Positions 1-64,000 of a DNA stretch of 64,000 nt are shown here, in pieces. The notes beneath the pieces were generated by a model, which was given only the letters and a program-made list of their open reading frames with translations, was not told the DNA's origin and did not search any database. Where the stretch lies: assembly GCA_011525365.1 (NCBI GenBank), contig WTGQ01000002.1:2195962-2259961 (forward strand). Reading direction: 5' to 3'. Position 1 is the first letter of the stretch. Each line of letters opens with the position of its first letter. The position numbers and the translations under genes are program-made. The DNA comes from Acidobacteriota bacterium. GTDB taxonomy: Bacteria > Acidobacteriota > Thermoanaerobaculia > Multivoradales > Multivoraceae.

Positions 1-1534
1 CCGCCAGGCACCAGGCCGAAACCGACATCATCCGGTTCAGCCCGGCGACTTCGCCCGCGAAGTCGTAGGTGATGCCGCCGTCGGCGAGCCGGCGCGAGAC
101 GCCGTTCAGGCCCTGAATCATCATCGGGAAGAAGACCCCGTTCATGAAGACGAGCGAGGGCCAGAAGTGGAGCTTGCCCAGGAACTCGTTCATCTTGCGC
201 CCCGTCACTTTGGGGAACCAGTAGTAGACGCCGGCGAACAGTGCGAACAGTGTTCCGGGAGCCACCACGTAGTGGAAGTGCCCAATCACGTAGTAGGTGT
301 CGTGGAGCGGGATGTCCGCCGCCGAGAGACCGAGCGGCAGCCCGGTCAGCCCTCCTATGCCGAACATCGGCAGGAAGCCGAGCGCGAACAGCATCGGCGT
401 GTTGTAGCGGATGGAACCGCCCCACAGCGAGATGAACAGCGCGCTCAGGATGATGACCGACGGAATCGAGATGATCATCGTCGTCGTCTGGAAGAAGGTG
501 GACATCACCGAGCCCATGCCGGTGATGAACATGTGGTGCGCCCAGACGATGAAGCTCATGAAGCCGAGGAAGATCAGGGAGTAGACCATCGAGCGATAGC
601 CCCAGAGCGGCTTGCGGGAGTTGTTCGCGATCACCTCGGCGACGATCCCCATCGCCGGCAGGATGAGCACGTAGACCTCCGGGTGGGCCAGGAACCAGAA
701 CAGGTGCTGCCAGAGCAGCGGGCTGCCGCCTCCGCTCCGGTCGACCACTTCGCCGCCGACCACCAGGCCCTCCGGAATGAAGAAACTGGTGTTCGCGACC
801 CTGTCCATCAACTGCAGCACGCCCGCGGCCTCGAGCGGCGGGAAGGCCAGCAGCAGGAGGAAGGCGGTCACGATCTGCGCCCAGCAGAAGAAGGGCAGTC
901 GCATCCAGGTCATGCCCGGAGCGCGGAGCTGGACCGCCGTGGTGATGAAGTTGACCGCGCCCAGCAGCGACGACGTGATCAGGAAGATCATCCCGATCAG
1001 CCAGGCGGTCTGGCCGTTCAGCGCGATGTCGGCCAGCGGCGAGTAGGAGGTCCAGCCGTTGCCCGCGGCGCCGTTCGGCAGGAAGAAGCTGGCGAACATC
1101 GTCACGCCGCCCAGGAACAGGCACCAGTAGCTGATCATGTTGATCCGCGGGAAGGCCATGTCCGGGGCGCCGAGCTGCAGCGGCATGACGAAGTTGCCGA
1201 AACCGCCGACCGCCAGCGGCACGACCCCCAGGAACACCATGATCGTGCCGTGCATGGCGCCGAGTTCGTTGTAGAAGTCCGGCAGCATGATGCCGCCGGG
1301 CGCCCGGTTCTCACCGAGGAGCGAGCCGATCAAGGGAATCGGCTCGCCCGGGTAGGCGAGGTTCCAGCGCATCACCATCATCAGGACGAACCCGAAGAGA
1401 AGAAACGCCAGGCCCGTGACCGAGTACTGGACGCCGATCACCTTGTGATCGGTCGAGAAGATGTACTTCCGCCAGAAGCTCTGCTCGTGATGATGCTCGT
1501 CGTGTGCAGGTGAAGCGTGAACGGGCTCCGCCAT
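1..1534 (-). CDS. ctaD: cytochrome c oxidase subunit I (3' end off window)
   Basis: Catalytic subunit of an A-type haem-copper oxidase: it reduces O2 to water at the haem a3-CuB site and pumps protons across the inner membrane. The frame opens with ATG at 1534 after an AAAGGAG Shine-Dalgarno and runs off the left edge after about 511 codons. Visible motifs are the N-terminal STDHKVIG, DMAFPRIN, the HPEVY stretch with the histidine and cross-linked tyrosine, the WAHHMFITGM pair of CuB histidines, and HDTYYVIGHFHYV with the haem ligands. It is the last visible gene of a minus-strand run with ActC, ActD, ActF and a cupredoxin-like gene, so it is probably the terminal oxidase fed by alternative complex III. 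Subunits II and III are not in the window and may lie to the left. Confidence 0.97.
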   Translation of the reverse strand, partial: MAEPVHASPAHDEHHHEQSFWRKYIFSTDHKVIGVQYSVTGLAFLLFGFVLMMVMRWNLAYPGEPIPLIGSLLGENRAPGGIMLPDFYNELGAMHGTIMVFLGVVPLAVGGFGNFVMPLQLGAPDMAFPRINMISYWCLFLGGVTMFASFFLPNGAAGNGWTSYSPLADIALNGQTAWLIGMIFLITSSLLGAVNFITTAVQLRAPGMTWMRLPFFCWAQIVTAFLLLLAFPPLEAAGVLQLMDRVANTSFFIPEGLVVGGEVVDRSGGGSPLLWQHLFWFLAHPEVYVLILPAMGIVAEVIANNSRKPLWGYRSMVYSLIFLGFMSFIVWAHHMFITGMGSVMSTFFQTTTMIISIPSVIILSALFISLWGGSIRYNTPMLFALGFLPMFGIGGLTGLPLGLSAADIPLHDTYYVIGHFHYVVAPGTLFALFAGVYYWFPKVTGRKMNEFLGKLHFWPSLVFMNGVFFPMMIQGLNGVSRRLADGGITYDFAGEVAGLNRMMSVSAWCLA

Positions 1535-1575
1535 GGACGCCGCTCCTTTCTAGCTACTTGCTGAGGTTGCCTCGT

Positions 1576-2292
1576 CTACTCCGGCTTGAACACGAAGTTC
1601 ACCGTCGCCTCGCCACTGTCGCCGACCTCGACGGTCTCCGAGTAGATCTTGAACCTCTCGAACTCGTGCCGGGCCTCGATCGTGTAGGTGCCGGCGGGTA
1701 CGTTCTCGATGCGGAAGGAGCCGTCGGCACCGGAAACCGCGTAGAACGGATGATCGACGACCGTTACCCAGGAAGTCATCCAGGGATGGACGTCGCACTT
1801 GATGCGGAAGCGCTCCGTCTTGTCGAAGCTGTAGTCGGCCTCGGTCACGCTGGCCGGCATCGCCCGGTTGAACGGGGGGTTGTCCTTGGACAGCGAGTGG
1901 ACGTTGTGCAGCAGGCCGTCCGAGTTCTTCACCTTGAACTGCTGCCCGACCTGGATGCCCATGACGCGCGGAGTGTAGATGCAGCCGTTCTGGTCCATGA
2001 CGACGGGCTGCGACGGCGCGTCGAAGGACTTCCCTTCGAGGCCACCGGTGATCACGAGGAAGACGTTGGCGAAGCCGCCGCCATCCCCGATCATGAAGGT
2101 CTGGTCGAGGACCGTGCCGCTGTGCTTCTCGGCACACTTGGGGTCCGCGTCCATCCTCATCGGACGTTGCGGAGGCGTCCGGCCTTCGTACGTAACTTTG
2201 CCGACAATCGTGCCGCCAAGCGCCATCGAGGAGGAAGTCACGGCGAGGGCCAGAAGAACGGCACAGACGCGAATCGTCTGCTTCGGAATCAT
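1576..2292 (-). CDS. exported cupredoxin-like protein, copy 1
   Basis: A 238-residue protein with an N-terminal signal peptide (about residues 1-26). The middle resembles a cupredoxin: LLHNVHSL supplies a histidine and KCDVHPWM supplies the Cys-x2-His-x2-Met set of a type 1 copper site. The C-terminus, near DGSFRIENVPAGTYTIEA, looks like a carboxypeptidase-regulatory or transthyretin-like beta fold. An AAGGAG Shine-Dalgarno precedes the ATG. It sits between ActF and CoxI and has a close paralog at 5859-6653. A periplasmic electron carrier between alternative complex III and the oxidase is a reasonable inference, but copper binding and redox role are unproven. Confidence 0.85.
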   Translation of the reverse strand: MIPKQTIRVCAVLLALAVTSSSMALGGTIVGKVTYEGRTPPQRPMRMDADPKCAEKHSGTVLDQTFMIGDGGGFANVFLVITGGLEGKSFDAPSQPVVMDQNGCIYTPRVMGIQVGQQFKVKNSDGLLHNVHSLSKDNPPFNRAMPASVTEADYSFDKTERFRIKCDVHPWMTSWVTVVDHPFYAVSGADGSFRIENVPAGTYTIEARHEFERFKIYSETVEVGDSGEATVNFVFKPE

Positions 2293-2324
2293 GTCGATGC
2301 TCCTTGACTGGGGAGTGTTGCAGA

Positions 2325-2372
2325 GGTCCTTTGGACGGTGCGCAGCGTAGCAAGGACCGGCGGGTGGAACAA
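2325..2372 (-). promoter_or_regulatory. candidate promoter and inverted repeat upstream of cupredoxin-oxidase genes
   Basis: The 117-bp gap between ActF and the cupredoxin gene holds, on the minus strand, TTGTTC (2372-2367), 17 nt, then TACGCT (2349-2344), a weak sigma70-like pair. A perfect 7-bp inverted repeat, GGTCCTT at 2325-2331 and AAGGACC at 2352-2358, surrounds the -10-like hexamer. It could be an operator, or an RNA hairpin between the two halves of the operon. Confidence 0.3.
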
Positions 2373-2409
2373 GACGAACGGCTGACGGACGGTACGGCCC
2401 GCCAGCGCC

Positions 2410-3645
2410 TCAGATGTTCTCGAAGGCCAGCGACTCGACCAGCCGCGGATCGCGGGACGGCACCAGCGAGCCACGGCTCAGAAGCCAGCCCGCGGTTGCC
2501 AGGAACACGCCGCCCACGCCGAGCAGCGAGGTCAGGTCGAGCAGGCTGAACGTCATCTCCCGGTGCAGGTTCGGCATGACCAGCCAGAACACGTCCCAGA
2601 GGTGCATGGCCAGCATCCAGAGGGCGCCGATCAGCAGCAACGCGCGATTGCGCTTGATCGTCCGGGGCATGAGGAAGAAGAACGGGACGGCGAAGTGGCC
2701 GATGGCCAGCAACATGGTCGCTGGACGCCAGGCAGCCGGATTGTCGGCCGTGCCGTCCAGCCGGCTCAGGAACCAGTTGGTCTCCTCCGGGATGTTCGCG
2801 TACCAGATCAGAAAGAACTGGCTGAAGGCGATGTACGCCCAGAACACGGTGAAGGCGAACAGCAGCTTGCCGAGATCGTGAAAGTGCTCGCCGGTGATCA
2901 CGCCGCGGAAGTGGCCCGACCGTTCGAACGCCAGAGTGAGGACGGTCAGAGCGGCGAACGCGGAGACGACCGTACCGGCGAAGAAGTAGACGCCGAACAT
3001 CGTCGAGTACCAGTGCGGCTCCAGCGACATCAGCCAGTCGAAGCCGGCGAACGTCAGCGTCACCGCGAACAGGGCGACGGCGGCGGGGCTGAATCGCGCC
3101 ATCCGGTGGGAGAGCGCCTCGTCTCCGTTGTCGTCCTGTCGCCGCGACGTGTTCCGGAAGTAGAGCGCCAGGCCACTCCAGACCACGAAGTAGATCACCG
3201 TCCGAATCCAGAAGCCGGTTTCGTTGAGCCACGGCTCCTTGACCTGGAGCAACCGGTCATGCGCCACCGCGTCGGCGTGGGTCCAGTGGAACAGGTCGTA
3301 CATGCCCAGGGCCACGACCGGAATGAACAGGACCGCCAGCACCGGCACCGTGCAGGCCAGGTTCTCGGCCAGACGGCGCACCACGACGCCCCAGCCGGCC
3401 TTCGTCGCGTGGTGAATCAGCACGAAGAACAGGCAGCCGAGACCGACGCAGAGGAAGAAGACGACGGCCACGAGCCAGGAGTGGAAGAACTGCTTCGTGC
3501 TCTCCGGGGAACTCCTCGCCAGCACGATCGACACGATCGTGAAGACGGCGCCGACCAGGCCCGCGATCAACGGCAGGCGCGCCCAGCCGCTGCCCGGCCG
3601 GATGACCAGTTGATCGAGATGAACGACGCGCGGTCCGTGGGCCAT
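2410..3645 (-). CDS. actF: alternative complex III subunit ActF (NrfD-like quinol oxidoreductase subunit)
   Basis: A 411-residue multi-pass membrane protein of the ActF family, the smaller integral-membrane partner of ActC in alternative complex III (quinol:electron carrier oxidoreductase). About ten hydrophobic segments run from residue 25 to the C-terminus, with family-like stretches such as FHSWLVA, SLEPHWYSTMFG and FWAYIAFSQFFLIWYANIPE. Its ATG shares one base with the TGA of ActD (TGATG), so the two are probably translationally coupled. In the actABCDEF order known from Rhodothermus, the monohaem cytochrome ActE lies between ActD and ActF; it is absent here. Confidence 0.92.
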   Translation of the reverse strand: MAHGPRVVHLDQLVIRPGSGWARLPLIAGLVGAVFTIVSIVLARSSPESTKQFFHSWLVAVVFFLCVGLGCLFFVLIHHATKAGWGVVVRRLAENLACTVPVLAVLFIPVVALGMYDLFHWTHADAVAHDRLLQVKEPWLNETGFWIRTVIYFVVWSGLALYFRNTSRRQDDNGDEALSHRMARFSPAAVALFAVTLTFAGFDWLMSLEPHWYSTMFGVYFFAGTVVSAFAALTVLTLAFERSGHFRGVITGEHFHDLGKLLFAFTVFWAYIAFSQFFLIWYANIPEETNWFLSRLDGTADNPAAWRPATMLLAIGHFAVPFFFLMPRTIKRNRALLLIGALWMLAMHLWDVFWLVMPNLHREMTFSLLDLTSLLGVGGVFLATAGWLLSRGSLVPSRDPRLVESLAFENI

Positions 3646-4274
3646 CAGGCGGCGCCTCCCCCTTCACCATCGTCCGCCGTATCGTCACCGCCGTCCGCAA
3701 AGTCGTCGATCGGCACGTGCTCCACCTCGACCGCCCCGAGCCCGCTCAGGAACTCCGCGGTGTCCCGGTCGTCGTACTTCGGATCCCAGGCCTCGATGGC
3801 GATGAACAGGCCGTCGTCCGTGACCCGCGCGAAGTTCTTCGACCGGAACAGCGGGTGGTGGTAGGTGGGCAACTTGTTGAAAGCGAACATCCCGAGCACC
3901 GCCCCCAGCGCCGCGCCGAGCACACCGAGCTCGAAGGTGACCGGCACGAAGGCGGGCCAGGTGAACAGCGGCTTGCCGCTGATGATCAGCGGGTAGCCCT
4001 TGATGTGGACCCAGCTCTGCAGGGCGAAGCCGAGCCCGGCGCCCGAAAGTCCCGTTGCCAGCACGAGGAACGGCAGCTTCGACGGCTTCAAGCCCATCGC
4101 CTTCTCGAGACCATGCACCGGAAACGGCGTCAGCGCGTCCCATTTCGAGTAGCCGGCGTCGCGAACCGCCTCGCAGGCCCGGTAGAGCGCCTTGGCGGTC
4201 TCGAACCGGGCCAGCACACCGTAGTGGCTGTAACCCGCCGACGCTTCCGGCACGTCCAGGGTCATCAAGCCCAT
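3645..4274 (-). CDS. actD: alternative complex III subunit ActD (DUF3341)
   Basis: A 209-residue DUF3341 protein, the ActD subunit of alternative complex III. An N-terminal soluble region includes GVLARFETAKALYRACEAVR. Two hydrophobic segments follow (about residues 68-90 and 105-130), then a soluble tail rich in acidic residues and glycine. Only one base separates the ActC stop from this ATG, and its own stop overlaps the ActF ATG, so C-D-F form a tight unit. A downstream in-frame ATG at 4265 (residue 4) is the only close alternative start. Confidence 0.9.
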   Translation of the reverse strand: MGLMTLDVPEASAGYSHYGVLARFETAKALYRACEAVRDAGYSKWDALTPFPVHGLEKAMGLKPSKLPFLVLATGLSGAGLGFALQSWVHIKGYPLIISGKPLFTWPAFVPVTFELGVLGAALGAVLGMFAFNKLPTYHHPLFRSKNFARVTDDGLFIAIEAWDPKYDDRDTAEFLSGLGAVEVEHVPIDDFADGGDDTADDGEGGGAA

Positions 4275-4275
4275 G

Positions 4276-5736
4276 TCAGGACCCTCCCCCGCCGGCCGGC
4301 GCCGCCTGCGGCGGAGGTTCCGCTCCGGAGCCGGCCGGCACTACGCGCACCAGTTCCTCGCCCTGGTGCGGATCGGCCTCCGGCAGCACGGTCTTGACCT
4401 CCGCCGTCGCCACCAGCGGCAGGAACCGGGCGAACAGGCAGAACATCGTGAAGAACAGGCCGAAGCTGCCGATCAGCGAAGCGAAGTCCCAGAAGGTCGC
4501 CTGGTAGTAGTCCCAGTTCGCGGGCAGGAAGTCTCGGTGCAGCGACGAGGTGACGATCACGAACCGCTCGAACCACATGCCGATGTTGATCAGGATCGAG
4601 GAGATGAACAGCCAGCCGATGTGGTTGCGCATCTTCTTGAACCAGAACAACTGGGGTGTCAGCACGTTGCAGCTCACCATGATCCAGTAGGCCCAGGCGT
4701 AGGGCCCGAGGGCCCGGTTGGCGAAGGCGAACTGCTCGTACGGGTTGCCGCTGTACCAGGCGATGAACATCTCGATGCCGTAGGCGTAGCCGACCATGCA
4801 CCCGGTCAGCAGCATGATCTTGGCCATGTTCTCGAGGTGGCGCATCGTGATGATGTCCTCCATCCTGAACACGACCCGGCAGATCAGCATCAGGGTCATG
4901 ACCATGGCGAAGCCGGAGAAGATGGCGCCGGCGACGAAGTATGGCGGGAAGATCGTCGTGTGCCATCCCGGCAACTGGGCGGTGGCGAAGTCCATCGACA
5001 CGACGGAGTGGACGGAGAGGACCAGCGGCGTCGCCAGCCCGGCCAGCATCAGGTAGGCCCGCTCGTAGTGGAGCCAGTTGCGGTGCGAGCCGCGCCAGCC
5101 CAGCGCGAAGATGCCGTAGGCGATCTGCTTGATCCGCGTCTTCGCGCGGTCGCGGATCGTCGCCAGGTCCGGGATCAGGCCTACGTACCAGAACATCAGG
5201 GACACCGTGCCGTAGATCGAGACCGCGAACACGTCCCAGATCAGCGGGCTGCGGAAGTTCGGCCACATGTCCATCTGGTTCGGCAGCGGGAACATCCAGT
5301 AGGCGACCCACACCCGGCCGACGTGGATGCCCGGGAAGACCAGGGCGCACATGACGGCGAAGATCGTCATCGCCTCCGCGGCGCGGTTGATCGACGTGCG
5401 CCACTTCTGCCGGAACAGGAACAGAATCGCAGAGATCAGCGTGCCGGCGTGGCCGATGCCGACCCAGAAGACGAAGTTGACGATCGCGAAGCCCCAGTTG
5501 ACCGGGTTGTTCAGGCCCCAGATGCCGGTGCCCTCCCAGAACAGCCAGGCGATCGAAACGCCGAACAGGCCCAGCATCGCCAGCGACGGCAGGAAGAAGA
5601 ACCACCAGCCGATCGGCGTCTTGCGCTCGACCGGCACGGCGACCGCTTCCGTCAGGGAACGGAAGTCGTAGCCGCCGACGATCAGCGGCGCACGCCCGGC
5701 GACGGGTTCCTGAGTGTTGTCCTGACTCTGTGCCAT
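4276..5736 (-). CDS. actC: alternative complex III subunit ActC (NrfD/HybB-like)
   Basis: A 486-residue polytopic quinol-oxidising subunit of the NrfD/PsrC family. It has about ten transmembrane helices and ActC-like stretches such as [38 protein letters not shown] and [15 protein letters not shown]. It is the first gene of the minus-strand cluster. Upstream of it lies a divergent gene, not ActB or ActA, so the multihaem and iron-sulfur/molybdopterin-like subunits are not encoded at the usual place. The C-terminal 50 residues are low-complexity Pro/Ala/Gly. It is probably transcribed from the promoter at 5797-5826. Confidence 0.94.
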
Positions 5737-5796
5737 CGAGGGCCTGGAAGTAGGGCGGCTGTGCCCTCAAGGGCCGGCCGGGCCACGAATCGCGCG

Positions 5797-5826
5797 GAAG
5801 CTAACACCCGCCCCTATCGGGGTCAA
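5797..5826 (-). promoter_or_regulatory. candidate promoter of the actC-D-F-oxidase cluster
   Basis: On the minus strand TTGACC (5826-5821; five of six matches to the -35 consensus) is followed after 18 nt by TAGCTT (5802-5797; a TAnnnT -10). Transcription would start near 5790, giving a leader of about 53 nt before the ActC ATG. It lies within the 122-bp divergent gap shared with the lipoprotein at 5859. Confidence 0.5.
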
Positions 5827-5846
5827 GGAAACGGGCCGAACAGCCG

Positions 5847-5852
5847 TAGAAT
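5847..5852 (+). promoter_or_regulatory. candidate -10 box hugging the start codon of the 5859 gene
   Basis: TAGAAT ends only six bases before the ATG at 5859, so a transcript initiated from it would be leaderless or nearly so. No convincing -35 or Shine-Dalgarno is seen. Similar spacing occurs at 17242 and 62058. Confidence 0.35.
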
Positions 5853-5858
5853 GGCGGC

Positions 5859-6653
5859 ATGACCTGTCCACCGAGTCCATCCCTCCGCCCGGTCCTCGCG
5901 GCGGTTCTCGTCCTGCTCTTGCTCTCACTCGCCGGCTGTGGCGACGGCGCGTCCGAGGGGACCGACGACGGCGCCGCGCCGGCGCCTGAGGCGCCGCCCG
6001 CCGAACCCCTGGGCACGAGCACGATCGCCGGTGTCGTTCACTTCGACGGCGAGGTGCCGGAGCTCCGGCCGCTCAACATGGACGCCGACCCGGCCTGCGC
6101 CGCCAAGCACACCGAACCGGTCTACCCGGAGATCCTCGCGGTCGATGAGCAGGCCGGCCTGGCCAACGTCCTCGTCTACGTCGCCGACAACGTTCCGCAG
6201 GGCCCCTATCCGCCGGCGGAACCGCCCGTGATCGACCAGCAGGGCTGCCGCTACACGCCCCGCGTGGCCGGCATCATGGTGGGCCAGGAACTCAAGGTGC
6301 TGAACTCGGACGAGCTGCTCCACAACGTCCACTCGCTGTCCGAGGTCAACCGCCCCTTCAACCGCGCGATGCCGGCAGCGATCAAGCAGGCCACGTTCTC
6401 GTTCACCGACGAGGAGCCGGCGTTCCGGATCAAGTGCGATGTCCACCCGTGGATGTCGAGCTACGTCGGGGTCTTCAGCCATCCGTACTTCGCCGTCACC
6501 GGGCCCGACGGCTCGTTCGAGATTCCCGGGCTCCCGGCGGGCACCTACACGATCGAGGCCTGGCACGAACGTCTCGGCACGATGCGATCGGGCGTGACGC
6601 TGCTCGACGGGCTCGCCGCGACGCTCGATCTCACCTTCACCCAGCCGGAGTAG
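5859..6653 (+). CDS. cupredoxin-like lipoprotein, copy 2
   Basis: A 264-residue paralog of the 1576-2292 protein, divergent from ActC. The signal peptide ends in a lipobox, LLSLAGC, with the cysteine at about residue 27, so the protein is probably lipid-anchored at the periplasmic face. It keeps the same putative copper ligands: LLHNVHSL and KCDVHPWM, plus the DGSFEIPGLPAGTYTIEA C-terminal fold. Paired with the soluble paralog, it may be a membrane-tethered carrier for the respiratory module; that role is inference. Its 3' end overlaps the convergent HAD gene by 17 bp. Confidence 0.85.
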   Translation: MTCPPSPSLRPVLAAVLVLLLLSLAGCGDGASEGTDDGAAPAPEAPPAEPLGTSTIAGVVHFDGEVPELRPLNMDADPACAAKHTEPVYPEILAVDEQAGLANVLVYVADNVPQGPYPPAEPPVIDQQGCRYTPRVAGIMVGQELKVLNSDELLHNVHSLSEVNRPFNRAMPAAIKQATFSFTDEEPAFRIKCDVHPWMSSYVGVFSHPYFAVTGPDGSFEIPGLPAGTYTIEAWHERLGTMRSGVTLLDGLAATLDLTFTQPE

Positions 6654-7302
6654 CGAGCGTCCGCCATAGCTCGGCGAGAGCGTCGTCCGGGTCGTCGACC
6701 TTGATCGTCGTCATGCCGAGCGCCCGCGCGCTCTTCAGGTTCGAGCCAATGTCGTCCAGGAACACCGCCTCGCGAGGCTCGACGCCGATCCGGCCGCAGG
6801 CCAGGAGGTAGATTGCGGGATCGGGCTTGCGCAGGCCGACGACGCTCGATTCGACGTAGTCGTCGAACAGCGCCCGGACCTCGGCCCGCATGGCGGCGTC
6901 CTCGGCATCGGCCGGTTCCCGTTCCTCCTCGCTGACCCAGTTGTTCGTCAACGCCGCCACGGTATAGCCGCGGACGCGCAACCGCCGCAGCGCGTCGATC
7001 ATCCGCGGCCTCGGCTTCGACTCCTCCGCTATCGCCGCCATCATCTCCTCGGCCGAGAAGCGTTCGGCCACCGAGGGATCGGCCGCCCTCACGTCGTCGT
7101 CGAAGGCGGCGAAGAACCCCGGCCCCATGACCAGTTCGCCCCGCTCCATCCGCTGCCAGGATCCTCCCGGCCCGGCCGCCACGACCAGGCGGTTGACGAA
7201 GTTCTCCTCGATCCCGTTCGCCTGTTCGTAGCGCCTGATGGCGTGCAACGGGGAGCCGAAGACGACTCCGCCCAGGTCGAAGATGACTGCTCGATAGCCC
7301 AT
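6637..7302 (-). CDS. HAD-superfamily hydrolase
   Basis: A 221-residue HAD-like hydrolase resembling the HAD domain of ACAD10 and epoxide-hydrolase phosphatases. Motif I is VIFDLGGVVF (nucleophile Asp, second Asp replaced as usual in this subgroup), motif II ALTNNW, motif III the lysine of GLRKPDP, and motif IV FLDDIGSN. The substrate cannot be predicted. ATG at 7302 is chosen; an in-frame GTG at 7308 is possible, and a GGGAG at 7313-7317 could serve either. It is the last gene of a minus-strand run after the M23-like gene. Confidence 0.88.
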   Translation of the reverse strand: MGYRAVIFDLGGVVFGSPLHAIRRYEQANGIEENFVNRLVVAAGPGGSWQRMERGELVMGPGFFAAFDDDVRAADPSVAERFSAEEMMAAIAEESKPRPRMIDALRRLRVRGYTVAALTNNWVSEEEREPADAEDAAMRAEVRALFDDYVESSVVGLRKPDPAIYLLACGRIGVEPREAVFLDDIGSNLKSARALGMTTIKVDDPDDALAELWRTLATPAG

Positions 7303-7318
7303 GAACACGTTTCTCCCG

Positions 7319-8362
7319 TTATCGCCGCAACGTGGCCGGCAGCGTCAGAGGATCCGCCGGTGTCCGATCGGAGGCGATGAAGCCTTCCTCGTTCCACCGG
7401 TAGTCCAGGATGTGGATTCGGGGATCGACGGCGACATACCCTCCGTCGGCGCGCCGCCGCAGCACGCCGTAGTGGAGGTTCGGTTCCACGCTCCATCCGG
7501 TCGCGCCGACGGTGCCGATGCGCTCTCCGCGGCTGACCGATTCGCCCGCTCGAACCTCCGTCGTATCCAGGTGCCCGAACAGGGTGATGAACCGGTCACC
7601 ATGCCGGATTCCCACGATCCGCCCGTAGCGAATCCAGGAACGGCCCAAAGCAGCGCCCCGCCCCGCATAGGTCACGCGACCGGCCGCGGTGGCCAGCACC
7701 GGAGCCCCGGCGGAAGCCGCGAGATCGATGCCGTGGTGGAACTCCTCAACCTCCGTCACCCGGTTTCTCGTCTGTCCGAACGGGCCGACGAGGACGAAGT
7801 CGTCGCCCCGGAGCGGAACCGCGGACGGCGTCGACTCGACGAGTTCCGGCTCGGCCCGTTCGACCTCGAGGGCCGCCTCCAGACGGCCCTCGATGCGCCC
7901 GGTCACTCGTTCCACGTCTTCCTCGACGCCTGACTCGATCAGCACCACCTCGCCCTGCCGCAGGGTCAAGGCGGGTTCCTCCAGGACGTCGACGGCCTCG
8001 CCGCATCCTTCGTTCGCCGGCGCCCCGACACCGTAGGCAAGGACGATCTTGCACAGTCGACTATCCAGCTCCGACGCCAGTTGGCGGACCTCCGAGTAGC
8101 GTTCGGCCAGCGCCGCGAAACGGGCCGCCAGTCGCCTGTGTTCCTCGAACACCTCGACCTGCCCGGTCCTCGAGAACTGCGAGCGCACGACGACCGGCGC
8201 GATCAGAGCGGCATTGACCACGAGGGAACCAACGAGGATCAGCGCCGCCAACCCAAGCTGGAGCCTCGCGGCGGTTATCTTGAGGTAGCGCACGCGCCCG
8301 CGCGGACTGTGAATCTGCAGGTTCCCGACGGGAACGCTGCCGTCGGAGGAAGGCTCAGGCAT
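7319..8362 (-). CDS. membrane-anchored M23/LytM-domain protein
   Basis: A 347-residue protein with a cytoplasmic N-terminus, one transmembrane helix (about residues 38-58), a probable coiled coil (about 65-175) and a C-terminal LytM/M23 domain. The fold's zinc motif is visible as H209-x3-D213, followed by FGHLD (H264) and NLHY (H298). In active M23 enzymes the last motif is HxH; the first, catalytic, histidine is here Asn296, while the zinc ligand H298 is kept. This may be a degenerate LytM regulator of amidases, like EnvC or NlpD, rather than an endopeptidase. It overlaps the flavoprotein gene upstream by 8 bp. Confidence 0.88.
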   Translation of the reverse strand: MPEPSSDGSVPVGNLQIHSPRGRVRYLKITAARLQLGLAALILVGSLVVNAALIAPVVVRSQFSRTGQVEVFEEHRRLAARFAALAERYSEVRQLASELDSRLCKIVLAYGVGAPANEGCGEAVDVLEEPALTLRQGEVVLIESGVEEDVERVTGRIEGRLEAALEVERAEPELVESTPSAVPLRGDDFVLVGPFGQTRNRVTEVEEFHHGIDLAASAGAPVLATAAGRVTYAGRGAALGRSWIRYGRIVGIRHGDRFITLFGHLDTTEVRAGESVSRGERIGTVGATGWSVEPNLHYGVLRRRADGGYVAVDPRIHILDYRWNEEGFIASDRTPADPLTLPATLRR

Positions 8363-9851
8363 CGAACCGGCCCGCCCCGCGGCCAGCCAGACGGCCGAAC
8401 ACCGCGCCCGCCGTCAGCCCGGAACCGCCCGGGTAGTTGTCATAGAACAGGGCGCCGACGAGTTCGCCCGCCGCGAACAGACGCGGAATCGGCCGGCCAT
8501 CGCCGTCGAGCACCCTGGCGCGCCGATCGATCGAAAGGCCCCCAAACGTGAACGTGATGCCGCAGGTCACGGCGAAGGCCTCGAACGGCGGCTCCTCGAT
8601 CGGATTGGCCCAGTTCGACTTGTCCAGGACGAGACCGCGGGTCGAGCGGCCATCGCGGACGCTGGGGTCGAAAGGCACTTCGCGGCGCACGGCGGCGTTG
8701 AACTCGCCGACCGTTCGCAGGAACGCCTCGGCGTCCACGCCCTCGAGACGCTCGGCGAGTGCCGGCAGCGAGTCGGCTTCGACCCGCGTCGCGTGCCGCT
8801 TCCGGTACTCGTCCCGCAGCAGGTGAGCGACCCGCGCATCGAAAACCTGCCAGGCGAAACGGCCCGGCTGCTCCAGCACCTCGCGGCCGTACCTGGCGTA
8901 TGTGTAGTTCCGAAAGTCCGCACCCTCGTCGAGAAACCGCTTTCCCCTCGCGTTGACAACGATGCCGAGCGGATAGCTGTGCTTCTGGTAGCGATGGCGG
9001 ATCTCGAGATTGCCGACCTCGGGCGCATTCAGATCCCAGGCCACGGCGTGGCAGCCGGACCACTGCCCGGCCCTTCCGGCGCCGGCTTCGAGGGCCATGC
9101 GGATGCCACAGCCTTCGTTGTAACGGCTGCCCCGGACCTTGGCCTTCTCCCAGCCTTCGCCGAGGTAGCGGCGTCGCCAGTCACGATTCGCCTCGAAGCC
9201 GCCGCTGGCGAGGACGACGCTGTCGGCCTCGAGGACGCTACGAACCGACGCCTCCTCGACCTCGACCCCGTACACGGCGCCCTCCTCCAGGCGCAGGCTG
9301 ACCGCCCGGCAGCCGTAGCGCGTCTCGATTCCTGCCCTCTCCGCCGCCCGCTCGAGGGCCGCCACCAGGCCGGGGCCGCCTCCCCGCGCCTGCAGCGTCA
9401 GGCCGCCCCAGAACCGGCGCTTGCCGTTGACTTCGAACGCCTGACCCGCGTAGAGCGGAACGAATTCGACCCCCTGGCCACGCATCCAGCGCAGCGTCCG
9501 GAGGCTCTCCCCCACGAGGGTCTCGACCAGCTCGCGGTCGGCGCGACCGCCACCGGTCCGTTCGAGGTCCTCGACGAATCGCCGCGCCGGATACGTTCCG
9601 AAATCGCTCGCCTCGATTTCCTCCTCGGTCAGGCCGTCGGCCACCTCCCGCAGATCGTCGAGGCCGTCATAGGCAAAGCGCATCGCCGCCATCGTGAAGC
9701 GGCTGTTTCCTCCCCGCTCGGCCCGCGGCGCGCGCTCCAGCACGGTCACGGACGCGCCCTCCTCGCGGGCCGCAAGGGCGGCGCACAAGGCCGCGTTGCC
9801 GGCGCCGACGACGACCACGTGCCGCTTGAGTGCTGCTGCCTCTCCCATCAT
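8355..9851 (-). CDS. FAD-dependent dehydrogenase, tricarballylate dehydrogenase (TcuA)-like
   Basis: A 498-residue flavoprotein of the fumarate reductase/succinate dehydrogenase flavoprotein superfamily, closest in appearance to TcuA, which oxidises tricarballylate to cis-aconitate. The N-terminal dinucleotide motif is VVVGAGNAALCAALAAREEG (about residues 12-31). GGNSRFTMAAMRFAY and the C-terminal TCGITFTFGGL, AAGELVGALFYDNYPGG and SGLTAGAVFG stretches are family-like. No TcuB or transporter is adjacent, so the true substrate may differ. Tandem ATGs at 9851 and 9848 are both possible. First gene of a three-gene minus-strand run. Confidence 0.85.
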   Translation of the reverse strand: MMGEAAALKRHVVVVGAGNAALCAALAAREEGASVTVLERAPRAERGGNSRFTMAAMRFAYDGLDDLREVADGLTEEEIEASDFGTYPARRFVEDLERTGGGRADRELVETLVGESLRTLRWMRGQGVEFVPLYAGQAFEVNGKRRFWGGLTLQARGGGPGLVAALERAAERAGIETRYGCRAVSLRLEEGAVYGVEVEEASVRSVLEADSVVLASGGFEANRDWRRRYLGEGWEKAKVRGSRYNEGCGIRMALEAGAGRAGQWSGCHAVAWDLNAPEVGNLEIRHRYQKHSYPLGIVVNARGKRFLDEGADFRNYTYARYGREVLEQPGRFAWQVFDARVAHLLRDEYRKRHATRVEADSLPALAERLEGVDAEAFLRTVGEFNAAVRREVPFDPSVRDGRSTRGLVLDKSNWANPIEEPPFEAFAVTCGITFTFGGLSIDRRARVLDGDGRPIPRLFAAGELVGALFYDNYPGGSGLTAGAVFGRLAGRGAGRFDA

Positions 9852-9911
9852 CTCGCCACGTCCGGCGCTGAAAGGTAGCGTAGCCGCCCGAAACCCGGGG
9901 AGATACTGGCC

Positions 9912-10718
9912 ATGAACGACTTGAACAGCAAGAACGACAGCGCGCCCGCGGATTCCCGCTTTGCGGGAAAGGTCGCGGTGGTGACCGGCGCCGCCGGCGG
10001 TTTCGGCCGCGCCATCGCACGAAGGCTCGCCGAAGAAGGCGCAGCCGTTGCGCTCGCCGACATCGATTCACGCAAGGGGAAGAGGACCACGGCACAGCTC
10101 GCAAAGCGCGGCGCCAGGGTCCTCTTCGAAACGGTCGACGTCTCGAAGGGTGAGGACGTGCGGCGGCTGATGGAACATACCTGCGGCGCCTTCGGCGGCA
10201 TCGACATCCTCGTCAACAACGCGGGCTACTGCCACCGGGCGAAGCCGCTCTGGAAGCTCGCCGAAGCCGACTACGACCGGGTCTTCGAGGTGAACACGAA
10301 GAGCGTCTACCTGGGCGTAGTGCACGGCGTGCCGCGGCTGCTCGAACGCGGAGGCGGCGTGATCGTGAACACGGCGTCGATCGGCGCCGTCCGTCCGCGA
10401 CCGCTGATCACCGCCTACAACGCGACGAAGGGAGCGGTGATCACGCTGACCCGGGGACTGGCGACCGAACTCGCGCCTCACGGCATCCGCGTCAACGCGG
10501 TCAACCCCGTCGCGGCCGACACCGACTTCATGAAGGGCCCCTCGGGGGGACGGCGGCTGGACGAATCGGGACGCGATGTTCTTCAGAAGACGATCCCGTT
10601 GGGCCGGCTCGCCGAACCGGCCGACGTTGCCGGTGCCGTCGCCTACCTCGCCTCCGAGGACGCCGCCTTTCTCACCGGCGTGTGCCTCGACGTCGATGGA
10701 GGCCGCAGCATCGGGTAG
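9912..10718 (+). CDS. SDR-family oxidoreductase
   Basis: A 268-residue classical short-chain dehydrogenase. The NAD(P) motif TGAAGGFG is near residue 26, NNAG near 100, the catalytic serine in NTASIG, and the YxxxK pair in AYNATKG. The C-terminal PADVAGAVAYLASEDAAF and TGVCLDVDGG stretches are typical of FabG-like and glucose-dehydrogenase-like members. Asp in LADID after beta-2 suggests NAD preference. It stands alone between divergent and convergent neighbours; the substrate is unknown. A GGGGAG at 9896-9901 serves as ribosome binding site. Confidence 0.92.
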   Translation: MNDLNSKNDSAPADSRFAGKVAVVTGAAGGFGRAIARRLAEEGAAVALADIDSRKGKRTTAQLAKRGARVLFETVDVSKGEDVRRLMEHTCGAFGGIDILVNNAGYCHRAKPLWKLAEADYDRVFEVNTKSVYLGVVHGVPRLLERGGGVIVNTASIGAVRPRPLITAYNATKGAVITLTRGLATELAPHGIRVNAVNPVAADTDFMKGPSGGRRLDESGRDVLQKTIPLGRLAEPADVAGAVAYLASEDAAFLTGVCLDVDGGRSIG

Positions 10719-10733
10719 CGCCCGACTGCGCGC

Positions 10734-12023
10734 CTACGGCAGCTCGATCACGCGACCGCCGACCACGGTGCCGGCCGGCGCGCCGCGGAGCTTCCAGCCC
10801 GCGAACGGCGTGTTCCGTGACCTGCTCCGGAAGGTCGCCGGATCGACTTCGACCTCGCGCTCCAAGTCGATCAGCGTCACGTCGCCGGGCGAGCCGGGCG
10901 CGAGGCTGCCCCCGGGCACGCGGAGGATCCGCGCGGGCGCAGTCGACAGCAGGTCGACCAGGCGCGCCAGGTCGACGACGCCCTTCCTCACCAGCCGGTC
11001 CAGGCAGAGGCTGAGCGTCGTCTCGAGCCCGACGATGCCGTTCGGCGAGGCGACGAAGTCGAGTTCCTTCTCGTCCGGATGGTGGGGGGCGTGATCGCTC
11101 GCGATCGCGTCGATCGAACCGTCGGCGAGACCCCCGACCAGGGCCTCGCGGTCAGCGGCGCTTCTGAGCGGCGGGTGCATCTTGAAGTTCGGGTCCAGTC
11201 CCGAGTCGAAGACGTCCTCGTCCGTCAGCAGCAGGTGATGGGCCGAGACCTCGCAGGTGACCCGATGGCCATCGGCCTGGGCGGCCCGGATCAGGTCCAG
11301 GCTGCGCGCGGTCGACATGTGCGCCAGGTGGTAGCGGCCCCCGGTATCGGCGGTCAGGAGCAGATCGCGGGAGACCATGACGTCGTCAGCGGCGCCCGGA
11401 ACTCCCTCGACGCCGAGCCGCGTCGAGAAGCGTCCCTCGTGCATGACGCCGTCGCCCGAGAGTGCAGGTTCCTCGGCGTGCTGGATCACCGGCAGGTCGA
11501 AGTGCCGGGCGTATCGCAGCGCCTGGCGCATCAGGGCGGCGCTCCAGACCGGACGGCCGTCGTCCGAGACCGCGACCGCCCCGGCCCGCCGCTGGGCCCC
11601 GAACTCCGTCAACTCGCGGCCCTCGAGCCCGCGGCTGACCGCCGCGATCGGATACACCCGCGCCCAGCCCGCCCGCTCCGCCTGCTTGAGCATGAACTCG
11701 GTCAGGGACGGATCGTCGTTCACGGGGTCCGTGTTCGGCATGCAGGCGACGGCGGTGAACCCGCCCGCCGCCGCCGCCCGGGTGCCGGTCTCGATCGTCT
11801 CCTTGTACTCCTGGCCCGGCTCCCGCAGGTGGACATGCATGTCGATCAGGCCGGGTACGACCACCAACCCCGCGGCGTCGAGCTCAACCACACCGTCGGG
11901 AGGGTCGATGGCGGGGCCACATACCGCCACCCTGCCGCCCTCGATCAGGACGTCCGCCGGACCGTCGTGTTCCTGCGTCGGATCGACAACCCGGCCCCCG
12001 CGAATCACCAGCGATCCGCTCAC
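10734..12023 (-). CDS. pyrC: dihydroorotase
   Basis: A 429-residue class I dihydroorotase that catalyses the cyclisation of carbamoyl-aspartate in pyrimidine synthesis. Metal-binding signature [10 protein letters not shown] lies at residues 61-70. The later [17 protein letters not shown] and ASDHAPHH motifs supply the remaining metal and catalytic residues. The start is GTG at 12023, overlapping the pyrB stop by 4 bp (GTGA); the open frame extends further upstream but only inside pyrB. Third gene of pyrR-pyrB-pyrC. Only 15 bp separate its stop from the convergent SDR gene. Confidence 0.95.
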
Positions 12024-12973
12024 GGCATGGTCCCGTCCGCTCCGCTCTTCGCGCCGGCCAGCAGGTAGAGCACCGCCATCCGCACCGCAACGCCGTTCGC
12101 CACCTGCTCGAGGATCACCGACCAGGGTCCGTCGGCGACCTCGCTGGCGATCTCGATGCCGCGGTTGATCGGTCCCGGATGCATGATGATCGCGTCGTCC
12201 TGTGCGCCCCGCAGGCGCTCGGCGGTGAGTCCGAAGAACTCGAAGTACTCCCGTTCGGAGGGAAAGGAGGCCCGCGCCTGACGCTCCAGTTGCACCCGCA
12301 GCATCATCACGACGTCGGCGGCCTCGATCGCCTCCTCCAGCGAGTAGGCGACCCTGGCGCCGAGCGACTCCGGCTCTTCCGGCATCATCGTGCGGGGACC
12401 GGCGACCGTGACGTCGGCGCCCAGTTTGGTCAGGCACAGAACGTTCGAGCGCACGACCCGGCTGTGGGCCACATCGCCGACGATGGCGATCTTCAGGCCC
12501 TCCACGCGACCCTTTCGGCGGCGGATCGTGAAGGCGTCGAGCAGCGCCTGGGTGGGATGCTCGTGAGCGCCGTCGCCGGCGTTGATCACCCCGGCCGCGA
12601 TGCGTTCCGCCAGCGCGTGCGGCACCCGCGGATGGGCGTGCCGGATGACGACGAGATCCGGCGCCATCGCCTCCAGGTTGCGGGCCGTGTCCAGCAGCGT
12701 TTCGCCCTTGGACAGGGACGAGGAGGAAGTCGAGAAGTTGATGTTGTCCGCCGAGAGCCGCTTCTCGGCGATCTCGAAACTGGAACTCGTGCGGGTCGAC
12801 GCTTCGAAGAACAGGTTGATGACCGTCTTGCCCCGCAGCGTCGGCACTTTCTTGATCGGTCGCGCCGCGACCTCGACGAAGGACTCCGCCGTGTCGAGAA
12901 CGTGGAGGATCTCGGCCGTGGACAACTCGGCGACCCCAAGCAGGTCGCCTCGCTGCCAGACCGGTTCGCTCAC
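12020..12973 (-). CDS. pyrB: aspartate carbamoyltransferase catalytic subunit
   Basis: A 317-residue aspartate transcarbamylase that condenses aspartate and carbamoyl phosphate. The carbamoyl phosphate loop STRTSSSFE begins at residue 59. [12 protein letters not shown] (about 139-150), [10 protein letters not shown] and MHPGPINRG are also characteristic. No PyrI regulatory chain is encoded here, so control may come through the PyrR gene next door. It overlaps pyrR by 4 bp and pyrC by 4 bp. Confidence 0.97.
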
Positions 12974-13527
12974 CCCTCGCGCTCGAGCAACTCGACCATC
13001 TCCTTGCCGCCGTCGGTGGCGCCGTAGGAGACCTTGATCACCTCGGTGTCGGTCGTCTGCACGTGTTCGCCAACGCAGTCCGCGTGGATCGGCAATTCCC
13101 GGTGGCCACGGTCGATGAGCACCGCCAAACGGATCGCCCGCGGCCGGCCATAGTCCATGATCAGCGCGTCCATCGCCGCCCGGATCGTGCGGCCGCTGTA
13201 GAGAACGTCGTCGCAGAGCACGACGATCCGGTCGTCGATAGGAACGGGCATCACGCTCTCCTTGACCACGGGCTGCGGCGCGATCGTCGAGAGATCGTCC
13301 CGGTAGAGCGTGATGTCAAGCACGCCGACCGGCACGGCGACGGCTTCCGTGCGCTTGATCTCGGCGGCAATGAAGTCGGCCAGGGGCACGCCGCGGGTGC
13401 GCACGCCGACCAGCATCAGGGAGTCGGTGCCCCCCGCTCGCTCGACTACCTCCAACGCCATTCGCCGCATCATCCGCGCCATCTGCGGCGCGTCGAACAG
13501 CATCCTCTTGACCGTCAGCGCACTCAC
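12970..13527 (-). CDS. pyrR: PyrR bifunctional pyrimidine regulator / uracil phosphoribosyltransferase
   Basis: A 185-residue PyrR-family protein with the PRPP-binding motif [13 protein letters not shown] at residues 102-114. It converts uracil and PRPP to UMP, and in many bacteria binds pyr mRNA to repress expression. GTG at 13527 is the start. It leads the pyrR-pyrB-pyrC operon through a 4-bp overlap. The 155-bp gap upstream, shared with smc, shows no recognisable PyrR anti-antiterminator sequence or terminator. A TAnnnT (TACGCT, minus strand 13542-13537) lies 9 nt before the start, so the leader may be too short for classical attenuation. Confidence 0.93.
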
Positions 13528-13585
13528 CGCCGCGGCAGCGTATCAGCGGCTCGGCGGCGACGCCACATGTTGTGGACGCGAACCC

Positions 13586-13606
13586 GTGCCGGCACAACCA
13601 CTTGTG
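13586..13606. promoter_or_regulatory. overlapping palindromes in the pyrR-smc divergent gap
   Basis: GTGCCGGCAC (13586-13595) is a perfect 10-bp palindrome. The adjacent CACAA-CCAC-TTGTG (13593-13606) is a 5-bp inverted repeat with a 4-base centre. An imperfect CCACATGTTGTGG sits at 13563-13575. They lie between the two divergent starts and overlap the candidate smc -35. They could be operator sites, but short palindromes are common in GC-rich DNA. Confidence 0.25.
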
Positions 13607-13631
13607 ACTTATGCATGAACCCTGTTATGTT
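13602..13631 (+). promoter_or_regulatory. candidate smc promoter
   Basis: TTGTGA (13602-13607) and TATGTT (13626-13631) are spaced by 18 nt, each with four of six matches to the sigma70 consensus. Transcription would begin near 13638, downstream of the longest possible smc start (13611). This supports the internal ATG at 13683. Confidence 0.35.
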
Positions 13632-13682
13632 TCCCAAAGCTCAACCAGCCAGTCCCAGCCACACGCCGCCGCCACACGCACG

Positions 13683-16600
13683 ATGCTCAAACTCGAGAGC
13701 CTTGAAGTCAACGGCTTCAAGACCTTCGTCGACCCGGTAACGAGCCGGTTCGCCCGCGGTATCACGGCGATCGTCGGACCGAACGGCTGCGGCAAGAGCA
13801 ACCTGGCGGAGGCCATCACCTGGGTGCTCGGCGAGCAGAGCCCGAAGTCGCTCCGCGGCAGTTCCATGGAGGAAGTCATATTCAACGGGAGCGGCCAGCG
13901 CAAGCCCCTGGGGATGGCCGAGGTCAGCCTCACCTTCCTCACCGACGGCAGCGTCGAAAACGACGAGGACGGCCGCATCACGATCGGGCGGCGGATCTTC
14001 CGCGGCGGCGAGGGCCAGTACCGCCTGAACGACCGGGTGGCCCGGCTCAAGGACATCCGCGACATCCTGATGGACACGGGCCTGGGCATCCGCGCCTACT
14101 CGGTGATCGAGCAGGGCCGCATCGGGATGATCCTCTCCGGCAAGCCCCAGGAACGCCGCAAGCTGATCGAGGAGGCGGCCGGGATCACCCGCTACAAGAA
14201 CCGCAAGCGGCTCGCCAGCCTGAAGCTCGAGGACGCGACCGCCGATCTGCTCCGGCTCGACGACATCATCTCCGAGGTCGAGCGCCGTCTTCGCTCCCTC
14301 AAGCGGCAGGCGAGCGCCGCCCGGCTCCACAAGAAACGCCGGGACGCCTACCGTGAGCTGCTCGATGCCGTGCTCCTGGCGCGTTGGGCGGAGCTCCAGG
14401 GCGAACTCGAGGAGCTCGGGTCGGCTCTGGCACGGGAGGCCGACCGTGAGGCGGAGCTCCTGGCCGAGATCGCCCGCGGCAACGCGGCACTCGCCGAATC
14501 CCGGCAGGCCATCGACGCCCGCACCGAAGAGGCCGTCCGTTCGCACGAACGTCAGGCCACCCTGCTGGCGACGATCGAGGGGCGGAGCGAACTGATCAAG
14601 GGCGCCGGCGCCACCCGAGCGGAGATCGCCGAGCGGCTCGAGGCAGGCGCCCGCGATGCGAAGACGCGGCGCCGCGAACTGTCAACGGCCGAAGAGGCGC
14701 TCGCCGTCCTCGCCGGACGCCGGCAGATGTTCCTCTCGGAGCGCGAAGAGGCGCTGGCGAAGGTCCACGAGGACCGCCGGCGAATCGACGAGGCCGATAC
14801 CGCGATCGAGGATGCGCGCAGGCAACACCGGGATCTGCTAGAGGAACAGGCGGCCTCGCGGGTCAGGATCGACGAGTTGCGAAGCAGCCTGGTCGCCGAG
14901 CGCATCGTCAGCGAGAAGGCCGTCGACCGCCGCGACCGCGCCGAGAAAACCCTGGTGCGCAGCCAGGAGGCACTCCGCTCGATCGATGTCGACGTCAAGG
15001 GCGTCGCCGCCAAGATAGAGACGCTGGATGTCGCCCTGACGACCGAGACCCACGCCGCCCAGCAGGCGGCCGCGGCCCTTGAAGCGAGCCGGGACCGGCG
15101 GCAAGCCGCCCAGGCCGAACTGGAAACTCGCCGCGAGGAGTTGGTCGAAGCCCAGAAGCGCGCGGCCGTTCTCCGGGAGCTCGGTCGGCGAGACGAGGAA
15201 CTGCGGGCCGGAATCCGGGACGCGCTGATCGAGCTGGAACTCTCGGAGCCCCGCTTCCTCGGCGACGAAGTGAACGTTCCAGCGGGCTGGGAAGACAGCC
15301 TGGACCTCTTCCTCGGTCCGCTGCGCAATGCGATCCTGGCCCCCGGCGACGAAGACGCGGTCGCCATTGCCCGGGCACTCGCCGGTTTCGACCACCAGGT
15401 CACGCTTCTCCGGCCGGCTGATTCTCCGCAGCCCTTTCCGGAACTCGGGAAACTCGATGATCCGGACATCGTCAGCGACGTGTGGACCGCGGCGGGTCTC
15501 CCCGAGGAGCTGCGCACCTCGCTCCAGCCCGGCTGGCTCGTGGAGAGCCCCGAGGCGGCGGAACGTCTAGCGGCGGACAACCCGCTCGTCGCCTTCCTGT
15601 GCCGCGACCGGCTCTGGATCGAGGCCGGCCGCGTCACCGTCCGCGGCGACGGCGCGGCGCCCGGCGCCCTGGGCCGCCAGCGCGAACTCGACGACCTCGT
15701 TCGACGGTCGAACGAACTCGAGGAACGCTGCGCGGCACTGAGTCGGGACATCGATGCCGCCGCCGAGAGCGTCCGCGACGCCGCTCTGGAGGGTCGACGG
15801 ATCGAGCAGGCCGCGGCGGAGCTACGGGAGCAACTGGCCGTCGCCAAGGCCCGCCTCCAGGACATCACGGAGCGGCGTACCGTGCAGGCCCGCGAGAACG
15901 CCGCGGCCGAGACCGAACGCGACGAACTGATCCGCGGGATCGCCGAGACGGAGAGCCGGCAGGCCCGGATCCAGGCCGAGATCGAGGCCCGGGAGACGGT
16001 TCACCGCAGTCTGGAACGGGCAGTGCAGGATGCGGCCGCCGCCGTCGAACGGGCCCGGGAAGAACGCGAGGAGCACGTCACCGCGGGCGCCGGCCGCCAG
16101 GGCCAACTCGAACTGATCGAGGAGCGCTCCGCCACCGAGCGGAACGAAACCGAGCGACTCGAGGGTCGAATCGCGAGTCTGCGCGAGGCCGACGAGGAGT
16201 GGCTGGCGGAGCAGGAGCGGCTGCGCGGCCGTCTCATCGAGCTCGAGGACGCATCCACCCAGGCGAAGCGGGAACGCGATGACGCACTGGCCGAGCAGAC
16301 AAGCGCCAGAGACGAAGCGACTGGCGCCCGGGAGGCTCTCGAGACGGAGCGGGATCGCGGACGCGAGCTGGATGCCCGAATGCGCGACCTCGGCGCCCGG
16401 CGCGACGAGCTGCGTGACCGGATCGAGGACCTGCGAGTGCGGCAGGCGAGCCTGCGTCAGGACGCTGAACACCTGGAACGGGAGTACCGCGAAGAGTTCC
16501 GGCGGGAACTTGCCGCGCAGGAGACACCGGCGTCGCCCGGCGGCGAAGCCTCCGACCTCGAAACCATGACCGAGGAGCTCGAAGACCGGCGCACCCGGCT

Positions 16601-17234
16601 GGAGCGGATGGGGCCGGTCAACGTGCTGGCGGCCGACGAGTACGACGAGCAGCAGGAACGCCACACGTTCCTGGCCGGACAGCGCGCCGACGTGGCGTCC
16701 TCGGTCGAGAGCCTGAAGCGCACGATCCGCGACATCGACAGGACCTCCTCCGAACGCTTCGTCTCCACCTTCAGCGAGGTCAACGAGAACTTCGGGCGGA
16801 CCTTCACGGAACTCTTCCGCGGCGGCGACGCGGAAATGCGCCTGATGGACGAGGAGGATCCGCTGGACTGCGGCATCGAGATCACCGCCCGGCCGCCTGG
16901 CAAGCGGGCCCAGAACATCATGCTGCTCTCAGGGGGAGAGAAGGCCCTGGCGGCGATCGCCCTGCTCTTCGCCCTCTTCCAGACCAAACCATCCCCGTTC
17001 TGCATCCTCGACGAGGTCGACGCGCCGCTCGACGACGCGAACATCCTTCGCTTCGTCGACATGCTCGAGCGGATGTCGCAGGAGACCCAGTTCCTCGTCA
17101 TCACTCACAACAAGCTCACGATGCAGGTCGCGAGCACGCTCTACGGGGTCACGATGGAGGAACGCGGCGTCTCGAAGATCGTCGGCGTCGATGTCGACGA
17201 GATGCATCCCGAGCGCCAGTTGGCCACCGCCTGA
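13683..17234 (+). CDS. smc: chromosome segregation protein SMC
   Basis: A 1183-residue SMC ATPase that forms a condensin ring with ScpA/ScpB. ATP-binding Walker A GPNGCGKSN starts at residue 32 and the head region extends to about 170. Two long coiled-coil arms rich in Glu, Arg and Ala flank a hinge at about 525-670. The ABC signature LLSGGEKALAAIA is near 1080 and Walker B CILDEVDAPLDDAN near 1108. ATG at 13683 is chosen because the protein then begins directly with the family's first beta strand (MLKLESLEVNGFKTF); the frame is open to 13611, but that extension lies before the predicted transcription start. No scpAB nearby. Confidence 0.97.
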   Translation: MLKLESLEVNGFKTFVDPVTSRFARGITAIVGPNGCGKSNLAEAITWVLGEQSPKSLRGSSMEEVIFNGSGQRKPLGMAEVSLTFLTDGSVENDEDGRITIGRRIFRGGEGQYRLNDRVARLKDIRDILMDTGLGIRAYSVIEQGRIGMILSGKPQERRKLIEEAAGITRYKNRKRLASLKLEDATADLLRLDDIISEVERRLRSLKRQASAARLHKKRRDAYRELLDAVLLARWAELQGELEELGSALAREADREAELLAEIARGNAALAESRQAIDARTEEAVRSHERQATLLATIEGRSELIKGAGATRAEIAERLEAGARDAKTRRRELSTAEEALAVLAGRRQMFLSEREEALAKVHEDRRRIDEADTAIEDARRQHRDLLEEQAASRVRIDELRSSLVAERIVSEKAVDRRDRAEKTLVRSQEALRSIDVDVKGVAAKIETLDVALTTETHAAQQAAAALEASRDRRQAAQAELETRREELVEAQKRAAVLRELGRRDEELRAGIRDALIELELSEPRFLGDEVNVPAGWEDSLDLFLGPLRNAILAPGDEDAVAIARALAGFDHQVTLLRPADSPQPFPELGKLDDPDIVSDVWTAAGLPEELRTSLQPGWLVESPEAAERLAADNPLVAFLCRDRLWIEAGRVTVRGDGAAPGALGRQRELDDLVRRSNELEERCAALSRDIDAAAESVRDAALEGRRIEQAAAELREQLAVAKARLQDITERRTVQARENAAAETERDELIRGIAETESRQARIQAEIEARETVHRSLERAVQDAAAAVERAREEREEHVTAGAGRQGQLELIEERSATERNETERLEGRIASLREADEEWLAEQERLRGRLIELEDASTQAKRERDDALAEQTSARDEATGAREALETERDRGRELDARMRDLGARRDELRDRIEDLRVRQASLRQDAEHLEREYREEFRRELAAQETPASPGGEASDLETMTEELEDRRTRLERMGPVNVLAADEYDEQQERHTFLAGQRADVASSVESLKRTIRDIDRTSSERFVSTFSEVNENFGRTFTELFRGGDAEMRLMDEEDPLDCGIEITARPPGKRAQNIMLLSGGEKALAAIALLFALFQTKPSPFCILDEVDAPLDDANILRFVDMLERMSQETQFLVITHNKLTMQVASTLYGVTMEERGVSKIVGVDVDEMHPERQLATA

Positions 17235-17241
17235 GTGCTGG

Positions 17242-17247
17242 TAACCT
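17242..17247 (+). promoter_or_regulatory. candidate -10 box close to the 17255 start
   Basis: TAACCT fits TAnnnT and ends seven bases before the ATG at 17255, which would give a leaderless transcript. No Shine-Dalgarno is visible in the 20-bp gap after smc. Confidence 0.3.
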
Positions 17248-17254
17248 GAACGCG

Positions 17255-18556
17255 ATGAAGCGTTCAGTCGTCCCCTGTCTCGTCCTTCCGCTCACGGTCG
17301 TCGCCGCGCCCGCGACGGCCGCCGATCGCGACGCGCCGACCTTCTACGCCGACGTGCTGCCCGTGCTCCAGATGCACTGCCAGGACTGTCACCGTCCGGC
17401 GGGAGCGAACTATGGCGGGATGAGGGCGCCGATGGCTCTGACCACCTACGCCGAGGTGCGGCCCTGGGCCCGGTCGATCGCCCGCACCGTCGCGGCCCGC
17501 GAGATGCCGCCCTGGGACGCCCATCCGCAACACGACGGCACGTTCGCGAACGAACGGGTGCTCAACGCGGCGGAAATCGAGATCCTGGTCAACTGGGCCG
17601 GTAGCGGCGCCGCCCCCGGCGACGCCGCCGACGCCCCACCGCCGCGCGAGTTTCCGAGCACCGGCGGCTGGGTCGTGGGCAAGCCCGACCTCGTCGTGAC
17701 GATGCCCGAGCCCTACTTCGTCGAGGACGATGTCGAAGACCTCTACGCGGCGTTCTCCTACGTTCTGACCGAAGAAGACCTGCCGGAAGACCGCTGGGTG
17801 GTCGCCTTCCAGTGCAAGCCGGACAGCGAGATCATCCACCACTTCAACCTTCACCTGCTGGCGCCGGACGAGAACGGCGAATTGCCGCCGCCGCCCGCGT
17901 TCCCTAACCAGGATCAGATCGCCCCCTCACCCGAGAACGCCGGCAACTACATGGGCGGCGTCTCCTCCGGCAGTGACGCGAACCGCTACCCGGAGGGCTA
18001 CGGCTTCCTGCTCCGGAAGGGCTCGCGGGTGACGTTCGACGTCCACTACCACAAGGAGCCCGGCACCGGCACGGGCGTGTGGGACCAGTCGTCGATCGGC
18101 TTCATCTTCGCCGACGAACCCGTCACCCGTTCGCTCGGCTCGGGTCTGCGGCCGATCATGGACTTCACCTTCGCCATACCTCCAAACGACGGCAACCACC
18201 AGGTCGGTCCCTACTCCACCGTCGCACGGCGGGACACGGACATCATCGCGCTCATGCCGCACATGCACATGCGTGGCAAGGCCGCCCGGTTCGAGGCGTT
18301 TTACCCGGACGGCACGACGGAGGTGCTGCTGGAGGTGCCCGAGTTCGACTTCTCCTGGCAGACGGTCTACTACTACGACCAGATGAAGCGCATCCCCAAG
18401 GGCACGCGCATCGAGTACACCGCCTGGTACGACAACTCGCCCGAGAAGGCGGCTCGCTACGGCTTCGACTCGAGTCGCACAGTCCGCTTCGGCCAGCCCT
18501 CCACCGACGAGATGATGATGGGCTTCATGATGAGCGCCGCCGTTCCCGAGGAGTAG
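17255..18556 (+). CDS. exported cytochrome c / copper type II monooxygenase-like protein
   Basis: A 433-residue protein with a signal peptide (about 1-22). It combines a single CxxCH haem site (C42-QD-C45-H46) with a two-domain copper fold like peptidylglycine/dopamine monooxygenases. Putative CuH ligands are the HH pair at 195-196 and VHYH near 264. The CuM set is the HMH of PHMHMRG (H336, H338) with a methionine in the MMMGFMM stretch near the C-terminus. Such haem plus copper proteins recur in Acidobacteria and Planctomycetes genomes; the substrate is unknown. Its 3' end overlaps the convergent TMEM220-like gene. Confidence 0.8.
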   Translation: MKRSVVPCLVLPLTVVAAPATAADRDAPTFYADVLPVLQMHCQDCHRPAGANYGGMRAPMALTTYAEVRPWARSIARTVAAREMPPWDAHPQHDGTFANERVLNAAEIEILVNWAGSGAAPGDAADAPPPREFPSTGGWVVGKPDLVVTMPEPYFVEDDVEDLYAAFSYVLTEEDLPEDRWVVAFQCKPDSEIIHHFNLHLLAPDENGELPPPPAFPNQDQIAPSPENAGNYMGGVSSGSDANRYPEGYGFLLRKGSRVTFDVHYHKEPGTGTGVWDQSSIGFIFADEPVTRSLGSGLRPIMDFTFAIPPNDGNHQVGPYSTVARRDTDIIALMPHMHMRGKAARFEAFYPDGTTEVLLEVPEFDFSWQTVYYYDQMKRIPKGTRIEYTAWYDNSPEKAARYGFDSSRTVRFGQPSTDEMMMGFMMSAAVPEE

Positions 18557-18929
18557 CCGCTCGCTGCGCGGCGACGAGAAAGCCGCCGGCAATCAGCAGA
18601 CCCAGCAACTCCCGGCTGTGCTCGATGTACATCCGGCTGGCCGACATCGGGGCCCACAGATCGCTGGTCGGACGGTTCAGGAGCCAGTCGACGAACCCCG
18701 GCAGCGTCAGCGCGACACCAGCCACCGTGACCGCGGCGAGCGCCAGAAAGACGACACGGGGCAGCGGCCGGTAGGCGGCGATCGTGCAGGCACAGGCGAT
18801 CGCGGCGTAGTAGGTCACCCAGATCAGCGGATCCGGATCGTTGATCTGCAGCATGGCGAAGACGAGCATCGCCAGGCCTAGTAACAGGGGCAGGAATCGG
18901 GGACTTGAGCGACGCTGTGGCGACTCCAT
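18525..18929 (-). CDS. TMEM220-like small membrane protein
   Basis: A 134-residue protein with four predicted transmembrane helices. FAMLQINDPDPLIWVTYY after the first helix resembles the NDPDP stretch of TMEM220-family proteins, whose function is unknown. The frame is open to 18998, but ATG at 18929 places the first helix normally and leaves room for the promoter of the divergent regulator. It overlaps the 3' end of the copper monooxygenase-like gene by 32 bp. Confidence 0.7.
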   Translation of the reverse strand: MESPQRRSSPRFLPLLLGLAMLVFAMLQINDPDPLIWVTYYAAIACACTIAAYRPLPRVVFLALAAVTVAGVALTLPGFVDWLLNRPTSDLWAPMSASRMYIEHSRELLGLLIAGGFLVAAQRAATPRERRRSS

Positions 18930-18991
18930 CGCAGCGAGGTTAGCGCGGCCAAGGGACCCCACCTGGTTCATCGCGTTTATGGTGTTCAGTC

Positions 18992-19020
18992 TTGACAAAA
19001 CAAACCGGATGATTCAACAT
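18992..19020 (+). promoter_or_regulatory. candidate promoter of the regulator-RND efflux operon
   Basis: A perfect -35 hexamer TTGACA (18992-18997) is followed 17 nt later by CAACAT (19015-19020), a weak -10. This AT-rich patch precedes the regulator ATG at 19030. A repressor site is expected here, but no clear long palindrome is seen. Confidence 0.45.
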
Positions 19021-19029
19021 CTCTGACTC

Positions 19030-19572
19030 ATGACCGTCACCGAGCCGATCTCCGCTCCGGATCCATCCGCCGAGTCCTCCGCCGCCGACTTCAGCGTGCG
19101 CGTCGCGGAGGAGCGCTTCATCGAAGCGATGGGGCTAGCGCACGAAGAGGACCGCCTGCCCCGGATCGCAGGCCGCCTCGTCGGCCTGCTCATCCTCTCG
19201 GCCGACCCCGTCCGCTTCGACCATCTCGCTGAGCACTTGCGGGTCAGCCGCGCCAGCATCAGCACGAACACCCGCCTGCTGGAGAACATGGGGGTCATCC
19301 AGCGGGTCACCCGCCCGGGTGACCGCCGCGACTACTTCAAGATCAACGAGGAGCCGGGCCTGCTGTTGCGGATCGTCGATCGCTACCGGGCACGGCAGGC
19401 CAGCGCCGAGGAGATGAAGCAGGCACTCCTTCCCGAGTCGGAGGCCGGCGGCGTCGTCGCCGAGCGCCTGGACCGGCTCATCCGCTTCTACTCGATCCTT
19501 GCCGACAGCCTCAACTCCGTACTCGCGGCGATGGCGGGTGGCGACGGCAACTCCCGACCCGGCACTGCGTAG
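19030..19572 (+). CDS. GbsR/MarR-type transcriptional regulator
   Basis: A 180-residue winged-helix regulator. The helix-turn-helix is around FDHLAEHLRVSRASISTNTR, followed by the wing VTRPGDRRDYFKI. The C-terminal helical part (about 115-170) probably dimerises. It is the first gene of a plus-strand operon with an RND periplasmic adaptor and an RND permease, so it probably represses the pump and responds to its substrates. That link rests on position only. Twenty-one bases separate it from the adaptor gene. Confidence 0.85.
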   Translation: MTVTEPISAPDPSAESSAADFSVRVAEERFIEAMGLAHEEDRLPRIAGRLVGLLILSADPVRFDHLAEHLRVSRASISTNTRLLENMGVIQRVTRPGDRRDYFKINEEPGLLLRIVDRYRARQASAEEMKQALLPESEAGGVVAERLDRLIRFYSILADSLNSVLAAMAGGDGNSRPGTA

Positions 19573-19593
19573 ACGACGCCAACGGAACGACTC

Positions 19594-20862
19594 ATGTCCC
19601 TGTTTCAGCAATCGAAGAAAGGCGTAGCCGTCAGGCGCCGCAGCCGGATCAGCCGCCCGCAGATCGCGGGACTTGCCGTCGCGGCCCTCGTGCTCGTCGC
19701 GGCAGCCGTGTTCGCCTTCGGCCTCGGGTCCCAGGCTCGCGCCGGCGGCCAGTCGGGAGACGCCCAGATGGCGCAGGCCGTGCCCGTGCGAGCCGTCGCC
19801 GCGCGTCGCGGACACCTCTCCGTGCGCACCGCGTACTCGGGCGAACTCGTGGGCGAGGTCTCGGACATCTCACCCCAGGTTTCGGGACTCCTGGTCGAGG
19901 TGCCGGCACGAATCGGCCAGCGAGTCGCAGCCGGCACGGTGCTGGCCGTGATCGCGGACGTCGAAGTGAGAAACCAGCTTCAGGAGGCACGGGGCCAGCT
20001 CGGCGTCGCGGAGGCCAACCGTGATCGTGCGGCGGCTGAACTCGTCGGCGTCGAAGCCGACTACCAAAGGGCGATGGAGCTCTACGACCAGGGTCTTCTC
20101 TCCGAGCAGGAGCAGCAGCAGGTCACCTCCCAGTACGCGACGAGCAAGGCGAACCTGGCCGCCGGCGAGGCCCAGGTCCAGCAGTCGGCGGCCCGCGAGG
20201 CGCTGCTCGCCGAGCAGTTCGCGAACACCCGGGTACGGGCGCCATTCGACGCGGTCGTCTCGGACCGCTACCTGGACCGCGGCGCCCTGGTCCAGCCGGG
20301 CACGCCGATTCTGCGCCTGGTCGAGGAGGCGCCGCTCCTGGTCCAGTTCCGGGTTCCGGAACGGGATCTTTCCGCGGTCCAGACCGGCGCCGCCTTCGAT
20401 GTGGCCACCGAAGCCACGGGCGAGCGGACGTTCTCCGGCATCGTGCGCCGGGTCGCCGGCGAGGTGCGCCGCAACGACCGTACCGTGCTCGTCGAGGGCG
20501 AGTTGGCCGAGACGGACGACCTGCTCCTGCCGGGCATGTACGCCGACGTTTCCGTCAGCCTGCGCGACCTGGACAACGCCCTGATCGTGCCGGGCACCGC
20601 CCTGCTGGAACGCGTGGCGATGGACGGCGCGCGTTCCACCGGCGTCATGGTGCCGGTCGACGGCCTCGCCCAGTGGCGCGCGGTCACCGTCGCGGGCCGC
20701 TCAGGGGAGTACAGCGCGATCGCCGGCCCGATCGAAGCCGGCGAACTCGTCCTGACGATGGGCCACAACCAGTTGGGCCACGGCGCGCCCGTACGGGTGG
20801 TCCGCAACGAGCCCCAACCATCAGAAGCACAGCCCTCCCCCACCGGCGCCGCCGGATTCTGA
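19594..20862 (+). CDS. RND efflux periplasmic adaptor (membrane fusion) protein
   Basis: A 422-residue HlyD/AcrA-type adaptor. A cytoplasmic basic N-terminus precedes one membrane helix (about 27-47), then the lipoyl/biotinyl-like half VSGLLVEVPARIGQRVAAGT, a coiled-coil hairpin (about 125-210), the second lipoyl half with VRAPFDAVVSDRYLD, and a beta-barrel plus membrane-proximal domain. It links the permease at 20871 to an outer-membrane channel. No TolC-like gene is in the window. The C-terminus ends in a short Pro/Gln-rich tail. Confidence 0.92.
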   Translation: MSLFQQSKKGVAVRRRSRISRPQIAGLAVAALVLVAAAVFAFGLGSQARAGGQSGDAQMAQAVPVRAVAARRGHLSVRTAYSGELVGEVSDISPQVSGLLVEVPARIGQRVAAGTVLAVIADVEVRNQLQEARGQLGVAEANRDRAAAELVGVEADYQRAMELYDQGLLSEQEQQQVTSQYATSKANLAAGEAQVQQSAAREALLAEQFANTRVRAPFDAVVSDRYLDRGALVQPGTPILRLVEEAPLLVQFRVPERDLSAVQTGAAFDVATEATGERTFSGIVRRVAGEVRRNDRTVLVEGELAETDDLLLPGMYADVSVSLRDLDNALIVPGTALLERVAMDGARSTGVMVPVDGLAQWRAVTVAGRSGEYSAIAGPIEAGELVLTMGHNQLGHGAPVRVVRNEPQPSEAQPSPTGAAGF

Positions 20863-20870
20863 GGCCGACC

Positions 20871-23800
20871 ATGAACCTCCCCCGCCTTTCCGCCAACCGC
20901 CCGGTAGGCGTGACCATGCTCTATGTCTGCGTCGTCGTGCTCGGGCTCGTTGCCGTGCGCCAGCTCGCCGTGGACCTGATGCCCGAGGTCGACATGCCCC
21001 GGATCTCGATCACCACGACCTACGAGGGCGTGGCGCCGGAGGAGATGGAGAGCCTGATCACCCGCCCGGTCGAGCAGGCCCTGTCCACTGTCACCGGCCT
21101 CGACCAGTTGAACTCCATGTCCGCGGAGGGCATGAGCAGCATCCAGGCCCAGTTCGACTGGGGCGTCGACCTGAACGAAGTCGTGAACGACATCCGCGAG
21201 CAGCTCGACTTCGTGCGGGGCATGCTGCCCGAGGACGCGTCCGAACCGACCCTGTTCAAGTTCAACCTCTCCGACATGCCGGTCGTCTTCCTCGGCCTGT
21301 CGGGCACGGGCGATGCGCGCCAGGTCCGCCACATGGCCGAGCAGACGATCAGCCGGCGGCTGGAACGCCTGCCCGGCGTCGCCTCGGTGGACATCCAGGG
21401 CGGCCGCGTGCGGGAGATCCAGGTCCAGCTCGCCGCTGACCGGATGGCGGCGCTGAGCATCACGCCGAGCGAAGTCACCATGGCCCTGTCCCGCGAGAAC
21501 CGGAACGTCTCGGCGGGCGACATGCTCGAGACCGGTCGGGAGGTCCTGATCCGGGCGATCGGCGAGTTCGAGCGCAAGGTCGACGTAGAGAACACGATCG
21601 TCGCGATCCGCGACGGCCGGCCGATCCTGGTGCGGGATGTCGGTCGGGTCGACGACGGCATCCGCGAAATGACGAACGAGCTCTGGATCAACGGTACGCC
21701 GGGCATGCGGATGTACGTGATGAAGCAGTCCGGCGCCAACACGGTCGAGGTCGTGGACCGGTTGAAGCGCGAGATCGACGCGATCAACCGCGACTACGCG
21801 GGCCGCGCCGAGATCACGATTCTCATGGACGGCGCGGAGTTCATCCGCCAGGCAGTGAACAACGTTCAGTTAGGGGCCGTGTTCGGGGCCGCGCTGGCGG
21901 TACTCGTACTGATGTTCTTCCTCCGCGACATGCGGGCGACCCTGATCGTGGGCGCCGCGATTCCGATTTCGGTGCTGGCGACGGTCGCCCTGATGTACTT
22001 CAACGGCTTCACGCTGAACGTGATCTCCCTGGCCGGCATCGCGCTCGGCGTCGGCATGCTGGTCGACGGCTCGATCGTGGTGCTCGAGAGCATCTACCGC
22101 CGGCTCCACGAGGGCGAACGTCCCACCGCGGCCGCGGTCGCCGGCACGAACGAGGTGGCGATGGCGATCGCCGCCGGAACGCTGACCACGGTGGCCGTCT
22201 TCCTGCCGGTGGTCTTCATCTCCGGGTTCGCCGGGATCTTCTTCAACCAGTTGGCGATCACGGTCAGTTTCGCCCTGCTCTGCGCGCTGTTCGTCGCCCT
22301 CACGCTGATTCCGGCCGCCGCCGCCCGCTGGCTGCGGGAGGTTCCGAAGAGCCGCCAGGTGACGGACGAGTGCGTCGCCGCCCTCGGGCCGGTCGACATG
22401 GCCTACGGCCGGATGATCGAGTGGGCCCTCGGCAGGCCCGGCCTGGTGATGGCCACGGCCGTCGTGCTCCTGCTCGGGTCCTTCGCGCTGGTTCCCATCA
22501 TCGGTCTCGAGCTGATGCCCGAGAGCGACGAGGGCCAACTCAACATGCGGGTCGAGATGCCCGTCGGCGCTCCCCTCGACGCGACGACCGGAACGATGCG
22601 GGAGATCGAGACCCGAGTTCGCGACGCGCTCAGACCGGGCGAACTCGACAGCCTGATCACCACCGCGGGTCCCGAGAGCTGGTGGCGGCCCGCCCAGTCC
22701 AACCAGGGCACGATGGAGATCCTGCTCACCCCGCTGACCGATCGAAGTCGCGGCCAGGAGGAGATCCTCGCGTCGATCCGCCATGCCGTCGACGACGTGC
22801 CGGCGGCCCAGATCCAGCTGTTCGCGTCGTCGAGCAACATGATGATGCGCATGATGCGCGGCGGCCAGGACGCCCGCCTGGTGGTCGAGATCCGCGGCCA
22901 CGACCTGGACGAGGGCAACGAACTCGCGCGGCGCGTGATCGACGCGATGGTCTCGGTCCCCGGGGTCGTCCACCCCCGGATCGACCGCGAATCCGGCCAG
23001 CTCGAGCGAACCCTGCGGGTCGACCGCGCCCGTCTCGCCGAACTGGGCCTCAACGGCAGCCAGGTCGCCGACGCGGTCGAGCACTACGTCCTCGGACGGG
23101 TGGCGACCAAGTTCCGCGACCAGGGCGACGAGTTCGACATCCGGGTCCAGCTCCAGCCCGACGACCGGCTGCGCATCGAGCAGTTGCCGCAACTGCCGAT
23201 CGTCACTCCGCGCGGCGACATCGTGCCCCTGGGTTCGGTCGCCAGCATCAATCCGGGCGAGGGGCCCCTCTCCATCAACCGCGAGAACCAGGAGCGCTAC
23301 ATGCAGGTCCTCGCCGGCATCGACGGACGAAGGTTCAGCGACGTGGCGAGCGATGTCGAGGCCGCCCTGGCGCGCGTTGAGACGCCCTATGGCTTCACGA
23401 TCGAGATGGGCGGTGAGCTGGAAGAGCAGCGCCAGGTCTTCGTGGAGCTTCTGATCGGCGTACTTCTCGCCGTCTTCCTCGTCTACACGGTGATGGCGGT
23501 CCAGTTCGAGTCCCTGGTCCAGCCCCTGGTCATCATGACCGCGGTTCCCTTCTCGCTGCTCGGCGTGCTGCTGACACTGGCGGTCACCGGCACGACCCTG
23601 AACATGAACTCGTTCCTCGGCCTCGTCGTCCTGGTCGGGATCGTGGTCAACAACGCGATCGTTCTGGTCGACAACGTGAACCGAATGCGCCGCGATGTCG
23701 GCTGCACCCTCCGCGAAGCCCTGATCCGCGGCTCCAGGCGTCGCCTGCGACCGATCCTGATGACGACGCTGACCACCGCCCTCGGCCTGCTGCCGCTGAC

Positions 23801-24035
23801 CCTCGGAATCGGCGAGGGCGCCGAACTCCAGGCGCCGCTGGCCCGCGTGGTGGTCGGCGGCCTGCTCGCCTCGACGCTGATCACGCTGATCTTCGTGCCT
23901 TCGCTCTATCTCCTGGTCGAGCGCGGCCGCGAACGGCGACGGGCCATTCGCGGGCGCCGAAAAGCGGCCCGGAAGGCCGGCGTGCATATCCCCCAAGCCG
24001 CGCCGGCGATGCAGCGGTCCCGGGTTCAGGCCTGA
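20871..24035 (+). CDS. RND-family efflux permease
   Basis: A 1054-residue AcrB/MexB-like transporter with twelve helices and two large periplasmic loops. ATG at 20871 lies 8 bp after the adaptor stop; the frame is open further upstream only inside the adaptor. Family stretches include RPVGVTMLYVCVVVLGLVAV, LMPEVDMPRISI, FLPVVFISGFAG and GIVVNNAIVLVDNVNRMR. In helix 4 the proton-relay pair, Asp-Asp in AcrB, reads D399-G400 (LVDGSIVV). This is seen in some RND branches and suggests a different relay. Probably exports small hydrophobic compounds; substrates are unknown. Confidence 0.94.
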   Translation: MNLPRLSANRPVGVTMLYVCVVVLGLVAVRQLAVDLMPEVDMPRISITTTYEGVAPEEMESLITRPVEQALSTVTGLDQLNSMSAEGMSSIQAQFDWGVDLNEVVNDIREQLDFVRGMLPEDASEPTLFKFNLSDMPVVFLGLSGTGDARQVRHMAEQTISRRLERLPGVASVDIQGGRVREIQVQLAADRMAALSITPSEVTMALSRENRNVSAGDMLETGREVLIRAIGEFERKVDVENTIVAIRDGRPILVRDVGRVDDGIREMTNELWINGTPGMRMYVMKQSGANTVEVVDRLKREIDAINRDYAGRAEITILMDGAEFIRQAVNNVQLGAVFGAALAVLVLMFFLRDMRATLIVGAAIPISVLATVALMYFNGFTLNVISLAGIALGVGMLVDGSIVVLESIYRRLHEGERPTAAAVAGTNEVAMAIAAGTLTTVAVFLPVVFISGFAGIFFNQLAITVSFALLCALFVALTLIPAAAARWLREVPKSRQVTDECVAALGPVDMAYGRMIEWALGRPGLVMATAVVLLLGSFALVPIIGLELMPESDEGQLNMRVEMPVGAPLDATTGTMREIETRVRDALRPGELDSLITTAGPESWWRPAQSNQGTMEILLTPLTDRSRGQEEILASIRHAVDDVPAAQIQLFASSSNMMMRMMRGGQDARLVVEIRGHDLDEGNELARRVIDAMVSVPGVVHPRIDRESGQLERTLRVDRARLAELGLNGSQVADAVEHYVLGRVATKFRDQGDEFDIRVQLQPDDRLRIEQLPQLPIVTPRGDIVPLGSVASINPGEGPLSINRENQERYMQVLAGIDGRRFSDVASDVEAALARVETPYGFTIEMGGELEEQRQVFVELLIGVLLAVFLVYTVMAVQFESLVQPLVIMTAVPFSLLGVLLTLAVTGTTLNMNSFLGLVVLVGIVVNNAIVLVDNVNRMRRDVGCTLREALIRGSRRRLRPILMTTLTTALGLLPLTLGIGEGAELQAPLARVVVGGLLASTLITLIFVPSLYLLVERGRERRRAIRGRRKAARKAGVHIPQAAPAMQRSRVQA

Positions 24036-24048
24036 GTGCGGAACAGAC

Positions 24049-26643
24049 TCACTCGCCGCCGCCCCAGCGGTACTGCAACCGGGCGTAGTAGTACCCGCCG
24101 CTGACGTCGAACGGCGCGCGGGTGCTGTACAGGTTGCCCAGCAGCATCGGCGTCGGGTTTCCGTCGCCGGTTTCACCCAGGGCGTTGCGAGCGCCGATCG
24201 CCAGGCGGGTTCCGTCGCGCAGCGGGACGCCGGCCTCGACGTCCAGCAGGTACACGCCGCCGAAGTCGAGGCCGATGAACGGGTCGTACCAGCCGTCGTA
24301 GTAGCCGAGCCGGGCGAGCAGCTCGACCGGTCGCCGGGTCGACGTGTGACGGCCCAGTTCGTGGTGCACCGTCGCGTTCCAGCGCACTCCCGGCAGAGCC
24401 TCCTCCAGCTCGCGGATGCGCTGCTGGTCCAGGGTCAGCGGGTTGAAGTCCACGACCTCAGTCGAGGTCACATTGAGCGCCAGATCGAGCGTCGTGTGTC
24501 CGCCGGCCTGCGGCGGCCGCCAGGTAACGACCAGGTCGACACCCTCCGTGCGGGTCTCGAAGTCGTTGGCGAAGAAACGGAAGTTCGTGATGTTGGCGGC
24601 GTTCGTGATGCCTTCAGCCAGCAGTTGCTCGACCTCGAAGGGCTGGAGCGCGAACAGGCCGGTCACTCCCAACCGATCGCTCACGTCGACGCGGAACACG
24701 TCCGCCGTGATCGTCAACGGGCCGCGCTCGAAGACCGCGCCGGCGGCCAGGTTGACCGACTTCTCAGCGTCGAGCGCCTTGCCTCCGCGCAGTTCGGCGA
24801 CCCTGGAGGCCGGCGGGATCGTGCCGTTGTTCACCAGTTCGAACCGCTCCGCGTCCCACTGCGTCGAGACGTTGAACGCATTCTGCTGGCCTGGCGTCGG
24901 CGCCCGGAAGCCCGTCGAGGCGCTCGCGCGCAGGGCGAGCGCCTGGGAGACCTGGCGGCGGCCCGCGACCTTGCCGTTGAGCGTCGAGCCGAAGTCCTCA
25001 TAGTTCTCGAAACGCGCCGCCAGACCCAGGCTCCAGGACTCGTCCGGCGGCCCGTACTCCAGGTCGCCGTAGACCGCCGCGTTGGAACGGGTCCAGTCTC
25101 CCGCCGCGACCGGGCTGAACCCGGGGAAGCCGTTCGAGCCGGAACTGAATCCCTGCCGGGCGTAGGGGCCAATCTGCCAGGAGGCGGGGTCGCCGAGGCC
25201 GATCTCGAACCGCTCCTCGCGCCACTCCAGCCCGCCGGCGAGGTAGAGCCGTTCGCCAAGCTGACGCAACAGATCGACGTTCGCGCTCACGTCCTGCTGG
25301 CCGTACAGGCCGGGCTCGAAGGATGTTGGGCTGAGCGGCCCGAGCGACGCGTTCACGCTGTCGAACAGCAGGAAGTCGATCTCGTTCCGGCCGGTGCTGA
25401 CGCTCACGTCCCATACCGTCCCGGACGCGGTGAACCCGCGCACCCCGAGGACGAGCGACGAATCCACGCGGTCGCCGCCGAACACCGGCTGGAAGCCCCC
25501 CGGAAAGAGCTCCTGGAAGCTGAAGCAGTTCGGATCGTCGAACACCCGGGCGAGCGCGTCCTGATCCGGCAGCGCGTCCGTCACCGCGACAACCGGGCAT
25601 CCCGCCGAGCCGTCCGGCGTCCCGTCGACCGCGTCCAGGACGTCGCCGATCAGCAGCGTCGCACCGCCGTCGCCGCTATAGACCGCGTCCCGGGTGTTCG
25701 GGTTGCGGAAGAAGAAATTCCTCGCCGTCACGTTCCGGTCCGCATGGTTCGCCCAGCCGTAGAACCGCACCGTCCCGCTGCTACCCAGGGGCCGGCCGAA
25801 GTTGATCCAGAACTTCACGTCGTCGTCGACCTCGGCCTTGCCCCACCTCTGGGCGGGATCGGCTACATGGGTGTTCCCCACGGCGACCAGAGCCGCCGCG
25901 TCCGCTCGCTGGACTGCGCGATTCGTCGGGTTCGCGCCGCCGACCTCAAGGCTCAGATTCGCGAAACCGCTTTCGCCCCAGGGCAAGCCGAGGTTGCCGG
26001 CAACGGTGACGGATTCGCCGTCGCCCGCATCGTACAGGCCGGTCAGCACCTCCAGTGAACCGCCGGTCCGTGCCTCCTTGAGCCGGAAGTTCATGATCCC
26101 CGCGATCGCGTCGGAGCCGTACTGCGCCGAAGCGCCGTCCCTCAGGACCTCGACCTGACGAAGCGCGATGGCCGGAATCGCGGACAGGTCCGGTCCCTGA
26201 GCACCGTGGGAGACACCGATGCGCGACCACAGGATCACGGCCCCGCGGTGCCGCCGCTTGCCGTTCACCAGCACCAGCGTGTGATCGGGCGCCAGGCCGC
26301 GGAGGTTCGTCGGCCGCACGATGGTCGCCGCGTCGCCGCTGATCGAACTGATGTTCAGCGACGGCACCACCGTGCGCAGAAGCTGGTCGAGGTTCGTCTC
26401 CCCCTGATGAGTCACGTGCTCGGCGGCGATGACGTCGATGGGCACCATCGACTTCGTCACCGAACGCTCCCGGGCCCGGCTGCCGGTGACGACGATTTCC
26501 TCGTCGACGTGTGCCGCGGGTTCGCTTCCCGCTTCGGCAGCATCGCGCTCGACATCGTCGGGCTGCTGAGCGCCCAACGGACCAGCCAGCAACAAGGCGA
26601 GCAACAGCACAAACGCCGCAAGGCGCCGCCAAGGAACTACCAT
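24049..26643 (-). CDS. TonB-dependent outer-membrane receptor
   Basis: An 864-residue TonB-dependent transporter. A signal peptide covers about residues 1-25, a TonB-box-like DEEIVVTGSR lies at 48-57, then a plug domain (about 60-190, with VLVNGKRRHRG and VEVLRDGASAQYGSDAIAG) and a long beta-barrel ending in aromatic YYARLQYRW. ATG at 26643 after GGAGGG is preferred to an in-frame TTG at 26652. It follows a PQQ alcohol dehydrogenase and a dihaem cytochrome on the same strand, so it may import a substrate, a metal chelate or a cofactor related to that dehydrogenase. Confidence 0.93.
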   Translation of the reverse strand: MVVPWRRLAAFVLLLALLLAGPLGAQQPDDVERDAAEAGSEPAAHVDEEIVVTGSRARERSVTKSMVPIDVIAAEHVTHQGETNLDQLLRTVVPSLNISSISGDAATIVRPTNLRGLAPDHTLVLVNGKRRHRGAVILWSRIGVSHGAQGPDLSAIPAIALRQVEVLRDGASAQYGSDAIAGIMNFRLKEARTGGSLEVLTGLYDAGDGESVTVAGNLGLPWGESGFANLSLEVGGANPTNRAVQRADAAALVAVGNTHVADPAQRWGKAEVDDDVKFWINFGRPLGSSGTVRFYGWANHADRNVTARNFFFRNPNTRDAVYSGDGGATLLIGDVLDAVDGTPDGSAGCPVVAVTDALPDQDALARVFDDPNCFSFQELFPGGFQPVFGGDRVDSSLVLGVRGFTASGTVWDVSVSTGRNEIDFLLFDSVNASLGPLSPTSFEPGLYGQQDVSANVDLLRQLGERLYLAGGLEWREERFEIGLGDPASWQIGPYARQGFSSGSNGFPGFSPVAAGDWTRSNAAVYGDLEYGPPDESWSLGLAARFENYEDFGSTLNGKVAGRRQVSQALALRASASTGFRAPTPGQQNAFNVSTQWDAERFELVNNGTIPPASRVAELRGGKALDAEKSVNLAAGAVFERGPLTITADVFRVDVSDRLGVTGLFALQPFEVEQLLAEGITNAANITNFRFFANDFETRTEGVDLVVTWRPPQAGGHTTLDLALNVTSTEVVDFNPLTLDQQRIRELEEALPGVRWNATVHHELGRHTSTRRPVELLARLGYYDGWYDPFIGLDFGGVYLLDVEAGVPLRDGTRLAIGARNALGETGDGNPTPMLLGNLYSTRAPFDVSGGYYYARLQYRWGGGE

Positions 26644-26686
26644 CTCCCGCAACCCTCCGCCCAGTTGGCGCCGACCGACTCGGAGC

Positions 26687-28324
26687 CTACTTCTCCGTCA
26701 GCCCGAACACAAAGACGACGTTGCCCATCGCGACGACAATCCGCTGCTCGCCGCCGACGGCGTAGCTCATCGGCGAGGCGTGCGGCGCAGCGCCCAGGGA
26801 CATCCGCCACAACGGCTCGCCGGTCTCCTCGTCCAGCGCGAAGAAGTAGCCGTCGACGCTGGCGCTCCAGACCAGGCCGCCCGCGGTAGCGAGGACGCCG
26901 CTGCGCGTCCGCGGCGTGATCGGGAACTCCCACCGGATCTCACCCGTCGTCGCCTCGATGGCCCGGATGGCGCTCTTGTAGTGGTCCGCAGCAAGCGGCA
27001 TCCGGTGGCCGCCGCCCAGGAAGGTGCTTCCTTCCTCGTACTCGTCGTCCCGCTGGTAGTAGATCCCCTCGGCGTCGAAGGAGTTGACGTAGAGGAACCC
27101 GGTGCGCGGGCTGAAGGCCGGCGACCACCAGTTCGTCGCGCCGCCGGCGATCGGCGCGACGCGAGTACCCTCCGTCGTCGGATACACGTTCTCCCGCAGG
27201 ATCGGCCGGCCGTTCTCGTCGAGGCCATGGGCCCAGGTCTGGAGCGCGAACGGCTCACCGAGCAGGAACTGCCCGCTCTCCCGGTCCAGCAGGTAGTAGA
27301 AGGCGTTCCGATTGGCCCACAGCATCGTCTTGCGGAGTTCGCCGTTCAACTCGAGGTCGGCCAGCACCGGCACCTGGATCGCGTCCCAGTCCCAGGCGTC
27401 GTGGGGCGTGAACTGGAAGTGCCAGACGATCCTCCCGGTCTCGCGGTCGAGCGCCAGCACCGACGAGGAGTACAGGTTGTCGCCGAGCCGCAGGTCGCCG
27501 TTCCAGTCCGGCGCCGGATTGCCGGTCCCCCAGTAGATGAGGTCGAGTTCCGGGTCGTAGACACCGGTCAGCCAGGTCGGCGCGCCGCCGGTGCGCCAGG
27601 AGTCTCCGGCCCACGACTCGTTGCCCGGCTCCCCGGGGCCCGGCACCGTGTACGTTCGCCACCTGAGTTCGCCGGTCGCGGTATCGTAGCCGTCGATGAA
27701 GCCGCGGATGCCGAACTCTCCGCCGGCGATCCCCGTGACCACGGTGTCGCCGACCACGAGCGGCGCCGCCGTCTTGCTGTAGCCCTTCGTGTGGTCCGCC
27801 AGTTCGGTCTCCCAGAGCAGCGAACCGGAACGGGCGTCGATCGCCACCAGGTGGGCGTCGTTCGTGCTCATGTACAGCGTCTCGCCGAGAATCGCCACGC
27901 CGCGGTTGTTGCGCCCGCAGCACAACCGGATGCCGTCCGGCAGCGGGTGCTCGTAGCGCCAGTAGGCCCGCCCCGTGGCGGCATCGACAGCGGTCACGTT
28001 GCTCGGCGACTCCGTGATGAACATGACGCCGTCGACCACCAGAGGCGTCGTCTGGTTCCGGTCGAGCTGCCGGATCTGGTGCGCCCACTTCAACTCCAGG
28101 CGTCCCACGTTCTCCCGGTTGATCTGGTCGAGCCGGCTGAATCGCTGTCCGTGCAGGGCCCCGTGGTACATGAGCCAGCTGTGCGGCTCGTCGTCGGAGT
28201 TGAGGAGACGTTCCCAGGTCACCGGCGACAGCAACGGCATACCGTCGCCCGGCGCGTCCTGGGCCGGCGCCACCTGCGCGACGAGCACGAGCAGCACCGC
28301 GACGCTCCACCCGAGCGGTCTCAC
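26687..28324 (-). CDS. PQQ-dependent alcohol dehydrogenase with lanthanide-type motif
   Basis: A 545-residue periplasmic quinoprotein of the methanol/alcohol dehydrogenase propeller family. The signal peptide is about residues 1-22. The adjacent cysteines typical of these enzymes are C135-C136, followed by NRG. The metal ligands known from the family appear as Glu203 in GGEFG, Asn269 in GTGNP, and the catalytic Asp312 in HDAWDWD. Asp314, two residues on, matches the extra Asp of lanthanide-dependent XoxF/ExaF-type enzymes; calcium enzymes have another residue there. GTG at 28324 overlaps the upstream cytochrome stop (GTGA). Electrons probably go to that cytochrome. The substrate is not predictable. 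Confidence 0.88.
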   Translation of the reverse strand: MRPLGWSVAVLLVLVAQVAPAQDAPGDGMPLLSPVTWERLLNSDDEPHSWLMYHGALHGQRFSRLDQINRENVGRLELKWAHQIRQLDRNQTTPLVVDGVMFITESPSNVTAVDAATGRAYWRYEHPLPDGIRLCCGRNNRGVAILGETLYMSTNDAHLVAIDARSGSLLWETELADHTKGYSKTAAPLVVGDTVVTGIAGGEFGIRGFIDGYDTATGELRWRTYTVPGPGEPGNESWAGDSWRTGGAPTWLTGVYDPELDLIYWGTGNPAPDWNGDLRLGDNLYSSSVLALDRETGRIVWHFQFTPHDAWDWDAIQVPVLADLELNGELRKTMLWANRNAFYYLLDRESGQFLLGEPFALQTWAHGLDENGRPILRENVYPTTEGTRVAPIAGGATNWWSPAFSPRTGFLYVNSFDAEGIYYQRDDEYEEGSTFLGGGHRMPLAADHYKSAIRAIEATTGEIRWEFPITPRTRSGVLATAGGLVWSASVDGYFFALDEETGEPLWRMSLGAAPHASPMSYAVGGEQRIVVAMGNVVFVFGLTEK

Positions 28325-29176
28325 GAATCGCTCCCCCGCAACGAGGCGAGATAGGCGACCAGATCGTCGCGCTCCACGTCCGTTAGGACTTCGGCAGGCA
28401 TCGTCGACTTCTCGATCCGCTCGACCGAGCGAATCCTGGCCCTCGCAAAAGACCGCAGCCTCTCCTCGCCATCCATGATTCGCAGGTTGAACGTGTCCTC
28501 GCCCATCCGAAGCCCCTCGACCACCGTGCCGTCGGCGCGGGTGATCCGTACCGTCCACCAACGGGGCGACACCGCGGCATCCGGCGTGGTGACGTCCTCC
28601 GCCAGCTCGTCCGGATCGCGGCGCTCGCCCACCCGCGACAGGTCCGGCCCGAGCCGGCCTCCCTGACCCCGCACCATGTGGCAACGCCCGCAGTCCAGCC
28701 GCTCGAACACCGCCCGGCCCGCCTCCATCGAACCCGGCAGAGACGCGGGGTCGACGGCTCCGGAGAGCGTGCGCAGATAGGTCACCAACTGCCAGATCTC
28801 CTGGTCCTTTGCGCGCCGCAGGCCGCGCATCGATGTGCCCTCAATGCCATCCCGTATCACCCGAAAGAGCCCCGCATCCGTCGTCGAATGCCGGAAACTC
28901 CCCATCGTCAGATCGGGCCCGTCCGCCTCCTCCCCCCCCAGTGGCGTCCACCCCATGGCAGCTCGTGCACTTCGACTGGAACTGCCGTTGCCCCATCCGC
29001 ACGTCGATCCCGCTGGTGTAGGGATTCTCCGGTTCCTCAGCGGCCGCACCCGTCCCGAGCCCCAGGAGAACCAGCACCGCGATCGACCCGCGCGCCCGAC
29101 GCCATCCAGCCGGTCCGGGGGCCTGAGGGGAGGGTCCCAGCGGACTCGAAGCGAGCGACGCGCTACGTCTACTCAT
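28321..29176 (-). pseudogene. dihaem cytochrome c, frameshifted at a G8 tract
   Basis: Two reading frames together encode one protein of about 285 residues. The first (from ATG 29176) has a signal-like segment and CTSCHG; the second has CGRCHM followed by GGRLGPDL and a C-terminal part like the planctomycete/verrucomicrobial haem-binding domain. They join at eight consecutive G on the coding strand (28932-28939). With seven G the frame reads through as ATGGEEADGPDLTMG. The cause may be assembly error, a real mutation or phase variation. The first 30 codons are encoded by the inverted-repeat element at 29110-29283, so the original N-terminus may have been replaced. First gene before the PQQ dehydrogenase. 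Confidence 0.8.
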
Positions 29177-29283
29177 CAACCAAGAACCTACCGGAGCGAG
29201 CGGAGTGGAGTGCGCGCAGAACTCCCATCCCCCCAGAAAGCGCGCACGGCCGATGGGCCCCTCCCCTCAGGCCCCCGGACCGG
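29110..29283. repeat. inverted-repeat element, copy A
   Basis: Arms of 30 bp at 29110-29139 and 29254-29283 are inverted copies with one mismatch, separated by 114 bp. The interior shares landmarks with copy B at 32805-32970: GGCCTGAGGGG and TCCCA in the arm, then CGAGCGAC (29152) exactly 39 bases before CCGGAGCGAG (29191), then a CTCCC...AAGCG region. The element covers the start of the cytochrome gene and the space before the epimerase stop at 29292. No transposase is encoded. It could be a non-autonomous mobile element or the template of a structured RNA. Confidence 0.75.
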
Positions 29284-29291
29284 CGGGTGTC

Positions 29292-30371
29292 CTAGTCGTC
29301 CGCCGCATCCGCCTCCGGTCGCCGCTTCGGCTCCACCTTGGCCACGGTCAGCAGGGACTCCACGCAGTCGCGCAGGGACTCGTCGAAGGGGCGGAACGTG
29401 ACGCCCGTCGCGGCCCGCATCCGGTCGTTGCGCAGTTCGACTCCGGCCCAGATGCCTCGCAGTTCCTCCTCGCGCTTCTGTATGTGGTCGGGATGGATTT
29501 CGGTGACCGCGGGCGTGTCATGGCGGAGCTCCGGCAGCAGGCGGTCGATGCCGGCGTTGATCTCCTCTACCGGCACCGCGTCCGCCGACCAGGCGATGAA
29601 GCGTTCGCCGTTCTTCACGCTGATGCTCTCGAGCAGGCGGATGTGGCACTCGGCATCGTCACGCACGTCCACCGTCATCCAGGGCCGGTAGGCCTGGGTC
29701 TGCTTGCACTCGCCCAGCAGCATCAGTTCGATGTTGTGCTGCCAGGGTCCCTTCTCCTTCTGGTGCGCCGACAGGATCGGACCGACGTTGTCGCCCGGGC
29801 AGCAGGTGATCGCGTCCCAGCGCCCGCTCTTCTCCGCCGCCTTGCTGAACGCCTGCTGAGCGTAGATCTTGCTCATCGAGTAGCCGTGGCCGCGCTCCGG
29901 CGTTCGCTTCGGATTCGACTCGTCCGGATAGCGGTCCTCGTACAGCACGGGCCGCCGGACGAACTCGTAGATGTCGGCCTCCATGATGACGGCGGCGATG
30001 CTCGAGGTGACGACCACGCGGGTAACCGAACCCGACTTCTCGATGCTCAGGGCGATGTGGTCGCAGACGTTCTTCACGTAGTCGAAGTCGTTGTAGTCGC
30101 TGACGTGGGCGATGTGGGCAACGCCGTGGCAACCGGCGAAGATGTCGTCGAAGCAGCCCGCCTCGTCCAGGTTCGCCGAGTGGATCGTCAGCCGACCCGA
30201 GGCGTACCCCGGCATCTCACGCAGGAAGGTCGTCTTCTCGGGATCGTCTGCGTCGCGCACGCATGCACGCACCCGGTAGCCCTTGTCCAGCAGCAGCCGG
30301 ACCGTCCAGCCGCCGACGAAGCCGGCGCTGCCCGTGACCGCGACCGTGCCGCCCTTCGGTATCGGAGCCAT
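29292..30371 (-). CDS. NAD(P)-dependent epimerase/reductase (extended SDR)
   Basis: A 359-residue extended short-chain dehydrogenase resembling dihydroflavonol reductase-like enzymes. The nucleotide-binding motif VTGSAGFVGGW begins near residue 11, the catalytic serine is in VVVTSSIAAV, and YSMSK supplies YxxxK. ATG at 30371 after GCAGGAGAT is chosen; the frame is open upstream to 30500 without family similarity. The product is probably a carbonyl or nucleotide-sugar reductase; the substrate is unknown. The start faces that of the divergent GNAT gene. Confidence 0.85.
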   Translation of the reverse strand: MAPIPKGGTVAVTGSAGFVGGWTVRLLLDKGYRVRACVRDADDPEKTTFLREMPGYASGRLTIHSANLDEAGCFDDIFAGCHGVAHIAHVSDYNDFDYVKNVCDHIALSIEKSGSVTRVVVTSSIAAVIMEADIYEFVRRPVLYEDRYPDESNPKRTPERGHGYSMSKIYAQQAFSKAAEKSGRWDAITCCPGDNVGPILSAHQKEKGPWQHNIELMLLGECKQTQAYRPWMTVDVRDDAECHIRLLESISVKNGERFIAWSADAVPVEEINAGIDRLLPELRHDTPAVTEIHPDHIQKREEELRGIWAGVELRNDRMRAATGVTFRPFDESLRDCVESLLTVAKVEPKRRPEADAADD

Positions 30372-30456
30372 ATCTCCTGCCCTCCCTGATTCGATTCGGG
30401 CGCGACGATACCCGACAGCGAACCTGCTAGCTTTACAGCGTTTGACCGAGCGGCCC

Positions 30457-31014
30457 GTGAAAACCGAATCCGTCGACCAGGTCGAGTGCGGCGACCGCAC
30501 CTACGAACTGCGCCGACTGCGCCCGGACGATCGGGACGACATCGTCTCGCTCGCCAGCGCGCTGCCCGAGATCGACCTCCAGTTCCTGCGCTCGGACCTG
30601 ACCGATCCCGACGTGGTGGAGGGATGGATCCACGACGCCGACACCGGCAGCCGCTTCACCACGCTGGCCCACTATCGAGGCAAACTCGTGGGCTACGGCA
30701 GCCTGAACCTGCGCGGCCTGCAGTGGATGAGTCACCTGGGTGAGATCCGCGTGATCATCGCCGAGGCCCACCGCCGCTGCGGGCTCGGCCATGTGCTGAC
30801 CGAGCGCGTATTCGAGACGGCCAGAGAGCTGGGCCTGCTCAAGCTGGTCGCGCAGATGACGCGTGAGCAGATCGGCGCGCGGCGGGTGTTCGAGCGGCTC
30901 GGGTTCTCGCCTGAAGCCCTGCTCACCGACTGGGTCATCGACCGCTCCGGGCGCACCCGCGACATGATGATCATGTCCTACGACCTGGGCGCCGGGAAGC
31001 GGAGCCGCACCTGA
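30457..31014 (+). CDS. GNAT-family N-acetyltransferase
   Basis: A 185-residue acetyl-CoA-dependent acyltransferase. The cofactor loop is EAHRRCGLGHVL (RRxxGLG type), preceded by the strand GEIRVIIA and followed by QIGARRVFERLGF, the usual C-terminal helix-strand. GTG at 30457 is a tentative start; TTG at 30442 is possible, and neither has a strong ribosome binding site. It is followed immediately by the exonuclease III gene, so the two and the sulfotransferase probably form an operon. The acceptor is unknown. Confidence 0.82.
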   Translation: MKTESVDQVECGDRTYELRRLRPDDRDDIVSLASALPEIDLQFLRSDLTDPDVVEGWIHDADTGSRFTTLAHYRGKLVGYGSLNLRGLQWMSHLGEIRVIIAEAHRRCGLGHVLTERVFETARELGLLKLVAQMTREQIGARRVFERLGFSPEALLTDWVIDRSGRTRDMMIMSYDLGAGKRSRT

Positions 31015-31814
31015 GCCCCCGGAAGCGCCTTCGCATCGTCTCCTGGAACGTGAACGGCCTGCGCGCCGCCGGGCGCAAGGGCTTCCTCGACTGGCTGGGA
31101 GAGAGCCGTGCGCAGGTCGTCGGCCTGCAGGAGACGAAGGCCCGCGCCGAGCAACTGGCGCCCGAGCTGCGCAGGCCGAGCCGCTGGCACACGGCGTTCT
31201 CGAGCGCCGAGCGTCCCGGCTACTCCGGCGTCGGCCTCTACTCCCGCCTGAAGCCGGCCTGGGTCCGCACCTCGCTCGGGGAACACCGCTTCGACGCCGA
31301 GGGCCGCCTGCAACTCGCCCTGTTCGGTCAACTGCTGGTAGCGAACGTCTACTTCCCGAAGGGCAGCGGCAGCAAGCGAGACAACAGCCGGGTGCCGTAC
31401 AAGCTCGACTTCTACCGCTCCCTGTTCGACCAGCTCGACCAGGCGCGCGCGGCCGGCTATCGCGTCCTGGTCATGGGCGACTTCAACACGGCGCCACAAC
31501 CGATCGACCTGGCGCGCCCGAAGGACAACGTCAGGAACTCCGGCTTCCTGCCCGAGGAACGCGACGAAGTCCAGCGTTGGCTCGACGCCGGCTGGATCGA
31601 CACCTTCCGGACCCTGCACCCCGACACCGTGCGCTACAGCTGGTGGAAGCAGGCCTTCAACGCGCGCGAGCGCAACGTCGGCTGGCGGATCGACCTCGTG
31701 CTCGCGTCAGAGGCCGCGATGCGCTTTGTCGAACGGGCGTTCATCCTGACCCACGTGACCGGCTCGGACCACTGCCCGGTCGGCGTCGACCTCTCCGCGG
31801 AGGTGCTCGGGTGA
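31011..31814 (+). CDS. xthA: exodeoxyribonuclease III
   Basis: A 267-residue AP endonuclease/3'-exonuclease for base excision repair. Motifs are RIVSWNVNGLRA at the N-terminus, GLQETKA (catalytic Glu), YFPKGSGSKRDNSRVPYKLD, VMGDFNTAP, and the C-terminal VTGSDHCPVGVDL. The first canonical start in frame is GTG at 31050, but it lies inside the first conserved beta strand. The only plausible upstream initiator is CTG at 31011, overlapping the GNAT stop as CTGA; no ATG, GTG or TTG occurs in frame between about 30960 and 31050. The stop overlaps the sulfotransferase start. Confidence 0.93.
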   Translation: MSPRKRLRIVSWNVNGLRAAGRKGFLDWLGESRAQVVGLQETKARAEQLAPELRRPSRWHTAFSSAERPGYSGVGLYSRLKPAWVRTSLGEHRFDAEGRLQLALFGQLLVANVYFPKGSGSKRDNSRVPYKLDFYRSLFDQLDQARAAGYRVLVMGDFNTAPQPIDLARPKDNVRNSGFLPEERDEVQRWLDAGWIDTFRTLHPDTVRYSWWKQAFNARERNVGWRIDLVLASEAAMRFVERAFILTHVTGSDHCPVGVDLSAEVLG

Positions 31815-32725
31815 CCGAAAACGACGCGACGCCGCGCCGGGCCACGACGGTCGAGGGAATCCAACGCCGCATGGCGGGTTTCGCGACGCGGGAGGGGGTA
31901 CAGCAAGGTCTCGACTTCAGCCTCCGGCCCACCGACATCCTCATCGCCACCTACCCCAAGGCCGGCACGACCCTGATGCAGCAGATCGTCCACGGACTCC
32001 GCACCGGCGGCGACATGGACTTCGACGAGATCACGGAAGTCGTCCCCTGGATCGAAGTCGCCCACGACGTCAGCCTCGACCTCGACGCACCCCAGCGGGC
32101 CGAGCCCAGGGCCTTCAAGACCCACCTGAGCCGGGATCTGGCACCGAAGAACGGGCGCAACATCTTCGTCGTACGCGACCCGGTCGATTCACTCGTCTCC
32201 TTCTTCCACTTCTTCAGCGGTTGGGTCTTCGAGCCTGGAACCGTCTCGATCCGCGACTTCGCCCTCGACTTCGTCCTCCACGGCACCCGTAGCGGCCGCT
32301 ACTGGGAGCACCTCGTGTCCTGGTGGCCGGAGCGCCTCGACCCGGACACCCTCTGGCTCTGCTTCGAGGACATCGTCGCCGACCTCCCCGCCGCCACCGG
32401 CCGCGTCGCCACCTTCCTCGGCCTCGACCCGAAACACCCCAACATCGAGATCGCGACCCGCCAGGCGTCGATCGACTTCATGCGCGAACACGGCTCGAAG
32501 TTCGACGATCACCTCGTCCGCAACGCCCGCAACGCCGCCTGCGGCCTCCCCGCCTCCGGCACGACTTCGAAGGTCCGCAAGGGCAAGTCGGGAGAAGGTT
32601 CCCGTGAAGTGCCGCAGGAGGTTCTGGACACATGGGACAGAGAGTGGAAACGCATCGTGGAGCCGGCCACGGGTCACAGTTCCTACGAAGAGCTGCGCAG
32701 CAACTGCGCTAAGCAGCGAGGCTAG
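31811..32725 (+). CDS. PAPS-dependent sulfotransferase
   Basis: A 304-residue sulfotransferase domain protein transferring sulfate from PAPS to a small acceptor. The 5'-phosphosulfate loop is TYPKAGTTLMQQIV (about residue 50), and the 3'-phosphate motif is VVRDPVDSLVSFFHFF. The C-terminal GKSGEGS resembles the family's PAPS-contacting loop. GTG at 31811 overlaps the exonuclease stop (GTGA); the frame upstream belongs to a shadow of the exonuclease gene. The acceptor could be a hydroxylated lipid, sterol or secondary metabolite. Confidence 0.9.
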   Translation: MTENDATPRRATTVEGIQRRMAGFATREGVQQGLDFSLRPTDILIATYPKAGTTLMQQIVHGLRTGGDMDFDEITEVVPWIEVAHDVSLDLDAPQRAEPRAFKTHLSRDLAPKNGRNIFVVRDPVDSLVSFFHFFSGWVFEPGTVSIRDFALDFVLHGTRSGRYWEHLVSWWPERLDPDTLWLCFEDIVADLPAATGRVATFLGLDPKHPNIEIATRQASIDFMREHGSKFDDHLVRNARNAACGLPASGTTSKVRKGKSGEGSREVPQEVLDTWDREWKRIVEPATGHSSYEELRSNCAKQRG

Positions 32726-32733
32726 CGCCTCGC
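32716..32733 (+). terminator. hairpin at the sulfotransferase stop
   Basis: GCGAGGC-TAGC-GCCTCGC is a perfect 7-bp stem with a 4-base loop containing the TAG stop codon. No U-run follows, so it is at best a non-canonical terminator or an mRNA-end stabiliser. Confidence 0.35.
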
Positions 32734-32804
32734 GCGATCCTCCAGAGGCCGGCGAGGACGCCGGCGCACCCAGTTTGGAGCGCATCGCTCAACCTCCAGC
32801 CCGC

Positions 32805-32970
32805 GACGGGGCCGGAGGGGTCAGCTCCCAGGTGCCTCTGAACGAGCGACTCCCGACGACCTGCTCCTAAGCGACGCCCAACCGGAGCGAGTGAAGCGGA
32901 GCGAGCGCAACACCTCCCGTATCTCCGCAAGCGTGAGCGTCACCTGGGAGCTGACCCCTCCGGCTCCGTC
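32805..32970. repeat. inverted-repeat element, copy B
   Basis: Arms of 30 bp at 32805-32834 and 32941-32970 are inverted copies with one mismatch, 106 bp apart; weaker pairing may extend outward for about nine more bases. The interior shares landmarks with copy A: GGCCGGAGGGG and TCCCA in the arm, CGAGCGAC (32843) exactly 39 bases before CCGGAGCGAG (32882), then CTCCC...AAGCG. It occupies most of the 276-bp gap between the convergent sulfotransferase and GST genes. No convincing protein is encoded. Confidence 0.75.
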
Positions 32971-33001
32971 GTGGGCGGGTGCGTCCGACGCAGCCTCGCC
33001 G

Positions 33002-33736
33002 CTACAGCAGGCCGCCCTCCGGCGCCGGCCGGGCACGCTGGTTGTAGAGCAGTTTCTTGAGACGTTCGCGTTCCTCGTCGGAGAGGTTCGCGTAGTCGAT
33101 CGCTTCGCCGCTGGAGACGTCCATGCCGCGCTGGACCGCCGGACGGGTGCCGACTTCCTCGAACCAGCGCTTGAAGTACGGAAACTCCTCGATGTCCTGG
33201 TCCTGGTCCTTCCAGCGGACCGTCCACGGGTAGCAGATCATGTCGGCGATCGTGTACTCGTCGCCGATGAGAAAGCGCCGGTCGTAGAGGCGGTTGTTCA
33301 TCACGCCGTAGAGGCGATTCACTTCGTCGGTGAAGCGGCGCACGGCGTAGCTCTGGTCGCCCTCCGTGTCGCGCAGACGACGGAAATGACCACACTCGCC
33401 CGACTTCGGTCCCTGGTTCGCCATCTGCCAGATGAGCCACTGGTTCACTTCGTGGCGCGCACGGAGATCCTGGGGGTAGAACCGGCCGGCCTTCTCGGCG
33501 ATGTACATCATGATCGCGCCTGATTCGAAGAGTGCGACCGGTTCGCCGCCGTCGGCCGGTTCGTGGTCGACCATCGCCGGCATCCGGTTGTTCGGCGAGA
33601 TCGCGAGGAACTCCTCCTTGAACTGGTCGCCGAAGCCGATCCGGCAAGGCACGATGCGGTAGGGCAACCCACACTCCTCGAGCAGGATCGTGACCTTCTT
33701 GCCGTTCGGCGTCGGCCAGTAGTGCAGATCGATCAT
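33002..33736 (-). CDS. glutathione S-transferase family protein
   Basis: A 244-residue GST. The N-terminal thioredoxin-like domain begins LHYWPTPNGKKVTILLEECG, with the cis-proline region NNRMPAMVD and the glutathione-binding LFESGAIMMYIAEK. The all-helical C-terminal domain (about 95-220) includes FLIGDEYTIADMICYPW, typical of the Ure2p/YghU-like group. ATG at 33736 follows a GGGGGAG; the frame is open far upstream without similarity. It faces the end of the sulfotransferase operon across copy B of the repeat. Probably a detoxification or disulfide-reducing enzyme. Confidence 0.9.
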   Translation of the reverse strand: MIDLHYWPTPNGKKVTILLEECGLPYRIVPCRIGFGDQFKEEFLAISPNNRMPAMVDHEPADGGEPVALFESGAIMMYIAEKAGRFYPQDLRARHEVNQWLIWQMANQGPKSGECGHFRRLRDTEGDQSYAVRRFTDEVNRLYGVMNNRLYDRRFLIGDEYTIADMICYPWTVRWKDQDQDIEEFPYFKRWFEEVGTRPAVQRGMDVSSGEAIDYANLSDEERERLKKLLYNQRARPAPEGGLL

Positions 33737-33847
33737 CGCGATGCTCCCCCCGAAGTGAAACGCCCGGAGGTTAGCCGACTCGCCAACCCGCCCGCGATAC
33801 GCTCTCCCGGCCCGCGCGCAGGTCGCGGTGGAGACAGGAGGAACGAA

Positions 33848-34459
33848 GTGCACATCAGGACGAGGACATCGAAAGCAACGATCGCCGCGCTCGCGCTGGG
33901 TTGTCTGGCCGCGGCCTCGCCGGCGGCGGAACCCGGCGATGCCGAAGCTCAGCTCGCCGCCGCAATCCAGGCGGCGCCGGAAGACCGTCGGGACGGCGCG
34001 CGGGTGCTCGGCTGGACGGCCGACGGCAAGGTGGTGGAACTCCGCGCCGGCAGCAACGACCTCGTCTGCCTGGCCGCCCGGCCGGGCGACGCACAGTGGA
34101 GCGTCGCCTGCTACCACGAGTCGCTGGAGCCCTTCATGGCCCGCGGCCGCGAACTGACGGCTCAGGGCATCGAAGGCCAGGAACGAATCGACATTCGCGA
34201 ACGGGAGATCGCCGAGGGCAAGCTGCCGATGCCGCGGGAACCGCGCACCCTCTACGTGCTCCACGGCAGCGGCTACGACGCCGCGAGCGGCGAAGTGACC
34301 GACACCTATCTGCGGTGGGTGATCTACACGCCGTACGCAACGCCCGAGTCGACCGGTCTGACGACCCGCCCGGTGCCCGGCGCGCCCTGGCTGATGTTCC
34401 CTGGCACCGCTGGTGCGCACATCATGATCAATCCGCCAAGACCTGACACCGATCAGTGA
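33848..34459 (+). CDS. exported protein of unknown function
   Basis: A 203-residue protein with a signal peptide (about 1-28, ending near AAASPAAE). GTG at 33848 follows a perfect AGGAGG. I do not recognise a family. The mature part has a possible beta-rich region (RVLGWTADGKVVELRAGS) with Cys at DLVCLAA and WSVACYHESLEPF, a helix-rich middle, and a C-terminal part ending FPGTAGAHIMINPP. First gene of the long plus-strand run to 45931; its stop overlaps the hydrolase start (GTGA). Confidence 0.75.
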   Translation: MHIRTRTSKATIAALALGCLAAASPAAEPGDAEAQLAAAIQAAPEDRRDGARVLGWTADGKVVELRAGSNDLVCLAARPGDAQWSVACYHESLEPFMARGRELTAQGIEGQERIDIREREIAEGKLPMPREPRTLYVLHGSGYDAASGEVTDTYLRWVIYTPYATPESTGLTTRPVPGAPWLMFPGTAGAHIMINPPRPDTDQ

Positions 34460-35361
34460 GCACCGCTTTCAGCGACAGTCGTTTCCGGGACATCGTCGGC
34501 CCGTCCTCCCAGTTCTACATCTCGCAGCGACTGCGGCTTCACTACCTGAACTGGGGCAACGAGGACAAACCGCCCCTGGTGCTGATCCACGGCGGTCGCG
34601 ACCACGCCCACAACTGGGACTGGGTGGCGAACGCGCTCCGCCACGACTACCACATCGTCGCCCCCGACCTGCGCGGTCACGGCGACAGCGAATGGGCGAT
34701 CGGCGGCATGTACGCGATCACCGACTTCGTCCTCGACATCGCGCAGCTGCTGGAAGCACTGGACCGCTTCCCGGTGCGGATCGTCGCTCACTCGCTGGGC
34801 GCGAACATCGCCCTTCACTACACCGGCTTCTACCCCGGGAACGTCCACAAGCTGGTGGCGATCGAAGGCATGGGGCCGCCTCCCCGCATCCTTGCCGACC
34901 GGGTCAACGCGGCGGTCGACGAGCGCATGCGAGGCTGGGTGGGCAGCATGCAGAAGCTCGCGGGGCGGCAGCCGCGGCGCTACCCGTCGCTCGACGCCGC
35001 GGCCGAACGAATGCAGGAGGTGAACAGCTTCCTGAGCCCCGAGCAGGCCCGCCACCTGACGGTCAACGGCATGGCGCGCAACGAGGACGGCACGTACACC
35101 TGGAAGTTCGACAACTACGTCCGCTCCTTCCCGCCCTATCGCTACGACGAAGAGGAACTGCGCGGCATCTGGGGCAGGATCACCTGCCCCACGCTGCTGG
35201 TGCGGGGCACGGAGAGCTGGGCCAGCGATCCGGTCGAAGACGGTCGTATCGAGGCGTTCCAGAACGCCGAACTGCGCAACTTCGAAGGCGCCGGTCACTG
35301 GGTCCATCACGACCAGCTCGACGAGTTCGTCTCTGTGGCGCGAGCCTTTCTCGCGGACTGA
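34456..35361 (+). CDS. alpha/beta hydrolase
   Basis: A 301-residue alpha/beta-hydrolase. The oxyanion-hole region is VLIHGGRDHAHNWD, the nucleophile elbow VAHSLGANIA (Ser), and the catalytic histidine lies in GAGHWVHHDQ; the acid is probably an Asp near RGTESWASDPVED. No signal peptide, so it is cytoplasmic. GTG at 34456 overlaps the preceding stop. The family includes esterases, epoxide hydrolases and lactonases; the substrate is unclear. Confidence 0.9.
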   Translation: MSTAFSDSRFRDIVGPSSQFYISQRLRLHYLNWGNEDKPPLVLIHGGRDHAHNWDWVANALRHDYHIVAPDLRGHGDSEWAIGGMYAITDFVLDIAQLLEALDRFPVRIVAHSLGANIALHYTGFYPGNVHKLVAIEGMGPPPRILADRVNAAVDERMRGWVGSMQKLAGRQPRRYPSLDAAAERMQEVNSFLSPEQARHLTVNGMARNEDGTYTWKFDNYVRSFPPYRYDEEELRGIWGRITCPTLLVRGTESWASDPVEDGRIEAFQNAELRNFEGAGHWVHHDQLDEFVSVARAFLAD

Positions 35362-35377
35362 CGCGGCAGCAGGCCCC

Positions 35378-36643
35378 GTGACGACCGCCGACTCACTCGC
35401 CGAACCCGCCGCCCCGCCCGGGGCGGCGCCCGTCCGCAGCGGCGAGCGCATCGCGGCGCTCGACGTCCTGCGCGGCTTCGCCGTGCTCGGCATCCTGGCG
35501 ATGAACGTGCAGAGCTACTCGATGATCGAGGCGGCGTATCTGAACCCGGCCGCCAACGACTGGGGGGTCGGCGCCGGCTACTGGGCCTGGCTCGGCGCGC
35601 ACGTGTTCTTCGACATGAAGTTCATCTCCATCTTCTCCGCCCTGTTCGGCGCCGGAATGGCGCTGATGGCCGAGCGGGCCGCCGCCCGCGGCGCTTCGGC
35701 GACAGGCGTTCACTATCGCCGGCAGTTCTGGCTGCTGCTCATCGGCCTCGCTCACGCTCACCTGATCTGGTACGGCGACATCCTGGTGCCCTACGCGTTG
35801 TGCGGCTTCCTGCTCTACAGCCTGCGCAACCTGAGCCCGACGAAGCTGCTGATCGGCGGCTTCGCGATGACCGCCGTGCCGGCGGCGTTCTTTCTGCTGA
35901 CCGGCCTGTCGATACCCTTCATTCCGGCGGAAGATCAAGCCCAGTTCGCCGGCGACTGGGCGCCGGCGGCGGCCGCCATCGAGGCCGAGACCGCCACCTA
36001 CCGCGGAAGCTGGCTCACCCAGCTTCCGCACCGGAGCGCCACGGCCCTGGGCGCGGAGATTTTCGTCTTCCTCGTGCTGTTCTTCTGGCGCAGCGGCGGC
36101 CTGATGCTCGTGGGCATGGGCCTCTACAAGCTCGGCGTGTTCTCCGCCCGCCGCTCGCCGACGTTCTACCGGCGCCTCCTGGCCGGGAGCTTCGGCGTGG
36201 GCCTGCCGATCGTCATCCTCGGCGTCGTGTTCAACACGCGGCACGGCTTCGCCTTCGAGCACTCCATGTTCCAGGGGATGGTCTTCAACCTCGTCGGAGC
36301 GACGATCGTCTTTCTCGGCTACGTCGCGCTCGTCATGCTGGCCGTTCTTCACGGCTGGCTGCCCGGCCTGCAGCGCCGGCTCCAGGCGGCCGGCCGGATG
36401 GCGCTGTCGAACTACATCAGCCAGAGCGTCATCTGCACGCTCATCTTCTACGGCCATGGCCTTGGCCAGTTCGAGCAGGTGAGCCGCCTGGGCCAGTTCG
36501 GCATCGTCGTCGCGATCTGGGCGCTGCAGTTGGCGTGGTCGCCGTGGTGGCTCGCCCGGTTCCGCTTCGGGCCGCTGGAGTGGCTGTGGCGTTCCCTCAC
36601 CTACATGAAGTTTCAGCCCATGGCGGTCCGCTCACCCGCCTGA
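35378..36643 (+). CDS. DUF418-domain membrane protein
   Basis: A 421-residue polytopic protein of the DUF418/YeiB-like group, with about ten helices. It starts RIAALDVLRGFAVLGILAMN, the usual N-terminal signature, and ends with the DUF418 region containing AGRMALSNYISQSVICTLIF and WLWRSLTYMK. Members are thought to be acyltransferase- or transporter-like, but the function is unknown. GTG at 35378 lies 16 bp after the hydrolase stop. Confidence 0.87.
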   Translation: MTTADSLAEPAAPPGAAPVRSGERIAALDVLRGFAVLGILAMNVQSYSMIEAAYLNPAANDWGVGAGYWAWLGAHVFFDMKFISIFSALFGAGMALMAERAAARGASATGVHYRRQFWLLLIGLAHAHLIWYGDILVPYALCGFLLYSLRNLSPTKLLIGGFAMTAVPAAFFLLTGLSIPFIPAEDQAQFAGDWAPAAAAIEAETATYRGSWLTQLPHRSATALGAEIFVFLVLFFWRSGGLMLVGMGLYKLGVFSARRSPTFYRRLLAGSFGVGLPIVILGVVFNTRHGFAFEHSMFQGMVFNLVGATIVFLGYVALVMLAVLHGWLPGLQRRLQAAGRMALSNYISQSVICTLIFYGHGLGQFEQVSRLGQFGIVVAIWALQLAWSPWWLARFRFGPLEWLWRSLTYMKFQPMAVRSPA

Positions 36644-36668
36644 CGTCCCACCAGAGAGGAGACCTGTC

Positions 36669-37169
36669 ATGATCCGACCCCTTTTCGCCGCTACGTTCAT
36701 CTCCTTCACCGTGGCCGCGCTGGCCGCTGGAGGCGCCATGGCCCAGATCGCACCCGAACCCGAACAGATCCAGGAACTCCTCGAGGGGCCGGCCGAGGGG
36801 CCGGTCGTCATGGTCAACCTGCTGCGGTTCAAGAAGGAGGCCGACGCCCCCGACGAGGGCCTCACGGGCGAAGAGGCCTACGGGAAGTACGGCGCCCAGA
36901 TGGTCCAGTGGGTGACCTCGCAGGGCGCCCGGCTGATCTGGTCCGGCCGGGTCGACTCGATGGTGATCGGCGATACGGACGAGTACTTCCACACGGTCGC
37001 CCTGATGGAGTACCCCTCGCGGGCCGAGTTCCTGCGCATCATCGGCGATCCGCGGGTCGCCGAGTTCTCGATCCACCGCACGGCGGGGCTCGAGATGCAG
37101 TGGCTGATCGCGACAACGACGACGGCCGAACTCGCCCAGGCCACAGCGAACGAGGACTCGGACGACTGA
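36669..37169 (+). CDS. exported DUF1330-like protein
   Basis: A 166-residue protein with a signal peptide (about 1-25, cleaved after GAMA). The mature domain looks like the dimeric alpha/beta barrel of DUF1330 proteins: VVMVNLLRFKKEA, YGKYGAQMVQWV and FHTVALMEYPSRAEFLRI. DUF1330 proteins are usually cytoplasmic, so export is notable. A GAGAGGAGACC ribosome binding site precedes the ATG. Function unknown. Confidence 0.8.
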   Translation: MIRPLFAATFISFTVAALAAGGAMAQIAPEPEQIQELLEGPAEGPVVMVNLLRFKKEADAPDEGLTGEEAYGKYGAQMVQWVTSQGARLIWSGRVDSMVIGDTDEYFHTVALMEYPSRAEFLRIIGDPRVAEFSIHRTAGLEMQWLIATTTTAELAQATANEDSDD

Positions 37170-37240
37170 GCTACACTCGCGCGGCTCAAACCACCGCAGC
37201 TACCACCACCGATTCCCCTGAGGTGAAGGAGATCCCGGAT

Positions 37241-37774
37241 ATGCGTTCGAAGAACCTGGCGGCGATTCTGACGGCCGCCATTGTCCTCGCGGCCTGCACA
37301 GCGATCGCCGTGTCGCCCGCCACAGCCTCCGAGCACGAGGAGCCGGTCGGCAACCTGGCCGAACTGATGCGCGCCATCCTGTTCCCGAACTCGAACTTCC
37401 TCTTCGACGTCCAGACGACGGATCCCGGTACCCCGCCCGAGCCGGGCAGCGAGGACGACCGCTCCGCGTCGGCCCTCTTCTCCGGCATTTACACCGGCTG
37501 GCAAGTACCGCAGCAGGCGGCGCTGGCGCTGGCCGAGGTCGAGCCGCTGATCATGAACGCCGACCGCAAGTGCGAGAACGGACGCGACGCTCCGGTCGCC
37601 AACGAGGACTACCAGAAGTGGGCCAGGCAGTTGACCGAGGTCGCCAGGCAGATCTACGCCGCGGCGCACGAGGAGGATCAAGAGAAGGTGAGCGACCTGA
37701 CGAACAACCTCGCTGGCGCCTGCGAGGACTGTCACGCGGTCTACCGCAAGTACCAGGACCGCTGCCGCCGGTAA
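37241..37774 (+). CDS. periplasmic cytochrome c'-like protein
   Basis: A 177-residue exported protein with a predicted four-helix bundle and one haem-binding site close to the C-terminus, CEDCHAVYRKYQDRCRR. This late CxxCH is typical of cytochrome c' and c-556. The signal peptide (about 1-30) contains a Cys that could be a lipobox (LAACTA). AAGGAG precedes ATG 37241; the longer open frame upstream is a shadow of the DUF1330-like gene. It opens the quinoprotein part of the operon and may carry electrons or bind gas ligands. Confidence 0.85.
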   Translation: MRSKNLAAILTAAIVLAACTAIAVSPATASEHEEPVGNLAELMRAILFPNSNFLFDVQTTDPGTPPEPGSEDDRSASALFSGIYTGWQVPQQAALALAEVEPLIMNADRKCENGRDAPVANEDYQKWARQLTEVARQIYAAAHEEDQEKVSDLTNNLAGACEDCHAVYRKYQDRCRR

Positions 37775-37833
37775 CGTGACCCGGCGCCGGACAGCCTCCA
37801 TCGCGCCGGCTGCCGGACAGACACTCGAATCTC

Positions 37834-38358
37834 ATGCGTAGCCTCTTCGAGTGGGTCGATGCGCTGCCCAGCAGCATCGCGCTGCGGGAGTCGCTGAACG
37901 CGTACCCGACCATGCTGACGATCCACGTCGTCAGCATGTGCCTGTTCGCCGGTCTGATCGCCTTCTGGGACATGCGTCTGATCGGGCTGACGCTCAGGAA
38001 GGTGCCGGTGTCGAACATCCCGACCCGCCTCTTCCCGTGGGCGCTGACCGGCTACGGCGTCAACCTGATCACCGGGGCATTACTGCTCTATAGCCAGCCG
38101 ATGCGCTACTACGGCAACTTCTACTTCTGGGCCAAGATGGCGCTGATGCTGGTCGCCGGCATCAACATGTTCTGGTTCCACTACGCGACCTACAAGTCGG
38201 TCCAGGCGTGGGACCAGGGCCGGGAGATCCCGTTGAACGCGCGGCTCGCCGGCGTCGTGTCCCTGGTGTTGTGGGCGGCCGTCGTCGTTACAGGACGGAT
38301 GATGGCCTACAGCGGCCTGATGCCCGGCTGGTGGAACAACCTGAACATCGGCGCCTGA
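37834..38358 (+). CDS. small polytopic membrane protein (DUF6644-like), copy 1
   Basis: A 174-residue protein with four to five transmembrane helices. It shares a layout with the next gene: an FEW opening, a helix with His (LTIHVVSM / QCAHLVAL), a WDMRLIG / VDMRLLG loop, and an FWAKM / FWWKM helix. The conserved histidines could bind b-type haem, but this is not shown. Its position between a cytochrome c' and quinoproteins suggests a membrane electron-transfer role, by inference. Confidence 0.72.
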   Translation: MRSLFEWVDALPSSIALRESLNAYPTMLTIHVVSMCLFAGLIAFWDMRLIGLTLRKVPVSNIPTRLFPWALTGYGVNLITGALLLYSQPMRYYGNFYFWAKMALMLVAGINMFWFHYATYKSVQAWDQGREIPLNARLAGVVSLVLWAAVVVTGRMMAYSGLMPGWWNNLNIGA

Positions 38359-38382
38359 AGAGGCCGCGGAGGAAACGTCCAC

Positions 38383-38856
38383 ATGTTGCAGTCCTTCTTC
38401 GAGTGGATGCAGGGCCTGCCCTTCAGCGCCTGGATGCTGGAGGAGACCTGGGCGTCGCCGATCATCCAGTGCGCTCACCTGGTGGCGCTGGTCGGCTTCG
38501 CCGGGGCCGTCCTGGTCGTCGACATGCGCCTGCTCGGTCGCGGCCTGATCAAGACGCCTCTCAACCAGCTCGCCCGCGAGCTGGACCGGTGGATGATCTG
38601 GAGCTTCGTCGCCCTGTTCGTGACCGGCGCGCCCCAGGTCCTGTCGACGGCGCTCAAGCAGTACTACAGCCCCTTCTTCTGGTGGAAGATGCAGATCATC
38701 GTCATCGGGCTGCTCTTCAACTTCACGATCCGCCGCCGGGTCGCCTTCGCGAAAGAAGGAACGCTCGGACACTGGCCGAAGGTGGTCGGCTTCCTCTCGA
38801 TCGGCATCTGGACCAGCGTTTCGGTCTACGCCCGCCTGATCGGGCTGCTGTCCTGA
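38383..38856 (+). CDS. small polytopic membrane protein (DUF6644-like), copy 2
   Basis: A 157-residue paralog of the preceding protein with the same helix plan and conserved AHLVALVGFAG, VDMRLLGRGL and FFWWKMQIIV stretches. A GAGGAAACG ribosome binding site precedes the ATG. Its TGA overlaps a CTG that is probably the start of the broken quinoprotein gene (CTGA). Two tandem copies may form a heterodimer. Function unknown. Confidence 0.72.
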   Translation: MLQSFFEWMQGLPFSAWMLEETWASPIIQCAHLVALVGFAGAVLVVDMRLLGRGLIKTPLNQLARELDRWMIWSFVALFVTGAPQVLSTALKQYYSPFFWWKMQIIVIGLLFNFTIRRRVAFAKEGTLGHWPKVVGFLSIGIWTSVSVYARLIGLLS

Positions 38857-40690
38857 GTACCCGATACCGCCTCGCCGTGGCTGTGGCAGCGCTCGCCGCC
38901 TCGCTCGCGAGCCCACCGCTCACGGCTCAGACCGGAGCCTCCGGTGACTGGCCGGCCTCCGGCGGCGATCCCGGCAACACGAAGTACTCCACCCTCGACC
39001 AGATCGACCGCGACAACTTCCAGGACGTCGCGGTCGCCTGGCGCTGGCGCTCGATCGCCGCCGACACCGACGTGCCGAGCAGCGTCCGGCGAACGAGGGA
39101 TTCCAGCACCGGGGAGTCGCCTACTGGACGGACGGAGAGCGGGAGCGGATCCTCCTTCCAACCCATCACCGCCGGCTGGTCTCGCTCGACGCCGGAACCG
39201 GAGAGCCCGATCCCGACTTCGGCGACCGCGGCGCGGTCGAGATGACGCCCCATCTCGGCCGGAAGGTGATGGAGAGCCAGACGACCCACAGCTCGCCGCC
39301 AGCGGTCTGTGGCAACACGGCGATCGTCGGTTCGATCGTGGCCGACGGCGTCATGCACAAGGAGTCGCCGCCCGGCTTCGTCCGCGCCTACGACATCCCG
39401 ACCGGCGACCTCGCCTGGGTCTTCCACACGATTCCGCAGGGCGACGAGTTCGGCACGGAAACCTGGGAGACCGAGTCCTGGCGCTACAGCGGCAACACGA
39501 ACGTCTGGTCGACGATCGCCGTCGACGAAGAAACCGGTACCGCCTATCTGCCGGTCAGCACGGCGACGAACGACCTGTACGGCGGCCATCGGCTCGGCGA
39601 CAATCTGTACTCGGAGAGCATCGTGGCGGTCGACTGCCAAACCGGTGAACGCCGGTGGCACTACCAGTTCGTCCACCACGGCCTCTGGGACTTCGATCCG
39701 TCCACTGCCCCGAACCTGTTCGAGGCGACGGTCGATGGCCGGGCGATCAAGGGCGTGGTCCAGGTGACGAAGCAGGCCTTTGCCTTCGTCTTCGACCGGA
39801 CGACCGGCGAGCCCGTGTGGGAGATCGAGGAACGGGAGGTGCCGCCGAGCGACGTGCCCGGCGAGCGCGCGGCGCCCACTCAGCCCTTCCCCACGAAACC
39901 GGCGCCCTACGACCGGCAGGGCATCACCGAGGACGACCTGATCGACCTGACGCCGGAACTCCGCGCCGAGGCGCTCGATATCGTCAGCGACTACGACCTC
40001 GTGCCGCTGTGCACGCCGCCGCGGGTCAAGGGCGAGGGCAAACCGACGCTCCAGTTGCCCTCCGAGGGAGGCGGAACGAACTGGACCGGAGCCGCGCTCG
40101 ACCCGGAGAGCGGCGTGCTCTACGTCCCTTCCTACACCCTGCCGGTCACCGTCTCCCTGACCAGGCCCGACCCGAACCGCTCCAACCTGAACTTCGTTCC
40201 CGACCGCTGGTACGAGAGTGTCGACGGGCCGCGGGGCCTGCCCCTGGTCAAGCCGCCGTACGGACGGATCACGGCGATCGACCTGAACACCGGCGAACAC
40301 CTGTGGATGGTCCCGCACGGAACAGGGCCCGTGAACCATCCGGCGATCGCCCACCTCGAACTCGGCCGGCTGGGCAAGGTCAACCACCAGCCCGGGGCCC
40401 TGGTCACGGCGACGCTGCTTTTCGTCACCGCGTCCGGAGAACACTCCGGCGACCCGGAAGCGGACGAGCCCGACATACCGCCGGAGATCAGCGTCTACGA
40501 CAAGGAAACGGGCGAGTACCTGGGCGGCATCGAACTGCCGGACACGCCGCACTCGAACCTGATCAGCTACGAACACGGCGGCCGGCAGTACCTCGCCGTC
40601 GCCACCGGCGGCGGCCGGTACTACGGCGGCGGCGGCACGCTGCCGGTACTCGTCGCCCTGGCGCTGCCCCGAGAGGAATCCGGATCATGA
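38853..40690 (+). pseudogene. PQQ-type quinoprotein, broken by a ~145-nt deletion
   Basis: First of two tandem paralogs. Signal peptide and propeller start (ASGDWPASGGDPGNTKYST) match copy 2, then at about 39085-39092 some 145 nt are missing relative to 40903-41055 of copy 2, and the frame shifts. Downstream the original frame resumes (RGVAYWTDGERERILLP) without a start until ATG 39242. That ATG overlaps the TGA that ends the shifted frame (39243-39245), so a 482-residue C-terminal fragment could still be made. CTG at 38853 or GTG at 38877 would be the start. The lost region covers the first blade, so the product is probably inactive. Confidence 0.85.
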
Positions 40691-42663
40691 AGTTCGTCGC
40701 CCTGGTGGCCTCCGCCTGCGCGTTCGCCGGCCCGCCCGTCACAGCCCAGGCGGGCACCACCGGCGACTGGCCGGCTTTCGGCGGGGATCCTGGCAACAGC
40801 AAGTACTCGACGCTCGACGAGATCGACCGCTCCAACTTCCAGGATGTCGAGGTCGTCTGGCGCTGGCGCTCGATCGCCGCGGACACCGAAGTCCCGAGCA
40901 GCGTGCGACGCGGCCAGTTCAAGGCGATTCCACTCGAGGTCGGCGGCCGGGTCTTCGTCTCTACTTCGCTCAGCCAGGTCGCCGCGATCGACGCCGGGAG
41001 CGGCCGGACGCTCTGGTCCTACGATCCGGAAAGCTGGCGCGCCGGCCGGCCGGCGAACCTCGGCTTCCATCACCGCGGAGTCGCCTGGTGGACAGACGGC
41101 GAGCGCGAACGGATCCTGATTCCCACCCACGACCGCCGCCTCGTGTCCCTCGACGCCCGGACCGGTGCACCCGATCCCGGGTTCGGCGACAGCGGCGCGG
41201 TCGAGATGACGCCGCACCTGGGTCGCGAGGTGATGGAGCGCCTGACGACGCACAGTTCGCCGCCGGCAGTCTGCGGCAACACCGTGATCGTGGGCTCGAT
41301 CGTGGCGGACTTCGCTACTCACAAGGAAGCGCCGCCCGGCTTCGTCCGCGCGTATGACATCCCGACCGGCGAACTCGCCTGGGTCTTCCACACCATCCCG
41401 CAGAACGACGAACTCGGCGTCGAAACCTGGGAGGACGAGTCGTGGCGCTACAGCGGTAACACGAACGTCTGGTCCATGATCACGGTCGACGAGGAGGCGG
41501 GAACCGCCTACCTGCCGGTCGGCACGCCGACGAACGATCTCTACGGCGGCCACCGGCTCGGTGACAATCTCTACGCCGAGAGCATCGTCGCGGTCGACTG
41601 CGAGACGGGCCAGCGCCAGTGGCACTACCAGTTCGTCCACCACGGCCTCTGGGACTACGACCCCCCGACCGCGCCCAACCTGTTCGAGGCGACGGTGGAG
41701 GGCGAGCGCGTGCGCGGCGTGGTCCAGGTCACGAAGCAGGCCTTCGCCTTCGTGTTCGACCGGGTGACCGGCAAGCCGCTGTGGGAGATCGAGGAAAGAG
41801 AGGTGACGCCGAGCGACGTGCCGGGCGAGCGTGCCGCGCCGACCCAGCCCTTCCCCACCAGGCCGGCGCCCTTCGACCGCCAGGGCATCACCGAGGACGA
41901 CCTGATCGACTGGACGCCCGAGCTCCGCGCCGAGGCGATCGAGATCGCGGCCGACTACGACCTGGTGCCGCTCTACACGCCGCCGCGCTTCGAGGAGTCG
42001 GGCAAGCCGACGATCCAGTTGCCGGCCGACGGCGGCGGTGCGAACTGGACCGGCGCCGCGGTCGATCCCGAATCCGGGATCCTCTACGTCGTCTCGCATA
42101 CCCGTGCGGCCAGCGTCTCCCTGACCAGGCCGGATCCGAACCGCTCCGACCTGAACTTCGTGCCGGATCGTTGGTACGCGACGGTCGAAGGGCCCCGCGG
42201 GCTGCCCCTGGTCAAGCCGCCGTACGGCCGGATCACCGCCATCGACCTCTCCACTGGCGACCACCTGTGGATGGTCCCCCACGGCCGGGGCCCGGTGAAC
42301 CACCCCGCTATCGCCCATCTGGAACTCGGCCGGCTCGGCCAGGCCAACCACACTGCGGCGCCCCTCGTCACGCCCACCCTGCTCTTCGTCACGGCCTCCC
42401 GGGAACACTCCGGCGATCCCGAGTCCGACGAACCCGACGTGCCACCGGAGATCAGCGTCTACGACAAGAAGACCGGCGAGTACCTCGGCGGAATCGAGCT
42501 ACCGGACACCCCGAACTCGAACCTCATCACCTACGAACACGAAGGTCGGCAGTACCTGGCCGTCGCCACCGGCGGCGGCCGCTTCGGCATCGGCGGCGGC
42601 GGCACGCCCCCCGAACTCGTCGCGCTCGCCCTGCCTGCCGCCCTGAAGGAACCGACGTCATGA
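40687..42663 (+). CDS. PQQ-dependent quinoprotein dehydrogenase, glucose dehydrogenase-like
   Basis: A 658-residue periplasmic propeller protein, the intact partner of the preceding pseudogene. Signal peptide about 1-20. The family resembles the PQQ domain of membrane glucose/quinate dehydrogenases: THSSPPAVCGNTVIVGS, YQFVHHGLWDYDPPTAPNLF with the presumed catalytic Asp, and PPYGRITAIDLSTGDHLW. It lacks the adjacent-cysteine motif of alcohol dehydrogenases and the N-terminal membrane helices of E. coli-type Gcd. ATG overlaps the upstream stop and its own stop overlaps the next ATG. Probably oxidises a sugar or cyclic alcohol. Confidence 0.9.
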   Translation: MKFVALVASACAFAGPPVTAQAGTTGDWPAFGGDPGNSKYSTLDEIDRSNFQDVEVVWRWRSIAADTEVPSSVRRGQFKAIPLEVGGRVFVSTSLSQVAAIDAGSGRTLWSYDPESWRAGRPANLGFHHRGVAWWTDGERERILIPTHDRRLVSLDARTGAPDPGFGDSGAVEMTPHLGREVMERLTTHSSPPAVCGNTVIVGSIVADFATHKEAPPGFVRAYDIPTGELAWVFHTIPQNDELGVETWEDESWRYSGNTNVWSMITVDEEAGTAYLPVGTPTNDLYGGHRLGDNLYAESIVAVDCETGQRQWHYQFVHHGLWDYDPPTAPNLFEATVEGERVRGVVQVTKQAFAFVFDRVTGKPLWEIEEREVTPSDVPGERAAPTQPFPTRPAPFDRQGITEDDLIDWTPELRAEAIEIAADYDLVPLYTPPRFEESGKPTIQLPADGGGANWTGAAVDPESGILYVVSHTRAASVSLTRPDPNRSDLNFVPDRWYATVEGPRGLPLVKPPYGRITAIDLSTGDHLWMVPHGRGPVNHPAIAHLELGRLGQANHTAAPLVTPTLLFVTASREHSGDPESDEPDVPPEISVYDKKTGEYLGGIELPDTPNSNLITYEHEGRQYLAVATGGGRFGIGGGGTPPELVALALPAALKEPTS

Positions 42664-44807
42664 AGATCCACACTCCGATCGCCGCGCTCGTTGCATTGCT
42701 CCTGGCCAGTGCCGCGGCCGCCCAACCCCCACCCCGCCGGGCGGAGGCCGCCTACGCAGTCGACGATGCCGCCCTGATCGGCGCCGCCGGCCGCACCGGC
42801 GACTGGCTGACCTACGGCGGCACCTACAAGGAGCAGCGCTACAGCGTCCTGGACCAGATCAACGACGGCAACGTCGACCAGCTCGGCATCGCCTGGGTCC
42901 AGGAGACGAACACGAAGCGCGGCCTCGAGGCCACTCCGCTGATCGTCGACGGCGTGATGTACGCGACCGGCGCCTGGAACGTCATCTACGCCCTCGACGC
43001 GGTGACCGGCGAACCGCTGTGGACGTACGACCCGGAGGTGCCGCGCTCCATCGCGATGAAGACCTGCTGCGACGCGGTCAACCGCGGCGCCGCCCTGTAC
43101 CGCGGCAAGGTGATCTCCGCCACGCTCGACGGCCGTCTGATCGCCATCGACGCCGAGACCGGAGAACTCGCCTGGTCGACGATGACCGTGCCCGAGGACT
43201 CGATGTACACGATCACCGGCGCGCCCCGGATCGCCAAGGGCAAGGTGATCATCGGCAACAGCGGCGCCGAGTACGGCGTGCGCGGCTACGTCGACGCCTA
43301 CGACGCGGAGACCGGCGAGCGCGCCTGGCGCTTCTACACCGTGCCGGGCAACCCGGCCGACGGCTTCGAGAACGAGGCGATGCGGATGGCCGCCGAGACC
43401 TGGACCGGCGAGTGGTGGACCGGAGGCGGCGGAGGCACGGTGTGGGATTCCATCGTCTACGACCCGGAACTCGACCTGCTCTACATCGGCGTCGGCAACG
43501 GCGCGCCCTGGGACCGCAACCTGCGCAGCCCCGGCGGCGGCGACAACCTGTTCCTGTCGTCCATCGTCGCGCTCCGCCCCGATACCGGCGAGTACGTCTG
43601 GCACTACCAGACGACGCCCGGCGACACCTGGGACTACACCGCCACCCAGCCGATCATGCTCGCCGAGCTGCCGATCGGCCGCCGGGTGCGCCAGGTCCTG
43701 ATGCAGGCGCCGAAGAACGGCTTCTTCTACGTCCTCGACCGCCGCACCGGCGAGCTGATCTCGGCCGAGGAGTTCGTCACCGTGACCTGGGCCAGCCACG
43801 TCGATCTGGCCAGCGGCCGGCCGGTCGAGCTCGCGGGAGCGCGCTACACCGACCAGACCGTCAACGTAATGCCGGGGCCGCTCGGCGGCCACAACTGGCA
43901 CCCGATGGCCTTCAGCCCAATGACCGGCCTCGTCTACATCCCGGCGATGGAGATGGGGAACTTCTACGTCCCGGATCCCAACTACGAGTACACCCCGGGG
44001 CAGTGGAACCTGGGAGTGCGCGCGGCGTCTCCCGAGGACATTCCGCAGGCGATCGTCGACGCCACCGGCCTCTCGGGCCAGATGCTGGCCGAGGACGCGC
44101 CGCCGGCCCTGCTCTCGGGCCATCTACTGGCCTGGGATCCGGTCGCGCAGCGCGAAATCTGGCGGGCCCAGTACACGATGCCGTGGTCCGGCGGCGTGCT
44201 GGCCACCGCCGGCAACCTCGTCTTCCAGGGCACGCCCTTCGGCCAGTTGACCGCGTACCGCGCCGACGACGGCGAGAAGCTCTGGGAGAGCTACACCGGC
44301 AGCGGCGTCATCGCGCCGCCGATCACCTTCGAGAGCGGCGGCACCCAGTACATCGCGGTCATGTCCGGCTGGGGCGGCGCCTTCGGCATCGTCGGCAGCC
44401 GCTCGGCCCGGCAGGCGGTCGAATCCGAGGGCCGGATCGTCGTCTACGCCCTCGGCGCCACCGGCCGGCCGATCGAGCGGCAGGAGCGCCGCGAGATCCG
44501 CGTCACCCGGGTCGATCACGGCGCCTCGACCGAAGACATCGACGCCGGGCGCCGGCTGTTCAACCAGTACTGCCTCGTCTGCCACGGCTACGGCGCCGTC
44601 TCCGGCGGCGTCACGCCGGACCTCCGCCAGTCGTCCCAGCGGGTCTTCGACTCCTACGAAGCGGCCCTGCTCGAAGGCGCCCTCGTCGACCTCGGCATGC
44701 CCAGCTTCGCCCCCGTCCTCGACCGTGACGACGTCGCCCTGATCAAGGCCTACGTGCTCCACCGCCGCAACATGCTCGCCGACGAACAGAGCTCCCAGGT
44801 GCCGTGA
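42660..44807 (+). CDS. quinohaemoprotein alcohol dehydrogenase (PQQ plus cytochrome c)
   Basis: A 715-residue type II quinohaemoprotein. Signal peptide about 1-21. Adjacent cysteines C136-C137 with DAVNRG, catalytic W324-D325-Y326-T327 (TTPGDTWDYTATQP), and a C-terminal cytochrome c domain with CLVCHG from about C638. Thr at the position after the catalytic Asp-Tyr suggests a calcium rather than lanthanide enzyme. Oxidises alcohols in the periplasm and passes electrons internally to haem. Start and stop overlap neighbours (ATGA, GTGA). Confidence 0.93.
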   Translation: MKIHTPIAALVALLLASAAAAQPPPRRAEAAYAVDDAALIGAAGRTGDWLTYGGTYKEQRYSVLDQINDGNVDQLGIAWVQETNTKRGLEATPLIVDGVMYATGAWNVIYALDAVTGEPLWTYDPEVPRSIAMKTCCDAVNRGAALYRGKVISATLDGRLIAIDAETGELAWSTMTVPEDSMYTITGAPRIAKGKVIIGNSGAEYGVRGYVDAYDAETGERAWRFYTVPGNPADGFENEAMRMAAETWTGEWWTGGGGGTVWDSIVYDPELDLLYIGVGNGAPWDRNLRSPGGGDNLFLSSIVALRPDTGEYVWHYQTTPGDTWDYTATQPIMLAELPIGRRVRQVLMQAPKNGFFYVLDRRTGELISAEEFVTVTWASHVDLASGRPVELAGARYTDQTVNVMPGPLGGHNWHPMAFSPMTGLVYIPAMEMGNFYVPDPNYEYTPGQWNLGVRAASPEDIPQAIVDATGLSGQMLAEDAPPALLSGHLLAWDPVAQREIWRAQYTMPWSGGVLATAGNLVFQGTPFGQLTAYRADDGEKLWESYTGSGVIAPPITFESGGTQYIAVMSGWGGAFGIVGSRSARQAVESEGRIVVYALGATGRPIERQERREIRVTRVDHGASTEDIDAGRRLFNQYCLVCHGYGAVSGGVTPDLRQSSQRVFDSYEAALLEGALVDLGMPSFAPVLDRDDVALIKAYVLHRRNMLADEQSSQVP

Positions 44808-45247
44808 TCGAGGCCTGGCGGCGGTACCTGCTGTACGTCCTGCTCTTCGGGGCGGTCGGTCTGCTGGCGGAGCTGTATCTGCTGGACCACTACGAGGACT
44901 GGAGGCAGTGGATCCCGCTGGTGCTCATCGTCGCCGGTACGGCCGCGGGGGTGTGGCTCGCGGTGCGTCCGTCCCGCATTGCGGTCCGGATCTTCCAGAT
45001 CCTGCTGGCGGCGTACGTGCCCGCTGGACTGCTGGGCGTCTACTTCCACTTCCAGTCCAACGTCGAGTTCGAGCAGGAGCTCCACCCGAACTCCCGCGGG
45101 CTCGAGCTCGTCACGGAGAGCCTTGGCGGCGCCATGCCGACACTGGCGCCGGGGACGATGATCCTGCTCGGGTTGCTCGGTATACTCATCGCCCTCCAGC
45201 ACCCGGCCGCCGGCGGCGGCACCGCTGTTTCGTCGTCGAACGACTGA
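44804..45247 (+). CDS. small membrane protein, unknown function
   Basis: A 147-residue protein with about four transmembrane helices: LLYVLLFGAVGLLAELYLLD, WIPLVLIVAGTAAGVWLAV, IFQILLAAYVPAGLLGVYFH, and one near TMILLGLLGILIAL. I do not recognise a family. GTG overlaps the quinohaemoprotein stop (GTGA), so translation is coupled. It could anchor or supply electrons for the quinoproteins. Confidence 0.7.
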   Translation: MIEAWRRYLLYVLLFGAVGLLAELYLLDHYEDWRQWIPLVLIVAGTAAGVWLAVRPSRIAVRIFQILLAAYVPAGLLGVYFHFQSNVEFEQELHPNSRGLELVTESLGGAMPTLAPGTMILLGLLGILIALQHPAAGGGTAVSSSND

Positions 45248-45298
45248 CCCACGGTCCCCGCCGGCCCGACACCTGCCACCTGGAACTGAGGATCCTCG

Positions 45299-45931
45299 AT
45301 GAATCGACACACACTAATGTGGACCACTACAGTCCTGTTCCTCCTCACCATCCCGGCCGCAGCCCAGGTCGGCGCCAACAACGGCCTCCTCAACCCCAAC
45401 CTTGCCAGCGAGGATGAACTGGCGGCAGTCGACGGGCTCGACGCGGACGCAGTGGCCGCCATCCTGGACGGTCGGCCGTTTCTGCGCGCCTCGGATCTGC
45501 ATGCAATCGTTTCAGCTCATGTCGCCGAAGATCAGTACGACGCCATCTACGGCGCTCTCTGGGTCCCCATCGACCTGAACGACGCGACCTCCGAGGAAAT
45601 CGGGCTCATCCCCGGCGTCGGCCGGCGGATGACCCACGAGTTCGAGGAGTACCGCCCCTACACCGCGCTGGCCCAGTTCCACCGGGAGATCGGCAAGTAC
45701 GTCGACGACGACGAAGTGGAGCGACTCGCCCAGTACGTCTACGTCCGCATCGACCTGAACACCGCCTCCGGCGAGGACATCCTGAGCATCCCCGGCGTCG
45801 GCCGCCGCATGCGGCACGAGTTCGAGGAGTACCGCCCGTACGAGGCGATGTCCCAGTTCCGCCGCGAGATCGGCAAGTACGTCGACGACGACGAAGTCGA
45901 GCGACTGGCCCGCTACGTCGAGATTCGGTAA
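45299..45931 (+). CDS. exported protein with three 60-residue helix-hairpin-helix units
   Basis: A 210-residue protein: signal peptide (about 1-23), then three consecutive 60-residue units (31-90, 91-150, 151-210). Units 2 and 3 are nearly identical and contain IPGVGRRMxHEFEEYRPY, a helix-hairpin-helix core as in ComEA-type proteins, followed by IGKYVDDDEVERLAxYV. Unit 1 is degenerate. ComEA uses such motifs to bind DNA in the periplasm; here a DNA role is unproven and the motif may serve protein contacts. A GAGGA at about 45288 precedes the ATG. Last gene of the long plus-strand run. Confidence 0.8.
   Translation: MNRHTLMWTTTVLFLLTIPAAAQVGANNGLLNPNLASEDELAAVDGLDADAVAAILDGRPFLRASDLHAIVSAHVAEDQYDAIYGALWVPIDLNDATSEEIGLIPGVGRRMTHEFEEYRPYTALAQFHREIGKYVDDDEVERLAQYVYVRIDLNTASGEDILSIPGVGRRMRHEFEEYRPYEAMSQFRREIGKYVDDDEVERLARYVEIR
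45389..45928 (+). repeat. three tandem 180-bp units inside the HhH gene
   Basis: Units at 45389-45568, 45569-45748 and 45749-45928 each encode 60 residues. The second and third are very similar at DNA level (for example, both contain CACGAGTTCGAGGAGTACCG), pointing to recent duplication; the first is diverged. Confidence 0.85.
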
Positions 45932-45934
45932 GCC

Positions 45935-47191
45935 CTACGTCGGTCCGAACACCGGCAGCGCCGGGAACTCGCCCTTGAGGACGGCGGAGGCGTCGTCCAT
46001 CCCCATCCAGCCCTCGATCATCGACGCGTAGACCCGCCGGAAGTCGGTCGTCATCTTCAGGTTGCCGTCGTCGAGGTCGCTGAGATCAGGCGTGTCGCCG
46101 TAGAAGCCGCCGGCGACGCCCTTGCCGGCGACGAACATCGGGCCCGCGGTGCCGTGATCGGTGCCGAGGCTCGCGTTCTCCTCCACCCGGCGCCCGAACT
46201 CGGTGAACATGAGGACCGCCACGTCGTCGGCCCGGCCGATCCGGTCGACGTCGCGCAGGAAGCCCGCGACCGCGTCGGACATGTACATCAGCAGGCGGGC
46301 GTGGGTGTCGGCCTGGTGGACGTGGGTGTCGAACGAGTTGCCCCGGAAGCTCACGTAGTAGATGCGGGTGGGCAGCTCGGCCTCGATCAGGGCCGCGACC
46401 TTGCGCAGGTCGGCGCCGAGGCCGCCGATGCCGTAGTCGACCGGCGTGCGGTAGCCCGACCAGGCGTCGCGCACGAGCGCCGCGCTCGACGCCGCGTTGG
46501 CGGCCGTGCCGCGCAGGAAGTCGAGGGCGTCGTTGCCGCTCGCCTCGTCCATACCGAAGTGGCCGAGCGCCTGTTTCTCGCCCGGCGTGCCCTGGCGCCG
46601 GAGGCGGCCCGGGTCGTCGAACACCAGGGGCGAGTGCCGGGCCGCGCGCACCGCCAGCGACTGCGAACTGGCCACGTTGACGATGTAGTTCGGCGTGCCG
46701 TCAGGGCCGTGATCGTCGGCGAGACGGCCCAGCCAGCCGAGCGCCTCGCCGCCGTTCGGCACGCCCGTGTGCCAGAAGCCCATCGACGAGAAGTGGGACA
46801 GGCTCGGGTTCGGGTAGCCGCAGCCCTCGACGACCGCCAGGTTCCCGTCCTTGTACAGGCCCTCCATGCCGACGAGCGAGGGATGGAATCCCGCCTCCTC
46901 GGTGAGTGCGATCGCTCGCTTGGGGCGAATGCCCAGGTTCGGGCGTACCCGGTAGTACTCGTCGTTCCGGAACGGGATGACCGTGTTCAGCCCGTCGTTG
47001 CCGCCGGAGAGCTCCACCACGACCAGGATGCGTCCCGACGCGTCCGAGATCCCGGACCGCAGTTCCTCCAGCGCGAGCGCCGCGGACGTACGGCCGAGAA
47101 CCGCCGGCAGACCGGCGGCGACGCCGAGTCCAAGGAGGCCACGGTGGAGGAAGTCGCGCCGCGAACAGCCGCAGGGAAGTCGTTCAGCCAT
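45935..47191 (-). CDS. DUF1501 protein with Tat signal
   Basis: A 418-residue DUF1501 protein (sulfatase/alkaline phosphatase-like fold). N-terminal CSRRDFLHRGLLGLGVAAG is a twin-arginine export signal. VVVELSGGNDGLNTVIPF and the C-terminal VLMFTEFGRRVEENASLGTD and HGTAGPMFV stretches are family signatures. It follows the DUF1800 gene by 10 bp, a pairing common in Planctomycetes and Acidobacteria. The pair is thought to act at the cell surface, but the reaction is unknown. Confidence 0.92.
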   Translation of the reverse strand: MAERLPCGCSRRDFLHRGLLGLGVAAGLPAVLGRTSAALALEELRSGISDASGRILVVVELSGGNDGLNTVIPFRNDEYYRVRPNLGIRPKRAIALTEEAGFHPSLVGMEGLYKDGNLAVVEGCGYPNPSLSHFSSMGFWHTGVPNGGEALGWLGRLADDHGPDGTPNYIVNVASSQSLAVRAARHSPLVFDDPGRLRRQGTPGEKQALGHFGMDEASGNDALDFLRGTAANAASSAALVRDAWSGYRTPVDYGIGGLGADLRKVAALIEAELPTRIYYVSFRGNSFDTHVHQADTHARLLMYMSDAVAGFLRDVDRIGRADDVAVLMFTEFGRRVEENASLGTDHGTAGPMFVAGKGVAGGFYGDTPDLSDLDDGNLKMTTDFRRVYASMIEGWMGMDDASAVLKGEFPALPVFGPT

Positions 47192-47201
47192 CAGGAACTC
47201 C

Positions 47202-49055
47202 TCAGCCCAACTGATACTCGGGCGAACTGAAGACGAGGTAGAGCGTCGAGCGTAGCGCCTCCTCGACTTTCTCGTGTGCGCCGGGGTCTTGCTCCTCCAG
47301 GCCGGTCGACTCCAGCTCGCGCTCGAGGTGCCGAACCAGGGCCGCGCGCCCTCGGCCCGTCAGCGGAACGCGCAGGAACCGGTGCAGGAGGTGGTCGACC
47401 GCCCCGTTAGCGTCGGTGGCGCCGGCCTCCAGCACCATGGTCCGTACGTCGACGTCGAGGACGTGGCGCGGCACGAGCTTGACTCGCTCGTAGGCCACCA
47501 CGTAGCCGCGATAGCCGCCGTAGCGGGTGTTGTACTCCTCGTCCGCGTCGGCAAGCGTGTTGGACGCGGCGTCGCCCTGCTTGGTCGCCGCCGTGATCGT
47601 CATCCCCCGCGCCAGCCGTTCGCCGACCTGGCGGTAGATCCCGGGCATCCGCCGGTCCGGATGGCCGAACTCCTCGAGCGCCGGCGGAAAGAGGACCGAG
47701 CGCATCGCGTTGCCGCGCTCGAGCAACGTCGCCGGCGTGATCCAGGTCCGTCCGCCCGCCCAGCCGGCCACGTTCGGCGGATAGAGCAGTTGCTGGCCCA
47801 GGCGACCCGCGAGGCTGTTCATGTCCGGTACCGTGGGCGCCCTCGGCACACCGAGCTTGCGGTAGGTCGACACGAACAGCGCGACCGGGCTCTTGATCTG
47901 GGTGGCGACCGACGGCGGGCTGTAGAAGTCTCGCGACGAGAGGATCGTCCGCAGCAGCGCCTTCAGTTCGTACCCCGACTCGCGCAGGCGCCGGCCCAGT
48001 TCGACCTGGAGCGCCGCGTCGAGCTCCTCCCGCACCAGGTAGCGGTACACCTTGCCCGCGATGAACTCGCCGGTCGCCGGCTGCTCGAGGATGATGTCGA
48101 GCACCTCCTCGCCGCCCAGGTTCCCCTCGCGCCCCAGGAAGGTTTTCGGGCCGTCGTCGTGGAGTTCGGCGTCGAACCGGTAGTCGAGGACGTCGTTCGT
48201 CCAGCCGGTGAACGCTCGCGACGCCTCCCTAACGTCCTGCTCGGTGTAGTTGCGCGTGTCTCCGCTGTTTTGGCCCATCGTGAACAGCTCGAGCAGCTCG
48301 CGGCCGAAGTTCTCGTTCGGGTGGTCCTTCACGTTCTCCCGGTTGTCGAGGTAGACCAGCATCGCCGGATCGCGCATGACCGCGAGCACCAGGCTCTTGA
48401 AGTCCGTCGTGGCATGAGCGCGCAGGGTCCGGTTCTGCAGGTGCATCTTCCGCGCGTCGCGGACCTTGACTTCCGAGGTCGCGAAGTGGTCGTGCCAGAA
48501 GAGGGTCATCTTCTCTTCCAGCGGCCGCGGCGTGACCACCATCCGGTCGGCCCACCACAGCGCCAGCCGCCGCGTCTCCAGGACGTTGCTGCGCAGCCCG
48601 TAGAAGAACTTGTCGACGACGGGCTGGATCGGCCGCGACGAACCATCCGGAAGGACGTCGACGCCGAGTGACCGTCCGTGCCGCCGCGCCCGCCGAACCG
48701 CCGCCGCCCGGCTGGGCGGGAACGGGTCCATTCCCGGATCCCAGATGCCGGACTCGTCGAACGGCGCAAGCGCCGAGTCGTCGATCGCCTCGTAGTCCAC
48801 GAGCCGGGAAACCGCGGCCTCCAGCCCGAGCGCGGCGAGTTCCTCGATCTCCGCCGGCGTGCCGCCGAAACCGGCCCGTTCCAGCAGGTGCGCGGCCTGC
48901 TCGTAGCCGAAGTCCGACTCGGCCAGCGGCGCCAGGTCGCCGACCCAGGCGTGGCCGGACGGTTCGACCGGCGGGCCGAAGGCGACTACGGGCAGGGCAA
49001 TGCACAAGGCGACCGCAGCCGCCGCGCCGCTTCCCGGATGAACGCGATGCTTCAA
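47202..49055 (-). CDS. DUF1800 protein
   Basis: A 617-residue exported DUF1800 protein. Family stretches are AAHLLERAGFGGTPAEIEEL near the N-terminus, MTLFWHDHFATSEVKV, ENFGRELLELFTMG, and YPPNVAGWAGGRTWITPATL. The only workable start after the upstream gene is TTG at 49055, followed by a basic stretch and a hydrophobic signal segment (ALCIALPVVAFG); no ATG or GTG fits. It is paired with the DUF1501 gene immediately downstream. Confidence 0.9.
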   Translation of the reverse strand: MKHRVHPGSGAAAAVALCIALPVVAFGPPVEPSGHAWVGDLAPLAESDFGYEQAAHLLERAGFGGTPAEIEELAALGLEAAVSRLVDYEAIDDSALAPFDESGIWDPGMDPFPPSRAAAVRRARRHGRSLGVDVLPDGSSRPIQPVVDKFFYGLRSNVLETRRLALWWADRMVVTPRPLEEKMTLFWHDHFATSEVKVRDARKMHLQNRTLRAHATTDFKSLVLAVMRDPAMLVYLDNRENVKDHPNENFGRELLELFTMGQNSGDTRNYTEQDVREASRAFTGWTNDVLDYRFDAELHDDGPKTFLGREGNLGGEEVLDIILEQPATGEFIAGKVYRYLVREELDAALQVELGRRLRESGYELKALLRTILSSRDFYSPPSVATQIKSPVALFVSTYRKLGVPRAPTVPDMNSLAGRLGQQLLYPPNVAGWAGGRTWITPATLLERGNAMRSVLFPPALEEFGHPDRRMPGIYRQVGERLARGMTITAATKQGDAASNTLADADEEYNTRYGGYRGYVVAYERVKLVPRHVLDVDVRTMVLEAGATDANGAVDHLLHRFLRVPLTGRGRAALVRHLERELESTGLEEQDPGAHEKVEEALRSTLYLVFSSPEYQLG

Positions 49056-49105
49056 GGTCGCCGCCGATGATAGCGGCTGAGCACTCGACGGCAGGCCAGG
49101 AACCC

Positions 49106-50137
49106 TCAGGAATGGCCGAGGGACAGCAGGTTCTCGACCGGCTGGTACAGCTCCTCCAGGTAGGCGACATCCTCCGCCTCGAGTTCGATCGCCGTCGCCT
49201 CGACGAGCTGCTCGATCTGGGAGATCTTCGATACGCCGACGACGGGCGACGTGACCTCGGGCTTGTTCACAAGCCAGGCGAGCGAGATCTGCGCCGGCGT
49301 GCGGCCGTACTTCCCGGCCACTTCGACCACCCGATCGGCGATGTCGAAGGTGGCGGCGCCGCCGTAGAGCATCTCGGTGCGCACCCGGTCGCCGCCCTTC
49401 GAGCGCTCCGTGCCGCCCTCGTCGAAGCTGCCCCGGTACGAGCCGGTCAGGATCCCGCGCGCCAGCGGCGACCACGGAGTCAGCGCCACGCCGGTCCGGG
49501 CGCAGTACGGGTTCATCTCCCGCTCTTCCTCGCGGTAGACGAGGTTGTAGTGGTTCTGCATCGACACGAACTCGGTCCAGCCGTTCTGCCGCGCCGTCAT
49601 CTGGAGCTCGGTGAACTGCCACGCGAACATGGATGACGCGCCCAGGTAGAGGGCCTTGCCGGCCTTCACCACGTCGTGCAGGGCCTCCAGCGTCTCCTCG
49701 ATCGGCGCCCGGACCTGGCCCGGAATGCCGTGCGGATGGCGATGGATGATCAACTGGTCGATGTAGTCGAGGCCCAGCCGCTGCAAACAACCGTCGACGC
49801 CTTCCATGATGTGTTTGCGGGACAACCCACCCTGGTTCGGCGACCTCCCCATCGGCATGGAGACCTTGGTCGCGATCACGTACTCATCCCGCGGCAGCAG
49901 CTCGCGCAGGAGCGCTCCGACCACCCGCTCGCAGGCGCCGATGCCGTAGATGTCCGCGCAGTCGAAGTAGAAGAGCCCGCGCTCGATGGCGGCCTGGAAG
50001 ATCGGCCGCGAGGCGTCGATGTCGAGCGTCCAGTCGCCCTGGTGACCCCTGCCCGGCTCGCCGAAGTTCATCGTTCCCAGGCACAGCTCCGACACCCGAA
50101 GTCCGCACTTCTCGCCCAACTGAACCGCCTTCAACAC
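49106..50137 (-). CDS. aldo/keto reductase
   Basis: A 343-residue NADPH-dependent aldo/keto reductase. The catalytic tetrad is visible as Asp and Tyr in FDCADIYG, Lys in IATKVSM, and His in LIIHRHPHG. GLTPWSPLARG-like ALTPWSPLARG is typical of the AKR11/YghZ-like group. GTG at 50137 follows a strong GGGAGGTGGG. It reduces aldehydes or ketones; the natural substrate is unknown. Only 29 bp separate it from the divergent DUF3604 remnant. Confidence 0.92.
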   Translation of the reverse strand: MLKAVQLGEKCGLRVSELCLGTMNFGEPGRGHQGDWTLDIDASRPIFQAAIERGLFYFDCADIYGIGACERVVGALLRELLPRDEYVIATKVSMPMGRSPNQGGLSRKHIMEGVDGCLQRLGLDYIDQLIIHRHPHGIPGQVRAPIEETLEALHDVVKAGKALYLGASSMFAWQFTELQMTARQNGWTEFVSMQNHYNLVYREEEREMNPYCARTGVALTPWSPLARGILTGSYRGSFDEGGTERSKGGDRVRTEMLYGGAATFDIADRVVEVAGKYGRTPAQISLAWLVNKPEVTSPVVGVSKISQIEQLVEATAIELEAEDVAYLEELYQPVENLLSLGHS

Positions 50138-50166
50138 GTTCCCACCTCCCCTAGTAGAGCCGCGCG

Positions 50167-51037
50167 ATGATAGCGACCGGCGGCTATGCTGCCGCCCAGA
50201 ACGCCGGCACCTACTCCCCCGCGGCCGCCGTGGACCACCCCACGCACGTGTTCTGGGGCGACACCCACGTCCACACCAGCTTCTCCTCGGGCGACGCGAA
50301 CATGGTCGGAACGAACGACGCGGACCCGAGCATCGCCTACCGGTTCGCGCGCGGCGACGTGGTCGAAGGGAGGACCGGCATGCCGGTCCGCCTGCGCCGG
50401 CCGCTCGACTTCCTGGTCATCGCCGATCACGCCGAGAATCTGGGCGTCAGCTTCAGCGTCCAGTCCGGGGACCCGGCCCTGCTAGCCGAGGAGATCGGCC
50501 GGCAGCTCCGGGAAGCCTGGCTCGAAGTGCGCAACCGCCTGGGTACCGACACCGAGCGACGGGCCTTCAACAGCCAGGTCAGCGCCACCGGCCGCGCTGT
50601 CAGCGCGCCCTACCGGCAGACGGTCTGCCAGCGGGTCGTCGTCTTCCGCGACGACCCCTCGAAGACCGGGACGATCGTCCCCTTCAGCGCCTTCGACAGC
50701 CGGAACCCGGAGGACCTGTGGCGCTTCCTGGCGCGCTACGAGCAGACCACCGGCGGCCAGGTGCTGGCGATCCCGCACAACGGCAACACGAGCAACGGCG
50801 AGATGTTCGGGCTGGAGAACTTCGAGGGCGAAGCCCTGACCGCGACCTACTCCCGTTCCCCTCGCCGACCCGCATGCTGGAGCCCATGGTCGGCGCCTGG
50901 CCGTCGCCGCTCAACTGGAAACCTCGGCTTCGGGCTACGACGCGAAGTACTTCGGCGTCGAGGATCTGCCGGAGGAGATCCCCAGGATCACGCAGCAGCG
51001 CGCCTACACGTCGCCGATCTGGTACACGCCCGAGTAG
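50167..51037 (+). pseudogene. decayed DUF3604 gene
   Basis: DUF3604 proteins are metal-binding and usually 600-700 residues. The N-terminal 230 residues are intact here (VFWGDTHVHTSFSSGDAN, FLVIADHAENLGVSF, VLAIPHNGNTSNGEMFGLEN). After about 50850 the frame changes: TRMLEPMV appears in a second frame, and the family's C-terminal end, GYDAKYFGVEDLPEEIP followed by QRAYTSPIWYTPE and TAG (51035-51037), in a third. The middle, some 350 residues, is missing. The frame that continues from the start reads nonsense to 51129. The signal peptide also appears shortened. This looks like real decay, not a single sequencing error. Confidence 0.85.
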
Positions 51038-51053
51038 CGGCCGGTCGTCCGAC

Positions 51054-53747
51054 TCAGCGGACGGCGCTGCACGGAAAGGCCTCGAGATCGAACCTCGTCG
51101 CGAAGGGCGAACCCTCGGGATGCCGGTAGGTCTTCTCCGCGCCGGACTCGCTGTCCGTGACCGTGATCCCGACGCCGACATCGGTCAGACCGCCCATCAG
51201 CACCCACCGATGCTGATTGATTCCACAACCGTCGAGGACCTTGACCACCAGTTCGATGTTGCCGGGGCTGAAGAACCAGAACATGCCCGTGTCCGGGGTC
51301 CGGGGGAGAACGGCGCCTGCGCCTCCCTGCTTGCCGATCCGCCAGTTCGCCTGGACTTCGAAGCGTGCGTCCTGGAGACAGAGCGACGTCTCGCTATCGA
51401 CGCAAGTGCCGGCAGTCGCAACGGCCCGATCGGCGGTGACAAGCTGGGTCGGGCGCGCGATTTCCGCGAAGTCCCGCCGTCCAGCGCCAGGCACGGACCA
51501 GCCTTGACTCTCCGTACGCGATTCCGGATCGCAGGTGTCGAACGCCTCGGTGTCACTGATCGGCTCGAACAGCCGACCCAGGGGATTCACCCACGTCTTC
51601 CGGAGTCCGTTCCTCCGATCGTGAACCGTCGTCGTCACTTCCATGTCCGTCAGGCCGGCCGCGAAGACCCAGAAGTGACCGTTGTTCGCACAGCCGTCGA
51701 GCACCTTGACGACCATCTCGATGTTCGCCGGCTCGAAGAACCAGAAGTCTCCGCTCTCGGCGGTCAACTTGTGGGCAACGCCGCGGCCGGTCCTGCCGTC
51801 GGGTGTGCGCCAGTCGACCTGGACGTCGAAGTCTCCGATGCACAGGACGTCTTCGTCGCTGCACGCGGCCAGGCCCGGCGGCGGCTCTGGGTCGGGATCC
51901 GGGTCGGGGTCGGGGTCCGGGTCTGGCGCCGCGGCCTCGCACGGCGACGGATTCACCGACGGCTTGGCGTTCGGCGTCAGGTACACGACCAGGCCGTCGT
52001 GGTCCGCTGCGAAGAGCACGCTCGTTGCATCGTCCTCGTGGTTCCTCGCGGCGTCCGCGTTGCCGCGGGCGTACTCGACGCCCACCACATGCCGTTCCAA
52101 CGACTGGTTCACCAGCGCGTGGTCCAGGGCTTGCGCGTTACCGTCAAAGACGAACGAGTACTTCTCGGAGTCCGGCACCCGGTCGACCAGGTTGCAAAGG
52201 TCCCTGGTGACGAGGTCGGGACCGGACATCAGGTTCTCGCCCGGCGTGACCCGCCCCCTGATCTGGCCCACGACGTCAACGTAGCCGTCCGTGAACTGGA
52301 AGGCGTTGAAGTCGCCCACGACGATCGCGTTCGCGTGCTGAAGAGACTCGACGAGCCGCGCCACGGACTGGGCCTGCTCCAAACGCTTGGTGCGGACCCA
52401 CTCCCCCCGGCCAGCGTCGTCGACATCGATCAACGAGCGGTTGTGGACGGCCACCACCGAGAAGGCCAGACCGCCGACCGTCGCCTCGAGCACGAGCGGC
52501 GGCCGGTCGTGAAGCCGGTCGGAACTTCCGTCCCGTGGGTCCATGAACGTCTCGCTTCGGCCATGTTCGGTTACCCGGCCGACCGTCACTCCGGAGCGCA
52601 CCAGGAAGCCCACAGATTGGGAGTTGCCCGACGCCTCGATGTGCGCCGTGTAGAGCACATTCGGGTCGTCGCTCCGGATGCGCGCGGCCAGATTCCGGAG
52701 CGCGGTCCGCCCGTACACCTCCTGCACGGCAACGATGTCGGGCGAACCGAGCACCTCGCGGATCAGGCGCGACAACTTGCCCAGCTTGGCCGAACCGGCG
52801 TTCTCCCGCAGGTTCAACAGGTTCTGGGACGCCACCGTGATCTCGCCCGGTTCCTTCGCGCGCACCGCGCGCGGTAGTGGCATGGCCGCGGACCGGACCG
52901 TGAGTTCGCTCGGCCACATCTCGTATCCGCGGAACTCGTAGCCAAGCACGCCCGTGGCCGTGAAGGTGGTCCCGGGAACCCAGGACACATTCGGCAAGCC
53001 GAGCTTGTCGGGATCCAATTCAAACACCTCCGGATTCCCATCCCAGACCGGAAGACCGGGCCGGCCTGGATACTCGATGCCAGGCTCGCGAAAGCCGCGC
53101 CACGCCGTCGGCGTGACGTACATCTCGGCGACCGGATCCGAGTTGAAGTGCTGGCTACCGCTGGACACCGTTCCAGTCGCGATGCGGATGCGCATGCCCT
53201 CGTAGCACTCATACTCCCTCCCGCAACTCGGGCTTGCAGGGTCCGGAGACGGTCGAGAGGCGTTGAACTCCACCGGAGCCGGCAACGGCTGGTTGCCGGC
53301 GTCGATGCTGACCGAGCCGCCGGCGACCGTGGCGTTGATTCGCGTGAAGTCGAAGTACTCCTCGACCGTACCGACGACATCGACCCGGTCACCGACCCCT
53401 ATCGGGGGCGCCCCGCCGTGGAGAACGAACACGCCGTCGGACGTGTCGACATCGTTGTCGCTGCGGGCGGACGGGGTCTGCATGAAGAAACCGCCGGCGC
53501 CGACGGCGGTGACGACGTTGTCGTTGGTCGTCACGGTCACGTCCTCAAGGGGACTGGACAGCCCGCGACCCTGGATCTCGTGGATCTCGTGGACCGCTCC
53601 CTGCGCGAGGCTCGTCCCCGGACAAGCCGCCACGACCACGAAACCGACCGTCAGACAGGGCGCCAGGCGTCTGAAGGCGGCCAACCTCTCTTCCGGGCCG
53701 TTCTCCGGCGGGCAGACGGGCTCAGGCTTCGCGTGCTTTCCCGGCAC
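51054..53747 (-). CDS. secreted endonuclease/exonuclease/phosphatase-family nuclease
   Basis: An 897-residue exported protein. After a basic N-terminus and signal segment (to about 49), a beta-rich OB-like region (about 55-310) precedes an EEP nuclease domain (about 315-620): IVAVQEVYG, VAVHNRSLIDVDD, VVGDFNAFQF, LDHALVN and FAADHDG. This matches ExeM/NucH-type extracellular DNases. An Asp-Pro repeat linker follows, then two copies of a roughly 115-residue domain, each with FWFF, VVKVLDGC and GLTD motifs. GTG at 53747 is the start. It may degrade extracellular DNA for phosphate. Confidence 0.9.
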   Translation of the reverse strand: MPGKHAKPEPVCPPENGPEERLAAFRRLAPCLTVGFVVVAACPGTSLAQGAVHEIHEIQGRGLSSPLEDVTVTTNDNVVTAVGAGGFFMQTPSARSDNDVDTSDGVFVLHGGAPPIGVGDRVDVVGTVEEYFDFTRINATVAGGSVSIDAGNQPLPAPVEFNASRPSPDPASPSCGREYECYEGMRIRIATGTVSSGSQHFNSDPVAEMYVTPTAWRGFREPGIEYPGRPGLPVWDGNPEVFELDPDKLGLPNVSWVPGTTFTATGVLGYEFRGYEMWPSELTVRSAAMPLPRAVRAKEPGEITVASQNLLNLRENAGSAKLGKLSRLIREVLGSPDIVAVQEVYGRTALRNLAARIRSDDPNVLYTAHIEASGNSQSVGFLVRSGVTVGRVTEHGRSETFMDPRDGSSDRLHDRPPLVLEATVGGLAFSVVAVHNRSLIDVDDAGRGEWVRTKRLEQAQSVARLVESLQHANAIVVGDFNAFQFTDGYVDVVGQIRGRVTPGENLMSGPDLVTRDLCNLVDRVPDSEKYSFVFDGNAQALDHALVNQSLERHVVGVEYARGNADAARNHEDDATSVLFAADHDGLVVYLTPNAKPSVNPSPCEAAAPDPDPDPDPDPDPEPPPGLAACSDEDVLCIGDFDVQVDWRTPDGRTGRGVAHKLTAESGDFWFFEPANIEMVVKVLDGCANNGHFWVFAAGLTDMEVTTTVHDRRNGLRKTWVNPLGRLFEPISDTEAFDTCDPESRTESQGWSVPGAGRRDFAEIARPTQLVTADRAVATAGTCVDSETSLCLQDARFEVQANWRIGKQGGAGAVLPRTPDTGMFWFFSPGNIELVVKVLDGCGINQHRWVLMGGLTDVGVGITVTDSESGAEKTYRHPEGSPFATRFDLEAFPCSAVR

Positions 53748-53756
53748 CAGAGAATG

Positions 53757-54914
53757 CTAGCCGGGGGGCGCCTGGTTTCCGCCCAGGCTGTTGAGAATCT
53801 CCCGGGCTCTCGGGTGATCCGGGTCGATCTCGAGCGCCCTTTCCAACTGACGCAAACCTTCTTCGGCTCGCCCCGTCTTGATGTAGGCGATCGTGAGGAG
53901 GGTGTACGCATCCGCGCGGTTCGGATCGATCTCGACCGCCCGCTCCAGTGCCTCGGCAGCCTCGCGATTGCGGTCGGCGAGACCGTGGAGCACGCCGACG
54001 TTGAGGTGGGCATCGTAGGAGTCGGGATCGAGCCGCAGGACCTCGCGGTACAGGCGCTCCGCGGCAACGTAGTCTCCCTCGGCCAGCCGCTGGTTGGCAG
54101 TCCGGATCATGGTCTGGGTGTCCCGTACCAGCTCGAACACGGCCTCCAGCATCGGGTCGTCGAGGCTCGAGACCTCCGCTCCCGCCAGGTCAGCCAGCAG
54201 TCTTTCCGCGCTCTCCGGGTTGCCGAGTTGCCGCTCGGTCATCGCGAGCAGGTAGCGGGTCTCCCGATGGGCCGGATCGAGCGCCAGCGCCGTGCGCAAA
54301 TGCTGCGCCGCGGCCTCGGGCCGGCCTTGGCGGCGGGCCGCCTTGCCCAGTCCGAGTTCGCCCCAGGGAGTGCCCGGCGCGGCCGCCCGTACGGCGCGAA
54401 ACGCCGTCTCCGCACCGCCCGCGTCGCCTGCGGCCAGTAGAGCGTTGCCAAGCCGTACGCGAGCCGCCCAGTACGACGGACGAAGTTCCAGGGCGCGCTC
54501 GAAGCGGCGCGCCGCTTCGTCGTGAGCGCCGCGGCCCGCGGCGAGAAAACCCAGGTAGTACGGCCAGTCGGGGCTCGAGGGATCGAGTTCCTCCGCCCGC
54601 TCGTAGCAGCGCCGGGCCAGGTCGACGTAGCGGTGAGCCTGGTAGAGGCGGCCCAGGGCGCCGACTGCCGCGCCGTTCGACGGGTCGCGGTCAACGACCG
54701 AGAGAGCGTCTCGGACGGCTGTGGCGAAGCCCGGGTCGAGTTCGTTGAGGTTGGGGATGCGGGGGATTTCAGCGGCTGTGGTTGGCGCTGGTTCGTTGGG
54801 AACGTCAGCTCCCGGATCGTTACAGCCGAGCACGAACCCCAAGACGATCGCGACGCCCCATGCCGGCCAGAGGGCCGGCGCAGCGACAACGGTGGCGCCG
54901 TCACTCCGCGTCAC
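53757..54914 (-). CDS. TPR-repeat lipoprotein
   Basis: A 385-residue protein with a lipobox (IVLGFVLGC, Cys near residue 31) and about eight tetratricopeptide repeats from residue 80 to the end, such as CYERAEELDPSSPDWPYYLG and ALERAVEIDPNRADAYTLL. It is a likely periplasmic scaffold. It overlaps the CRTAC1/UnbV gene by 14 bp, a pairing common in Acidobacteria and Planctomycetes, so the two probably work together. Confidence 0.9.
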   Translation of the reverse strand: MTRSDGATVVAAPALWPAWGVAIVLGFVLGCNDPGADVPNEPAPTTAAEIPRIPNLNELDPGFATAVRDALSVVDRDPSNGAAVGALGRLYQAHRYVDLARRCYERAEELDPSSPDWPYYLGFLAAGRGAHDEAARRFERALELRPSYWAARVRLGNALLAAGDAGGAETAFRAVRAAAPGTPWGELGLGKAARRQGRPEAAAQHLRTALALDPAHRETRYLLAMTERQLGNPESAERLLADLAGAEVSSLDDPMLEAVFELVRDTQTMIRTANQRLAEGDYVAAERLYREVLRLDPDSYDAHLNVGVLHGLADRNREAAEALERAVEIDPNRADAYTLLTIAYIKTGRAEEGLRQLERALEIDPDHPRAREILNSLGGNQAPPG

Positions 54915-56631
54915 GACAAACTCCTTCCGCGGGCGCTCTCCCGCCCGGCGCCAGGAGGCGCAGGATGCGGTCCACCTCGACGTCGGTGCGTTCGGTGACG
55001 GTGCCGTCTGGCCAGCGCACTACCATCCGATCGACCTGATGCGCGTCGCCCAGTCCGAAGTGGACCCGCGGGTCGTTGCCGACCGCGAAACTGTAGCCGG
55101 CTCGGACCTCGCGGGTCCAGCTTCGCCCCGCCGCCTCGACGGTCACCCGGGCGCCGATCGCCGCGCGGTCGAAGACCCCGCCGCCGCAGAGGTCGACGAC
55201 CAGCCACGAGCGGGCGTTGCCGACATCATTCCTGAACAACCTCGCCGGTCCTTCGTTGTTGACGAGCAGAATGTCGACGTCGCCGTCGTTGTCCAGGTCG
55301 CCGAACGCCGCACCCCGGCTGACCTCGAGCAGCTCCAGACCGACGCCGGCCCGGGTTGAGACGTCCTCATAGCCGCCGGAACGCAGGCCGCGCAGCAACT
55401 GGTTCGGTTCGCGATAGTCGAAGGCGGCCGTATCGCCCGGCGTCACCTTGCCGTTGGCGACGAACAGGTCGAGCACTCCGTCACCGTCGTAGTCGAACCA
55501 GGAGGTGCCGAAGCCGGTGTACGGCTGGCTCACGCCGCCGAGCCGCGCCTCGGCGGTCACATCCTGGAAGAAGCCGCCGCCGTCGTTGCGGTAGAACGTG
55601 TTCGTCTCCCCGCTCAGGTGGGTCAGAAACAGGTCGAGGTCGCCGTCGCCGTCGGGGTCGGCCACGGCGATGCCCATGCCGGCCTCGGGCTGGCCGAGCT
55701 CGTTGAGCGCCGCGCCCCGAGCCAGCGCGTCCTCGCGGAAGGTGCCGTCCCCCTGGTTCAGCCACAGGTGGTTCACGGCCTGGTCGTTCGCGACGTAGAG
55801 ATCGACGAGGTCGTCGCCGTCGAGGTCGGCCGCGACCACGCCCAGGCCCGGCCCGGCCGCCGAGCGAAGGCCGGCGGCCTCGCTCACCTCAGTGAACCGG
55901 CCGCCGCCGTCGTTGCGGTACAGGGTGTCCGGTGCCGGCGGATACTCCGCCGGATTGCAGTAGTTACGGAGGCCGTTGGGCCCCAGGCAGGGGCGCTCCC
56001 GGTCGGCGCTCCAGACGACGTAGTTGGCGACGAAGAGGTCCAGGTCCAGGTCGCCGTCGTAGTCGAAGAACACGCTGCTGGAGGACCAGGCCGGGTCGCC
56101 GACGCCGGCGCGTTCGGTTACGTCCTCGAGAGTGCTGTCGCCCAGGTTGCGGTAGAGCCTGTTCGGGCCGACGTTCGTCACGTAGAGGTCGACCAGACCG
56201 TCCCGGTCGTAGTCGGCAGCGGTCGCCCCGGCGCCGTAGCCGGAGCCGCCGACGCCGGCGGCGGCCGTCACGTCCTCGAACGAGCCGTCGCCCAGGTTGC
56301 GGTAGAGGCGGTTTCCGGGCCGGTTGACGGCCGAAGCGGCGGCTTCCGGCGCTCCGGGAACCGGGCCGCTCTGGACCAGGTAGACGTCGAGCAGTCCGTC
56401 GTCGTCGATGTCGAGCAGCGCTCCGCCTCCCACGAGAAGCTCGGGGTAGTTGTAGTCGCCGACTGCGCCATTGCGGTGGAGGAAGTCGAGTCCCGCTTCG
56501 GAAGCGCGCTCGACGAAGACCGGCGCCGGCGCGGGAACCGCCGTCGACCCGACCGCGCCGCCGTCCGCTTCGGCGCACGCCAGGAGAACCGCAACCGGAA
56601 GGACTGAGGCGAAGGTGGAAGAACGCCGCAT
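54901..56631 (-). CDS. CRTAC1-family FG-GAP/UnbV protein
   Basis: A 576-residue exported protein with a lipobox-like VAVLLACAEA near residue 19. Multiple FG-GAP/VCBS calcium-binding repeats follow (DIDDDGLLDVYLVQ, DYDRDGLVDLYVTN, DPDGDGDLDLFLTH, DLDNDGDVDILLVN), then a C-terminal ASPIC/UnbV domain (GARVTVEAAGRSWTREVRAG, VHFGLGDAHQVDRMVVRWPD). A predicted surface beta-propeller. ATG at 56631 is chosen; the frame is open to 56913 but that part runs antisense through the antitoxin gene. Confidence 0.92.
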   Translation of the reverse strand: MRRSSTFASVLPVAVLLACAEADGGAVGSTAVPAPAPVFVERASEAGLDFLHRNGAVGDYNYPELLVGGGALLDIDDDGLLDVYLVQSGPVPGAPEAAASAVNRPGNRLYRNLGDGSFEDVTAAAGVGGSGYGAGATAADYDRDGLVDLYVTNVGPNRLYRNLGDSTLEDVTERAGVGDPAWSSSSVFFDYDGDLDLDLFVANYVVWSADRERPCLGPNGLRNYCNPAEYPPAPDTLYRNDGGGRFTEVSEAAGLRSAAGPGLGVVAADLDGDDLVDLYVANDQAVNHLWLNQGDGTFREDALARGAALNELGQPEAGMGIAVADPDGDGDLDLFLTHLSGETNTFYRNDGGGFFQDVTAEARLGGVSQPYTGFGTSWFDYDGDGVLDLFVANGKVTPGDTAAFDYREPNQLLRGLRSGGYEDVSTRAGVGLELLEVSRGAAFGDLDNDGDVDILLVNNEGPARLFRNDVGNARSWLVVDLCGGGVFDRAAIGARVTVEAAGRSWTREVRAGYSFAVGNDPRVHFGLGDAHQVDRMVVRWPDGTVTERTDVEVDRILRLLAPGGRAPAEGVCRDAE

Positions 56632-56670
56632 GGCCGCAGCAGACACTATCCGCGAGACCGGGCCGCTCCG

Positions 56671-56709
56671 TTGACAGGAATCCACCGCAGGTGATACAGA
56701 TTTCTGTAT
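56671..56709 (+). promoter_or_regulatory. promoter and operator of the toxin-antitoxin pair
   Basis: A perfect TTGACA (56671-56676) is followed 16 nt later by GATACA (56693-56698). A perfect palindrome, ATACAGA-TT-TCTGTAT (56694-56709), covers the -10, the expected transcription start and the first two bases of the antitoxin ATG at 56708. This fits an autoregulatory operator for the ribbon-helix-helix antitoxin, and the mRNA would be leaderless. Confidence 0.6.
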
Positions 56710-56947
56710 GAAGACCACGCTGAACTTCGACGACCGCCTGATCAAGGCGGCCAAAGTTCGCGCCGCAGAGGACGGCGAACCACTGACTCGCCTGATCGAG
56801 CGGGCTATCCGGCAGTACCTGCAGCCACCACGGCGGGCCGAGGAGCCGTACAAGTTGAAGCTCGTCACCAAGCGGTTTCGCACCAGACCGGGTGTTGACT
56901 TCGCCGACCGCAACTCTCTCTACGACATCATGGACGGCTTGGATTGA
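56708..56947 (+). CDS. vapB: VapB-type ribbon-helix-helix antitoxin
   Basis: A 79-residue protein: an N-terminal RHH DNA-binding domain (KTTLNFDDRLIKAAKVRAAE then LTRLIERAIRQYL) and a C-terminal tail (RPGVDFADRNSLYDIMD) that would wrap the toxin. It overlaps the toxin start as TTGA. It probably represses its own promoter through the palindrome at 56694-56709. No Shine-Dalgarno, consistent with leaderless translation. Confidence 0.88.
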   Translation: MKTTLNFDDRLIKAAKVRAAEDGEPLTRLIERAIRQYLQPPRRAEEPYKLKLVTKRFRTRPGVDFADRNSLYDIMDGLD

Positions 56948-57375
56948 TCGCCGTCGATACGAACGTCCTCCTCTACGCCCACCAGGACGGTTCTCCAAGG
57001 CAACGTGCGGCCCAGGGGATTCTCGCCGCCCTGGCAGGAACCCTGACGCCCTGGGCCATCCCCGTCTTCTGCCTCGGCGAACTGATGCGCCTGCTCACAC
57101 ATCCGCGGCTCGTCATCCCGTCCTACTCACCCGAGAAGGCCTGTGAGGCAGTTTCGAACCTGCTCGAGGCGCCGAGCCTCACACTCCTACGGCCGGGACC
57201 TCACTATGCGCAACTCCTTCTCGAGGCCATCCGCGAGGTCAACGCTGTCGGCCACCTCGTCTTCGACGCCCAGATCGTGGCGCTCTGCCGGGAGCACGGC
57301 GTCTCCAAGCTGTTCACGGAGGACCGCGATTTCGACCGCTTCAAGGGATTCAGGACGGAGAGACTCGAGATCTGA
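56944..57375 (+). CDS. vapC: VapC-type PIN-domain toxin
   Basis: A 143-residue PIN-domain ribonuclease. Acidic metal ligands are Asp5 (AVDTNVLLYA), Glu46 (CLGELMRL), Asp108 (FDAQIVALC) and Asp127/Asp129 (TEDRDFDRF). TTG at 56944 overlaps the antitoxin stop by 4 bp. VapC toxins cleave tRNA or rRNA; the target here is unknown. The pair sits alone between larger housekeeping-like genes, as is usual for mobile TA modules. Confidence 0.9.
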   Translation: MIAVDTNVLLYAHQDGSPRQRAAQGILAALAGTLTPWAIPVFCLGELMRLLTHPRLVIPSYSPEKACEAVSNLLEAPSLTLLRPGPHYAQLLLEAIREVNAVGHLVFDAQIVALCREHGVSKLFTEDRDFDRFKGFRTERLEI

Positions 57376-57454
57376 GCTCCAGGCTTGGGGTCGCCCCGAC
57401 CCGAGTAGAACAGGCACGGTGACTGAATAGACTCGCCCGAGGAGGACTCGCCTC

Positions 57455-57943
57455 ATGTCTACGCCACAGCACCGCCGTCGTCACCTCCGATTCGCTCGCG
57501 CGACGACCATCGCCGCCCTTATCGTCGGTGCCGCGCCGGCCGCGATTCCGGCCGCCGCCGAGAAGGACCCGGTCTTCACCTCCCGCGGCAACCTGGCCAT
57601 CCGCGGCTACGACCCGGTCGCCTACTTCACGGAAGGAAAGGCAGTCAAAGGCGAGAAGGACTTCACGCTCGGCTGGCAGGGCGCCGACTGGCGTTTCGCC
57701 AGCGCGGAGAACCGGGATCGCTTCTCCGAAGACCCGGCGAAGTACGCGCCCCAGTACGGCGGCTACTGCGCCTGGGCGGTGAGCCGCAACTACACCGCCC
57801 CCACCGACCCGGATGCGTTCACGCTCGTGGACGGCAAGCTCTACCTGAACTACAACAAGAGGGTCATGAGGCAATGGCTCGAGGACCGCGACCGGAACAT
57901 CGAGCAGGCCGACGAGAACTGGCCCGCGGTTCTCGAGGAGTGA
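57455..57943 (+). CDS. exported YHS-domain protein
   Basis: A 162-residue protein with a signal peptide (about 1-35) and a YHS-like domain: GYDPVAYFTEGKAVKGEKDF, WRFASAENRDRFSEDPAKYA and YGGYCAWAVS. YHS domains often bind metals such as copper; the single Cys in YCAWA could be a ligand. GAGGAGGA precedes the ATG. The 79-bp gap before it holds a TAGACT (57428-57433) that could be a -10, and otherwise nothing clear. Confidence 0.87.
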   Translation: MSTPQHRRRHLRFARATTIAALIVGAAPAAIPAAAEKDPVFTSRGNLAIRGYDPVAYFTEGKAVKGEKDFTLGWQGADWRFASAENRDRFSEDPAKYAPQYGGYCAWAVSRNYTAPTDPDAFTLVDGKLYLNYNKRVMRQWLEDRDRNIEQADENWPAVLEE

Positions 57944-57989
57944 CGCGCACCACTGGCGGCGCCACCGTCCCGCCAGGAACGCCCGAGGC

Positions 57990-59159
57990 GTGAAGCTCCT
58001 CGCCTTCAGCGACGTTCACCTGGACTCGAAGTTCGGCTGGGCCACCAGGGAAGTCGCCCGCCGGCAGCGCCAGCGGCTGCGCGAGGGTGTGACCTGGGCC
58101 TTCGACCAGGCGCGGCAGGAGGGCGCGGCCGCGGTGCTGATCGGCGGCGACCTGTTCGAGCATGGGCTTGTGTCTCCCGACACCGTCGAGTTCCTGCGCC
58201 GGACCTTCGAACGATCGGACCTCCAGGTCCTCGCCGCTCCCGGCAACCACGACTACGCGGACACGGAGAGCCCGTACCGGCGGGTCGCCTGGCCGGACAA
58301 CGTCCACATCTTCGGTGAGACGCACTTCACGTCGAGAGTGCTCGCCGACGATGTGACCATCTGGGGCGCCGCTCACAGGAAGCCCGCGGACACGCCGGGC
58401 TTCTTCGACGACGGCTTCCAGGTCGAGGGCTCGGGTACTCACATCGCCGTGTTTCACGGCGAGGAACGGAACGCCGCGTTCCAGGGCCCACACCGGCATG
58501 CCCCGTTCGACAGCGACCAGATCGCCGCCGCGGGCTTCGACCACGCCGTCGTCGGCCACTCCCACAAACCCGCCGATCGTCCGACCTGGACCCGGCTCGG
58601 TTCCCTCGAACGGCTCAAGTTCAACGAGGCTTATGGCAACGCCGTGGTGTTGGAGGTCGAAAACGGTGAGGTCAAACGACGACGCCTCGATCCCCGCCCT
58701 CCCGCGCTCCACAGTCTGACCGTCGACCTGACGGAAGCGGAGAGCGCCGACGAGGCAAGGAAGCGGATCGGGAAGGCCCTCGACGGTCTGGCCGGGGCCG
58801 CACGCGTCCGCCTGATCGGCGAGCCGGACAACCTCCACCTGCATGCCGAAGACTTCGACGCGGCCTTGTTTGAGCCCCCCGAAAGCATCGACCAGGTGTT
58901 GGTCGACACCTCGGGTCTGACCTCCCCCTACGACCTCGACCAGATCGAGGACGAGCCGACGGTGCGCGGCATGTTCGTCAGGCGAGTCCGAGGGGCCGAC
59001 CTTGACCGCGAAACGGAGCGCATCGTCCTGCTCGCCGGCCTGCGCGCACTCGACGACCGGGACATCGGCGTCCTGGACGAACTCCGCATGGCCGGCATCG
59101 ACGGGGACTTCTCCGGCGACGAGCCGCTCGATGTCCCGACGGACGGAGCGGCCGCGTGA
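57990..59159 (+). CDS. SbcD/Mre11-like metallophosphoesterase
   Basis: A 389-residue nuclease subunit of the Mre11/SbcD/YhaO group. Metal motifs in order: FSDVHLDS, GGDLFEHG, AAPGNHDY, VFHGEE and VVGHSHKP, followed by a C-terminal capping region (about 240-389). GTG at 57990 starts the protein with MKLLAFSDVH. Its stop overlaps the next start (GTGA), as in known sbcD-sbcC and yhaO-yhaN pairs. Likely processes DNA ends with the ATPase downstream. Confidence 0.92.
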   Translation: MKLLAFSDVHLDSKFGWATREVARRQRQRLREGVTWAFDQARQEGAAAVLIGGDLFEHGLVSPDTVEFLRRTFERSDLQVLAAPGNHDYADTESPYRRVAWPDNVHIFGETHFTSRVLADDVTIWGAAHRKPADTPGFFDDGFQVEGSGTHIAVFHGEERNAAFQGPHRHAPFDSDQIAAAGFDHAVVGHSHKPADRPTWTRLGSLERLKFNEAYGNAVVLEVENGEVKRRRLDPRPPALHSLTVDLTEAESADEARKRIGKALDGLAGAARVRLIGEPDNLHLHAEDFDAALFEPPESIDQVLVDTSGLTSPYDLDQIEDEPTVRGMFVRRVRGADLDRETERIVLLAGLRALDDRDIGVLDELRMAGIDGDFSGDEPLDVPTDGAAA

Positions 59160-62062
59160 AGATCCTGCGTGTCCGCGCCCACGAGTTCGGCAAGCTGAAC
59201 GGCGAACTCGACCTGGCTCCCGGCATGACCGTGATCCACGGCGGCAACGAAGCCGGCAAATCCACCTGGCTTCAGGCGATCTTCGCGGCTCTCTGCGGAC
59301 GGCGGCGCGGTCAGGGGTCGACAAAGGAAGAACGCGAGTTCAAGCGACAGTACGAGCCATGGAACGGAGAGCCCTGGCGAGCCACGGTGAAGCTCGAACT
59401 CGACAGCAAGCGCCGCATCGAGATTCAGCAGCGGGATCTCAACACCAAGGAGAGTGTCGCTCACGACGCCGACACCGGACGCCCGGTCGGCGATGAGGTC
59501 ATCTACCGCGGCAGCATCGACGGTTCCCGGTTCCTGGGACTCAATCGCCAGGTCATGCCCTCGACCCTGGTGATCGGCCAGGGGGACATCCAGCGCCTGC
59601 GCCAGACGAAGGGCGATGAAGCGTCGGCCCTCAAGAAGGAGCTGCAACGCGCCGCCGCTTCCGCCGGCGGCGCGGCTACCGCGGTCGAAGCGATCCGCCT
59701 GCTCAAGAGCTACGCCCGCGATCAGATCGGCACCGAACGCCGCAACTCGACCAAGCCGCTGCAGCGCGCGGTCGAGCGCCTCAGCGAAGCGAACAGGGAA
59801 CTCGATGCAGGCAGGGGCCGTCAACTTGAGCGCGACCGCCTGGAGAGCGGTCTCGCGGACGCCAGCGAAGAGGCCGAGCGAGCGGCCGCCTTCGTCCGGG
59901 GTTGCGAGCGTGCGTTGGCGGACCGTGAACTCCGTCGCCTCGACGAACGCCTGGAGAACATCGAGAAGCTGGCAGCCCAGTTCCCGGACGGTCAACCGCC
60001 GGAGGCCCGGGGCGAGGGGTCGGGCGCAGCGATCGAACGTGAGCTTCGGACAGCTCTTCTCGCCTACCGGATACGCCCCGACGAACCCGCGGAACTCCGG
60101 GGACCCGGAGCGGATGAGATGGCGCGGGAACTTTCCGAACTCCCGAAAACAGCGGTGGGAGATCGGGAGATTGCACCCGAAGTCGCCGCTGCCGCCCGCG
60201 GGTGGCGGGAAGCACGAGAAGCTCGCGCCGTACGCGAGCGCCTCGGACCCGGCGACGCTCCGGAGGCGACTCTCACGAAGGCCGCCGAGCCGGTCGCGCG
60301 GCGCGCTCTGACGGTCCTGGAGCTGCCCTCGCCCGCGTCGCCGTGCGACCTCGAACGACGCATTCAGGAGCTTGTCGACGAGCAGAAGGAGCTCACGGCT
60401 CAACTCGAGGCCAACTCCGGTTTCGGCAAGTGGCCCTGGATCGGCGCGCCGGCCGGCGGCCTGCTGGGTGTGCTGGGCGTTCTCGATCTGCTCCCACGGC
60501 TGGTCGGCGCCGCCGGATGGCTTCTTGCCATCGTCTGCTTCGCTCTCATGTACCGCGCACAGCGGCGGACCTCCCGTCCCCGCCCCTACGAACAGATCGA
60601 CCGGGGGGGAGCACTGGCCGATGCCAGAGCCGAACTCCGGGATCTGAAGCGGCAGCACGCGGCCAGGAAGAGACAAGTCGAAGCCGCGACCCGCGAGCTC
60701 ACGGAGCTCGGCATCGAAACCGTTCCGGAAGCCGTGCGCGCCGCCCTCGAGGCGCGCGAGAAGCGGAACGCGTGGGACCGGGAACAGGCGACCTGGGAAC
60801 GTCGCATGGCATCCGCACGCATGGACGAAGCAGCCGCCGAGGAAGCGCTCCGCGCCTCTTTGACCGATCGCGGCCTTGAAGATCCCCGGGCGGGAGTCGG
60901 AGACCTGTTCCATCGTTACCAGCAGGCCTGTCGACGAAGCGCCGAGCTGGCCGCCGGCACCGATCGGCGCGAAGCCTTGGCCGCGCGCCTGGAGGCCCGG
61001 CGGCAGGCCGAGCGGTCGGCAGCGACGCAGCGACAGAACCGTGAAGCGGCTGAGACCCGCTTTCGCACCGCGCTGACCGCGGCCGGTTTCGCCGGCGACT
61101 CGAACGACGATCCGGAACTCTGGGCCGACGACTGGCTCGCCGACCGCGAACGCCGATCAGGACAACGACACAGGGACTGGGACCGCCTGCAGCACCTGCT
61201 CGATGGACGCGATCGTCAGAGCCTTCTGGACGAACGCGCGGAGATGGCCGCAACTCTCGAGGCCATCGCCGGCGCCGAGTCCGAACCGGCTGCGGAGCTC
61301 CAGAGGCTGACTCCGCCCGAACTGGAACGCAAGCTGGCTGTAGCGCGCATGGAAGCCGACAAAGCCGGAAGAGAAGTCAGCCGGTACGAAGGTCAACTCG
61401 CCGCCGACGCCGACCTCCCGGCGCTCGCCGAGCTCGAGGAGGAACTTGCCGCCGCCGAGCACGAAGTCAGGCTCCTGCGCCGGGCCGGCGAGATCGTCGG
61501 CACGGCCACGACACACCTCGAGGCGGCCCAGGAAGAAGTCCACCGAATGCTCGCGCCCGACCTCCGAAAAGCACTGTCCGAACGGTTGGGTCTCGTTACC
61601 GGAGGACGGTACTCGGCAGTTCGCATCGATCCGGAAGAGGGTCTCGAAGTCCAGCTCGAGGTCGAGGACGGGGAGTATCGCTCAGCCTCGGAACTGTCCC
61701 ATGGCACCATCGATCAGGTCTATCTGCTGCTTCGCATCGGCCTTGCCGAGGCTCTCGGCGACAAGAAGGAATCCGCGCCGCTGTTCCTTGACGACGCCAC
61801 CGTGCACATCGATTCCGATCGCACGATGCGTTTCCTCGATCTGCTCCTCGCGCTCAGCAAGGAGCGGCAGATCGTGGCCTTCAGCCAGGAGGAAGAGGTG
61901 CGCGCGTGGGCCGAGCGGCGTCTCACCGGAGACGCACGTCATCGCCTGATCGAACTCGGCCCGGACGGTCTTCCACTTCAGGCAGGAGTCAAGATCGACC
62001 CTGCGGCCGCCGACGCCGACGAGCCAGAACCCGAACCGGAGCGCCAGCACTCCCTTCTATAA
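59156..62062 (+). CDS. SbcC/YhaN-like ATPase with central membrane segments
   Basis: A 968-residue SMC-like ATPase. Walker A HGGNEAGKST (28-37), long coiled coils, then at about 425-470 two hydrophobic helices (GGLLGVLGVLDLLP; GWLLAIVCFALMYRA) where Rad50/SbcC has a CxxC zinc hook. No hook is present. The signature is SELSHGTIDQVYLLLRIGLA and Walker B PLFLDDATVHID. This plan matches YhaN of Bacillus, paired with YhaO. It may hold the nuclease at the membrane. GTG 59156 overlaps the partner stop. Confidence 0.9.
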   Translation: MKILRVRAHEFGKLNGELDLAPGMTVIHGGNEAGKSTWLQAIFAALCGRRRGQGSTKEEREFKRQYEPWNGEPWRATVKLELDSKRRIEIQQRDLNTKESVAHDADTGRPVGDEVIYRGSIDGSRFLGLNRQVMPSTLVIGQGDIQRLRQTKGDEASALKKELQRAAASAGGAATAVEAIRLLKSYARDQIGTERRNSTKPLQRAVERLSEANRELDAGRGRQLERDRLESGLADASEEAERAAAFVRGCERALADRELRRLDERLENIEKLAAQFPDGQPPEARGEGSGAAIERELRTALLAYRIRPDEPAELRGPGADEMARELSELPKTAVGDREIAPEVAAAARGWREAREARAVRERLGPGDAPEATLTKAAEPVARRALTVLELPSPASPCDLERRIQELVDEQKELTAQLEANSGFGKWPWIGAPAGGLLGVLGVLDLLPRLVGAAGWLLAIVCFALMYRAQRRTSRPRPYEQIDRGGALADARAELRDLKRQHAARKRQVEAATRELTELGIETVPEAVRAALEAREKRNAWDREQATWERRMASARMDEAAAEEALRASLTDRGLEDPRAGVGDLFHRYQQACRRSAELAAGTDRREALAARLEARRQAERSAATQRQNREAAETRFRTALTAAGFAGDSNDDPELWADDWLADRERRSGQRHRDWDRLQHLLDGRDRQSLLDERAEMAATLEAIAGAESEPAAELQRLTPPELERKLAVARMEADKAGREVSRYEGQLAADADLPALAELEEELAAAEHEVRLLRRAGEIVGTATTHLEAAQEEVHRMLAPDLRKALSERLGLVTGGRYSAVRIDPEEGLEVQLEVEDGEYRSASELSHGTIDQVYLLLRIGLAEALGDKKESAPLFLDDATVHIDSDRTMRFLDLLLALSKERQIVAFSQEEEVRAWAERRLTGDARHRLIELGPDGLPLQAGVKIDPAAADADEPEPEPERQHSLL

Positions 62063-62063
62063 T
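62058..62063 (+). promoter_or_regulatory. consensus -10 box before the carboxylase gene
   Basis: A perfect TATAAT overlaps the ATPase stop (TAA at 62060-62062) and ends nine bases before the carboxylase ATG. No good -35 or Shine-Dalgarno is seen, so a leaderless transcript is possible. Confidence 0.4.
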
Positions 62064-62072
62064 CGCCGCCCC

Positions 62073-64000
62073 ATGCGGCGCCTGCTGATCGCCAACCGCG
62101 GCGAGATCGCGGTACGGATCGCCCGCGCGGCGGTGGACCTCGGCATCGCGACCGTCGCCATCTACTCCGAGGACGACGCCAGCGGACTCCACCTGCGGAT
62201 CGCCGACGAGGCCGTACCGCTTGGCGGACGCGGAGTCCGGGCCTACCTCGACATCGAGGACGTGGTGGGCAAAGCCGTCGAGGCGAACTGTGACGCGATC
62301 CACCCGGGCTACGGCTTCCTGGCCGAGAACGCCGGCTTCGCCGCCGCCTGCGGCGAGGCGGGGATCACGTTCGTCGGCCCGCGACCGGAGGTCCTCGAGC
62401 TGTTCGGCGACAAGGGGCGGGCGCGTACGGCGGCCGGCGACGCGGACGTGCCTGTGCTGCGGGGAACGGACCGGACCACCACCCTGGAGGAAACGCGCGA
62501 GTTCTTCGCCACCCTCGGCGACGGCGGAGCGATGATCATCAAGGCACTCGCCGGCGGGGGCGGACGCGGGGCCCGCATCGTCGCCGCGGCCGGCGACATC
62601 GAGCAGGCCTACGAACGCTGCGGGTCCGAAGCCGAACGCGCCTTCGGCAACGGCGGTCTCTACGTCGAGGAACTCATTCCGCGCGCCCGTCACATCGAGG
62701 TCCAGCTCCTCGGCGACGAGGTCGGCGGACTGATCGACTTCGGCGAGCGGGAGTGCAGCGCCCAGCGCCGTCACCAGAAAGTCGTCGAAACGGCGCCGGC
62801 GCCGAACCTGGGATCCGAGGTCCGCCAGGCGATCATCGATGCGGCCCTGCGCCTCGGCGGCGCCGCGAAGTACAGCAGTCTCGGGACCTTCGAGTTCCTG
62901 GTCGATGCAGGCAACGACGCCGGCGGCGACAACGGCGCCGCTGGGCGCTTCGCCTTCATCGAAACGAACGCGCGCCTCCAGGTCGAGCACACGGTGACCG
63001 AGGCCGTGACCGGCGTGGACCTGGTGCAGGCGCAACTCCGGGTGGCCCGCGGCGAGTCGCTCGCGGACCTCGGGCTCGACGACCCGGACGCCCGACGAAC
63101 GCGCGGCTTCGCGATCCAGGCTCGCGTCAACCTGGAGACCCTGGACGCGGACGGCAACGTGCGGCCCTCTTCCGGCGTCCTCGCCGCCTACGAACCGCCG
63201 AGCGGTCCCGGCGTGCGAATCGACGGCTGCGGCTACGCCGGCTACGAGCCGAACCCCGCGTTCGACTCGCTGCTCGCGAAAGTGATCGCGCACTCGCCCT
63301 CGGACGACTTCACCGCCGCCGTCAAGCGCGCCTCCCGGGCCCTCGACGAGTTCCGCATCGGCGGACCTTCCACGAACATCCCCTGGCTCCAGGGCGTCCT
63401 CGCCCATCCGGACTTCGAGACGGGTCGTCTCTACACCCGCTGGCTGGACGACAACGCCGGGGAGCTGGCGGCGGCGGCCGGCAACGGCCGCAAGCCCCGC
63501 TTTGTCCCGACCGCCGATCCTGCCGCCGGCGGCGACACGCCCGCCGCCGAGGGCAGCGCCCGTGACAGCGGCTTCGCCGGCGCCCGCGTCGACACGGCCG
63601 ATCCCCTGGCCCTGTTCGCCTACGACCAGGAGACGAAGGCGGCGCAGGCTGAACTGACGGACGATGGCGGCGACTTGTCCGCGTCGGCGCTGGGCGCCGA
63701 AGGAGCCACCGGCATCGCCGCGCCGATCCAGGGCACGATCGTCAGCATCGACGTCGCCGAGGGCGACGACGTGCTGCGCGGCCAGCAGGTCGCGGTGATC
63801 GAGGCGATGAAGATGGAGCACGTCCTCCGCTCCGACTGCAGCGGCACGGTCAGCCGGGTGACGATGGCGGCCGGCGACACGATCCGCGAGGGCTATCCGC
63901 TGGTACTGGTCGAAGAGGCCGACGGCGGCGAGGCGGCCGACGCCGCCGTCGAGATCGATCCGGACTACATCCGGCCGGATCTCGAGGAGAACATCCGGCG
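62073..64000 (+). CDS. biotin-dependent acyl-CoA carboxylase, biotin carboxylase-BCCP part (3' end off window)
   Basis: At least 642 residues, open at the right edge. It starts with the biotin carboxylase fold (LLIANRGEIAVRIARAA), then the ATP-grasp region (IIKALAGGGGRGARIV, RHIEVQLLGD, FIETNARLQVEHTVTEAVTG). A low-complexity linker precedes a biotinyl domain with EAMKMEHV, the biotinylated Lys being residue 580. The sequence then continues with DPDYIRPDLEENIRR, a stretch I associate with carboxylases that carry a fused carboxyltransferase. A single-chain acetyl- or propionyl-CoA carboxylase is therefore likely, but the second half is not visible. Confidence 0.92.
   Translation, partial: MRRLLIANRGEIAVRIARAAVDLGIATVAIYSEDDASGLHLRIADEAVPLGGRGVRAYLDIEDVVGKAVEANCDAIHPGYGFLAENAGFAAACGEAGITFVGPRPEVLELFGDKGRARTAAGDADVPVLRGTDRTTTLEETREFFATLGDGGAMIIKALAGGGGRGARIVAAAGDIEQAYERCGSEAERAFGNGGLYVEELIPRARHIEVQLLGDEVGGLIDFGERECSAQRRHQKVVETAPAPNLGSEVRQAIIDAALRLGGAAKYSSLGTFEFLVDAGNDAGGDNGAAGRFAFIETNARLQVEHTVTEAVTGVDLVQAQLRVARGESLADLGLDDPDARRTRGFAIQARVNLETLDADGNVRPSSGVLAAYEPPSGPGVRIDGCGYAGYEPNPAFDSLLAKVIAHSPSDDFTAAVKRASRALDEFRIGGPSTNIPWLQGVLAHPDFETGRLYTRWLDDNAGELAAAAGNGRKPRFVPTADPAAGGDTPAAEGSARDSGFAGARVDTADPLALFAYDQETKAAQAELTDDGGDLSASALGAEGATGIAAPIQGTIVSIDVAEGDDVLRGQQVAVIEAMKMEHVLRSDCSGTVSRVTMAAGDTIREGYPLVLVEEADGGEAADAAVEIDPDYIRPDLEENIR

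Follow-up and report, generated by a model that had tools for sequence, protein, structure and literature searches.

A widespread, apparently undescribed cytochrome-DUF6644-DUF6644 gene module with a predicted split version of a known respiratory fold

Gene content of the locus

The window, i.e. the whole stretch of 64,000 nucleotides of Acidobacteriota DNA analyzed here, carries between positions 36669 and 45931 a series of genes that are all on the + strand. From 37241 to 45931 eight same-strand ORFs are tightly packed, and the starts of the genes called q2, q3 and m3 below overlap the preceding stop codon. All the genes named in the original prediction, which had been made from the letters of the DNA, were found in place on this strand, with the close packing and the overlaps that it described. 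Promoter and terminator scans of the run gave little above shuffled sequence.

The genes are arranged as follows. A DUF1330-like secreted protein (36669-37169; PF07045 at 21.5 bits, under the cut-off of 23) is encoded 5' of a class II (c'/c-556-type) cytochrome c with a late CxxCH motif (37241-37774; PF01322 at 27.8 bits, cut-off 26.5). Two membrane proteins follow, each with four transmembrane helices and each a member of DUF6644 (PF20349, cut-off 27): subunit A (37834-38358, 44.5 bits) and subunit B (38383-38856, 63.9 bits). Behind B lie a first quinoprotein, glucose-dehydrogenase-like and broken (38853-40690, with PF01011 matched on 39242-40690); q2, an intact quinoprotein of the same glucose-dehydrogenase-like type (40687-42663, PF01011 at 591.8 bits); and q3 (42660-44807), a quinohaemoprotein resembling alcohol dehydrogenases, with PF01011 and a C-terminal cytochrome c domain (PF13442 at 626-699). 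The run is completed by m3, a small membrane protein with zero Pfam families above cut-off (44804-45247), and by an exported helix-hairpin-helix (HhH) repeat protein (45299-45931, PF12836 at 49.8 bits). No iron-sulfur family was found among the ten proteins scanned between 35378 and 45931.

The first quinoprotein and q2 are 83% identical in DNA across most of their length. Relative to q2 the first gene lacks 145 bp (junction at 39085/39086, facing 40905-41049 in q2), and this deletion breaks its reading frame by a frameshift, in agreement with the broken quinoprotein announced initially. The q2 protein shares the PQQ propeller of membrane glucose dehydrogenase (TIGR03074), but it is without the N-terminal membrane anchor of that enzyme and stays under the cut-off of the family (363 of 832.65 bits, the match beginning at model position 150). 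The PQQ alcohol dehydrogenase model TIGR03075 is passed by q3, with 648 bits for a cut-off of 480.

Conservation of the module inside and outside the genus

Relatives were collected by searching species genomes with aligned sequences of subunit A: 100 were confirmed and 80 kept. Seventeen of the 80 kept loci belong to the window's genus, where relatives of subunit A show 91-98% identity, and they are left out of the counts based on 63 loci. Within the genus the genes are distributed as follows: cytochrome, A and B are each present in 17 of 17 loci; the DUF1330-like gene is present in 16, the remaining locus (L069) being cut by a contig end; a q2-like gene is present in 15 (absent from L074, contig end in L063, two copies in L062 and L064); q3 is present in 13 (absent from L075 and L076, contig ends in L063 and L069); m3 is present in 8; and the HhH protein is full length in 8, with a fragment in one more. 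Quinoproteins stand directly behind B in 16 of the 17 loci, the other locus ending just past B. These counts indicate that quinoproteins are usual in the genus but singly dispensable. In three other genera of the same family we observed the A-B tandem with an adjoining late-CxxCH cytochrome gene, and no quinoprotein relatives in the stretches examined from these genera. Among close relatives, DUF6644 occurs only in this family (24 of 118 genomes searched, 4 of 61 genera).

By their record titles the 80 kept loci fall into Acidobacteriota, Gemmatimonadota and three proteobacterial classes, Alpha-, Gamma- (SAR86 among them) and Deltaproteobacteria, with one cyanobacterial bin, the names of metagenome bins being liable to error. 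One distant relative is labelled Bifidobacterium breve; it is metagenome-assembled and its name may be wrong. Outside the genus, B lies directly 3' of A in 60 of the 63 loci, and the remaining three are at a contig edge. A related cytochrome is encoded within 2.5 kb in 38 of the 45 loci that have 2.5 kb on both flanks; it is immediately upstream on the same strand in 25 cases and on the opposite strand in 7. The other seven of these 45 have none within this distance. At three of these seven (L118, L119 and L124) a longer CxxCH protein is encoded on the opposite strand within 3.5 kb. A second frequent neighbour is DUF6152, found within 6 kb in 27 of the 32 loci with 6 kb on both flanks. The association depends on distance. 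Twenty-two loci have 9 kb on both flanks; of these, 19 have the cytochrome near and one has it far (6-8.5 kb), and the corresponding counts for DUF6152 are 20 and none. The order proposed at the outset therefore does extend beyond close relatives, for a smaller set of genes: the widely conserved unit is the cytochrome with A and B, usually with DUF6152 nearby.

This composition is also found in an isolate record, that of Novosphingobium humi, where both membrane genes are accompanied by a class II-like cytochrome and a DUF6152 gene nearby. In Sinorhizobium meliloti and Azospirillum ramasamyi a DUF6152 gene precedes just one DUF6644/DUF2214-like gene, and no cytochrome gene adjoins the two. These single-gene units indicate that neither the A-B pairing nor the cytochrome is universal across the wider family.

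Conserved residues and topology

Conservation was read on all A sequences, on 76 of 77 B sequences and on 67 of 68 cytochromes, short pieces being excluded, and on reduced alignments of 48 A, 45 B and 36 cytochrome rows, from which near-duplicates and some further rows had been removed by hand. All 48 A and all 45 B members match PF20349 at E<=1. In subunit A, all 80 sequences have His31 (helix 1) and His116 (end of helix 3), and Lys101, Asp46, Arg48, Trp126 and Arg155 are likewise invariant. In subunit B, His32, Lys92 and Lys102 are found in all 76 sequences, and Arg151 in nearly all. The conserved histidines expected across the family are therefore present, two in A and one in B. The two subunits are homologous (profile comparison probability 99.9%) but not equivalent.

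From their charges, the first loops of both subunits and the third loop of B can be assigned to the cytoplasmic side; the third loop of A averages out as neutral. By this criterion His31, Lys101 and Arg155 of A, together with His32, Lys102 and Arg151 of B, would be on the periplasmic side of the membrane, and His116 of A on the cytoplasmic side.

The CxxCH motif of the cytochrome is present in 67 of 67 sequences of the full set and in 36 of 36 of the reduced set. In the window cytochrome only the C-terminal part of PF01322 is aligned (73-121 of 121), and the motif is near the C-terminus, as in the class II cytochromes c' and c-556. A profile of the 36 relatives compared with solved structures found cytochromes c' (best E 4e-6) and c-556 (E 0.02). 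An N-terminal Met (residue 43) is conserved in 35 of 36 rows. This Met suggests a six-coordinate, His/Met-ligated electron carrier of the c-556 type, and by it the window cytochrome would depart from the gas-binding cytochromes c'. The DUF6152 protein has invariant HH, NPH and H positions.

Predicted fold of the A-B pair

A sequence search of solved structures gave a best E of 0.49 for A and no match for B. The AlphaFold2 model of A alone is of high confidence (pLDDT 94, pTM 0.85). We did not retain its fold matches as evidence: Foldseek gave no match at E<=0.001, and VIA-align found generic helical bundles only, with Z<=10.3. Haem proteins recur among these matches, with a designed two-haem bundle, a bd oxidase and cytochrome b561.

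Since A and B of the window share a reading frame and only one TGA separates them, they were translated as one read-through chain for modelling. The alignment contained 46 rows (the window and 45 relatives), 11 of them true A-B pairs. The model has a pLDDT of 90.8 and a pTM of 0.87; nine linker residues are below 50, so that the relative placement of the two halves is confidently predicted. When the model was compared with solved structures, ranks 1 to 10 were all taken by CydA of bd oxidases, with Z 18.4-20.5 over 267-275 residues at an rmsd of 3.5-4.0 A. The other matches in the first 16 rows were ActC/ActF of alternative complex III (Z 15.8-16.8) and PsrC (13.6), after which Z falls to 8.8 and then 5.8; as helical models may score about 13 to 14 with no true relative, CydA and ActC are above this level and PsrC is at the limit. 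Foldseek also placed bd oxidases first, although its E-values were weak (0.03 and up). Chance matches are possible between helical bundles, and modelling as a single chain forces the two halves close together; with this reservation, the predicted read-through chain has the duplicated four-helix-bundle fold of CydA, with Z up to 20.5 over 269 residues. A and B are thus predicted to form a split duplicated four-helix bundle, i.e. an eight-helix unit as in CydA, ActC and PsrC.

This common architecture is not accompanied by a significant relationship in sequence. Hhalign comparison of A, B and A+B with 26 CydA sequences (26 of 30 loci kept) gave E 0.069-0.13 over 14 columns, for decoys at 0.14-0.38; comparison with 30 NrfD proteins gave E 0.033-0.083, with a probability under 2%, for decoys at 0.21-0.67. 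The profiles of the 26 CydA and the 30 NrfD likewise show no significant homology to each other. We therefore do not claim common descent with either family. CydA (PF01654) is one chain of 377-503 residues, with haem ligands His19, His186 and Met393 (E. coli numbering), and its consensus contains the quinol loop signature GRQPW; the A-B unit has two chains totalling about 330 residues, and GRQPW is absent from both. The NrfD/PsrC/ActC family (PF03916), to which the model has its fold matches at Z 13.6-16.8, is described as always acting with an iron-sulfur subunit (PMC6303296), whereas the A-B pair is made of two chains and has a monohaem class II cytochrome as neighbour. The known members of the fold, the NrfD family included, are presented in the same source as quinone-reactive at the periplasmic side (PMC6303296).

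Quinoproteins near the module in other genomes

Outside the genus, 15 of the 63 loci have a quinoprotein and 48 have none. In 14 of the 15 the best match is to a cytochrome-PQQ fusion type distinct from the quinoproteins of the window; the remaining one (L085) matches q2. These enzymes, like the HupE-type proteins discussed below, were first noticed by a clustering of neighbouring genes, which is noisy because antisense frames cluster too and served as a lead only for these two groups. The quinohaemoprotein lead was then retested by distance in loci with 9 kb on both flanks: a quinoprotein is near (within 4 kb) in 4 of 22 loci and far (6-9 kb) in 0 of 22. Quinoproteins are a repeated but optional attachment to the module. 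Their recurrence in different lineages, with non-orthologous enzymes, is what would be expected of a module able to serve them and not defined by them.

The locus had been read as a periplasmic oxidation unit with its own membrane electron entry. One part of this reading stands: a membrane pair of redox type, with conserved histidines, is tied to a cytochrome, and quinoproteins follow it almost throughout the genus and recur elsewhere. The other part, a unit defined by its quinoproteins, is not supported: quinoproteins are missing from most loci outside the genus and singly from some loci within it.

Proposed function

We propose that the cytochrome, A and B form a three-gene redox module, in which A-B is a split CydA-like unit exchanging electrons between a quinone and the class II cytochrome, the quinoproteins sharing this cytochrome; we consider the chances of this explanation to be about even. 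Its gene order and conservation are observed, and the pairing and the fold are predicted. A and B, with four helices each, would pair as two separate chains into one eight-helix unit acting at the periplasmic face. On this face the conserved His, Lys and Arg would surround a quinone, probably together with haem b; electrons would pass between this site and the class II cytochrome c, and protons would be taken up from the cytoplasmic side or released to it. In the window bacterium, where three quinoprotein genes lie behind the module, the dehydrogenases may carry out the periplasmic oxidation of a sugar or an alcohol, using the module's cytochrome as well. Since most loci lack a dehydrogenase, we lean slightly towards electron flow from quinol to cytochrome.

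The predicted architecture would fit the unit outlined by Duarte et al. 2018 (PMC6303296), who propose the duplicated four-helix bundle as an electrogenic unit carrying cytoplasmic-side protons to a periplasmic active site; here the commonest neighbours are a cytochrome c and DUF6152, and the pair may bind quinone or haem. A bolder and distinctly more tentative reading, possible but to be held with reserve, is that DUF6644 A-B and its class II cytochrome constitute an undescribed family of quinone:cytochrome c oxidoreductases. Its members would be unfused two-subunit bundles having no iron-sulfur or multihaem partners, passing electrons directly to a monohaem cytochrome and acting as a minimal electrogenic unit over several phyla; they may resemble the pre-fusion state behind CydA and NrfD.

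We found no mention of DUF6644 or DUF6152 in the open-access library searched, outside which subscription papers mostly lie, and nothing on point there for quinoproteins, Multivorans or Thermoanaerobaculia with sponges. The initial remark that the run matches no described pathway agrees with this search, which found no published match for the module. The cytochrome-DUF6644-DUF6644 module is widespread and apparently undescribed, and its two membrane subunits are predicted to build a known respiratory fold in split form. If this is correct, an unnoticed respiratory membrane module exists in Acidobacteriota, Gemmatimonadota and several proteobacterial classes including SAR86, behind two labels of "unknown function". 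It would also offer a small system for testing the proposal of PMC6303296 that a duplicated four-helix bundle suffices as an electrogenic unit.

Alternative readings of the membrane pair

The weak resemblances of subunit A to other families lead to two different readings of the pair. CopD is matched by 7 of the 48 A members at E<=1, a weak signal, and a cluster of neighbours, one checked member of which is HupE/UreJ by Pfam, is present in 7 of the 63 loci outside the genus. A and B could on this basis be a pair of the CopD/HupE kind for metal transport or handling, the cytochrome serving as reductant and DUF6152 as a periplasmic metal binder, which its conserved HH, NPH and H positions would suit; the DUF6152-DUF6644 units that occur with no adjoining cytochrome would also fit such a role. 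We judge this quite unlikely, as the whole-pair fold matches are respiratory quinone proteins and class II cytochromes are neighbours in most testable loci. Matches to UPF0093/HemJ (PF03653) are more frequent among A members (18 of 48 at E<=1, best 7.7e-5), although window A itself has none at E<=1. HemJ is a four-helix membrane protein, reportedly a b-type haem protein, and it is not known to occur as a pair of the A-B type. Few genomes of the window's phylum have it (5 of 60, with no match over cut-off), and the HemJ sequences were therefore taken from the order of a Caulobacteraceae locus. In a comparison of trimmed alignments with this one-order sample, His31, Lys101 and His116 of A align with the conserved His, Lys and His of HemJ, at E 0.015 for reversed decoys at 0.46-0.5 and with a profile probability of only 3%. 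On this basis A-B could be a HemJ-like oxidase, a haem b membrane enzyme that oxidizes a specific substrate and gives the electrons to the cytochrome instead of a quinone. This we regard as very unlikely, given the low profile probability, the missing match of window A, the sampling of HemJ from one order and the absence of a second invariant His in B.

The reading closest to the original one keeps the quinoproteins at the centre: the locus would be an operon for oxidation in the periplasm, and the membrane pair would bring electrons from the dehydrogenases into the quinone pool. It would account for the position of quinoproteins directly after B in the genus, for their recurrence near the module in other lineages, mostly as the cytochrome-PQQ fusion type, and for q2 having no anchor of its own. 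We nevertheless find it unlikely, since about three quarters of the loci outside the genus have no quinoprotein, individual quinoproteins come and go inside the genus, and transfer from PQQ to menaquinone would be uphill. The exchange between quinone and class II cytochrome that we prefer places the quinoproteins on the cytochrome, as optional partners. The source assembly (4.22 Mb) is itself rich in quinoproteins, with 59 PF01011 matches, several of which are pieces of one protein.

DUF6152 and DUF6644 genes

In most other lineages DUF6152 lies close to the module formed by the class II cytochrome c and the two DUF6644 membrane proteins, whereas the four DUF6152 genes of the window's own genome (loci L141, L142, L143 and L144) are located away from it, none of them being found near the window's module. 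Overlapping two-gene units, composed of DUF6152 and one DUF6644/DUF2214-like membrane gene, were observed in Sinorhizobium meliloti Ak57 (locus L235, 5615-6480) and in Azospirillum ramasamyi (locus L236, 5612-6498); no cytochrome adjoins either unit. The module of the named isolate Novosphingobium humi is plasmid-borne (locus L237, 2499-6992), and in it two DUF6644 genes are accompanied by DUF6152 and by the gene of a small CxxCH protein, which is annotated as hypothetical and is class II cytochrome-like.

Three or four DUF6644 copies are present in 21 of the 24 genomes having this family. A second pair was identified in the window's assembly (G000:C1:3148360-3149274; 10328-11377 of locus L057), where it adjoins a DUF885 protein, and no relative of the module cytochrome was found within the 20-kb stretch searched.

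Other respiratory and quinoprotein genes

Two alternative complex III genes are present on the - strand of the window: ActD (3645-4274) and an NrfD-family protein (4276-5736). The latter truly belongs to the fold to which the DUF6644 pair is similar, and it lies about 32 kb from that pair. Elsewhere in the genome, a partial CydA match (G000:C1:1642581-1643330, - strand; 88.8 bits over the first 237 positions) sits within a 1007-codon open frame, whose sequence possibly encodes a CydA-like fusion protein.

The quinoprotein pseudogene at 38853-40690 lacks 145 bp compared to its tandem neighbour. Two genus relatives carry two quinoprotein copies at this position, and in one of them both are near full length. 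PQQ-propeller matches number 59 across the assembly, some of which are pieces; among these is another one in the window, located at 26687-28684 (- strand).
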